DNA of 39,408 bases from Treponema denticola (GTDB lineage Bacteria > Spirochaetota > Spirochaetia > Treponematales > Breznakiellaceae). Both the position numbers and the translations under genes were made by a program. This document shows, piece by piece, positions 1 to 39,408 of the stretch. Numbering within the stretch: the first letter of the stretch is position 1; each line of letters begins with the position of its first letter. The stretch covers positions 1 through 39,408 of the forward strand of contig DYPP01000001.1 in the NCBI GenBank assembly GCA_020719845.1, given 5' to 3'. The notes beneath the pieces were generated by a model. It saw nothing but the letters and a program-made list of their open reading frames with translations, ran no database searches and was not told where the DNA came from.

Positions 1-87
1 CCGAAGGGCTTGGCGTGGTTTGTGCCGAGCGAAGCGACAGCACAAACCATGACAACAGGAATTGTCAGGTTGAAGCAGTTGTTAGGC
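1..87 (-). repeat. Integron attC recombination site, left part outside window
   Basis: The site ends in the core box GTTAGGC at 81-87. Further in, the arms GGTTTGTGC (17-25) and GCACAAACC (40-48) form a perfect 9-bp stem. A GGTTGAAGC box at 69-77 matches the L' box of the second attC. The other core box must lie left of base 1, so this is only part of the site. It is the attC of the cassette holding the gene at 96-983, because that gene reads towards it on the minus strand. Its inner arms are identical to those of the attC at 1031-1147, as expected for a resident chromosomal integron whose cassettes share one attC family. Confidence 0.8.
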
Positions 88-95
88 GAAATTTT

Positions 96-983
96 CTATT
101 GCATTTCTTTTGCTGAATAATATGGAATTCCTTCTTGTGCTGCTTTTTCTATCTTTACTCTCAAGACTTCATCCAATGCTATTCTGCCTTCAAGAATATG
201 TATCAAATCTTCTCCAGTAAAAAAGATAATATTTCCCCTTCCGGCATATTCATTTATTACTTCCATCCTAAATCCATTTATTGAAAAAAACACTCCTCTT
301 GTTGATTCAAGCTTTGTGTCTACTTTTCTTTTAAAGCCACCTATTTCTTGTTCGTTAGGTTGATCCGCTCTCCATTTTGCCTCTACAAGATAATCAAAAG
401 CTTCAAATCTAAAATGACCATCTATTTGCTGTGTTTCAGTTTTATAAGATTTTCTATATTCCAATGAAAATATAGGAAATAAATCTGCTAAAATATCTTC
501 CAGAGAATATCCCGCCGCTTGACGATTAGGGTTTACAATACCATCCATAAACATTTTATGTAGTTTTTTCAATAAAATGGAACGTTCTTCAATTATCTTT
601 GCTCTTTCTGCAGCTATATTCTTTTTGCTTTCAGATTTTATTTTTTGTTCCTCAACAAATAAATCATTATCAACTGCTAATCGCTTTATTTCGCGTAAAT
701 TATTCAATGCAACATCAGGATTAGGCACATTGCTATCAGGTAGTTTTCTTAGTTTACATAACTCAGTCAATATTCTTTTTTGAATATCTAAACCATCTTC
801 TCTTTGATCAAGTTCATTCAATACAGACTTAATCCAGTTAAACTTATATTGATCTTTATATTTTGCTGCTATTTGCCTGGGTACACCAGAAGAAATCAAG
901 AATGCTTCCATTCCATCTTTGTAATAAAAACATGTTCCAAAGCACTGGATTATTTGGTTTCTGATTTCAAAAGGTAATGGCAT
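96..983 (-). CDS. Integron cassette gene: putative PD-(D/E)XK nuclease
   Basis: This 295-residue protein has a C-terminal restriction-endonuclease-like fold. A Glu in GYSLEDIL (about residue 162) is followed by D188 in QQIDG and E201-A-K203 in LVEAKWR, the D...ExK pattern of PD-(D/E)XK (Mrr-like) nucleases. Residues 1-85 form a separate helical domain of the kind found at the N-terminus of some defence or effector proteins, though I cannot name it. Residues 95-145 are charged and probably coiled coil. The start is set by an upstream CGGAGGT ribosome site (991-997). The gene is AT-rich and fills one integron cassette, so it was very likely acquired. A role in DNA defence is inference; the nuclease fold is fairly secure, the substrate unknown. 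Confidence 0.85.
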   Translation of the reverse strand: MPLPFEIRNQIIQCFGTCFYYKDGMEAFLISSGVPRQIAAKYKDQYKFNWIKSVLNELDQREDGLDIQKRILTELCKLRKLPDSNVPNPDVALNNLREIKRLAVDNDLFVEEQKIKSESKKNIAAERAKIIEERSILLKKLHKMFMDGIVNPNRQAAGYSLEDILADLFPIFSLEYRKSYKTETQQIDGHFRFEAFDYLVEAKWRADQPNEQEIGGFKRKVDTKLESTRGVFFSINGFRMEVINEYAGRGNIIFFTGEDLIHILEGRIALDEVLRVKIEKAAQEGIPYYSAKEMQ

Positions 984-1030
984 TTATCAAACCTCCGTAA
1001 AGGTAATTTCAATATGAGCGCGAAGCGTGT

Positions 1031-1147
1031 GCCTAACATACGCTTAACCGGTAGTGCGTCAATTGGCGCGGTTTGTGCATGAAGCGAGCGCTAGCGAGCA
1101 GCACAAACCGTGACAATAGCACTATCCGGTTGAAGCGATTGTTAGGC
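1031..1147 (-). repeat. Integron attC recombination site, complete
   Basis: This 117-bp imperfect palindrome starts with GCCTAAC (1031-1037, R'') and ends with GTTAGGC (1141-1147, R'). The next pair of arms, CGCTTAACCGG (1041-1051) and CCGGTTGAAGCG (1126-1137), pair except for one unpaired base, the extrahelical base that sets strand choice in attC sites. The inner arms GGTTTGTGC (1070-1078) and GCACAAACC (1101-1109) pair perfectly. The site separates the cassette ending with the 1142-1564 gene from the cassette carrying the 96-983 gene. The TAA stop of the 1142-1564 gene lies inside the core box. Confidence 0.93.
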
Positions 1148-1564
1148 GTTTTTCTTGACAAGTTCTAGCCATTGAATATTAAGCATATTTGCCTTTGTCG
1201 AAAGATTTTTTCTTTCTTCTTCACCCATTAAATCTAGTGCAATATTTAGCTCGCGTCGCAATCCATCAATATTACATTTTAGAGGCATTTCTTTAAATAT
1301 TATATACTCACAAAGAGCGTTCAACGACCTTTCTTGATTTTGCAATTCTAAAAAAGGCAATAATTCAATCCATAATACAATTTCATTTATAGGTAATTGG
1401 TTTACTAAATACCTAGATCCTAAAGCATTATACATAGCATTATGAAACAAATCTTCAGGCACTGAATGAAGAAGTGTTTTAGCGATTTTCTTATACGACA
1501 TTTTCATTGCTTCACGAATACCTTCTTCATTATTCGCATTTATGAGCAATTTAAAAAGCCCCAT
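1142..1564 (-). CDS. Integron cassette gene, unknown function (140 aa)
   Basis: I do not recognise this small, soluble, mostly helical protein. It has no signal peptide, membrane segment or obvious catalytic motif. It is rich in Leu, Asn and Glu. An AAGGAGG ribosome site (1570-1576) supports the ATG at 1564. The stop codon TAA is formed by the attC core box (GCCTAAC on the minus strand), common for cassette genes trimmed close to their recombination site. No attC lies between it and the gene at 1695-2615, so both appear to travel in one cassette. It could be an independent function or work with the secreted protein encoded upstream. Confidence 0.8.
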   Translation of the reverse strand: MGLFKLLINANNEEGIREAMKMSYKKIAKTLLHSVPEDLFHNAMYNALGSRYLVNQLPINEIVLWIELLPFLELQNQERSLNALCEYIIFKEMPLKCNIDGLRRELNIALDLMGEEERKNLSTKANMLNIQWLELVKKNA

Positions 1565-1694
1565 ACTGTCCTCCTTAATTCTATAGTACTATAAGCAATC
1601 TCAGAATAATATACGGCTACATTATTTCCTGTGGATAATGATAGCAATATTTTTACTATTCTTGGTTTAAAATAAAAGGTGAAGGCTGGTAACA
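1565..1694. other. Spacer inside cassette 1, no attC
   Basis: This AT-rich gap of 130 bases separates the two minus-strand genes of the first cassette. I searched both strands for the GTTAGGC/GCCTAAC core and found none, which is why the two genes are assigned to one cassette. TA-rich stretches that could act as a -10 element for the downstream gene are present, but no convincing -35/-10 pair stands out. Confidence 0.5.
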
Positions 1695-2615
1695 TTAATT
1701 CCATACCCATCTTGCCAAATAGTTTGCTCGTTGTTCTTTTGATAAAAAACTTTCAATGATTGCAGTTTCTCTTCTTTGACCAAAAAATATTACCCCATTA
1801 TTTTTATTCAATAAGATTTGATATACTAGATCATATAGAATATCTTGAGATTTTAAATAGAAAGTTATATTATCTAGTATCTTCCAATAAGAACCCAAAT
1901 GAATTACTTTAACTAATTCACCAGTATTCTCCAGTTGAGTTTTTTCATCAAGAACAGCATTTTCAATAGTATAATATAATGGAAGCATATTATTATTGTC
2001 TAAGCTTCGATACTGTTCATATGTACCTTTATCATAACCAGATAAAAGACCATATACAAGGAAAACATTAGATATCCCCCTACTTCGCGCCCATGTTTTT
2101 ATTGCAATTACTTCATCACTTTCCTTATACTTTTTTTCATCGTAGAAAATATTGGCTTTTTCTCTTTTTATTTGAAAAACATCACAAATAATGTTTGGAA
2201 TACCAACAATTGCAATTTCATTACTTTCAGAATTTGTTAAATACGTGTTTTGGTAAATAATTGAAGCGGTTTCTACATCGGTAATATGGATATCTATCAT
2301 CGCATACTCACCATTCCAAACAAAAGATGAAAAGAGCATATACTTGACATTTAGGATAGAACCAATTTGCGAACTTTGATTTGAATCGTAGACAAGATCG
2401 GATAAATTAAACTCAATATTCCTCAAGACTGCATCCATATTGGCGAGATCAACAACCTTATATCCCATACGTAATAGTTCTTTGGTAAAAGCACTATGAA
2501 ATTGCTGGTTTCTTTCAGGCTTAAATCCTGTGAGCTGGATTGGCATTACTGCCATGGTTTGAGCCGATAAATTCATACATATTATGGTTATTAATATGAA
2601 AAAGACTGATCTCAT
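1695..2615 (-). CDS. Integron cassette gene: secreted TolB/CsgG-like protein
   Basis: The product is 306 residues. Residues 1-18 form a signal peptide (hydrophobic run ending LSAQ). Residues 20-130 resemble the N-terminal TolB/CsgG/FlgO-type domain common in spirochaete envelope proteins: a strand containing AVMPIQ, a helix with a GYKVVD strand, then an LNVKYMLFSSF segment and a strand-rich ITDVETASIIYQN stretch. Residues 150-306 are unassigned. An AAGGAGG ribosome site (2622-2628) fixes the start. It is the first gene after the putative attI site, the best expressed cassette position if the promoter lies there. A periplasmic or envelope location is likely. The domain call rests on pattern recognition and the function is unknown. 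Confidence 0.82.
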   Translation of the reverse strand: MRSVFFILITIICMNLSAQTMAVMPIQLTGFKPERNQQFHSAFTKELLRMGYKVVDLANMDAVLRNIEFNLSDLVYDSNQSSQIGSILNVKYMLFSSFVWNGEYAMIDIHITDVETASIIYQNTYLTNSESNEIAIVGIPNIICDVFQIKREKANIFYDEKKYKESDEVIAIKTWARSRGISNVFLVYGLLSGYDKGTYEQYRSLDNNNMLPLYYTIENAVLDEKTQLENTGELVKVIHLGSYWKILDNITFYLKSQDILYDLVYQILLNKNNGVIFFGQRRETAIIESFLSKEQRANYLARWVWN

Positions 2616-2705
2616 TACAGGCCTCCTTAAGAAATTAATTCTACTTCAAGGTATTATTGGTTGTTTTGATGTATTTTATGTTGATCCTAATAGCCCGAAG
2701 GGTCC

Positions 2706-2780
2706 GCCTAACATTTATTATCCCGTTCTTGCCATGCCGCTGAATAAATCTTTGCTTCAGTCTATTCTTACCGGTATGGG
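2706..2780 (-). other. Candidate integron attI site
   Basis: A single core box, GTTAGGC on the minus strand (2706-2712), lies between the integrase stop codon and the first cassette gene. No paired R'' box or palindrome accompanies it, as expected of an attI rather than an attC. Cassette 1 would run from this core leftwards to the core at 1031-1037. The outer limit towards the integrase is a guess from typical attI size. Placing attI on the 3' side of intI matches the reversed layout reported for the Treponema denticola integron. Confidence 0.6.
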
Positions 2781-2784
2781 CTAA

Positions 2785-2813
2785 ATTATAGTCGATGAAT
2801 CACCGAAAGGGAA
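2785..2813 (-). promoter_or_regulatory. Candidate cassette promoter (Pc)
   Basis: A perfect TATAAT lies on the minus strand at 2790-2785, pointing through attI into the cassettes. At 17-bp spacing the -35 position reads TTCCCT (2813-2808), which is poor. The location between the integrase gene and attI is where a cassette promoter is needed in this reversed layout. The call rests on the -10 box and position only. Confidence 0.35.
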
Positions 2814-2843
2814 GTCAGTTATCATATTTTACAGGATATTGTT

Positions 2844-2859
2844 CCAGCTACTTAGCTGG
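2844..2859. other. Small inverted repeat after the integrase gene
   Basis: CCAGCT (2844-2849) and AGCTGG (2854-2859) form a 6-bp stem with a 4-base loop, 30 bases beyond the integrase stop codon. There is no T-run on the minus strand, so it is a weak terminator candidate at best. It could also be part of an integrase binding region near attI. Confidence 0.3.
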
Positions 2860-2888
2860 TTCGTATAAACTGCCCAAAAAGTGGTTCT

Positions 2889-4169
2889 TTACAGGCCGTC
2901 GGCGGGGCTGAGGACGCCGGAGGGGCCGCGGTTGAGGACGTGGGTATAGATCATGGTGGTTTTGACGTCGCTGTGGCCTAGCAGTTCCTGGATGGTGCGG
3001 ATGTCGTGGCCGCTTTCCAGCAGGTGGGTGGCAAAAGAGTGGCGGAAGCTGTGGCAGCTGATCCGTTTTTGCAGGCCCGTGGATAGGACGGCGGCGTGCA
3101 CGGCCCGTTGTTGCAGGGATGCGTCCATGTGGTGGCGGCCTTGCTTGCCGGTGGCGGGATCCAGCCAGCGTTTTTCCTGGGGAAATACCCACTGCCAGCG
3201 CCAATCGACGGCGTCGTTGGGATACTTCTTGTCCAGGGCGTCGGGCATGAGTACGCGGCCCCAACCGTCGGCCAGATCCTGGTCATGGATTTTCTTGATC
3301 TGGACCAGGTGGGTTTTGAGCGCCTCCTTGACGCTTTGGGGCAGCATGGTGCGGCGGTCTTTGGCGCCTTTGCCGTTGCGGATCAGAATTTCGTTGCGGC
3401 CAAAATCGATATCCTGCACCCGGAGTTCCAGGCACTCGGACAGGCGCATTCCGGTGCCGTACATGAGTCGCGCGGCCAGGCGCTTGTCGCCCTGCAGGTG
3501 TTCCAGCACGGCGCGGACTTCGTCCCGGCTCATGACGACCGGCAGGCGGATCGGTTTGACGGCCCGGATGACGGCTCCCAATTCGGCCGGGGGGCGGCGC
3601 AGGACCTGCCGGAACAGAAAAAGCAGGGCGGCCAGGGCCTGGTTCTGGGTGGAGGCGCTGACCTTCTCTTTGACCGCCAGGGCGGACAGGAACAGGTTGA
3701 TGTCTTTTTCGTCCAGGGACTTCAGGTTGGGGTCCCGGCGGTCCGTTATACCGTGCCCGGCCAGAAAGCGGTCTGCCCAGGCGCTGTAGGATTTTATGGT
3801 CCGCGGACTGTAATGCCGGGCTTCGAGGGCTTCGCGGTATTCGTCCCGGAGCGTAGGGTTTGCCGCGGAGGGCGCCATGGCGGGTGGGGCCACGACAGGC
3901 ATAGCGGCGGGCTTGGTGGCGGGCGCCAGGGAGGGCGCGGCGGCGGGGGACGCAGCGTCTTGAATTCCGGCAAGATTGAAGAGTTCCGTCGCGTAGAGCG
4001 CCCGCAGCAGCGCCTGGGCTTGCGCCGGGTTGTTGGGCAGGGTCCAGGTTTTGTTGTCCGGTTGCCAGCGGCGGAGGGGCAGGGTCCGCATGGCGGTGAG
4101 CAGGACGGGATCATAGGGGAGGGTGACGGAAATGGAGTGCGGGATCGTAAAGTCGATTTTGACTTGCAT
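2889..4169 (-). CDS. intI: Integron integrase IntI with extra N-terminal domain
   Basis: This is a tyrosine recombinase of 426 residues, about 90 longer than typical IntI. The catalytic set is complete: R242 (TGMRLSE), K267, H373 and R376 (HSFRHS), H399 (LLGHSD) and Y408 (MIYTHV). An insertion before box II, with [11 protein letters not shown] and a RHHMD segment, is the IntI-specific region needed for attC binding, separating it from XerC/D. Residues 1-68 form an added strand-rich domain ([15 protein letters not shown]) resembling small HARP-like N-terminal domains of some recombinases, joined by an Ala/Pro linker (70-105). I chose the ATG at 4169, with a purine-rich AAGGAC upstream; a longer reading to 4349 is possible but looks like GC-rich leader. 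The gene reads towards its cassettes, opposite to class 1 integrons. Confidence 0.94.
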
Positions 4170-4550
4170 GGGCGCTTGTCCTTCTGGGGTAATTGAATAA
4201 CCCCCGGTATCCCGGGGTTTCCGACCCGGGCTTGGGGGGTGCCGGAGGCTCCCGACGCAGGAGGAGCCGGAGGCAGGGGGAGCCGCGGCGTGGGGGCGGC
4301 GCAAACGGGTGGGCGCCGGCTTGGTCGATGCTCTCTGCGCCCCCTCCATAATGAACTAAATGGAGAAGAAATACATAATAAACATAATGGAGTTCCTGTA
4401 TTTTCTGGGGACTAAAGGTCTTCTAAAAAAAGGGGGAAGGTAAAAAAAGCACCCCGACAGCCGCCGAAACAGGCTTGCCCGGGTGGACCGGAACCGGATG
4501 ACTCCGCTCATGTAAACCCAAGTATAGCCCACTCCGGGCGCTTGTAAAGG
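4170..4550. other. Intergenic region upstream of intI
   Basis: This 381-base gap has a GC-rich part (4200-4345, with CCCGGG repeats forming short stems) and an AT-rich part (about 4345-4450, with A-runs). The AT-rich part is the likely home of the integrase promoter, but I see no clear -35/-10 pair. The 88-codon minus-strand frame entering from 4689 is a shadow of the helicase gene end. I see no RNA gene here. Confidence 0.5.
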
Positions 4551-6563
4551 CTAATCCGCGGTTTTTGCGAATTTGTCCTTGATGCGGGCAAAGTAGTCCG
4601 CCGCTTCGTCGGCGGTTTCGACGGCGTCGTCCTCGTGGTACTCGACCAGATGCTCGGGGATCTCGGCCAGGAAGGGGGAGGGGGCGCATTCGACGACGCT
4701 CTGCAGGTGGCGGCGTTGCTTGCAGCTGGTGATGAACAGCTTGTCCCGGGCCCGGGTGATGGCGACGTAGAAAAGGCGCCGTTCTTCTTCCACGTTGCCG
4801 TCCCCTTCCTCCAGGCTGCGGGCGTGGGGGATGAGTCCGGCTTCGGCGCCGGCGATGAACACGACGGGGAATTCCAGCCCCTTGGAGGCGTGGATGGTCA
4901 TGAGGTTGACTTTGCCCTTGCCGGCGTCCTCGTTGCCGTCGTCCCGGGTGATCAGGCTGATCCGGTTGAGGTAGGGGAAAAGGGTGGGATCGAAGTTGTC
5001 CGGGTCTTTTTCCCAGCTTTCGATGGACTGGATCAGGTAGTCGATGTTGAGGAACTTCCAGCGGGCGGCTTTTTCGTTCTTGTTGTTGTCGCTGACCAGG
5101 TAGCTCCAGTAGTCGATGTTGTCCACCAGGGCGCGCACTTTTTTGGAAAGTCCTTTCTTGCCGAGCATTTCGCTGCGGTAGTATTCGATCAGCGTGATGA
5201 AGGCGTCCACGTCGACCCGGCCTTTTTCCGGAAACAGCGTGTCCGGCGCGAAGCGGAGTTTGGCCAGGGCGTCCCAGATGGGGGTGCGGTTTTTTTTGGC
5301 CAGGTCGCTGACCTGCTGGATGCTGGTTTTGCCGATGCCCCGGCGGGGGGTGTTGATGATGCGCAGCAGGTTGACGTCGTCGTCCGGGTTGGCGATGACC
5401 CGCAGGTAGCTGATGACGTCCTTGATTTCTTTGCGCTGAAAAAAGCTGGTGCCGCCGGAGACGCGGTAGGGGATGTTTTCGGCCAAAAAGGCTTCTTCGA
5501 TGTGCCGGGTCATGGAATTGGTGCGGATCAGGACGCCGAAATCGTCGTACTTGCGCCTTTCCTTCATCATGATGGCTTTGACCCGTTCGGCGATGAAGTC
5601 GGCCTCGTCGCTTTCGTTTTCCGGATGAAAGACTTCGATCGGTTTGCCTTCGCCGTTGCCGGACCAGAGGTTTTTTTCTTTGCGGTTGGTGTTGTTGGCG
5701 ATGACGCCGTTGGCGGCTTCCAGGATGGTGCTGGTGGAACGGTAGTTCTGCTCCAGCTTGATTTCCGCCAGGCCGGGGAAATCGGTCTCGAAGGTGACGA
5801 TGTTTTCATAGCTGGCGCCGCGCCAGGAATAGATGGACTGGTCGTCGTCGCCGACGACGCAGACGTTGCGGTCCGCCAGCAGGCGCATCATGCGGTACTG
5901 GGTGGTGCTGGTGTCCTGGAACTCGTCCACCATCAGGTAGCGGAAGCGTTCCCGGTAGCCGGAAAGGGTTTCCGGGTATTCCTCGAACAGGCGGATGGGC
6001 AGGACCAGCAGGTCGTCGAAATCGACGGCGTTGTAGATCTTGAGGCTGGCCTGGTAGTTCTGGTATACCCGCTCGTATTCGTCGTTGGCCCCGGCGCCCC
6101 AGGCCGCCAGGCCGATCTTGACGTTGGAGAACAGCTGGCCGATTTTGTACAGGTCCAGGGTTTCGGTGGATAGGCCGCATTCCCGGACGCAGTCCTTGAT
6201 CAGCTGGTTGCGGTCCGTCTCGTCGTAGATGGAAAAATTGGACCGGTAGCCCAGGGCTTCGATGTGTTCCCGCAGGATCTTGACGCCGAAGGCGTGGAAG
6301 GTGCCGATGGTCAGGTTCTGCAGTTTTTTGCCCGTCAGTTCCCGTACCCGTTCCTGCATTTCCCGGGCCGCCTTGTTGGTGAAGGTCAGGGCCAGGATGG
6401 CCGACTGGGAGATGCCCTTTTCCAGCATGTGGGCGATGCGGAAGGTGATGACCCGGGTTTTGCCCGAACCGGCGCCGGCGATGATCAGCACCGGTCCGTC
6501 GACGGTGGTGACCGCCCGGATTTGGGGTTCGTTGAGTTCCTGTTCAAAATTGAGCGTGGACAT
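4551..6563 (-). CDS. UvrD/Rep/PcrA-family superfamily 1 DNA helicase
   Basis: This 670-residue ATP-dependent 3'-5' DNA helicase acts in replication restart or repair. Walker A is AGAGSGKTRV near residue 30, followed by TFTNKAAREM (motif Ia), DEFQDT (motif II), GDDDQSIYSWRGA (motif III), QNYRS (motif IV), MTIHASKGLEFPVVF (motif V) and VAITRARDKL (motif VI). The stretch GGTSFFQRKEIKD is closest to Rep, while other parts resemble PcrA, so I leave the symbol open. It lacks the long C-terminal tail of PcrA/UvrD. The start lies 10 bases after the stop of the upstream membrane-protein gene, suggesting an operon with 6574-7053 and rdgB. The integrase gene downstream is separated by 381 bases and is probably independent. 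Confidence 0.96.
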   Translation of the reverse strand: MSTLNFEQELNEPQIRAVTTVDGPVLIIAGAGSGKTRVITFRIAHMLEKGISQSAILALTFTNKAAREMQERVRELTGKKLQNLTIGTFHAFGVKILREHIEALGYRSNFSIYDETDRNQLIKDCVRECGLSTETLDLYKIGQLFSNVKIGLAAWGAGANDEYERVYQNYQASLKIYNAVDFDDLLVLPIRLFEEYPETLSGYRERFRYLMVDEFQDTSTTQYRMMRLLADRNVCVVGDDDQSIYSWRGASYENIVTFETDFPGLAEIKLEQNYRSTSTILEAANGVIANNTNRKEKNLWSGNGEGKPIEVFHPENESDEADFIAERVKAIMMKERRKYDDFGVLIRTNSMTRHIEEAFLAENIPYRVSGGTSFFQRKEIKDVISYLRVIANPDDDVNLLRIINTPRRGIGKTSIQQVSDLAKKNRTPIWDALAKLRFAPDTLFPEKGRVDVDAFITLIEYYRSEMLGKKGLSKKVRALVDNIDYWSYLVSDNNKNEKAARWKFLNIDYLIQSIESWEKDPDNFDPTLFPYLNRISLITRDDGNEDAGKGKVNLMTIHASKGLEFPVVFIAGAEAGLIPHARSLEEGDGNVEEERRLFYVAITRARDKLFITSCKQRRHLQSVVECAPSPFLAEIPEHLVEYHEDDAVETADEAADYFARIKDKFAKTAD

Positions 6564-6573
6564 GCGGCGCCGA

Positions 6574-7053
6574 CTATACCCGTTTGACGAAAATTTCGAA
6601 GGCGCCGATACCCAGCAGCATGACCGCCGTGACGATGGCCCCGGCGCCCATGACGCCCAGCATGACCGCCAGCATGGTTTTACGCTTGTCGATGCCCAGC
6701 ACCCAGGCTCCCAGGGTGCCCGTCCAGGCGCCGGTGACCGGCAGGGGGATGGCGACGAAGACGGCGATGCCGATCCAGCCCCAGCGTTCCACTTCCGTGT
6801 GGATCTTGCCCCGGGCCCGTTCCAGGAAGTAATCGAAAAAGCGGCGGTACCAGGATAGGCGCAGGAACAGCCGGTGGAAAGTGGAAAGGAAGATCCAGCA
6901 GGCGGGGGCCACCAGGGCGTTGAGGGAGACGGTGTAGACGTAGGCCCAGCGCCAGTCCATGCCCTGGGAAAGAGCGTAGGGCAGGGCCCCCCGGAGTTCG
7001 GAAATGGGCAAAAACGACAAAAAGGCGGTCCAGAAGAGGGTGTTGATCGGCAT
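6574..7053 (-). CDS. Small multidrug export-like membrane protein (COG2426 type)
   Basis: The product is 159 residues with about four membrane segments. It matches the small multi-drug export family: an N-terminal FLPISELRGALPYA motif, a middle amphipathic region (RRFFDYFLERARGKIHTEVERWG kept in family members in outline) and a conserved IPLPVTGAWTGTLGAW stretch before the last segments. The family lies in the inner membrane; its substrate is not established. A GGGAG ribosome site precedes the ATG. It sits 14 bases after rdgB and 10 before the helicase gene, probably as one transcript. Confidence 0.88.
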   Translation of the reverse strand: MPINTLFWTAFLSFLPISELRGALPYALSQGMDWRWAYVYTVSLNALVAPACWIFLSTFHRLFLRLSWYRRFFDYFLERARGKIHTEVERWGWIGIAVFVAIPLPVTGAWTGTLGAWVLGIDKRKTMLAVMLGVMGAGAIVTAVMLLGIGAFEIFVKRV

Positions 7054-7067
7054 AGGCTCCCGTTATA

Positions 7068-7670
7068 TCAGAAATCGGGCGTGTAGGCCAGATCGGCCAG
7101 GACGGCCGCCAGGCGGCGGCCCGCCTTGCCGCGATGGCTGAGTTGGTTCTTTTTCTCGTCCGGCAGTTCGGCTACGCTGCAGGCGTATTCCGGGAGGTAC
7201 AGGATCGGATCGTAGCCGAATCCCGCGCTGCCCCGTCCGGCGGGCAGGATTTCGCCTTCCAGCGTTTCCTGGGCCACAAAAAATCGATCCGGACTCAACA
7301 TCAGGACCATGGAACAGACAAAACGCGCCGTTCGTATCGGATTGGCGCCCAGTTCCTGCACCAGCAAGTTGTTCCGTTCGGCGGAATCCAGTTTTTTGCC
7401 CACGTCGGCACCGTAGCGGGCGGAAAAGATGCCCGGCCGGCCGTCCAGGGCGTCCACGCAGAGACCCGAATCGTCGGCGATGACCGGTTCTTTGACCAGC
7501 TCGTACAGCGCCCGGGCCTTGATCAGGGCATTATCCAGGAAGCTGGCTCCGGTCTCTTCCGGATCGAAGGGGATCCCCACCTCGCCGGGCAGCAGCAGGG
7601 TGTGCCCGGCCAGAATGGCCTGCAGTTCCCTTTTCTTGTGCCCATTGCCCGAAGCAAACCACAGTTTCAT
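7068..7670 (-). CDS. rdgB: dITP/XTP pyrophosphatase (RdgB/HAM1 family)
   Basis: This enzyme removes non-canonical purine nucleotides (dITP, XTP, ITP) from the nucleotide pool by hydrolysis to the monophosphate. Family motifs are clear across its 200 residues: the N-terminal ASGNGHKKREL, a SFLDNALIKARAL segment, ADDSGLCVDALDGRPGIFSARY (metal and base binding), GFGYDPILYLPEY, and the closing LSHRGKAGRRL. It is the first gene of a minus-strand group with the membrane protein and helicase. It is divergent from the methyltransferase-kinase gene across a 90-base gap that should hold both promoters. Confidence 0.97.
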   Translation of the reverse strand: MKLWFASGNGHKKRELQAILAGHTLLLPGEVGIPFDPEETGASFLDNALIKARALYELVKEPVIADDSGLCVDALDGRPGIFSARYGADVGKKLDSAERNNLLVQELGANPIRTARFVCSMVLMLSPDRFFVAQETLEGEILPAGRGSAGFGYDPILYLPEYACSVAELPDEKKNQLSHRGKAGRRLAAVLADLAYTPDF

Positions 7671-7760
7671 GCGCGGATACTACTACGTCCCCGGGATAAT
7701 AGAAAAGGGCTTTCCCGCGGCCTTGTGCAGGGGTGGCCGGCGGAGTAAAATTGAATCCAG

Positions 7761-9470
7761 ATGACCTGCCCGATTTGTGATTCATCCCGCGTACGTCCCT
7801 TGTCATCTCCGCGGCGTTCCTTTTATCGTTGCGGAGACTGCGCCTTTGCCTGGGCCGATCCGGCGTTTCGCCTGGATCCGGAAGCGGCGCGGGTGCGCTA
7901 CGCCCTGCACCGCAACCGGCGGGATGACGCGGGATACGTGGCTTTTCTGGGTACGATAATCGACGCCGCCCTGGCCCATACCCCCGGCGCCCGGCGCGTC
8001 CTGGATTGGGGTTCCGGCCCGGCGCCGGTGGGCGCGGACCTGCTTCGCGAGCGGGGGCTGGCGGTTTCCGTCTATGATCCCCTCTACGCGCCCGTTCTCC
8101 CGGAGCCGGAGGCGGTCTTTGACCTGGTGTTCTGCATCGAGGTCGCCGAGCATTTTGAGCGTCCGCTGCAGGACTTTGCCGACCTGGCGTCCCGCCTGCG
8201 CCCGGGCGCCGGCCTGGCCCTGCATACCCATCTGGCGCCGGAGGACGACGAAGCCTTCTTGAGCTGGTGGTATACCGAAGACCCGACGCACGTTTCCTTT
8301 TATACTCTGCAAAGCCTGACCCTGTTGGCCGATCTGGCCGCCCTGCGTCTGGATAGCGTGACCGACCGACGCCTGGCGCTGTTCCGTCGGCCCTTGCCGG
8401 TCCTGGTGGTGGGCGGCATGAACCTGGACATCGAGGGTTCGCCGGACGCGGAAATGCGGATGCGGGATTCAAATCCGGGCCGGATCCGCTTTGCACCCGG
8501 CGGGGCGGGGCGCAACGTGGCCGAAAACCTGGCCCGCCTGGGCCTGCCGGTGGAACTGGTTTCGGCGGTGGGCCCGGATGCCGCCGGTTCCCAGGTCCTG
8601 GACCAGACCGCCGCCGCCGGTGTCGGGGTGCGGGGTGTCGCCGTACTGCCGGACCGGGCGACGTCTTGCTATCTGTCGGTTCTGGATGAGGCGGGGGACA
8701 TGGCGGTGGCGGTGGCCGGCATGGGCATCTACGATGCCTATCTGCCCGACCAGGCGCAGGCCGCCCTGGCTTTGGCCGAGGCGGCCGCCCGGGAGCGGAG
8801 CTTCAGCGGTCCGGACCAAACGCCCTTTTCGGCGGTGGTGCTGGACGGCAACCTGCTGCCCGAAAGTCTGGAGGCCGTACTGGACCGCTATCCCGACTTG
8901 GACGCCTGGTTTGATCCGGTATCCGTGGCCAAGGCGCGCCGATTTGTGGAATTTCAGGACGGCGTCCTGCTGGGCAGGCTGTGGGCTGCCAAACCCAATT
9001 TGCTGGAAGCTCGGGCCATGGCGCTGGCTCTCGGCTTCCCGGAAAGTCCGTGGGATTCGGGCATTCCCGCCGACGTTGCGTCGCGTCTATCCCGGGCGCG
9101 GGATTACGCCGCCTTTCTGCGTACCCGGGGCCTGCCGCTGGTCCTGGTCAGCCTGGGCGAGTCCGGCGTGCTCTGGTCCGACGCCGAAGAAACCGCCCTG
9201 GGGCAGCCGCCGTCCCAAGAGGTGGTGTCCGCCACCGGCGCGGGGGACGCTTTTCTCGCGGGCGCCCTCCGGTATACGCTGACCGGCGTACCCGCCGCGG
9301 GTGCCGCGGCCCTCTTGCCCTACGCCTGCGCTGCTTCCGCCCTGACTCTTCAAGACGCCGCGGCGGTTTCGCCGCGCCTGAGCGCTCGCGACCTTGTGGC
9401 CCTGACTGCCGGATGGCGGCGCGATGGTTCGTTTGCCTACGTATTATTGCCCGAACAGGAGAATGCATGA
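7761..9470 (+). CDS. Methyltransferase-PfkB sugar kinase fusion (probable pseudouridine kinase)
   Basis: A single 569-residue frame joins two enzymes. Residues 1-209 form a class I SAM-dependent methyltransferase with an N-terminal zinc-ribbon-like pair of Cys motifs (C3, C6, C24, C27), motif I LDWGSGPAPVG (81-91) and CIEVAEHFERP (125-135). Residues 211-569 form a PfkB (ribokinase-like) kinase, with GGMNLDIEG at its start, GGAGRNVAENLARLG for the sugar and TGAGDAFLAG (catalytic Asp and anion hole) near the end. The next gene is psuG and overlaps by four bases, so the kinase is probably the pseudouridine kinase PsuK, which phosphorylates pseudouridine for PsuG to cleave. The methyltransferase substrate is unknown. 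The linker is almost absent. No ribosome site precedes a start that would give a separate kinase. Confidence 0.9.
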   Translation: MTCPICDSSRVRPLSSPRRSFYRCGDCAFAWADPAFRLDPEAARVRYALHRNRRDDAGYVAFLGTIIDAALAHTPGARRVLDWGSGPAPVGADLLRERGLAVSVYDPLYAPVLPEPEAVFDLVFCIEVAEHFERPLQDFADLASRLRPGAGLALHTHLAPEDDEAFLSWWYTEDPTHVSFYTLQSLTLLADLAALRLDSVTDRRLALFRRPLPVLVVGGMNLDIEGSPDAEMRMRDSNPGRIRFAPGGAGRNVAENLARLGLPVELVSAVGPDAAGSQVLDQTAAAGVGVRGVAVLPDRATSCYLSVLDEAGDMAVAVAGMGIYDAYLPDQAQAALALAEAAARERSFSGPDQTPFSAVVLDGNLLPESLEAVLDRYPDLDAWFDPVSVAKARRFVEFQDGVLLGRLWAAKPNLLEARAMALALGFPESPWDSGIPADVASRLSRARDYAAFLRTRGLPLVLVSLGESGVLWSDAEETALGQPPSQEVVSATGAGDAFLAGALRYTLTGVPAAGAAALLPYACAASALTLQDAAAVSPRLSARDLVALTAGWRRDGSFAYVLLPEQENA

Positions 9471-10438
9471 TGAAGAATACCCCGTTTAACCGCTATCTGG
9501 CGGTTTCCGATGAAGTCGCCCAGGCCCTGGCTGCAGGCCAGGCCGTCGTCGCCCTGGAATCCACCATCATCAGCCACGGCATGCCCTATCCCCGCAACGC
9601 GGAAACCGCGCTGGCGGTGGAAGCGGCGGTGCGGGAGGGCGGGGCGGTGCCGGCCACCATCGCCGTCCTGGACGGCAGGCTTAAAGCCGGGCTCTCGCCC
9701 GAGGAAGTCGAACGCCTGGCCCGGGCGGGCAGCGCGGTGGTCAAATGCAGCCGCCGGGACCTGCCCTTCGTCCTGGCGCGCAAGCAGGACGGCGCCACTA
9801 CCGTCGCGGCTACCATGATCGTCGCCTCCCTGGCGGGCATCCGGATTTTCGCCACCGGCGGCATCGGCGGGGTCCACCGGGGCGCCCAGGAAAGCTTCGA
9901 CATTTCCGCGGACCTGGAAGAACTGGCCCGCACCGACGTGGCCGTGGTCTGCGCGGGCATCAAGAGCATCCTCGACCTGGGTCTGAGCCTTGAATACCTG
10001 GAAACCCGGGGCGTGGCGGTGGTGGGCTATGGCACGGACGAGCTGCCCGCCTTTTATACCCGCCAATCGGGACTCAACGTGGACTACCGGTTTGATTCCA
10101 CCCGGGAACTGGCCGCGGCGCTGCGGATCAAGTGGGACCTGGGTCTGCGGGGCGGAATAGTCGTAGCCAATCCCATTCCGGAGGAATTCGCCCTGCCCAA
10201 GGAGCGGATCGACGCGGCCATCGACGCCGCTCTGGCGGAGGCGGAAGCCGCGGGGATCAAGGGAAAGGAAACGACTCCCTTCCTGCTGGCCAAAATTGTG
10301 CAACTATCCGGCGGCGAAAGCCTGGAATCCAATATCCGCCTGGTGCTCAGCAACGCCCGCCTGGCCGCCGCCCTGGCCCGGGACTACGCCGCGCTGGGCT
10401 CCGGGCTTCCCGACCCGGACCCCCGAAGGAACGCCTGA
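9467..10438 (+). CDS. psuG: Pseudouridine-5'-phosphate glycosidase
   Basis: PsuG splits the C-C bond of pseudouridine 5'-phosphate to uracil and ribose 5-phosphate, salvaging the modified base from RNA turnover. The protein has about 323 residues, the family length. Motifs are strong: ALESTIISHGMPYP near the N-terminus, ATGGIGGVHRGAQESFDIS in the middle and VVCAGIKSILDLGLSLEYLE, followed by NPIPEEFALP. Two adjacent ATG codons are possible (9467 or 9470). AGGAG at 9457-9461 serves either, with better spacing to the second. The first overlaps the kinase stop as ATGA, so the pair is translationally coupled. Confidence 0.97.
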   Translation: MMKNTPFNRYLAVSDEVAQALAAGQAVVALESTIISHGMPYPRNAETALAVEAAVREGGAVPATIAVLDGRLKAGLSPEEVERLARAGSAVVKCSRRDLPFVLARKQDGATTVAATMIVASLAGIRIFATGGIGGVHRGAQESFDISADLEELARTDVAVVCAGIKSILDLGLSLEYLETRGVAVVGYGTDELPAFYTRQSGLNVDYRFDSTRELAAALRIKWDLGLRGGIVVANPIPEEFALPKERIDAAIDAALAEAEAAGIKGKETTPFLLAKIVQLSGGESLESNIRLVLSNARLAAALARDYAALGSGLPDPDPRRNA

Positions 10439-10440
10439 GC

Positions 10441-11496
10441 GTGAAGTCCGCCCTCTTTGCCGAAGCCATAACCACCCATTTTGACCAGGCCCAGCAGCTG
10501 GACCTGCGGGGGGGCAAGCGGGCGCTGATCATCAGCGACTTCCACATGGGCGACGGCGGCCGCAGCGACGACCTGAACCGCAACGGCGACCTGCTGCTGG
10601 ACCTGCTGGAAAAGTACTACCTGGCCGGCGACTGGTACCTGGTCCTGAACGGGGACATCGAAGAACTGCAGCGCTTTTCCCTGGCCGCCATCCGGTCCCG
10701 CTGGCAACTGCTTTACCGCGTTTTTGACCGCTTCGCCGCAGCGGGACGCCTGTACAAGACCCTGGGCAATCATGACGAAGACCTGATCCTGGAGCGTCGC
10801 TATCCCTATGCCCTGAGCCAGGCCTTGAGCATCGAAACCGGCGTCCTGCCCGTCTTCGTCTACCACGGCCATCAGGGCTCCCAGGTGTACAAAAAATACA
10901 ACCGCATGATCCGCGGGGCGCTGCGCTACGTCTTCAAACCCCTGGGCATCCGCAATATTTCTTCCGCCCGCAGTCCCCAGCGGCGCTTCCACGTCGAAAA
11001 GCAGGCTTACGCCTTTTCCCGCAAGCACAACCTGGTTTCCATCATCGGACATACCCATCGGGCCCTGTTCGAGTCCCTGGGGCGTTTCGACTACATCAAA
11101 TTCGAGATCGAACGGCTCTGTCGGGACTACCCGCCCACCGCTCAGGACGGACGGGAGCGGATCGCGGCGGAGGTGCGCACCCTGCGGGACGAACTGGGCA
11201 AGCTGAAGCGCTCGGAACGGCGCAACAGTCTGCGGGAGAGCCTGTACGGCGACGAAATGCCGATCCCCTGCCTATTCAACTCGGGCAGCGCCATCGGTAA
11301 AAAGGGCATCAACGCCATCGAGCTGGACGAAGATTCCATCGCCCTGGTCTATTGGTTTACCGAGGGAGAGGGCAAGAAATTCGTCAGCCGCGGCTTCTAT
11401 ACGGTGGAAGAACTGCCGGGAACCCGTCGACGGCGGGTCGTGCTGAACCAGGACCGGTTGGATTATATCAAAGCGCGCATAGAATTGCTCGGTTGA
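10441..11496 (+). CDS. Calcineurin-like metallophosphatase
   Basis: This 351-residue protein has the full set of calcineurin-type metal-binding motifs: ISDFHMG (D33, H35), NGDIEE, GNHDED and GHTH. It therefore hydrolyses a phosphoester with a two-metal centre. The order and spacing resemble UDP-2,3-diacylglucosamine hydrolase-like and related enzymes, but the substrate cannot be named. There is a charged helical insertion at roughly 225-265. I chose the GTG at 10441 because AAGGA (10426-10430) sits 10 bases upstream and it starts two bases after the psuG stop. A longer in-frame reading from 10132 would overlap psuG and is unlikely. Confidence 0.9.
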   Translation: MKSALFAEAITTHFDQAQQLDLRGGKRALIISDFHMGDGGRSDDLNRNGDLLLDLLEKYYLAGDWYLVLNGDIEELQRFSLAAIRSRWQLLYRVFDRFAAAGRLYKTLGNHDEDLILERRYPYALSQALSIETGVLPVFVYHGHQGSQVYKKYNRMIRGALRYVFKPLGIRNISSARSPQRRFHVEKQAYAFSRKHNLVSIIGHTHRALFESLGRFDYIKFEIERLCRDYPPTAQDGRERIAAEVRTLRDELGKLKRSERRNSLRESLYGDEMPIPCLFNSGSAIGKKGINAIELDEDSIALVYWFTEGEGKKFVSRGFYTVEELPGTRRRRVVLNQDRLDYIKARIELLG

Positions 11497-11545
11497 GCCG
11501 CCGGCGCCATTTCCGACGGTTCCGGTGTTTCGGCTTTCCGGAAGC

Positions 11546-11575
11546 TTGACGGGATGCGCCGGCCCGGACCATACT
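11546..11575 (+). promoter_or_regulatory. Putative sigma-70 promoter of the flagellar operon
   Basis: TTGACG (11546-11551) and CATACT (11570-11575) are separated by 18 bases. The predicted transcript start, about 7 bases after the -10, falls at or near the flbB ATG (11582). The flbB start has no convincing ribosome site, so flbB may be translated from a leaderless message. The position, at the start of a long co-directional flagellar block, supports the call. Confidence 0.5.
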
Positions 11576-11581
11576 AGAGCC

Positions 11582-12214
11582 ATGGCGGCCTACGGAAAAC
11601 CCAAGATACTCGGCAGGATTATCGTGCTCCTCCTCCTGATCCTCGTTTTGGCCGGCGGCGGGGCGGTCTGGTTCGATTATCTGGGCGTCATCGACGCCAA
11701 AACCCAATTAGCGCCCCTGTACCGCCTGTTGGGGCTGACTACCCGCACCCAGACCACTGCGCAGGCTGAGGCTCCGGTGTCCATCGACGCCGAACGGCTG
11801 GCCGTCGGGCTCGAGGCCCTGGAATTGAAAAGCCTGGAGCTCGACAAGCGGGAAACCGTCATCCTGCAGAAAGAAGGGGAAATCGAACAGAAGGCGCAGG
11901 AATTGGAAGAACGGCAAAAAGCGCTGGATGAACGGGAGAAAACCTTCAACGTTACGGTCCAACAGTTCGAGAATAGAAGGGTCAACGTCGAACAGAACGC
12001 GCGTTACCTGGTCGGCATGCCGCCGGAAAAAGCCGTGGGCATCATCGGCGCCATGGATGACCAGGACGCTATCGACGTATTCCGGATGACCGAAGAGATT
12101 GCTTTGCGGGAAGGGACGGCATCCATCGTTTCGTACTGGATGTCCCTCTTGCCCCCCCAGCGGTCCGCGGAGCTTCAGCGCAAGATGGCAGGTAAACCCC
12201 GCAGTCTGAACTGA
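11582..12214 (+). CDS. flbB: Flagellar protein FlbB (spirochaete periplasmic collar)
   Basis: The 210-residue protein has one N-terminal membrane segment (about 11-31), a linker, a long charged coiled coil (about 75-125) and a C-terminal MgtE N-like helical domain (about 130-200, with YLVGMPPEKAVGIIGAMDD). This architecture and its place before fliK/flgD match FlbB, which in Borrelia organises the periplasmic collar at the flagellar motor base. In some spirochaetes flbB follows fliJ in the flgB operon; here it opens the block and the flgB-fliJ genes are not in the window. It is preceded by a putative promoter and lacks a clear ribosome site. Confidence 0.85.
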   Translation: MAAYGKPKILGRIIVLLLLILVLAGGGAVWFDYLGVIDAKTQLAPLYRLLGLTTRTQTTAQAEAPVSIDAERLAVGLEALELKSLELDKRETVILQKEGEIEQKAQELEERQKALDEREKTFNVTVQQFENRRVNVEQNARYLVGMPPEKAVGIIGAMDDQDAIDVFRMTEEIALREGTASIVSYWMSLLPPQRSAELQRKMAGKPRSLN

Positions 12215-12263
12215 CCAGCCCGTTCCTCCGGGATGACGCGCGTCTACGGCGCAGGAGGTACGG

Positions 12264-13502
12264 GTGCTTATTCCTACAGCCCCCCAAACGAAGAGTCATG
12301 CTCCTCAGGCGGCCCGCGCGGGCGCCGATCCGTCCAAGGTGGAAAAAGGCGGCGCCTTTCTGGCCTTGCTGGACGGTTTGCGGGCGGAAAAAAACAAAAA
12401 GCCCACCGCCCCGACGGCGGAAAAATATTTGGCTGCTCAAAAATCCAATTTGGTGCGGACATCCGGAAAGCAGGCGGGGGATCCGCGCCAGGCTAAAGCC
12501 GTCTCCGTCCCTGAGCCGGGGGCGGGCAAAGAAAAATCCCACGCCAAGTTGGCGGTGGACGAGGTCCTCCGCCCGGCGGCCGCCGCGGTTCCGGCGGCGG
12601 CTCCCATAAAGGAAGAAGATTCAACCTCCAGGAAAACGGACCGCAGGCGCGCCGAAGATCGGGACCTCGCCCCAACCGGCAGCATGCCCGGGGCCGACGG
12701 CGCCGCTTCCGTTCTTTCCGCCGTCAAGATGACCGCGGACGCTCTGTCGCGGACCGCAGTTCCGACCCGGAACGCCGAAAAAGGCGATGCCGAAGCCCTG
12801 AAAACGGATGTACGCCCCGGTTCGTCCAAACAAAAGGATAAGCGGTCGGCCGGCTTGCAGCTGGACGTGTACGACCAGCGTGCCCGGACCGCGGCGGTGG
12901 ACGGCGCGGTACGCCCCCAGCAGAACGGCAAGGATACTTCCCCGGTGGGCGGCCAGGACGCGGATCTGGTGATCCGGCTCCGGTCCGGGGGGGGCCAACC
13001 GGATACATCCGCCGACGCGACGGTGTCTAAACCGTCGGGCAACTTTCAAGAACTGCTTGCCCGGGAACTGCGGGAGAACGCCAATGCCGACATCGTCCGC
13101 CAGGCGTCCCTGGTGCTCAAAGACGGGGGCAAGGGCCTGATTCGCCTCGCTCTGCAGCCCGAATCCCTGGGAAGCGTTAAGATACGCCTGGAAATGGCCG
13201 AAAATAAGATCGCCGGCCACATCGTCGTCGAAAGCGATGCGGCTCTGAAGGCCTTTGAGCGGGAGCTGCGCTCCCTGGAGCAAGCCTTCCTGGACGGCGG
13301 CTTTGACGGAGCCAGCCTGGACGTTTCCGTTTCCGCCGATTCCGGCCGGGACGGCGCGCCGGACCGCCGACAGGCGGAAAGCCCGAAGCCGTTCTTTTCG
13401 GAACGCGCGGTGGCCGCGAGCTACGAAGTTCCGCCGGGAGCGGCGGTAAAGATTGATCAAGCCACGGGCGCGGCGAGCCCGGCGGTAAATATGCTGGCTT
13501 AA
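12264..13502 (+). CDS. fliK: Flagellar hook-length control protein FliK
   Basis: FliK measures hook length and switches the export gate from hook to filament substrates. The protein has 412 residues. Its N-terminal two thirds is a low-complexity, Ala/Lys/Asp-rich, disordered region. The C-terminal part (about 255-365) is the Flg_hook domain, with GLIRLALQPESLGSVKIRLE followed by AFERELRSLEQAFL. The start is a GTG at 12264, fixed by AGGAGG five bases upstream (12253-12258). It lies between flbB and flgD. It corresponds to the gene called flbC or tap1 in some spirochaetes. Confidence 0.9.
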   Translation: MLIPTAPQTKSHAPQAARAGADPSKVEKGGAFLALLDGLRAEKNKKPTAPTAEKYLAAQKSNLVRTSGKQAGDPRQAKAVSVPEPGAGKEKSHAKLAVDEVLRPAAAAVPAAAPIKEEDSTSRKTDRRRAEDRDLAPTGSMPGADGAASVLSAVKMTADALSRTAVPTRNAEKGDAEALKTDVRPGSSKQKDKRSAGLQLDVYDQRARTAAVDGAVRPQQNGKDTSPVGGQDADLVIRLRSGGGQPDTSADATVSKPSGNFQELLARELRENANADIVRQASLVLKDGGKGLIRLALQPESLGSVKIRLEMAENKIAGHIVVESDAALKAFERELRSLEQAFLDGGFDGASLDVSVSADSGRDGAPDRRQAESPKPFFSERAVAASYEVPPGAAVKIDQATGAASPAVNMLA

Positions 13503-13512
13503 GGAGCACAGA

Positions 13513-13950
13513 ATGGAACTGAGCGCGACCCTCAACGTACAGGATCAAGCCAAACTCCGCATGCAGGTGGATTCCTTCAACAAATCCATCGAAGCCGGAA
13601 AAAAGCCTTCCCAGGATTTGGGCAAAGATGACTTTATTAAAATTTTGATTACCCAGTTGACCCACCAGGATCCGACGGCGCCGATGGAAGACAAGGAATT
13701 CATCGCTCAGATGGCGCAGTTTTCTTCGCTGGAACAGATGACCAACATGGCCCAGGATTTTAGCCGCATCGCCGAAATGATCGCCGGCAGCGAAGCTTCG
13801 GGGGCGTTGGGCAAATCCGTGGAACTGGCGGACGGCGAACGCACCATCAGCGGCGTCGTCAAGGCGGTATCCCGGGGCGGTTCACCCCAGGTCATGATCG
13901 ACGGTACCTATTACGACTGGGACCAGGTTACGAAAGTCTATGAGGAGTGA
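13513..13950 (+). CDS. flgD: Flagellar hook capping protein FlgD
   Basis: FlgD caps the growing hook and lets FlgE subunits add. At 145 residues it is a short form typical of spirochaetes. The N-terminal FlgD signature is clear: LGKDDFIKILITQLTHQDP followed by MEDKEFIAQMAQFSSLEQM. The C-terminus keeps only a brief strand-rich segment (VVKAVSRGGSPQVMIDG). An AAGGAG ribosome site precedes the ATG. It is 6 bases upstream of flgE. Confidence 0.96.
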   Translation: MELSATLNVQDQAKLRMQVDSFNKSIEAGKKPSQDLGKDDFIKILITQLTHQDPTAPMEDKEFIAQMAQFSSLEQMTNMAQDFSRIAEMIAGSEASGALGKSVELADGERTISGVVKAVSRGGSPQVMIDGTYYDWDQVTKVYEE

Positions 13951-13956
13951 TGCGAT

Positions 13957-15357
13957 ATGATGCGATCTTTGTTTTCCGGCGTATCCGGCCTGCAGAACCA
14001 CCAAACTCGAATGGACGTCGTGGGCAACAACATCGCCAACGTCAACACGACGGGTTTTAAAAAAGGCAGGGTGAACTTCCAGGACCTGCTGTACCAACAG
14101 ATGTCCGGCGCCGCCCGGCCTACCGATGAAATCGGCGGGGTCAACCCCAAGGAAGTCGGTCTGGGCATGATGGTCGCTTCCATTGATACCATCCATACCC
14201 AGGGCTCCCTGCAGACCACCGGCGTCGGCACGGACCTGTCCATCCAGGGCCAGGGCTTCTTCGTCCTCAAGAACGGTGAAAAATCTTTCTATACCCGGGC
14301 CGGGGCTTTTGGCCTGGACCGGGAAGGCACCCTGGTCAATCCGGCCAACGGCATGCGCGTCCAGGGCTGGATGGCCCGCACCGTGGAAGGCACGGAACGC
14401 ATCGATACGGCCCGCAACGCCGAAGACCTCATTATTCCCATCGGCTCAAAGGACCCGGCCCGGTCCACCAGCATGGTAAATTTTGCCTGCAACCTGGACA
14501 AGCGCACGCCGGAGATTCCTGCAGGCGCCGGCCCGGGGGCGGTGCTGGACGGTACCTGGGGTACGGAATTCAAGATCTATGACTCCTTTGGCCAGGAACA
14601 CATCCTGCGGGTGGACTTTACCCGGCAGCCCGGGCAGAACAACCGTTGGGACGCCACGGTGACGGTGGATCCCGAGTCTGCGGTACCGGCCAATGCGGCG
14701 GTAGCCTTGGGAGGAGGAGCGGTTACCGCGGGGGGCACCAACACCTTCAACGTTGAGTTTTCCAACCTGGGCACCCTGGCGGGCGCCGTCGATCCCCAGG
14801 GCAACGCGGCCCCCGCGGAAGGCGACGTCAACGTGCGCGTGGCCTTCGACGTGCAGGGCACGACCCCCGACGCCGGCGGCGCGCCGGTGCGCCAGGAATT
14901 CAACCTCAACCTGGGACGCGTGGGCAGCGTGGTCAATACGATCACCCAGTTTGCGGAAAAGAGTTCCACCAAGGCTTTCATGCAGGACGGCTATCCCATG
15001 GGCTACCTTGAGAATTTCAAGATCGACCAGTCCGGGGTCATCAGCGGCGTCTACTCCAACGGCACCAACCGGCTGATCGGACAGGTGGCCATGGCCAGCT
15101 TCACCAATCCCGGCGGGCTTGAAAAAGCGGGGGAGAACACCTTTGTGGTTTCCAACAACTCCGGCCTGGCCAACATCACCCCCTCGGGCATTTCCGGCAA
15201 GGGCAAACTGATCGCCGGCGCCCTGGAAATGTCCAACGTGGATCTGGCGGAACAATTTACCGACATGATCGTAACCCAGCGCGGATTCCAGGCCAACTCC
15301 AAGACCATCCAGACCTCGGATCAGATGCTGCAGGAGCTCTTAACGCTCAAGCGCTAA
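13957..15357 (+). CDS. flgE: Flagellar hook protein FlgE
   Basis: This 466-residue protein forms the hook joining motor and filament. It has the N-terminal rod/hook signature ([20 protein letters not shown], then [13 protein letters not shown]) and the matching C-terminal helix ([19 protein letters not shown] then [14 protein letters not shown]). Numbered from the ATG at 13957, Lys165 and Cys178-Asn179 fall at the positions that in Treponema denticola FlgE form the lysinoalanine link between neighbouring subunits. GAGGAG at 13942-13947 favours this first of two adjacent ATG codons. The middle domain is rich in Gly and Ala. Confidence 0.98.
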
Positions 15358-15391
15358 GTGTGGTAGGTTGAAAAAGTAGCAGGGGTAGCAG

Positions 15392-15589
15392 ATGATACAG
15401 GTGACCCGACTGGACGGGATGGAATATTTGCTCAATCCGCACCAAATCGAGTCGGTAGAAAGCCATCCGGACACCACCTTGCTGATGCTGTCGGGCAAGC
15501 GGGTGGTGGTCAAGGAAACTCCTGCGGTCATACTGGAACGGATCATCGCGTATCGCCGGCGGATCGGCGGCTTCAAGAACGAGGAGTAG
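15392..15589 (+). CDS. flbD: Flagellar protein FlbD
   Basis: This 65-residue protein matches the small FlbD family found between flgE and motA in spirochaetes and Gram-positive bacteria. The typical N-terminus is visible: MIQVTRLDGMEYLLNPHQIE, followed by PDTTLLMLSGKRVVVKET. Its molecular role is not well established. It is soluble, with no membrane segment. It ends 6 bases before motA. Confidence 0.95.
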   Translation: MIQVTRLDGMEYLLNPHQIESVESHPDTTLLMLSGKRVVVKETPAVILERIIAYRRRIGGFKNEE

Positions 15590-15595
15590 GCGAAC

Positions 15596-16378
15596 ATGGA
15601 TTTAGCGACCATTATCGGGTTAGTCGGAGCTATGGCCATGCTCGTCATGGCCATTTTGACTTCCGGCGGTTCGCTGTTGACCTACTTCGACGTACCTTCG
15701 GTATTCATGACCATCGTCGGTTCCTACCTGGTGCTCTTCGTGCAGGTGAGCATGTCCGACGCCCTGGCGGTATTCCGGATCATGGGTCTGGCTTTCAACG
15801 TGCCCAAGTTCGGCATGCAGGCCATCATCACCAAACTGATGTCTTTTTCGGACAAAGCCCGGCGCGAGGGCTTGCTGGCCCTGGAAGAAGAGCTGGAAGA
15901 CCTGGACGACGAGTTCATGAAGAAAGGGCTGCGGCTGGTGGTGGACGGCACGGACGCGGAAATCATCCGCACCCTGATGGAGACCGAGCTCAACCAGATG
16001 CAGAGCCGCCACGCGGACAAGATCAACATCGTCGACGCCTGGTCCAAGCTGGCCCCGGGCATGGGCATGCTGGGTACGGTAACCGGCTTGATCGCCATGA
16101 TGAAGAACCTGGAAGACAAAAGCCAGATCGGACCGAACATGGCCGTCGCCCTGATCACCACCTTCTACGGCGCCATCATGGCCAACGTCATCCTGATCCC
16201 CATCGTCGGCAAACTGAAAGGCCAGGACGCGGAGGAAACCAAGGTCAAGGAAATGATCATCGAAGGCGTGCTTTCCATCCAGGCCGGGGACAATCCGCGC
16301 ATCCTGGCGCTCAAGCTCCTTTCCTTCCTTACCCCCGGGGATCGCAAAGCGGTCGAGGCAGAAATCCTCAAGGATTAA
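15596..16378 (+). CDS. motA: Flagellar stator protein MotA
   Basis: MotA, with MotB, forms the inner-membrane ion channel that turns the motor. The 260 residues hold four membrane segments: two near the N-terminus, then a cytoplasmic domain (about 65-150) with the charged RREGLLALEEELE stretch that contacts FliG. The last two membrane segments include the conserved LAPGMGMLGTVTGLI with its channel proline. The genes motA and motB are five bases apart. Confidence 0.97.
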   Translation: MDLATIIGLVGAMAMLVMAILTSGGSLLTYFDVPSVFMTIVGSYLVLFVQVSMSDALAVFRIMGLAFNVPKFGMQAIITKLMSFSDKARREGLLALEEELEDLDDEFMKKGLRLVVDGTDAEIIRTLMETELNQMQSRHADKINIVDAWSKLAPGMGMLGTVTGLIAMMKNLEDKSQIGPNMAVALITTFYGAIMANVILIPIVGKLKGQDAEETKVKEMIIEGVLSIQAGDNPRILALKLLSFLTPGDRKAVEAEILKD

Positions 16379-16383
16379 CGGCT

Positions 16384-17118
16384 ATGGCAAAGAAAGAAAA
16401 AAAATGCGAGTGTCCCGCGGGTGCCCCGGAATGGATGGTGACCTATTCGGACATGGTCACCCTGCTGCTCTGTTTCTTTGCCGCCCTGTTCAACGTATCC
16501 GAGGTGGACGAAGTCCAGCTGCAGCAGATGATCTCCTCCCTGAACAACATCGGCATGGGCGCCAGCGAGGGCGGCGCGACGCTGACCGCGGGACGCAACG
16601 CCGACCTGGGCAACACCATCATGGCGCTGCCCTCCATGGAGCACGGACGTTCGATGTCCACGGCCAAGAAAAAGGCAACCAGTCTCTTTGCGCCGGAAAT
16701 AAAGTCCAACAAGGTCCGGGTATCCTCGGATGAACGCGGGCTGGTGATCAGCCTGGCTTCGGACGCCTTTTTCGGACCCGCCAGCGCGACGGTCAACATC
16801 GAAGAAACTCGGGATATCCTGCTCCGTCTGGCCACTCTGCTGGAGTCCAAGGACGTAGAGGGCCGCAGATTCCGCATCGAGGGACACACCGATTCGATCC
16901 CCGTCGACGCGAATGGGCCCTGGCAGTCCAACTGGGAGTTGTCCGCCGCCCGATCCATCAACGTGCTGCACTATTTGGCCGACATCGGGGTCAACGACCG
17001 CAACTTTCAGGTTTCCGGGTTGGCCGATACGGCTCCGATTTCTTCCAACGACACCGCCGAAGGCCGGGCGTATAATCGCCGGGTGGACGTCGTGATCCTG
17101 GATGAAGGCCATTTATGA
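16384..17118 (+). CDS. motB: Flagellar stator protein MotB
   Basis: MotB anchors the stator to peptidoglycan and carries the ion-binding aspartate. The 244-residue protein has one membrane segment (about 20-42) with D23 in TYSDMVTLLLCFF, the conserved ion-binding residue. The C-terminal OmpA-like peptidoglycan-binding domain (about 115-240) has FRIEGHTDSIPVDA and NWELSAARSINVLHYL. The closing RRVDVVIL is typical. Confidence 0.97.
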   Translation: MAKKEKKCECPAGAPEWMVTYSDMVTLLLCFFAALFNVSEVDEVQLQQMISSLNNIGMGASEGGATLTAGRNADLGNTIMALPSMEHGRSMSTAKKKATSLFAPEIKSNKVRVSSDERGLVISLASDAFFGPASATVNIEETRDILLRLATLLESKDVEGRRFRIEGHTDSIPVDANGPWQSNWELSAARSINVLHYLADIGVNDRNFQVSGLADTAPISSNDTAEGRAYNRRVDVVILDEGHL

Positions 17119-17135
17119 TTATTCTTGGACCTGGA

Positions 17136-17150
17136 GCAAACTTTGTTTGC
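17136..17150. other. Perfect inverted repeat between motB and fliL
   Basis: GCAAAC (17136-17141) and GTTTGC (17145-17150) flank a 3-base loop, just upstream of the putative fliL promoter -35 box. It could be an operator or a weak attenuating hairpin. There is no T-run after it, so a simple terminator is unlikely. Confidence 0.4.
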
Positions 17151-17151
17151 A

Positions 17152-17178
17152 TTGACCGCTGTTTTCGTATACTATACA
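17152..17178 (+). promoter_or_regulatory. Possible internal promoter upstream of fliL
   Basis: TTGACC (17152-17157) and TATACA (17173-17178) are 15 bases apart, slightly short for sigma-70. A better TATACT at 17168 has spacing that is too short. The 79-base motB-fliL gap is the largest in this part of the flagellar block, making it a reasonable place for a secondary promoter. A strong GGAGGA ribosome site (17184-17189) follows. Confidence 0.35.
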
Positions 17179-17197
17179 GCATCGGAGGATAGAAGGC

Positions 17198-17755
17198 ATG
17201 GCAGACAACCGTGACGAACTAGACCTGGACGGTACCGAAACCGTCGCCATGGAAGGTTCCGCCAAAAAAACTTCCGGTTTGGCGGCCCTGCTCCCCAACC
17301 TGCTCAAATTCGTGGCCATCGGCTTGGGCGCGATTATTTTCATCGTTACCGTCACGTTCATCGCGTATACCTTCCTGTCCAAATCGGGAAAATCCCAGAC
17401 GACGACCGCCGAAGAGTCGCCCTACGCCGGCGTGCGTCCCCAGCTGTCCTGGTTCACTACCATCGGCGTCATCCGGACCCGCACCAACGATCCCACCCCC
17501 TACTCGGTGGTGGTCAACCTGATCATCGGCTACGACCAGGACAACAAGGTCGCCCAGACCGAACTGACCAACCGGCTCTACGAACTGAAGGATTTCATCC
17601 GCAACTATTTCAGCAACAAATCCGCCGCCGACCTGAAACCGGATCAAGAAGAACAACTGAAAAACGACATCAAGACCAAACTGAACGAGCATATCCTGGA
17701 TAAAGCCAGAGCCCGGGAGATCCTGTTTCAGCAGCTGGACGTGGTAGAGATGTAG
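17198..17755 (+). CDS. fliL: Flagellar basal body-associated protein FliL
   Basis: FliL is an inner-membrane protein that surrounds or supports the stator; in spirochaetes it helps stabilise stators and orient periplasmic flagella. The 185 residues include a cytoplasmic N-tail, one membrane segment (about 36-60) and a periplasmic FliL domain (about 85-185, with YSVVVNLIIGYDQ and LNEHILDKARAREILFQQLDVV). It is two bases before fliM. Confidence 0.95.
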   Translation: MADNRDELDLDGTETVAMEGSAKKTSGLAALLPNLLKFVAIGLGAIIFIVTVTFIAYTFLSKSGKSQTTTAEESPYAGVRPQLSWFTTIGVIRTRTNDPTPYSVVVNLIIGYDQDNKVAQTELTNRLYELKDFIRNYFSNKSAADLKPDQEEQLKNDIKTKLNEHILDKARAREILFQQLDVVEM

Positions 17756-17757
17756 GT

Positions 17758-18789
17758 ATGACGGAAGTACTATCGCAGGAAGAAATAGACCAGCTCCTCA
17801 CCGCCATCAACGCCGGGGAGACCGAGCCAGAGGACTTCCGGCCTGCCGCAGATACCCGCAAGATAAAAATCTACGATTTCAAGCGGCCGGACAAGTTTTC
17901 CAAGGAACAGATCCGCACCGTTTCCATCATGCACGAAACCTTTGCCCGCTTGACCACTACGTCCCTGTCCGCCAACCTGCGCAGCATGGTCCACGTGCAC
18001 GTCGCCTCGGTGGATCAGCTGACCTACGAAGAGTTCATCCGCTCCATACCGACGCCGACTACCCTGGCCATCATCAACATGGACCCCCTCAAAGGCAACG
18101 CCATTCTGGAGATTGACCCGGCGGTTACCTTTTCGATCATCGACCGCCTGTTCGGCGGCACCGGCGAAGGCACCAAAGCCCAGCACGAGCTGACGGATAT
18201 CGAGCAGTCGGTCATGGAAGGCATCATCGTGCGGATCCTGGGCAATATGCGCGAAGCCTGGGCCCAGGTGATCGACCTGCGTCCCCGCCTGGGGCAGATC
18301 GATACCAACCCCCAGTTTGCCCAGATCGTGCCGCCGACGGAAATGGTCGTGCTGGTCACCCTTGAAACCAAGGTCGGCGAGGTGGAGGGCATGATGAATT
18401 TCTGCATCCCCTACCTGACCATCGAACCGATCATCGGCAAACTGTCCGCCCAGTACTGGTATTCGTCCGTCCGCCGGGGCACCACTACGGAAAACTTGAA
18501 CATCCTCAAGGAAAAGTTGGCCAACGTGGACGTCAACGTCGTGGCCGAGGTGGGCAAGATCCAGATTCCCGTCCGGGATGTGCTGTCCCTGCGGGTCGGC
18601 GACGTGGTGCGTCTGTACAACGTGCATATCGGCGACGCGATGACCCTCAATATCGGCAACAAGAAAAAGTTCCTCTGTCGGCCCGGCGTGATCGGGAAGA
18701 AAATGGCGGTGCAAATAGTCAAGAAGATGGCCGAGCTTGAACAGGAAGAATTCGAAGAGCTCGCATCGGAAGGAGAAGAAAGCTTATGA
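17758..18789 (+). CDS. fliM: Flagellar motor switch protein FliM
   Basis: FliM is the middle switch subunit and binds phosphorylated CheY to change rotation. The 343-residue protein starts with the CheY-binding motif LSQEEIDQLLTAI, continues with the CheC-like middle domain (about 45-235) and ends with the SpoA/FliN-like C-terminal domain (about 255-330, with IPVRDVLSLRVGDVVRL). The stop overlaps the fliY start by four bases, so the two are co-translated. Confidence 0.97.
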   Translation: MTEVLSQEEIDQLLTAINAGETEPEDFRPAADTRKIKIYDFKRPDKFSKEQIRTVSIMHETFARLTTTSLSANLRSMVHVHVASVDQLTYEEFIRSIPTPTTLAIINMDPLKGNAILEIDPAVTFSIIDRLFGGTGEGTKAQHELTDIEQSVMEGIIVRILGNMREAWAQVIDLRPRLGQIDTNPQFAQIVPPTEMVVLVTLETKVGEVEGMMNFCIPYLTIEPIIGKLSAQYWYSSVRRGTTTENLNILKEKLANVDVNVVAEVGKIQIPVRDVLSLRVGDVVRLYNVHIGDAMTLNIGNKKKFLCRPGVIGKKMAVQIVKKMAELEQEEFEELASEGEESL

Positions 18790-19961
18790 GCGACGGCGCT
18801 CTTTCGCAGGACGAGATTGATGCCCTGTTGGCCGGGGTCGATTCCTCGAGCTTGGGTGCTCCCACACCGGTTTCCGGGTCGGCGATGGATGGCGACTTGT
18901 CGGTCATCCAAAACTTTCTGGGGGCCACCGTACAAGCCCAGTCCTCCAACCTTTCCATGATGACCGGCGCCCAGGTGACGCTGGGCAATCCACAGGTGGA
19001 CTCGGTGGGCCGCGAGGCTTTTCTGCAAAGATTGCCCGATATGGTTACTGCGGTAAAAGCCGATTTTACCTCCGGCATCCCGGGGGAACACCTGTTCATC
19101 ATGTCCGAGGATACGGCCAAGCGCATCGCCAGCCTGATGAACAAGGAAGAAAACATCGAGCTGGACGAGATGGCCCTGTCGGTCATCGGCGAGGTCGCCT
19201 CCCAGCTCACCGGGACGCAGATCACCACCCTGAGCGACAAGACGGGCAATAAATCCGTCGCCTCCGCATCGCCGGAAGCGAACAACGTGCCCAAGGCGGT
19301 GGTGGCGCTTCCCTCCGGCGACTTTGTGCGCGCCACCTACCAACTCAACCTCGGGGACGGCAACCAGGTGCCGATCTGGGAAGTTTTCGGCTCCGCGGTT
19401 TCCCGGGAAATGATCCGCGCCCTGGGCGGCGGGGCGTCTTCCGGCGGCATGGAATCCGTCAGCGCGCCCGCCATGGGCGGACCTTCCTTCGGAGGCATGG
19501 GCGGAAGCCAGATGGGCGGCAACCAAGGCTACGGCGGTATGCAGGCCAACCAGGGCTTTGGGGGCATGCAGGCCAACCAGGGCTTCGGAGGGATGTCGTC
19601 GAACCAGATGCAGGGCGGCGCTTTCGGCATGGGCGGCGGCTCCAGCAACGTGCAGCAGGTCCAATTCCCGAGTCTGATGCCCCAGGGCTCATCCGGCGAA
19701 CAGGGCAACATCGGTCTGATCATGGACGTCTTCATGGAGATGACCGTTGAGTTGGGCCGCACCAAAAAACTGATCAAAGAGATCCTCGGCATGGGCGAAG
19801 GCACCATCATCGAGCTGGACAAGCTGGCCGGTGAGCCGGTGGATATTCTGGTCAACCACAAACTGATCGCCAAGGGAGAAGTCGTCGTCATCGACGAAAA
19901 CTTCGGCGTACGGGTTACCGAAATCGTTTCTCCTATGGAAAGAATGTCGGATATGGGGTAG
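18786..19961 (+). CDS. fliY: Flagellar motor switch protein FliY/FliN
   Basis: The 391-residue protein is the long FliY form of FliN. It has an N-terminal CheY-binding-like motif (LSQDEIDALLAGVD), a CheC-like domain (about 35-210) and a C-terminal FliN domain (about 310-388, with VELGRTKKLIKEILGMGEGTIIELDKLAG). In the CheC-like domain the usual ExxN pattern reads EVAS, so phosphatase activity on CheY may be lost. Between the domains (about 215-300) lies a low-complexity Gly/Met/Gln/Asn-rich segment with repeats of GGMQANQGF. Confidence 0.95.
   Translation: MSDGALSQDEIDALLAGVDSSSLGAPTPVSGSAMDGDLSVIQNFLGATVQAQSSNLSMMTGAQVTLGNPQVDSVGREAFLQRLPDMVTAVKADFTSGIPGEHLFIMSEDTAKRIASLMNKEENIELDEMALSVIGEVASQLTGTQITTLSDKTGNKSVASASPEANNVPKAVVALPSGDFVRATYQLNLGDGNQVPIWEVFGSAVSREMIRALGGGASSGGMESVSAPAMGGPSFGGMGGSQMGGNQGYGGMQANQGFGGMQANQGFGGMSSNQMQGGAFGMGGGSSNVQQVQFPSLMPQGSSGEQGNIGLIMDVFMEMTVELGRTKKLIKEILGMGEGTIIELDKLAGEPVDILVNHKLIAKGEVVVIDENFGVRVTEIVSPMERMSDMG
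19533..19613 (+). repeat. In-frame 27-bp tandem repeat in fliY
   Basis: Three adjacent 27-base units (19533-19559, 19560-19586, and a degenerate third at 19587-19613) encode GGMQANQGF, GGMQANQGF and GGMSSNQMQ. They sit inside the low-complexity linker of FliY. The unit is a multiple of three, so copy number can change without breaking the frame. Confidence 0.85.
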
Positions 19962-19962
19962 A

Positions 19963-20643
19963 ATGACCGGGACGGAAGCGCAAAAGCTTCGTTTCGGGAG
20001 GGGAACCCTGAACTATATCCGCGTGATCGCCGTGGCGCTGATGGTGTCGTCGATGGGATTGCTGTCCGCAGTCGCCCAGCAAGCGCCGGCGGTGGCCGAT
20101 GCCGCCGCCGGCGCGGCGGAACAGCCGGCGGCAGGATTGCCGGCGCCGGACGAAACCGAGCTGGTCCTGGATGATCCTCCGGCGGAGAATGAAGCACCCG
20201 CCGCGCCTTCGTCCTTCTGGGCCATCGTGCGCATGCTGCTGGTGCTGCTGGTGGCTGCGGCGGCGATCTACGGCGTCGTGTTCCTGCTGCGCAAAATCGC
20301 CCGCCCCGGGGCAGAGACGGATGCCAACCTGAAAGTTTTGGCCGGGGCGCATCTGGGTTCCAATCGTTTTGTGCACGTGGTTTCCGTGGGCCAGAAGGCT
20401 TGGTTGGTCGGCGCCACGGACGGCGGCGTTTCCCTGATCGCCGAGCTGGACGACAAAGAAACCGTGGACGCCCTGCTGCTGGAAGATTCCCAGCGCATGG
20501 CCGCAGGCGGCGCGGGAAATCGCCTGGACTTCCGGTCGTTGCTGCAGAAATTGACCGGCAACGCCCGCCGGGAAGCCCGGAGCGGCGTACCTCCTTCCGC
20601 GGATAATGTGCGCCGCCGCCGCCAGCGGATCAGGGATTTATGA
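19963..20643 (+). CDS. fliO: Flagellar export protein FliO (FliZ)
   Basis: FliO supports assembly of the FliP export gate in the inner membrane. The 226-residue protein has a likely signal or first membrane segment (about 19-40), an Ala/Pro/Glu-rich periplasmic linker, a second membrane segment (about 86-107) and a C-terminal FliO domain (LKVLAGAHLGSNRFVHVVSV and WLVGATDGGVSLIAEL). Such small, poorly conserved proteins before fliP are called FliZ in spirochaetes. It overlaps fliP by four bases (ATGA). Confidence 0.88.
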   Translation: MTGTEAQKLRFGRGTLNYIRVIAVALMVSSMGLLSAVAQQAPAVADAAAGAAEQPAAGLPAPDETELVLDDPPAENEAPAAPSSFWAIVRMLLVLLVAAAAIYGVVFLLRKIARPGAETDANLKVLAGAHLGSNRFVHVVSVGQKAWLVGATDGGVSLIAELDDKETVDALLLEDSQRMAAGGAGNRLDFRSLLQKLTGNARREARSGVPPSADNVRRRRQRIRDL

Positions 20644-21467
20644 AGATGCGGCCCAAAAAGCGATCTTTTTTATTGGCGCTCTGGTTGGTCCTGGTATTGC
20701 CCGCCGGTGTGTATGCCCAGGATCAAGCTTTTCCCGGCCGCGCTGCCCAGGGCACCGTGGCGGTGCCCACTCCGCCTGCGGACCCGGTCATTCCCTTCAT
20801 CGATCTGGCCATACGCAATCCAGCCAACGGACAGGAAGTCGCCTTCTCGTTGCAGCTGCTGCTGCTGCTGACCCTGCTGTCGCTGGCGCCGAGCATCCTG
20901 ATCCTGATGACCAGCTTTTTGCGTATCTCCATCGTGCTGGATTTCGTAAAACGCGCCCTGTCCCTGCAGCAGTCGCCCCCCAACCAGGTCATTCTGGGCA
21001 TTTCCCTATTTTTGACCGTCTTCATCATGTGGCCGACCTTCGACACCATGTACCAAAAATCGTTCAAACCTCTTTCCGACGGCGCCATCGGCGCGCAAGA
21101 AGCGTACCAGGAGGCCGAGGGTCCCCTCCGGCTTTTCATGTACCGCCAGATGCGCGGCGCTCCGGAAAATATCCGGCTCTTCATGTCCATGCGGGGCTTG
21201 CCCAAGCCCGGAACCCTGGCGGATGTGCCCACCTACGTGCTGATTCCCGCCTTCATCCTCAACGAGCTGACGGTGTCCTTCAAAATAGGCATCCTCTTGT
21301 TCATACCTTTCATCGTCATCGATATGGTGGTGGCCAGCGCGCTCATGTCCATGGGCATGATCATGCTGCCGCCGGTCATGATTTCCATGCCCTTCAAGTT
21401 GATTCTGTTTGTGCTGGTGGACGGCTGGAGTCTCCTGACGGAACAACTGGTTCGGTCTTTCGGATAA
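20640..21467 (+). CDS. fliP: Flagellar export gate protein FliP
   Basis: FliP is the core of the FliPQR export gate. The 275-residue protein has a cleavable signal peptide (about 1-28, ending VYAQ). Family motifs are LLLLTLLSLAPSILILMTSFLRI, kept here in outline, then SPPNQVILGISLFLTVFIM, and the C-terminal MGMIMLPPVMISMPFKLILF. About four membrane segments remain after processing. FliQ follows nine bases on. Confidence 0.97.
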   Translation: MKMRPKKRSFLLALWLVLVLPAGVYAQDQAFPGRAAQGTVAVPTPPADPVIPFIDLAIRNPANGQEVAFSLQLLLLLTLLSLAPSILILMTSFLRISIVLDFVKRALSLQQSPPNQVILGISLFLTVFIMWPTFDTMYQKSFKPLSDGAIGAQEAYQEAEGPLRLFMYRQMRGAPENIRLFMSMRGLPKPGTLADVPTYVLIPAFILNELTVSFKIGILLFIPFIVIDMVVASALMSMGMIMLPPVMISMPFKLILFVLVDGWSLLTEQLVRSFG

Positions 21468-21476
21468 GGGCGGGTC

Positions 21477-21746
21477 ATGAGCATCGGTCTGATCACGTCC
21501 CTGATGCGGGGCGGCATACTGGAAGTTCTCCTGCTTTCGGCGCCCCTGCTGTTGTCGGCCCTGGTCGTGGGCTTGATCGTCTCCATCATCCAGGCCACCA
21601 CGTCCATCCAGGAGCAGACCCTGACCTTCGTGCCTAAAATCCTGACCATTCTGCTGGTGCTGGCTTTTTTGGGCGGCTGGATGTTCGCTTCCCTGGGGGA
21701 TTATACGGTGCAGCTGTTCAGAATGATTCCCTCGATGGCGGGGTAG
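21477..21746 (+). CDS. fliQ: Flagellar export gate protein FliQ
   Basis: FliQ wraps around the FliPR core of the export gate. The 89-residue protein has two membrane segments joined by a short cytoplasmic loop, and the family motif IQATTSIQEQTLTFVPKI. Length and position between fliP and fliR are standard. Confidence 0.96.
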   Translation: MSIGLITSLMRGGILEVLLLSAPLLLSALVVGLIVSIIQATTSIQEQTLTFVPKILTILLVLAFLGGWMFASLGDYTVQLFRMIPSMAG

Positions 21747-21747
21747 G

Positions 21748-22536
21748 ATGTTCGCGGAAATTCTGGCCGACGTGCCCCGCTTTTTGCTGATCGCCATCCG
21801 GGCACTGGCGTTGATTGAAACGGCCCCCCTGCTTTCTTCGGATTCCAACCCCCAGGTAGCCAAAGTCGCCCTGGCCGGTTTTGCGGCCTTTGCGGTTTTT
21901 CCCGGTCAGGCCATCCGCTACGTCGTGCCCGAACCAGCCACGGTGTCCTTTATATTTCTGCTGGCCGGCGAAGCCCTGATCGGGGTGATTTTGGGTTTTT
22001 TCCTGACCATGATCTACACCGCCTTCAGTTCGGCGGGTCAATTCTTTTCGCTGCAGATGGGGTTCGGCGCTTCGGAAACCTTCGACCCCCTTTCGCAGAT
22101 CGAAAATCCGCTCATGGGACAGTACCTCAACCTGGTGGCCATGCTGGTTTTCCTTACCGTCGGCGGATTTCAGCAGATTTTTCTGGGCGGGTTTCAGCGT
22201 TCGCTGTCCTCCCTCAACGCCGTCGGCCTGGCTGCGGCCCGGGACAATATCCTGCAGCTCCTGCTTTCCGGGTTTTCGGCGCTCTTTTTGGACGCCCTGA
22301 TCATTTCCATGCCCATTCTGGGCACCCTTTTCCTGATTTCCCTTTCCATGGGCCTGCTTTCCAAAGCGGCGCCGCAGATGAACCTGCTGACCGAGGGTTT
22401 TCCCATCTCCATCACCGTGGCCTTTGCCCTGATCCTGGCTACCATGCCCTTTTTGGTCGAAGCCTTTGCCCGGGTCATCGACACCGGTTTTGCCCAGCTC
22501 AGCGGTCTGTACGCCGAGCTCGGGGGCCTTCCGTGA
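21748..22536 (+). CDS. fliR: Flagellar export gate protein FliR
   Basis: FliR completes the FliPQR gate. The 262-residue protein has about six membrane segments. The recognisable part is LQMGFGASETFDPLSQIENP followed by GQYLNLVAMLVFL, with a C-terminal APQMNLLTEGFPI. It starts one base after the fliQ stop and overlaps the flhB GTG start by four bases. Confidence 0.96.
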   Translation: MFAEILADVPRFLLIAIRALALIETAPLLSSDSNPQVAKVALAGFAAFAVFPGQAIRYVVPEPATVSFIFLLAGEALIGVILGFFLTMIYTAFSSAGQFFSLQMGFGASETFDPLSQIENPLMGQYLNLVAMLVFLTVGGFQQIFLGGFQRSLSSLNAVGLAAARDNILQLLLSGFSALFLDALIISMPILGTLFLISLSMGLLSKAAPQMNLLTEGFPISITVAFALILATMPFLVEAFARVIDTGFAQLSGLYAELGGLP

Positions 22537-23678
22537 GCGCCGCGCCGGATCCGGAACTGCAGAAAGCCCTGGCCATCGACCTGCAGTGGTTCGCCGCGGA
22601 AGACGAAGGCCGGACCGAAGAACCTTCGGAATACAAGATCCGCAAGGCCCGGGAAGAGGGCCGGGTCGCGAAAAGCCAGGAGCTGATCGGCGCGCTGGTG
22701 CTGCTGATGCCCGCCATGGCCCTGGTGTTCATGGGGCCGACCATGCTGCGGACGTCGTTGGAAATGGTGCGATTCTATTTTGACCGCCTGACGGAGCTGG
22801 ATCCCGCCAAAGACGGCATCATCGTCCAGGCTTTTTTCAGCTATTTTTTCCGCCTGGTCGTGCCCGTTACCTCGGTGGCCATCCTGGCTGCGGTGTTCTC
22901 CAACCTGGTGCAGACGGGCTTCCTGTTTACCACCAAACCGCTGACGCCCAATTTTTCAAAGATCGTACCCCGTTTCGGCAAGTACTTTCAGCGGACCTTG
23001 TTTTCCGGGGAAGCGCTGTTCAACGTCGCCAAGTCCATCGCCAAGATCGCCATCGTCGGGATCGTGGCCTTCTTCATCATCCGGTCCCGGATCGAAGCGC
23101 TGGCCAACCTGCAGACCGTGACGCTCTGGAACGGCGTCAGCACCATCGCTTCCCTGTCGGCTCAACTTTTGATCATCGTGGCTTTGCTCCTGCTGGCCCT
23201 GTCCATACCGGATTATTTGTTCCAGCGCTTCCAGTACCGGGAATCCCTGAAGATGACCAAGCAGGAAGTGAAGGAAGAACGCAAAATGTACGAAGGAGAT
23301 CCGCTGATCAAGAACCGGCTCCGGCAGCGCATGCGCGAGCTCCTGAGCCGCAATATGGCCGCCAACGTGCCCAAGGCGGACGTGGTCATCACCAACCCCA
23401 CCCACTTCGCGGTGGCGCTGGAATGGAACCAGGGCAGCATGGCGGCGCCCCTGGTCACCGCCAAGGGCGCCGACGAAGTCGCCCTGCGTATCCGCCGCAT
23501 CGCCGAAGAGAGCGGCGTGCCGGTGATCGAAAACCGTCCTTTGGCCCGGGCCCTATTCGCGGAAACCGAAATAGGGGATAGTATACCGGAAAAGTACTAC
23601 CAGGCTATCGCGGCGGTGCTGGCGCACGTGTACAAATTGAATGAGGAACGCCGCAAGTCCGCCGTCTTCGGGGCTTGA
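22533..23678 (+). CDS. flhB: Flagellar export gate protein FlhB
   Basis: FlhB controls the change from hook to filament export by cutting itself. The 381-residue protein has a cytoplasmic N-tail (EEPSEYKIRKAREEGRVAKS), four membrane segments (about 45-225) and a C-terminal domain with the NPTH autocleavage site (N288-P289) in VVITNPTHFAVALEW. The GTG start overlaps the fliR stop (GTGA), giving translational coupling. An extra acidic N-terminal stretch of about 20 residues precedes the usual start of homology. Confidence 0.97.
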   Translation: MSAAPDPELQKALAIDLQWFAAEDEGRTEEPSEYKIRKAREEGRVAKSQELIGALVLLMPAMALVFMGPTMLRTSLEMVRFYFDRLTELDPAKDGIIVQAFFSYFFRLVVPVTSVAILAAVFSNLVQTGFLFTTKPLTPNFSKIVPRFGKYFQRTLFSGEALFNVAKSIAKIAIVGIVAFFIIRSRIEALANLQTVTLWNGVSTIASLSAQLLIIVALLLLALSIPDYLFQRFQYRESLKMTKQEVKEERKMYEGDPLIKNRLRQRMRELLSRNMAANVPKADVVITNPTHFAVALEWNQGSMAAPLVTAKGADEVALRIRRIAEESGVPVIENRPLARALFAETEIGDSIPEKYYQAIAAVLAHVYKLNEERRKSAVFGA

Positions 23679-23703
23679 CGATTCTGTGGGAGATGGATGA
23701 GCA

Positions 23704-25791
23704 ATGTCGGATGCGCGCCGGGTATTGACCGATAATTTTCTGAACGACCGCAGCGACCTTTTCATCGCCCTGGGCGTCGTTTCCGTCGTCGCTATGCTCA
23801 TCATTCCGATTCCGACGGTGCTCCTGGACGCGCTGATGGCCATAAATCTTATATTGGCCCTGCTCATCCTGCTGATCGTGCTCTATACCCGCCGGGCGGT
23901 GGAATTCAGCGTGTTTCCCACGGTCCTGCTGATCAGCACCGTCTTCAGCCTGGCTTTGAACGTGTCCTCCACCCGGTTGATCCTTTCCCAGGGTACGGAG
24001 TTCGACGGCAAGATGATCAAGGCCTTTGCTTCCTTCGTCGTCGGTTCCGGCGGTGCCGAAGGCCTGGTCATCGGCTTCGTCATCTTCATCGTCATCATCG
24101 CCGTGCAGGCCCTGGTCATCACCAAGGGCGCCACCCGGGTCGCGGAAGTGGCGGCCCGCTTTGCCCTGGACGCCCTGCCGGGCAAACAGATGGCCATCGA
24201 GGCGGAATACAATTCCGGCGCCATTTCGGAAGAAGAATCCTTCAAACGCAAGAACGACCTGCAGCGGGAAGTGGATTTCTACGGCGCCATGGACGGCGCC
24301 AGCAAGTTCGTGTCCGGCAACGTCAAAGTCGGCATCTTCATCACCGTGATCAACGTCCTGGGGGGCATCATCATCGGCATGTCCCTGCACGGCGAGGACC
24401 TGGGCACCGCGCTGGCCACCTATACGTCCTTCTCCATCGGGGACGGCCTCTTGTCCCAATTTCCGGCCTTGCTGGTGTCCACGGCTACGGGCATCATCGT
24501 CACCCGTTCGGTCTCGGACGGCACCTTCGGTTCGGACGTCAGCACCCAGTTTTCCCGGGACGCGCGCATCTACTGGATCGGTTCTTTTGTGCTGGGCGGC
24601 TTCGCGCTGCTGCCGGGCTTTCCCTGGTACGTGCTCGTGCCCCTGTCCCTGCTGATGGGCGTCCTGGCCTACCGCCTGGGCAAGAATACCATGAGGGTCA
24701 ACGACAGCGAGAAGGCCAAGGCCGCCCAGACTAAAAAAGCCCAGGAGGAACCGGGCGAAATGTCCCCGGTGGTGCCCCTGGATCCGCTTTCCCTGGAACT
24801 GGGCTACGGGCTTATTCCCTTGGTGGACCGGGACAAGGGGGCGGAACTGCTGGAGCGGGTGCATCGCATCCGCCGCGAATCGGCGCTGGACCTGGGGCTG
24901 GTGATCCCGCGGATCAGGATCATCGACAACATGCGCCTGGAGCCCGCGGAATACTGTTTCAAGATCAAGGGCGTGGACGTCGGCCGGGGAAAAATCCGCA
25001 TGGGGTTTTTCATGTGCATCAACCCCGGGGGAGCCAAAGAGGACATTCCCGGGGAAAAAACCCGGGACCCCGCCTTCGGGCTGCCCGCCTTGTGGGTCAG
25101 CGAGGACAAGCGGGAAGCCGCGGAGCGGGCGGGCTACACCGTGGTGGACCCGCCTTCCATCATCGCTACCCATCTGACGGAGATCATCAAGCGCTACGCT
25201 TCCGAAATTCTGGGCCGCCAGGAGACGCAGTCCATTCTGGACACGCTCAAGAAGGAATACCCGGCGGTGGTGGAAGAATCCCAAAAGGCGCTCACCCTGG
25301 GAGAGATCCAGAAGGTGCTGCAGGCTTTGCTGCGGGAGCAGGTATCCATCCGCAATATGGTCGCCGTCCTGGAAGCCCTGGCCGACTACGCGCCGGTCAC
25401 CAAGGACGTCCAATACCTGACCGAAAAGGCGCGCCAGGCTTTGTCCCGGCAGATTTGCCTGCAGTACGCCGACGACGAACGCGTCCTGCGGGTGCTGACC
25501 ATCGACCAGGGCTTGGAGCAAAAGATCATCGACAGTCGGGTGGAGACCTCCGGCGGCGCCATGGCGGCGATGGAACCCACGCTGCAGCGGGCGTGGATCA
25601 AGGCCCTTTCCCGCTCGGTGGCATCCGTTCAGGAACAGGGCTGGTTGCCCGTCGTGCTCTGCTCCGAAGCCGGGCGCCCGCTGGTCAAATCGAGCACCGA
25701 ACGGGAATTGCCTGATCTGGTAGTCTTGTCGGTTCCGGAAATCGTGTCCGATATAACCGTTGAAGCGGTCGGTGAAATTCGAAGCGAATAG
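23704..25791 (+). CDS. flhA: Flagellar export gate protein FlhA
   Basis: FlhA is the large export gate subunit that docks chaperone-substrate complexes. The 695-residue protein has about eight membrane segments in its N-terminal half and a large soluble C-terminal domain (about 355-690). The FHIPEP-type signature is seen as STVFSLALNVSSTRLIL, and the cytoplasmic loop as ALDALPGKQMAIEAEYNSG. A GGGAGA ribosome site lies about ten bases before the ATG. It is followed by flhF eleven bases on. Confidence 0.98.
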   Translation: MSDARRVLTDNFLNDRSDLFIALGVVSVVAMLIIPIPTVLLDALMAINLILALLILLIVLYTRRAVEFSVFPTVLLISTVFSLALNVSSTRLILSQGTEFDGKMIKAFASFVVGSGGAEGLVIGFVIFIVIIAVQALVITKGATRVAEVAARFALDALPGKQMAIEAEYNSGAISEEESFKRKNDLQREVDFYGAMDGASKFVSGNVKVGIFITVINVLGGIIIGMSLHGEDLGTALATYTSFSIGDGLLSQFPALLVSTATGIIVTRSVSDGTFGSDVSTQFSRDARIYWIGSFVLGGFALLPGFPWYVLVPLSLLMGVLAYRLGKNTMRVNDSEKAKAAQTKKAQEEPGEMSPVVPLDPLSLELGYGLIPLVDRDKGAELLERVHRIRRESALDLGLVIPRIRIIDNMRLEPAEYCFKIKGVDVGRGKIRMGFFMCINPGGAKEDIPGEKTRDPAFGLPALWVSEDKREAAERAGYTVVDPPSIIATHLTEIIKRYASEILGRQETQSILDTLKKEYPAVVEESQKALTLGEIQKVLQALLREQVSIRNMVAVLEALADYAPVTKDVQYLTEKARQALSRQICLQYADDERVLRVLTIDQGLEQKIIDSRVETSGGAMAAMEPTLQRAWIKALSRSVASVQEQGWLPVVLCSEAGRPLVKSSTERELPDLVVLSVPEIVSDITVEAVGEIRSE

Positions 25792-25802
25792 AAGGGAACC
25801 CT

Positions 25803-27002
25803 ATGGAATATTTTACCGAACAAGCGTCGACGCATACCGAATGCCTGCAGAAGATCCGCGCCAAATATGGGGAAAACGCCAAAGTCCTGATGCAGAAAAC
25901 CGTCCGGCTCGGCGGAATTCTGGGCTTTTTTGCCCGGGACGGCGTGGAGATGACCGGCGTCATCAGCGCCGAAGGCCCCCGTTACGCCCGCAAGCCCACG
26001 GACCTGGAAGAAGAAAAGAAGAAAATACTGGCCGCCGCCAACAAGAGCGATCCCACCTTGCTTCTGGTGTTGAACGAGGTGCGCAACATCAAGGAGCGGA
26101 TGGACGCTTCGACCGCCAACGCGGGGGCAGCCGAAGAACACCCCAGCATCGTCCGCATCGCCGGACTGATGGCCCAGAACGATTTTTCCGCCGCCTTCAG
26201 CGCCACGGTGCGCAACCGGATCAAAAAGGAATTCTCCCTCGAAGCCCTGGCTGATTTCAACGCCCTCCAGGACAAGGTCGTGGAGTGGATCGGCGAGAGC
26301 ATCCGGATCTATCGGGAAGACGGTTTTCAGACCCGGCCGCGGGTGCTGGTGCTGATCGGTCCCACGGGAGTCGGCAAAACCACCACCATCGCCAAGCTGG
26401 CGGCCATCTACGGCTTGGGCGGGACCGCCGCGCGGCCCTTGTCGGTCCGCATGGTCACGATCGACAATTACCGCATCGCCGCCCGGCAGCAGATCGAGAC
26501 CTACGGCAACATCATGGGCATTCCGGTTTCCTGCGTCGAAACCTTCGATGACCTGCGCAAGACCATCGCCCTGTATTCCCAGGACGTGGACCTGATCCTG
26601 GTGGACACTATCGGCAAGAGTCCCCGGGATAATATAAAATTGGCGGAAATGAAACAGCTGCTGGCGGCCTGCGGGTCCGGCGCCGAAGTCCACCTGGCCA
26701 TGGCGGCCACCACCAAAGCCAGCGATATCCGCGAAATCCTGCAGCAATTTGAACCCTTCAACTACCGTTCGGTCATCGTCACCAAGCTGGACGAAACCAT
26801 CCGGGTCGGCAACGTGGTCAGCGCCCTGTCGGAAAAAGGCAAGAGCGTATCCTACGTCACCGACGGCCAGCGGGTTCCCCAGGACATCGAGCGCGCTTCG
26901 GTAGTCAAGTTCTTGATCAACCTGGAAGGGTTTCGCCTTGACCGTCGACGAATGGAAGAATTATTCCCCAAAGCGGATTCGGATCTAAAGCAGTGGAGAT
27001 AA
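25803..27002 (+). CDS. flhF: Flagellar placement GTPase FlhF (SRP type)
   Basis: FlhF is a signal-recognition-particle-type GTPase that places flagella at the cell pole; in spirochaetes it sets motor position at the cell ends. The 399-residue protein has a basic N-terminal B domain, a helical N domain (about 95-180) and the G domain with GPTGVGKTTTIAKLA (G1), VDTIGKSPRD (G3) and TKLDE (G4). Flanking FlhG supplies the activating peptide. Confidence 0.96.
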   Translation: MEYFTEQASTHTECLQKIRAKYGENAKVLMQKTVRLGGILGFFARDGVEMTGVISAEGPRYARKPTDLEEEKKKILAAANKSDPTLLLVLNEVRNIKERMDASTANAGAAEEHPSIVRIAGLMAQNDFSAAFSATVRNRIKKEFSLEALADFNALQDKVVEWIGESIRIYREDGFQTRPRVLVLIGPTGVGKTTTIAKLAAIYGLGGTAARPLSVRMVTIDNYRIAARQQIETYGNIMGIPVSCVETFDDLRKTIALYSQDVDLILVDTIGKSPRDNIKLAEMKQLLAACGSGAEVHLAMAATTKASDIREILQQFEPFNYRSVIVTKLDETIRVGNVVSALSEKGKSVSYVTDGQRVPQDIERASVVKFLINLEGFRLDRRRMEELFPKADSDLKQWR

Positions 27003-27004
27003 AT

Positions 27005-27892
27005 ATGGAAGACCAGGCGGAGCAGCTGCGCGCCATCGTGCGGGCCAAACAAGAGACGTCCAACGCGGCCTCCGGCGGCGGCGGAGAACGGAAAAAAACC
27101 AGAATCATCACCGTCGCCAGCGGCAAGGGCGGGGTCGGCAAAACCAACGTTTCGGTGAACATGGCCTTGGCCTACGCGCGCATCGGCAAAAGGGTCATCG
27201 TCATGGACGCCGACCTGGGTTTGGCCAACGTCAACGTGATGCTGAACATGATTCCCAAGTACAACCTCTACCACGTCATCCGCAAACAGAAAACCATGCG
27301 CGAAATCCTTTTGGATACGGAATACGGCATTCAGATCGTGGCCGGCGCCTCCGGCTTCTCCAAAATCGCCAACCTGGATGAAGGGGAGCGCCAGAATTTC
27401 ATCGACGAACTGGATACGCTCTCCAACGCGGACATCATCATCATCGATACCAGCGCCGGAGTTTCCAACAACGTGCTGGCCTTTGTCGCCGCGGCGGACG
27501 ACGCCATCATCGTCACCACGCCGGAACCGACGGCGATCACCGACGCCTACGGCATCATCAAAATCATCGCCACCGAAATCGACAATCTCAACATGGGCCT
27601 GAAGCTGGTGGTCAACCGGGTCAAGACCGTCGCGGAAGCCAAAAAGGTAGCCGACCGGATGATCAACATCGCCGGACAGTTTCTGAACCTGAAGGTGGAT
27701 TACCTGGGGTTCATCTACGACGATCCGGCGGTGCCCCAAGCGGTCCTTCGGCAACGGCCCTTCATGGTCATGGACGCCAAATCCAAGGCTTCCCAGTGCA
27801 TCCAGCATATCGTCGGCCGGATGGAAAAAAGCGAAATACGGGAAGGCGGCGGCTTCGGGAACATGATTAAAAGACTGTTCGGAAAAGAATAG
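27005..27892 (+). CDS. flhG: Flagellar number regulator ATPase FlhG (YlxH, MinD-like)
   Basis: FlhG is a ParA/MinD-type ATPase that limits flagellar number and activates FlhF. The 295-residue protein begins with EDQAEQLRAIV, which contains the DQAxxLR motif that stimulates FlhF GTPase activity. The deviant Walker A is SGKGGVGKTNVSVNMALA, followed by DADLGLANVNVML. I chose the ATG at 27005, with GGAG six bases upstream. A GTG at 26993 in frame overlaps flhF and would add four residues. Confidence 0.96.
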   Translation: MEDQAEQLRAIVRAKQETSNAASGGGGERKKTRIITVASGKGGVGKTNVSVNMALAYARIGKRVIVMDADLGLANVNVMLNMIPKYNLYHVIRKQKTMREILLDTEYGIQIVAGASGFSKIANLDEGERQNFIDELDTLSNADIIIIDTSAGVSNNVLAFVAAADDAIIVTTPEPTAITDAYGIIKIIATEIDNLNMGLKLVVNRVKTVAEAKKVADRMINIAGQFLNLKVDYLGFIYDDPAVPQAVLRQRPFMVMDAKSKASQCIQHIVGRMEKSEIREGGGFGNMIKRLFGKE

Positions 27893-27955
27893 CGCCTGAT
27901 CAGCGATTCCTTGACGCGGGGGACGGTTTCACCTAGTCTTACGGGAGGAGTGTGA

Positions 27956-28597
27956 ATGTTCAACCCAAAATTCAGCCTGATCAGCGCGGCCATCGCCTTC
28001 ATGCTTTCATTTCTGATCGGACTGTTGAACGGGGCGGCCTTGCTGGTCGTACTGTTGCGCGCCGTTTCCTTTTCCGTGGCATTTTTTGTGCTCGGTTTTG
28101 TGGCCTACTGGTTGCTGGCCCGTTATATTCCGGAATTGTTGTCCCCCGAAGCTCAGGATATCGATTCCCGCGGGGATGGCCCGGTTCAGGAAAACCCCGG
28201 GATCGGCGCCAACGTCGACGTCTCCGTCGGCGATGACGAAGACTATACCGACTCGGAGCGTCCCTCCCCGGAGGAGGGGGAAGAAAATACCGCAGCTATG
28301 GACCAGAACGATAAAGATGGGTATACTGGGGATGACTTGGTGTCCAGCGCGTCCGCCCCCTCTGCCGGTGCGGCCCCGGCGTTGCCGTCGGGGTTCCGGG
28401 ACGACGTCGACGTGCTTCCCGACTTGGAGGGGATGTCGGATTCCTTCGTCTCGCCCATCGCGGACGAGAACGCCGGCAGCGAGCCCGCGGGGACTCCCCG
28501 GAAGCAGCGTGGAGCCGGGGGCGATTCGGGATCCTTCGACAGCCGTGAGATGGCCGCCGCGATCCAGACGCTTTTGAAACGGGACCAGAAAGGATAA
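27956..28597 (+). CDS. Membrane protein of unknown function between flhG and fliA
   Basis: I do not recognise a named family for this 213-residue protein. Two closely spaced membrane segments (about 8-28 and 31-56) form an N-terminal hairpin, followed by a long acidic, Ser/Gly/Pro-rich and probably disordered tail (about 62-190). A short helix (DSREMAAAIQTLLKRD) ends the chain. A strong GGGAGGAG ribosome site precedes the ATG. Treponemes and Borrelia carry hypothetical genes at this place after flhG, so a link to flagella or chemotaxis is inferred from position only. Confidence 0.85.
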   Translation: MFNPKFSLISAAIAFMLSFLIGLLNGAALLVVLLRAVSFSVAFFVLGFVAYWLLARYIPELLSPEAQDIDSRGDGPVQENPGIGANVDVSVGDDEDYTDSERPSPEEGEENTAAMDQNDKDGYTGDDLVSSASAPSAGAAPALPSGFRDDVDVLPDLEGMSDSFVSPIADENAGSEPAGTPRKQRGAGGDSGSFDSREMAAAIQTLLKRDQKG

Positions 28598-28600
28598 AGT

Positions 28601-29389
28601 ATGGGGAATGTCCTCCTGGAGCACAAAACAGAGGAAGAACTGTGGGAATCGTACCGGCGTCACCATGACCCCCGGATACGCGAGAATTTCATCAAACAAT
28701 ACGCTCCGCTGGTAAAATACGTGGCCGGAAAAGTGGCCGTCGGCATGCCCCACAACGTGGAATTCGACGATCTGGTCGGCTTCGGCGTCTTCGGGCTGCT
28801 GGACGCGATCGACAAATTCGACCCCGACAAGAACGTAAAATTCAAGACCTACGCGGTCACCCGTATCCGGGGGGCCATTTTTGACGAACTGCGGTCCATC
28901 GACTGGGTTCCCCGCTCGGTGCGCCAGAAAACCCGGGAAGTGGAAGAAGCCATCGGATCCCTGGAAGCTCAGTTGGGTCGTACCGCTTCGGATCAGGAGA
29001 TCGCCCAGGCCCTCAACGTCAGCGAAGACGAATTCCTGAAAACGATGATGAAGATCTCAGGCACCTCGATTCTGTCCCTCAACGACGTCTGGTTTTCCGG
29101 GGACGAGAACGATAAGGTATCCATCGGCGAGAGCATCGAGTCGCCGGCCAGCATGAATCCCGACGTGATCGTCGAAAAGGACGAAATCCGCCGGGTTATC
29201 GTGGAAGCCATCCACGAGCTGCCGGAAAAAGAAAAAAAAGTGCTCGTCCTCTACTACTACGAAGATCTGACGCTCAAAGAGATCGGCCAGGTGCTGGAAG
29301 TCACCGAATCCCGGGTTTCCCAGCTGCATACCAAGGCGATCCTGCGGCTGCGCGCCAAATTGACCAACATCCGCAAGGGCATAGTCTAG
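28601..29389 (+). CDS. fliA: RNA polymerase sigma-28 factor FliA/WhiG
   Basis: FliA directs transcription of late flagellar and chemotaxis genes. The 262-residue protein has region 2 ([11 protein letters not shown], then [20 protein letters not shown]), the linking region 3 ([16 protein letters not shown]) and region 4 with the helix-turn-helix [26 protein letters not shown] lies seven bases before the ATG. Its gene sits in the flagellar block itself, three bases after the membrane protein gene. Confidence 0.96.
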
Positions 29390-29398
29390 GAGCCCGGG

Positions 29399-31351
29399 AT
29401 GGTTGACTTTGTCCGCCTGCAGAGCTTGATGAAGGAACGCTTGGCCCAGGACCGGTCCATACATACCGTCGAAGCCACGGGTGCCACGCTGGAAGAAGCC
29501 GTTTCCGGCGCGTCTGCCCTGTTGGCGGTGCCGGTTAAGCGGGTGGAGTATGAAATCATGGAGCGCGGGTCGGCGGGCATGCTGGGAACCGGCCGCAAAG
29601 ACTGGAAAATCAAGGCTTACGAACGGACCCTGGTCGGCACGGAAGCCGCGGTTCCGGAATTCAGCACCGATGAGCTGTCCCTGCCCGCGGCGATCGTCGA
29701 AAACCGGGACGGGGCGGTATTTGTCCATCTGAGTCCGGAAGGCGCCTTTGCCAAAGTGGTTCCCCCGGTGGGGCAGGGCCGCAAAGCCTCCGAGCGGCAA
29801 GCGCTGGACCTGCTCAGATCCCGGGTGGTCAAGGAAATCGACGAGGGCCTGGTGGCCCGGATGGTCAGGGAAGCGGCGGGCGAGTACGTCCGGGTCGGTT
29901 CCTTCGAGCAGAACCCCGGCAACGACGCCATCGTCACCGTGGATATTGCTGACCAGGAAATGAAGGCCTACGTATACATTACCCCCCCCGGTCCGGGGGG
30001 CTGCGACCTCTCCGCGGAGACGATCCTCAGCTTCCTGCGCAACAACCGGGTGGTGCACGGCGTCAACGAAGAATTTGTACGTTCCCTGGCGGATAAACCC
30101 CAATACAAGGAAATGGTCCTGGTCGCGGAGGGCAGTCGTCCCGTCAACGGCCGGGACGCCTACGTGCAGTACAATTTCGAAATTGACCAAACCAAGGTTC
30201 GCCTCAAGGAAGGTTCCAACGGCAAGGTGGATTTCAAGGAACTGAACATCATCCAGAACGTGGTCCAGGGGCAACCTCTGGCGCGGAAAGCGAACGCCGA
30301 ACGGGGCGTGGTCGGCAAGACCGTCACCGGCAAGATCATCCCCGCCAAAAATGGCAAGGAGATGCCCCTGCCGCTGGGCAAGAACGTTCACGTCGCCGAT
30401 GACCAGCTGACCATCATCGCCGATATGAACGGCCAGGTGGTCATGACCGGCGGCAAGATCAACGTCGAGCCGGTGTACACCGTGCAGGGGGACGTCAACC
30501 TGCGCACCGGAAACATCATTTTTCTGGGGACGGTCCTCATTACCGGCAACGTGGAAGACGGTTTCTCCGTCAAGGCGGCGGGCAACATCGAGGTGCACGG
30601 CACGGTGGAAAAAGCCGAACTGGACGCGGAAGGCGACATCATCGTGCATCAGGGCATCACCGGAAAAAGCGCCGGCTTTGTGCGCGCCGGGCGGTCCATC
30701 TGGGCCCGGTTCATCGAGAACGCGATCGTCGAAGCCGGCAACATGGTGGTGGTCTCCGACGGGATCATCAATTCCCAGGTGGACGCGGAAAAACGGATCA
30801 TCTGTCAGGGCAAACGGGCGCATATCGTCGGCGGCCGCTTGCGGGCTTCCGAAGAAATCAACGCCAAGATCCTGGGCAGTCCGGTCAGCGGTACGGAAAC
30901 CATCTGTGAAGTCGGGTACGACCCCAAAAGCAAAGAAAAGCTGGATCTGCTGCTGCGGCAGAAAGAAGCGGCGGAAAAGGCGCTGGAAGAGATCGAACTC
31001 AACCTGCAGACGCTGATCAACATCAAAAAACAACGCAAGTCCCTGCCGGAAGACAAGGAAACGTACCTCAAGGAACTGGCGGAGCGTCGGCAGCAGAGTT
31101 TGGCGGACCTGGCCAAGCTCAATACCGATTTAACCGAAATTCAGACCTATTTGAGCACCCTGAAAAATCGCGGACGGGTTTCGGCTTCCGCCAAAGTGTA
31201 CGCCGGGGTCAAGATTATCCTGCGGGAAGCCAAGGAAGACGTCAAGAACGAATATCGGGCGGTGACCTTTGTCAACGAGAACAATCTGGTCAAGGTCACC
31301 AAGTACGAAGAGCCGGACGACGACGTAAAGCAGGGTCCCGATGGCTATTAA
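29399..31351 (+). CDS. Jag_N-FapA (DUF342) domain protein
   Basis: The 650-residue protein joins an N-terminal Jag_N-like domain (about 15-75: TVEATGATLEEAVSGA, RGSAGMLGTGRKDWKI) to a FapA/DUF342 domain. The FapA part shows the repeated beta-helix pattern (NIEVHGTVEKAELDAEGDI, VGGRLRASEEINAKILGSP) and a C-terminal coiled coil (about 515-590). DUF342 proteins occur beside motility genes in spirochaetes; FapA-type proteins have been linked to polymer formation and localisation, but the function here is unknown. It overlaps the next gene by 11 bases. Confidence 0.88.
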   Translation: MVDFVRLQSLMKERLAQDRSIHTVEATGATLEEAVSGASALLAVPVKRVEYEIMERGSAGMLGTGRKDWKIKAYERTLVGTEAAVPEFSTDELSLPAAIVENRDGAVFVHLSPEGAFAKVVPPVGQGRKASERQALDLLRSRVVKEIDEGLVARMVREAAGEYVRVGSFEQNPGNDAIVTVDIADQEMKAYVYITPPGPGGCDLSAETILSFLRNNRVVHGVNEEFVRSLADKPQYKEMVLVAEGSRPVNGRDAYVQYNFEIDQTKVRLKEGSNGKVDFKELNIIQNVVQGQPLARKANAERGVVGKTVTGKIIPAKNGKEMPLPLGKNVHVADDQLTIIADMNGQVVMTGGKINVEPVYTVQGDVNLRTGNIIFLGTVLITGNVEDGFSVKAAGNIEVHGTVEKAELDAEGDIIVHQGITGKSAGFVRAGRSIWARFIENAIVEAGNMVVVSDGIINSQVDAEKRIICQGKRAHIVGGRLRASEEINAKILGSPVSGTETICEVGYDPKSKEKLDLLLRQKEAAEKALEEIELNLQTLINIKKQRKSLPEDKETYLKELAERRQQSLADLAKLNTDLTEIQTYLSTLKNRGRVSASAKVYAGVKIILREAKEDVKNEYRAVTFVNENNLVKVTKYEEPDDDVKQGPDGY

Positions 31352-31676
31352 GCCGATTGACCTGCAAACCCTGTTTACCCAGATGGACAAGGTCGCCAAG
31401 ACGCAGATCGACCAGAAAGAGGGCGTCCAGATTCAGCAGGCCCTGCAGGGGGCCATGATCCAGAAACGGACGGAAGAAAAGATCCGGTCGGTGAATGAGG
31501 CACAGAATTCCGGCGAAGGTACGGAACCAATCAATGACCGCAATAAAAGAAAAAAGAATGCACGAACGACCGGGGACAACAAGCCGAACCCCGACAAAGA
31601 AGCCTCTGCCGGAGAAGATGCTACGGAGATTGTGCGCGACCCGGATTTGGGTCAGAACATAGACGTGAGCGGCTAA
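31341..31676 (+). CDS. Conserved small protein of unknown function (111 aa)
   Basis: The protein is soluble, charged and probably helical in residues 1-50 (TLFTQMDKVAKTQIDQKEG), then Asn/Lys/Asp-rich and disordered. No catalytic motif is visible. It starts inside the end of the FapA gene and is four bases before the next gene, so it is in the same operon. The Gln-rich helix before a polar tail is typical of small cytoplasmic partner proteins, but nothing more can be said. Confidence 0.78.
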   Translation: MAIKPIDLQTLFTQMDKVAKTQIDQKEGVQIQQALQGAMIQKRTEEKIRSVNEAQNSGEGTEPINDRNKRKKNARTTGDNKPNPDKEASAGEDATEIVRDPDLGQNIDVSG

Positions 31677-31680
31677 GGCT

Positions 31681-32280
31681 ATGGACGGTTCGTTTTTTAT
31701 TTCCCTGGCCGGGTTGGGGCTTTGGGCCGCCTCCTTTTTATATTTCAGGTGGTATCTGAAGCGCCGGACCGGCAGTGAGCGCATCCTGGCGGAATTTGGC
31801 GACGAGGTAGACAAACTGATCGCCGACATCGACGCCGCCACCGACCGGGACGTCGCTCTGGTGGAAGACCGGGTCAAAACGCTCCGCAGCCTGCTGGAGG
31901 ACGTGGACCGGCGCATAGCCGCCTTCGGCAAAGAGGTGGATCGACGCTCGCTGGAAGAGCGGGCCTACGCTGAGTTGGGGCGCCGGAAAGGCCAGTTGCC
32001 CCCCCCGGCAGATTCCGCTGCGCCCGCCATGGCCGCCGCGGCAGCACCCGCGGCAACGGCCACCGCGGCGCCCGCGGCCGCCCCCCGTTTTGTCCGGTCA
32101 CCGGTGGCCATCGAACCAAAGGCCCCGGCTTTTGCGGAACGGGTATCCGAGCTGGCCCGGGCCGGTTTTTCCGCCGACCTCATCGCCAAACGCCTGAACG
32201 CCACGGTCGCCGAAGTTGATCTGGCCATCGCCCTGGCCGGCAGGATGGACGAACGGAATGCCGATGGTAGTGGGAATTGA
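31681..32280 (+). CDS. Membrane-anchored coiled-coil protein with C-terminal HTH-like segment
   Basis: The 199-residue protein has an N-terminal membrane anchor (about 6-23), a charged coiled coil (about 35-100), an Ala/Pro linker (about 106-145) and a compact C-terminal segment (about 150-187: VSELARAGFSADLIAKRLNATVAEV) that reads like a helix-turn-helix. Spirochaetes often have such a protein at the end of this gene block. The HTH may bind DNA or a partner protein. It overlaps the Hsp70 gene by 17 to 23 bases depending on the start. Confidence 0.8.
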   Translation: MDGSFFISLAGLGLWAASFLYFRWYLKRRTGSERILAEFGDEVDKLIADIDAATDRDVALVEDRVKTLRSLLEDVDRRIAAFGKEVDRRSLEERAYAELGRRKGQLPPPADSAAPAMAAAAAPAATATAAPAAAPRFVRSPVAIEPKAPAFAERVSELARAGFSADLIAKRLNATVAEVDLAIALAGRMDERNADGSGN

Positions 32281-33934
32281 CCTGGGAACCACCAATTCTT
32301 CCTGCGCGCTGCACGATGGCCGGGAAATAGTGGTCGTACCCAACGAACGAGGTTCCCGCACGACGCCATCCGTCGTCGCCCTGGCGGAAAACGGGGAAAT
32401 CCTGGTGGGCGAAGCGGCGCTCAATCAAGCGCTCCTCAACCCCGACCACGCCATCCGGAACGCCAAGCGGCTTCTGGGACCGGGAAAGCCGGTTCAATGG
32501 GGAGGCCAGCCGCGCAGACCGGAAGAAATCTTAGCGCATATTTTGCGTCAACTGAAACATGACGCCGAGGCTTACCTGGCAGAGACGGTGCGGGAGGCGG
32601 TCATTACCGTGCCCGCCTACTTTTCCGAATCCCAGCGCCGTTCGGTCCGCGAAGCCGGCGCCTTGGCGGGCTTGACGGTGCGGCGTCTGCTCAACGAGCC
32701 CACCGCCGCCGCCGTCGCCTGGGCTTGGTCGGTCAAGCGATCTTTCGACGCCAATGGAGCCGCGGAACGGATCCTGCTGGTCTACGATCTCGGCGGCGGG
32801 ACCTTCGACGCGACGATCCTGGCCCTGCGCGGCGGGTCCTGCCGCGTAGTGGCCGGCGTGGGCGACAATGCCCTGGGCGGCGCGGATTTTGACCAACTGC
32901 TGATGCGGGAAGCCGATGCTTTTTTTCGGGCCCAGGTGGGACCGGCGTTGGCGGACCCCCTGCTGCGGCAGCAGCTGTTCGATCTGGCGGTGCGGGCCAA
33001 AATTGAGCTGTCCAGCCGGGAAAGCGCCCTGGTGCGCCTGCCGTTCTTCGGTATGGGCGACAGCCCGCCGCCGATCTGGCGCATCCACCGATCCCGGTTC
33101 AACGAGCTGATCGCCCCCTACGTAGACAGGACGACGGCTCTGGTAGAGAGCCTGTTGGCGGAAGCGGGCCTGGCGCCGGAGATGGTGGACCACCTGCTGT
33201 TTTCCGGGGGTTCCAGCCGGATTCCCCTGGTACGCGAGCGGGTACAGGAACTTTTAGGCAAAACCGCGGAAAGCCGCATCAACCCGGAAGAAATCGTATC
33301 CTACGGAGCCGCGGTGTACGCCGGATTGGCCGAGGGCAGCCTAACCGGCCTGGACGTGCTGGACGCCATCTCCCGTTCTTTCGGGATTGAAAATGACGGC
33401 GATCTTTTTGTTCCCTTGATCGCCAAGAATACCCCCATTCCCATCACGCAGACCATGGTCTTCACCACCGTGGCCGACGACCAGCCGACGGTGGAGATCC
33501 ACGTGCTGCAGGGGGAATCGCCGCGGGCTTCGGAGAACTTGTCCCTGGGCCGCTTTATACTGAACGGGATCCGGCCGGGGGAAAAGGGGCAGCCGCGGAT
33601 AGAGCTTGAGTTTTCGATCGATGGGGACGAAATTCTAGAAGTGCGGGCCCGGGACCTGGATACCGGCGCCGAGCAGGGGGTCACCATCGCCGCTTCCGCC
33701 GAGGCGCCGGGCGGGGTGGATGCCCCGCGCTTGCGCAGCCTGATGGAGCACGCCCGGTCCCTCGCGGCGTACGCCAAGGGCGACATCGCCCTGGAGGCGG
33801 AACTGCGCGAGGCCGTAGACGGGGCGTCGCGGGGCCTGGCGGATCCGGAGACGGCCGCCGCCGCGGCGTTGACCCTGGGTACCCTGATCGCCGAACTGCG
33901 GGCCCGCCGAAAATGGTCCGTTAAGGAACGCTGA
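32258..33934 (+). CDS. Divergent Hsp70 (DnaK-like) chaperone
   Basis: The 558-residue ATP-driven chaperone has the full nucleotide-binding domain: GIDLGTTNSSCALHDG, NEPTAAAVAWAWS, YDLGGGTFDATIL and FSGGSSRIPLVRERV. A substrate-binding domain follows (about 365-500: IAKNTPIPITQTMVF, EIHVLQGESPRASENLSLG). It is some 60-80 residues shorter than DnaK; the C-terminal lid is reduced and lacks the EEVD-like or acidic end. This points to a specialised paralogue. Two ATG starts are possible (32258, 32264); the second gives the common MVVGIDLGTT N-terminus. A J-domain gene follows one base after its stop. Confidence 0.92.
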   Translation: MPMVVGIDLGTTNSSCALHDGREIVVVPNERGSRTTPSVVALAENGEILVGEAALNQALLNPDHAIRNAKRLLGPGKPVQWGGQPRRPEEILAHILRQLKHDAEAYLAETVREAVITVPAYFSESQRRSVREAGALAGLTVRRLLNEPTAAAVAWAWSVKRSFDANGAAERILLVYDLGGGTFDATILALRGGSCRVVAGVGDNALGGADFDQLLMREADAFFRAQVGPALADPLLRQQLFDLAVRAKIELSSRESALVRLPFFGMGDSPPPIWRIHRSRFNELIAPYVDRTTALVESLLAEAGLAPEMVDHLLFSGGSSRIPLVRERVQELLGKTAESRINPEEIVSYGAAVYAGLAEGSLTGLDVLDAISRSFGIENDGDLFVPLIAKNTPIPITQTMVFTTVADDQPTVEIHVLQGESPRASENLSLGRFILNGIRPGEKGQPRIELEFSIDGDEILEVRARDLDTGAEQGVTIAASAEAPGGVDAPRLRSLMEHARSLAAYAKGDIALEAELREAVDGASRGLADPETAAAAALTLGTLIAELRARRKWSVKER

Positions 33935-33935
33935 A

Positions 33936-34538
33936 GTGGAGTATGCCGAACCCTATCGAATTCTCGGTCTGGACGCTCAAGCCGACCCGGAGGATATAAA
34001 GTCCGCCTTCCGCTACCTGGCCAAAAAATACCACCCCGATCGCTCGGGAAAAGCCGCCACGGGCGTCCGATTTGGGCAGGTCGTCAGGGCGTACAAAGTC
34101 CTGAACAGCGAATCCCCCAAAGCCCGCTATCTGAACGGCAACCTTGACTTGCCCGGGCGGGAAGAGGATCTGTTCGCTTTGGGGACGGCGGCCTTGACCG
34201 CCCCGGAAGCGACGGAGCGACGCCGGGCGGTACGCCGGCTGGGCTTTTCGGGCAAAAAATCCGCCTATCTTTTCTTACGCCGGGCCCTGTCGGACCCGGA
34301 CGAAAGCGTGGTGGGCGCCGCAGTGCGGGCCATCGCCGACCTCAGCGCCTGCCAGGCTTCAGGCGAAATCGCCGCCCTGTGGGCCCGGGCTTCCGCCGCA
34401 GTGCGGGGCACGATCCTGGACATCGCCGAGGATACCGGCGAACCGCTCTTCAAGAACGCCCTGGACCTGGCCAGCGGCGAAGCGGGCCTGTTGGCCCGCC
34501 GCGCCCGGCGTATCCTGCAGACGGAGCATACCGCCTGA
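33936..34538 (+). CDS. J-domain protein with HEAT-like repeats
   Basis: Residues 1-65 are a J domain with the key HPD in KYHPDRSG (helix II-III loop), which stimulates Hsp70 ATPase activity. Residues 85-198 look like HEAT repeats (RRAVRRLGFSGKKSAYLFLR, DESVVGAAVRAIADLSA), a protein-binding scaffold. The Gly/Phe and zinc-finger regions of true DnaJ are absent. The start is a GTG at 33936 with AAGGA eight bases upstream. It begins one base after the Hsp70 stop, so the two are almost certainly a chaperone-cochaperone pair. Confidence 0.9.
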   Translation: MEYAEPYRILGLDAQADPEDIKSAFRYLAKKYHPDRSGKAATGVRFGQVVRAYKVLNSESPKARYLNGNLDLPGREEDLFALGTAALTAPEATERRRAVRRLGFSGKKSAYLFLRRALSDPDESVVGAAVRAIADLSACQASGEIAALWARASAAVRGTILDIAEDTGEPLFKNALDLASGEAGLLARRARRILQTEHTA

Positions 34539-34562
34539 GAATACCCCCGGTGCGGTGTCCGG

Positions 34563-35588
34563 TCAGAGCTGGAAGCGGGCGCCCACGGTGGCGCCGTAGC
34601 TGCCGTCGTTGAGGTTGTACATCCCCGTCAGGTCCAGCTTCAGCACCAGCAGGTTGACCGACAGACCACCGAACGCCCGCATGGACCAACCGGTTACGTC
34701 GAAGGATGAGGAAAAACCGCTGCTGGAGAAGTCGAGCGGTTCCGCTCCGTTTGCTTCCAGGTACGCGTTCAAAGCATCGATATCGGCCTGGTCCATCGTA
34801 CTGCCGTCATAGGTGACGGTAGAATCCAGGAAGTAACCCGCCTTGGACACGCCATAACTGGCGCCCAGCCCAAGGTAGGGGGTGAAGATGATCAGACCCT
34901 TGGATATTTGGGCCTTAAAGTCGAAGGTGGTGGTTTCCCATTCCAGTCCGATATCTGGGGATGACGCTGTGATGGTGTGGTCTTGTGTCCCATCGTTGTA
35001 TACAAATGTTTGCGGTTCCCCGACGCTGGTGCTGACGCCGCCCTTCATATAGTTGACCCCGACGCCCACCGAGATGGCGGGCATTACCAGACCGCCCTTG
35101 AGCAGGGCGTAGCGCAGGTCGGCGCCAAAGAGCAGATAGTCCACGTTGAGGCCGCCTGCCGCCGAAGAAAGGGATTCACCCACCGAATCGGGGATCAGGC
35201 CGACCTTGAGGCCGATGTCGAAGGGCAAAAGGAAGCCGCCGATGCGGGCTTCCGCAGCGATGGCCGGCAGGGGCAGCTTATCCCCCAGGTCGGAGGACGA
35301 ATAGCCCAGCTGGCCAAGCAGGGCCGACGCGTCCTGGGCGTCGATGCTGGTGGCCCCGGCGACGACGCCGACGCCGAAGTGGGGCGGTATGCCGACGATC
35401 TGGCCGATATAGGCGTCCGACCAGTTCAAGCCGACGGTCGAGTTGAAGGGCAGCGCCTTGGCCAGGGCGTCGGAAAATTTTTCCGCGCCGTTCTGAAGGA
35501 CCGCGATGTTTACCTGGGCGAATACCGGGGTGCCGGAAAGAACCGCCGCGACGATGACGGCAACCGCTTTTGCGTGACTGAATTTCAT
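34563..35588 (-). CDS. Outer-membrane beta-barrel-like protein, Treponema type
   Basis: The 341-residue protein starts with a signal peptide (about 1-24, cleaved after TPVFA). The rest alternates strand-like stretches with Gly-rich turns (GVGVVAGATS, GVGVNYMKGG, FGGLSVNLLVLKLDLTGMYN) and ends in a barrel-closing strand GATVGARFQL, as in outer-membrane proteins. It resembles the many hypothetical barrel proteins of treponemes; no specific function can be named. GGAGG (35596-35600) precedes the ATG. It is convergent with the J-domain gene and divergent from tRNA-Phe. Confidence 0.85.
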   Translation of the reverse strand: MKFSHAKAVAVIVAAVLSGTPVFAQVNIAVLQNGAEKFSDALAKALPFNSTVGLNWSDAYIGQIVGIPPHFGVGVVAGATSIDAQDASALLGQLGYSSSDLGDKLPLPAIAAEARIGGFLLPFDIGLKVGLIPDSVGESLSSAAGGLNVDYLLFGADLRYALLKGGLVMPAISVGVGVNYMKGGVSTSVGEPQTFVYNDGTQDHTITASSPDIGLEWETTTFDFKAQISKGLIIFTPYLGLGASYGVSKAGYFLDSTVTYDGSTMDQADIDALNAYLEANGAEPLDFSSSGFSSSFDVTGWSMRAFGGLSVNLLVLKLDLTGMYNLNDGSYGATVGARFQL

Positions 35589-35611
35589 ACACTAGCCTCC
35601 TGGCTGGTTCA

Positions 35612-35641
35612 AATATAGCGCATCGGCGGGTGGATAAACAA
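35612..35641 (-). promoter_or_regulatory. Putative promoter of the outer-membrane protein gene
   Basis: On the minus strand, TATATT (35617-35612) lies 18 bases downstream of TTGTTT (35641-35636). The -35 matches in three of six positions. It precedes the ribosome site GGAGG (35600-35596) and the ATG at 35588. Confidence 0.45.
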
Positions 35642-35698
35642 ACGCCGCCGCATTTTTTTTCATCCCGGTCCGCCGCTGCATCCATCGGCGTCCTTCTC

Positions 35699-35727
35699 TT
35701 GACATTTTATTGGAATCCGGCTATAAA
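35699..35727 (+). promoter_or_regulatory. Consensus sigma-70 promoter of tRNA-Phe
   Basis: TTGACA (35699-35704), a 17-base spacer, then TATAAA (35722-35727). The transcript would start at about 35734, a few bases before the mature tRNA at 35740. This is the cleanest promoter in the window. Confidence 0.92.
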
Positions 35728-35739
35728 ACTGTCCGTGAT

Positions 35740-35812
35740 GCCGCTGTAGCTCAGTTGGTAGAGCAAAGGACTGAAAATCCTTGTGTCATGGGTTCGATTC
35801 CCATTGGCGGCA
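35740..35812 (+). tRNA. tRNA-Phe (GAA)
   Basis: The 73-base cloverleaf is complete. The acceptor stem GCCGCTG pairs with TGGCGGC's complement strand (with two G-T pairs), the D-arm starts TAGCTCAGTTGG, and the anticodon stem AAGGA/TCCTT encloses CTGAAAA with anticodon GAA (35773-35775). The T-arm is ATGGG/CCCAT around TTCGATT. The discriminator is A and the CCA end is not encoded, so it must be added after transcription. Confidence 0.97.
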
Positions 35813-35815
35813 AAA

Positions 35816-35840
35816 AGACGTTCCCCGGAACGTCTTTTTT
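35816..35840 (+). terminator. Rho-independent terminator of tRNA-Phe
   Basis: AGACGTTC (35816-35823) and GAACGTCT (35828-35835) form an 8-bp stem with a 4-base loop, followed by a run of Ts to 35840. An A-run before the stem means it could also work on the minus strand, and could serve transcripts from the adenylate cyclase side. Confidence 0.93.
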
Positions 35841-35897
35841 ATGCTCTTAGACTACAACCCCTTCTCAAGGCGTTATTTATAAACTAAAGTATACCTT

Positions 35898-37460
35898 GTG
35901 CCGATAAAGTTCGCTCCTTTTTTACAATCATGGCTTGCTCCCGGAGAAAACGGAGCCGGCAGTCTGTCCGTCCTGCCCGTCGCCTTTCTTTTCGGCGCCG
36001 TCGGTGCCGTCCTGCTGCTGGCTATCCTCCGCGGCGTCGCCGTCGGCTGGACGCGGGACCCCGCCCTGCCGGGACGGCGGGAAATCCGGTTCTGCGCCGC
36101 CCTGGCCGGGGTATTGGTGCTTTTCGGCTTGCTCCATCCACTGGCGGCGGGTTTTGGGCTGGCCATGGGCTGGGCGGGATCGCTGGTCGGTTCCATCGGC
36201 GTGACTGTTTTTCTGGTTTGCCGGGCCATCGACTTGCTGCTGGAACGTTCCGGCGTCGCCGTCGGCCGGGTATCCCTGATGGTTCTGCTTCTCGGCGGCC
36301 TCGCGGCGGGTCTTCCGGTCCTGGGCCTGGGAGACGCGGGTACCATGATGGTTTCCCTTTCCCTGCTGTTGGGGCTGGGGTTCTTGGCCTACGCCGTGGT
36401 CCTTACCCTGGGCAAGAAACAGGCTGGACGGTTGTTTGCTTTCTCAGCCCTGTGCCTGGCGGTAAACGGTGCGGTGTTTATTCCCCACCCCCTTGCGCCG
36501 GGCGCGGTCATGACGCTTCTGGTCGCTCTAAGGCTCTTACTGGACCGTTCCGTTTTGCCCGAACCGCTCGCGGTCCCGGCGGCCTTGCCGCCGGCGGAAT
36601 TGCCCGCGCTTTCCGACTATGTGGATCAGGTCTCCATCTCCCTGACCCGGTTCATCCCCAAAGAATTCCTGGCCATCCTGAACAAGCCCAATTTTACCGA
36701 CCTGCGCCTGGGCGACCACGTCAAGAGCGACATGACCATCTTCTTCTCCGATATCCGGCAGTTCACCAACCTGTCCGAGGGTCTGACGCCGGAAGAAAGC
36801 TTCAAGTTCATCAATTCGTACCTGGCGCGCATGGTCCCGGTCATCAACAGCTGCGGCGGCTTTGTGGACAAATACATGGGCGACGCGGTGATGGCCCTCT
36901 TTCCCGCCAAGGGCGGCGCCGACGCGGCGGTGCGGGCGGCCATCGAGATGCAGCAAAAAATCATCGAATACAACTCGCACCGCGCTAATTCCGGCTACCG
37001 GCCGCTTTCCATGGGTATCGGTCTGCATACCGGGACCTTGATGCTCGGGGTGGTCGGGGTTGAGGACCGGATGCAGAATACGGTCATTTCCGACGCCGTC
37101 AACCTGGCCAGCCGGTTGGAGAGCATCACCAAGGTGTTCCGCATCAGTCTGGCGATCAGCGAAGAAACCTTCAAGAATCTGGAAGACCCGGGAGCCTACC
37201 TGTACCGCTTCATCGGCAAAGTGCGGGTCAAGGGGAAGTACGAACCCGTGTCGGTTTTCGAGATTTTCGACGGGATCAACCCGGAAATGCTGTCCCGGAA
37301 AATGAAGGCCAATATTTTCTTCGAGCAGGGTATGCTGAGCTATTACCAGAAGGATTTTTCCGGCGCCATGTACAATTTCCGCAAGGTACTGGAGATCATG
37401 CCCGAAGACGGAGCGTCGGCCTTTTATCTGGACAACTGCATGGCCAAAGTCCGTACGTAG
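35898..37460 (+). CDS. Membrane-bound class III adenylate cyclase with TPR tail
   Basis: The 520-residue protein has an N-terminal membrane part (about 10-205, with roughly six segments) and a class III cyclase domain (about 265-435). Metal-binding aspartates are in FFSDIRQFT and YMGDAVMALF; the Lys in DKYMGDA and the Asp in ISDAVN favour ATP over GTP; the transition-state Asn and Arg are in AVNLASRLE. A C-terminal segment (about 465-515: FEQGMLSYYQKDFSGAMYNF) looks like a TPR repeat. It probably makes cAMP. The start is a GTG at 35898 without a clear ribosome site. Spirochaetes encode many such cyclases. Confidence 0.9.
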   Translation: MPIKFAPFLQSWLAPGENGAGSLSVLPVAFLFGAVGAVLLLAILRGVAVGWTRDPALPGRREIRFCAALAGVLVLFGLLHPLAAGFGLAMGWAGSLVGSIGVTVFLVCRAIDLLLERSGVAVGRVSLMVLLLGGLAAGLPVLGLGDAGTMMVSLSLLLGLGFLAYAVVLTLGKKQAGRLFAFSALCLAVNGAVFIPHPLAPGAVMTLLVALRLLLDRSVLPEPLAVPAALPPAELPALSDYVDQVSISLTRFIPKEFLAILNKPNFTDLRLGDHVKSDMTIFFSDIRQFTNLSEGLTPEESFKFINSYLARMVPVINSCGGFVDKYMGDAVMALFPAKGGADAAVRAAIEMQQKIIEYNSHRANSGYRPLSMGIGLHTGTLMLGVVGVEDRMQNTVISDAVNLASRLESITKVFRISLAISEETFKNLEDPGAYLYRFIGKVRVKGKYEPVSVFEIFDGINPEMLSRKMKANIFFEQGMLSYYQKDFSGAMYNFRKVLEIMPEDGASAFYLDNCMAKVRT

Positions 37461-37526
37461 AGCCGGCTTTTACCGCCGGATTCAACTTCAAGACCGATCT
37501 TTCCGATACATTCATAGGCGGGATTG

Positions 37527-38429
37527 GTGAAAGTATTCATTCTGAGCGACAAACACGATGTTCCCAAGGCAAAAACCCTTTTGGCTTTGATGCGCACCCT
37601 GGAAATGGACGCGGCGGGTTTTTATGTCGGACCGCGCTGGCGGGCTGAAAAACGGCGCCTGGACGAAATTATCGCCCCGGCTACCCATTTTGTCGTCGTC
37701 TATTCGGAAAACAGCATCGCCAGCTCCTGGTTGGCTTTTTTGGCCGGATACGCGCTGGCCTCGGGCAAAGTCCTGCTGCTGTACCGGCCCTCCCGCTATC
37801 CCGGTCAAGCGCCCTTTTTGGCGCCCTTCTTTTTGGTCCTGTCCACCCAGGATCTGGCCGACTTTCTGCGGATCGAACGCCGGGAATGGGAATCCGTCAA
37901 CAGGCGCAGAAATGCCCGGGAAGCATTGCTGGAACGGGGACTCTCCTTCCGGGGAGCGGCGTTCGCCGACGCGATTGCCGAAGGCGATACGGAGGCGGCG
38001 GACCTGTTCGTCCAGGCCGGGTTGCCTCCGGATACGCGGGACAAGAAAGGCGTGCCCGTCCTCTGCCTGGCCGCCCGCACCGGAAATCGGGCGGCGGTGC
38101 GCCTTTTGTTGGCCGCCGGCGCCAACCTGGACGCGCCGGCGGAAGACCGGGGCAATTCGGCGCTGATGGACGCGGTGGCGGCGGGGCACCGCCAGATCGT
38201 GCACGATCTGATCGAGGCCGGCGCCGACGTCAACCTGCAGAGCAAAGACGGACAGAACGCCCTGGTGATCGCGGTGGGCAAAAATGACCCGGATTCCACC
38301 CGGCTGCTGCTGGAAAACGGCGCCGACGCGGACAGCCCGGACAAATTGGGTTTTACCGCCCGCAAATACGCCGCGCTGTTCCACAATGCCGAGATCGTTG
38401 CCCTTTTTGACTCCCGTCCATCCGTATAG
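37527..38429 (+). CDS. TIR-like domain protein with ankyrin repeats
   Basis: Residues 1-115 resemble a TIR/TIR-2 fold (VKVFILSDKHD, then HFVVVYSENSIASSWLAFLAG and YALASGKVLLL). In enzymatic TIRs the WxxxE-type position holds the catalytic Glu; here it reads WLAFL, so NAD cleavage is doubtful. Residues 140-295 contain four to five ankyrin repeats (GNRAAVRLLLAAGANLD, GHRQIVHDLIEAGADVN), a protein-binding platform. I use the GTG at 37527; a TTG at 37524 would add one residue. The protein could be a cytoplasmic scaffold or a signalling adaptor. Function is unknown. Confidence 0.82.
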   Translation: MKVFILSDKHDVPKAKTLLALMRTLEMDAAGFYVGPRWRAEKRRLDEIIAPATHFVVVYSENSIASSWLAFLAGYALASGKVLLLYRPSRYPGQAPFLAPFFLVLSTQDLADFLRIERREWESVNRRRNAREALLERGLSFRGAAFADAIAEGDTEAADLFVQAGLPPDTRDKKGVPVLCLAARTGNRAAVRLLLAAGANLDAPAEDRGNSALMDAVAAGHRQIVHDLIEAGADVNLQSKDGQNALVIAVGKNDPDSTRLLLENGADADSPDKLGFTARKYAALFHNAEIVALFDSRPSV

Positions 38430-38483
38430 AAACCCGCTACGGACGTTGCGGAAAGTGCCCCGATCGTGTAGCCTCAGACGCGT

Positions 38484-39408
38484 ATGACAACCATCGTGTT
38501 TTCAGGCGGCGGCACCGGGGGCCATATCTACCCCGGGCTGGCCGTCGCGGCGGCGCTGCAAGAAAAAATGGCTTGTCGGTGCGTCTGGATCGGGTCATCC
38601 CAGGGAATGGACCGGGAAATCGTCCAGGCCGCGGGCCTTGACTTTTTCGGCGTGCCTTCGGGAAAATTCAGACGTTATTTTTCGCTCCGCAATATCACCG
38701 ACTTTTTCCGCATCGGCGCCGGATTTTTTGTAGCCCGCAGTTTGTTGAAGCGGCTGAAGCCCGATCTGCTATTTTCAAAAGGCGGTTTTGTCAGCGTACC
38801 CCCCTGCGCCGCCGCCGCCTTCCTGGGTATTCCCGTCTTTACCCATGAATCGGACTTTAGCCCCGGACTGGCTACCCGCATCAACCTCCGTTTTGCGGAG
38901 CGGGTGTTCACCGCCTACGCAGAGACGATCGCCGCCCTGCCGCCGGCCCAACGCGGCAAAGCAGCGACCACGGGAAATCCGGTTCGCAGTGATTTCCGCA
39001 CTGCCGATGCCGCCCGGGGCCGCGCTTTCTTGGGGCTCGGCAGCCAGGATCGGATTCTGCTCGTGCTCGGGGGCAGCCAGGGCGCCCGTCAGGTAAATGA
39101 GCTGGTCGTCGGCGCCTTGCCTCGCCTGCAGCGACACTACGTGGTTGTCCACCAGACCGGGACGGATACGACAGGGATTCCACCTTCGTCCGCACGCTAC
39201 CGGCCGTACGCCTATATCCGGAGAGAGATGCCGGATGTACTGGCCGCGGCGGAACTGGTCGTCGGCCGTAGCGGCGCGGGCACGGTATGGGAAGCGGCTA
39301 CCCTCGGCAAGCCGCTGGTGCTCATACCGCTGGCCGGCGCCGGCACCCGGGGGGACCAGGTGGAAAACGCCGAATATTTCCGGAAAGCCGGGGCGGCGGT
39401 CGTCCTTT
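38484..39408 (+). CDS. murG: UDP-GlcNAc transferase MurG (partial, runs off window)
   Basis: MurG adds GlcNAc to lipid I to make lipid II for peptidoglycan. From the ATG at 38484 the frame stays open for 308 codons to the window end. Motifs are GGGTGGHIYPGLA (N-terminal glycine loop), LFSKGGFVSVPP, HESDFSPGLA, LGGSQGARQVN and GRSGAGTVWEAATLGKPLVLIPL, followed by GDQVENA. The family usually has about 355-370 residues, so roughly 50 are missing. HESD replaces the HEQN seen in E. coli. Confidence 0.95.
   Translation, partial: MTTIVFSGGGTGGHIYPGLAVAAALQEKMACRCVWIGSSQGMDREIVQAAGLDFFGVPSGKFRRYFSLRNITDFFRIGAGFFVARSLLKRLKPDLLFSKGGFVSVPPCAAAAFLGIPVFTHESDFSPGLATRINLRFAERVFTAYAETIAALPPAQRGKAATTGNPVRSDFRTADAARGRAFLGLGSQDRILLVLGGSQGARQVNELVVGALPRLQRHYVVVHQTGTDTTGIPPSSARYRPYAYIRREMPDVLAAAELVVGRSGAGTVWEAATLGKPLVLIPLAGAGTRGDQVENAEYFRKAGAAVVL

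Follow-up and report, generated by a model that had tools for sequence, protein, structure and literature searches.

TIR domains of bacteria have been studied as NAD-consuming enzymes of immunity or virulence. Their catalysis relies on one glutamate, which PMC10022894 describes as needed in all TIRs examined. A TIR fold without this residue is found in the animal receptor IL-1R8, whose TIR domain served, according to PMC9318647, as a Glu-less negative control. Here we describe a spirochaete gene family in which a TIR-like domain, likewise without the Glu, is joined to ankyrin repeats; IL-1R8 is an animal receptor, and the likeness is one of analogy. Literature searches of open-licence PMC text returned no paper that we recognised as treating this TIR-ankyrin family. 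The present analysis adds that the missing Glu is fixed across the family, that its nearest relatives bear the Glu, and that conservation is concentrated on the ankyrin face.

The gene was analysed within a window of 39,408 nucleotides, meaning the whole stretch of DNA under study, and its parts and neighbours are listed in Table 1. A TTG at 37524 represents an alternative start, and the ATG start of close relatives aligns with the GTG. The stop codon of the upstream cyclase is followed by 66 bases, the TIR-ankyrin gene, 54 further bases and murG, all on the forward strand. Just past the window end (L114, G000:C88 from 38400), a run of N, corresponding to a gap or a masked stretch, breaks the murG frame.

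Table 1. Features of the TIR-ankyrin locus, in window positions
Feature	Position	Strand	Description or evidence
TIR-like + ankyrin-repeat protein gene	37527..38429	+	300 aa, GTG start, TAG stop
TIR-like alpha/beta domain, residues 1-106	37527..37844	+	AlphaFold models; Foldseek/VIA matches; profile match to canonical TIRs
W68-L-A-F-L72-A-G74 motif around the probably lost catalytic Glu	37728..37748	+	Alignment to canonical TIR_2 and to W-x-x-aromatic-E-x-G TIRs
Leu72 codon, where TIRs have their catalytic Glu	37740-37742	+	Within the W68-G74 motif
Long helix joining TIR-like and ankyrin parts, residues 107-136	37845..37934	+	Secondary structure of the model
Five ankyrin repeats, residues 143-295	37953..38411	+	Pfam, model and conservation
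Class III adenylate/guanylate cyclase, upstream neighbour	35898..37460	+	PF00211 E 1.1e-23; lineage-specific neighbour
murG, downstream neighbour, runs off the window	38484..39408	+	TIGR01133 264.8 bits, cut-off 250.25

A sequence-only reading of the window had proposed a TIR-like domain followed by four to five ankyrin repeats, and both the feature and its two-part organisation were confirmed. The ankyrin part matched Pfam Ank_2 (E 1.3e-26, 93.4 bits, cut-off 27.3), and the full-length AlphaFold model, built with 56 family members (mean pLDDT 96.9), contained helix pairs at residues 143-163, 178-196, 212-230, 245-263 and 278-295, which sets the number of repeats at five. With tandem repeats above the Pfam cut-off and in the predicted fold, the protein belongs to the ankyrin-repeat proteins. 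It shares with these and with DARPins a five-repeat solenoid (Z about 25 over 153-161 residues).

Because ankyrin proteins filled the full-length fold search, the TIR-like part was modelled alone. The model of residues 1-134 (31 members, pLDDT 95.3) adopted a TIR-type fold, as the sequence-only reading had expected. Its top Foldseek matches were a Bacillus cereus TIR (8fz9) and EcThsB (8wcf), with E 1.3e-3 and probability 1.00, and the TIR matches also included ThsB, BtpA (4lzp) and SARM1 (E about 1e-3 to 7e-3). A 2'-deoxyribosyltransferase (6evs) was among the best Foldseek matches as well, and enzymes of this type were among the best rows against a viral structure library (E about 1e-3). In the VIA comparison, the 2'-deoxyribosyltransferase 7o62 ranked first (Z 12.6, 110 aligned, rmsd 2.1), tied with the SPARTA TIR-APAZ 8ifl (Z 12.4, 116 aligned, rmsd 2.6) and with 8fz9 (Z 12.1, 118 aligned, rmsd 3.0); TIR rows had Z 11-12.4 and receiver domains Z 11.5. 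With the three folds within about 1 Z of each other, the fold alone does not separate TIR from its neighbours, and the assignment rests mainly on sequence profiles.

At the sequence level, the Pfam TIR_2 match to the N-terminal part was weak (E 0.03-0.05, 15 bits vs a cut-off of 28), as was a PADLOC match to ThsB (E 0.002). A profile of 31 family TIR parts aligned with 11 canonical TIR_2 domains over residues 1-90 with probability 95.5, a value obtained by hhalign on one template and not a database-wide probability. Searched over 199 genomes sampled from an acidobacterial phylum, the family TIR-part profile gave five matches; three pass the TIR_2 cut-off, a 50-residue piece (L183) scores 22 bits, and the fifth is without a Pfam match. 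Within the window's own order, the same profile found one canonical TIR (L198). The nearest outside relatives of the family profile are canonical TIR_2 domains (PF13676; Thoeris ThsB, 8fz9), which share with it the fold and the W-x-x-aromatic-x-x-G motif. The nucleoside 2'-deoxyribosyltransferases (7o62, 6evs) resemble the window protein in overall fold; unlike them, it showed no PF05014 match in a Pfam search up to E 5, and the matches of the family profile in other genomes are TIRs. The domain is thus placed in the TIR superfamily on its flavodoxin-like, five-strand fold (model, Foldseek) and on sequence profile. A comparison of the TIR part with PDB sequences was discarded, giving chance matches only (a beta-lactamase at E 0.2, and Src at E 1.3 with the profile).

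The claim that a Leu in WLAFL occupies the position of the catalytic Glu was also borne out. In the profile-profile alignment, Leu72 sits opposite the Glu carried by 11/11 canonical TIR_2 domains. In the first alignment (window plus 57 spirochaete loci), this column is filled in 56 of 58 rows, with A 17, V 12, L 10, I 7, F 3, S 3, T 2, M 1 and Y 1, and Glu is absent from all 56. The wider set, counted as distinct TIR stretches at E 1e-2, comprised 101 sequences with A 24, V 21, L 14, I 14, F 14, M 4, T 4, S 3, Y 1, one gap and one Glu (L198); six loci outside this count (L080, L082, L084-L087) were judged in the first alignment only. Two or more ankyrin hits were present in 100 of the 101 frames, and L198 is both the sole ankyrin-less and the sole Glu-bearing frame. 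Accordingly, none of the 99 ankyrin-bearing members with a residue at this column has Glu, a further member showing the gap, and 91 of the 99 have A, V, L, I, F or M. The missing Glu is a fixed trait of the family, which lacks the conserved helix C Glu that marks catalytic bacterial TIRs.

Four of the five acidobacterial relatives read W-x-x-aromatic-E-x-G, aligned without a gap to the family W-x-x-F-x-x-G. As the nearest relatives carry the Glu and the alignment is gapless, a loss within the TIR-ankyrin family is the simpler reading, and the catalytic residue was probably lost there. Canonical TIR_2 domains differ from the family in carrying the Glu, in contrast to its Glu-less, ankyrin-fused and apparently vertically inherited members. 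The window protein also differs from Thoeris ThsB, a Glu-bearing TIR encoded next to thsA, in lacking the Glu and in adjoining murG and a cyclase. The canonical TIR at L198 438-836 (G124:C3), a 176-aa open frame scoring 46 bits against TIR_2, has the motif W-V-P-F-E-I-G and no ankyrin repeats; its genome also holds a Glu-less TIR-ankyrin gene (L219). In the acidobacterial L182 (about 800 aa, frame around 1501-1704), two motif-like stretches were observed, LFELGY with the Glu and AFVAGL without it, the second possibly representing another, independent loss.

The two parts of the protein are conserved to different degrees, at 2.37 bits for the ankyrin part vs 1.38 bits for the TIR-like part. Identity to the window was higher in the ankyrin part in 55/55 rows, and the TIR-like part had a median identity of 23%, a variation strong enough that some of it may be only spacer. 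Alignment A1 sampled 24, A2 16 of 30 members, and A4 31, while A3 comprises the window and 55 of 57 loci, the partial L077 and L081 being left out. Ankyrin-only matches (L092, L093-L113) were also left out; L093-L113 and L002 were kept as a generic-repeat control. Partner-facing positions were assigned by us in a register taken from designed ankyrin proteins, following the DARPin numbering, and reached 2.95 bits vs 2.89 for the framework, with R184, D207, K240, Q243 and G251 invariant and R208 at 98% (weighted). In the generic repeats (n=166, other loci), the same positions reached 1.34 vs 2.49 bits for the framework, in a control whose loci had been selected by the presence of two ankyrin motifs and aligned locally, which biases it at repeat positions 1-3. 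Unlike DARPins and other ankyrin proteins, in which these positions are variable, the family keeps them conserved, which suggests a conserved partner. Two pairs had a usable dS in both parts, and in these selection is purifying throughout, with dN/dS of 0.20 and 0.37 in the TIR part and 0.09 and 0.06 in the ankyrin part. The TIR part is saturated in dS in the three other pairs, and saturation makes dN/dS of the closest trio mostly useless.

Taken together, we consider it reasonably probable that the gene encodes a cytosolic, non-enzymatic adaptor in which a Glu-less, TIR-derived domain is combined with ankyrin repeats that bind a conserved spirochaete protein. The N-terminal domain would descend from a TIR domain of the NADase type and would have lost its Glu before the gene spread through the spirochaetes, so that NADase activity is presumably gone, as judged from sequence. 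The TIR-like domain may now be a structural, association or spacing module, a role suggested by analogy with non-catalytic TIRs such as IL-1R8. From the conservation pattern we infer that the five ankyrin repeats would grip the conserved partner through the usual concave and finger surface, on which R184, D207, R208, K240, Q243 and G251 are the residues kept. Of the options raised by the sequence-only reading, the non-enzymatic one is supported by structure prediction and by the family-wide Glu survey.

The gene neighbourhood was compared across 79 distinct loci after removal of exact repeats. The murG and cyclase neighbours pointed out in the window are indeed present on the same strand, but the weight given to them holds only in part: murG lies within 200 bases downstream in 16/79 loci and the cyclase just upstream in 6/79, and a DnaE-type polymerase gene occupies the upstream position, on the same strand, in 17/79 loci of several families. 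Other neighbours included queA (downstream in 5/79) and rodA (upstream in 1/79). No neighbour is universal, and murG and the cyclase are lineage-specific. Since the neighbours differ between lineages, no single pathway is indicated. A conserved membrane-protein ORF, which we label LHPF, was found just downstream in 7/79 loci and at any distance in 13, for example in L066 (7536-8324), L067 (6761-7540), L177 (7385-8146) and L179 (5867-6556), outside the Treponema-type families. It was rejected as an obligate partner, being present in 9/20 genomes checked; groups f1 and f3, to which 10 of the checked genomes belong, the window's among them, gave no LHPF match at all.

The DnaE neighbour suggests that the two genes form an operon in several spirochaete families, and the protein could then be a subunit or regulator working with an accessory DnaE in mutagenesis or translesion synthesis, the polymerase being its possible ancestral operon partner. 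In four loci (L022, L066, L072, L162), the end of the DnaE match touches or overlaps the gene, and in all seven DnaE-linked genomes checked the neighbour is a second and shorter DnaE, with a longer one encoded elsewhere in the genome. We regard this role as unlikely, however, as the Treponema putidum genome keeps the TIR-ankyrin gene with one DnaE match, and both the window's genome and Gracilinema bin74 have their accessory DnaE apart from it, behind a Y-family-like polymerase ORF. As an obligate partner, the accessory DnaE was rejected on the evidence of T. putidum. Examples of the DnaE-type gene directly upstream are L066 2978-6888 (4-base overlap) and L176 4331-8335 (reverse strand). In L115 (G000:C25, 1667-6673; window's genome) and L116 (4031-9224, reverse; Gracilinema bin74), a three-gene run of DUF72-like, Y-family-polymerase-like (both named by eye) and short DnaE genes resembles a mutasome cassette.

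The sequence-only reading had also considered a TIR relative with a different activity, and the domain could accordingly be a TIR- or deoxyribosyltransferase-like enzyme whose activity or catalytic residue is a different one. The fold it has in common with nucleoside 2'-deoxyribosyltransferases is compatible with this, and candidate residues were observed in H54, kept in 43/56 rows, and E117, on the long helix, kept in 40/56. Among the polar and charged residues of positions 1-106, however, none is retained by more than 43 of the 56 aligned members, and the Glu column is filled by the mostly hydrophobic set described above. Moreover, 2'-deoxyribosyltransferases likewise use a Glu. An enzyme of this kind is therefore improbable, and a non-enzymatic adaptor is preferred.

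A function in cell-wall elongation, together with MurG, RodA or MreB, would agree with the downstream murG and with the arrangement in G013 (one contig, 1,139,633 bases), where the gene lies 25 bases behind ORFs resembling mreB-mreC-mreD-pbp2-rodA (names by eye). Most loci have neither neighbour, however, rodA adjoins the gene at a single locus, and co-directional neighbours alone are no proof of function, so that we give this explanation little credence compared with an adaptor for a conserved partner.

At E 1e-30, the full-length profile matched 121/191 genomes in the order to which the window belongs, and 117/180 among genomes with completeness of 90% or more and contamination of 5% or less. 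A single match was present in 119 of the 121 carriers, the second matches of the other two being ankyrin-only. In 70/191 genomes of the order no match reached this threshold, which makes the gene look dispensable to some lineages. Among the carriers with names are Treponema putidum, T. porcinum, Candidatus Marispirochaeta associata and metagenome-assembled genomes assigned to Gracilinema and Treponema. The TIR-part profile alone matched 64/392 genomes of the phylum, a lower bound since it misses divergent members, and each of these belongs to the window's class or to a closer taxon. In a tree built from 75 loci that bear group codes, which does not contain the named loci L035-L092, L174-L176 and L198, six taxonomic groups require 5 changes, the minimum possible. 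No family match was found in 50,697 phage and 72,556 plasmid records. By contrast, canonical TIR_2 is patchy, occurring in 12/98 genomes of the family-rank taxon. From these sequence comparisons, the gene appears to be old, essentially single-copy and vertically inherited. A TIR that acts against phages as sensor or decoy, or as a host-directed effector (TcpB/BtpA type) disturbing host TIR signalling, could be imagined from the TIR-like fold, the weak ThsB match and the host-associated treponemes among the carriers, but is highly improbable for a near single-copy gene that tracks taxonomy, stays off phages and plasmids in the records searched and is distributed unlike the sporadic canonical TIR_2, the more so as many of the carriers were assembled from metagenomes and bear isolate names that sound environmental, and no signal sequence was seen by eye in the window protein.

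Beyond the adaptor role itself, we tentatively put forward, as a possibility rather than an expectation, a bacterial family of pseudo-TIR adaptors outside immunity. A TIR domain would have been taken over early in the spirochaete class, would have lost its Glu and been inherited vertically, with the ankyrin grip serving a partner in a core process such as replication and repair or cell-wall growth; the gene behind the rodA-like cluster of the 1.14-Mb treponeme would be included. If true, bacteria of many spirochaete families would use TIR in a manner that is neither catalytic nor mobile, comparable to the TIR adaptors of animals. An unannotated spirochaete gene would gain a testable role, and its invariant ankyrin residues point to the putative partner site.

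By gene order, the TIR-ankyrin gene of the 1.14-Mb treponeme (G013) may correspond to Treponema pallidum TP0502. The ORF that follows it (L173 8455-9018) resembles by eye L115 60-644 and L116 10068-10676, which precede the accessory-DnaE cassette of the window's genome and that of Gracilinema, respectively.
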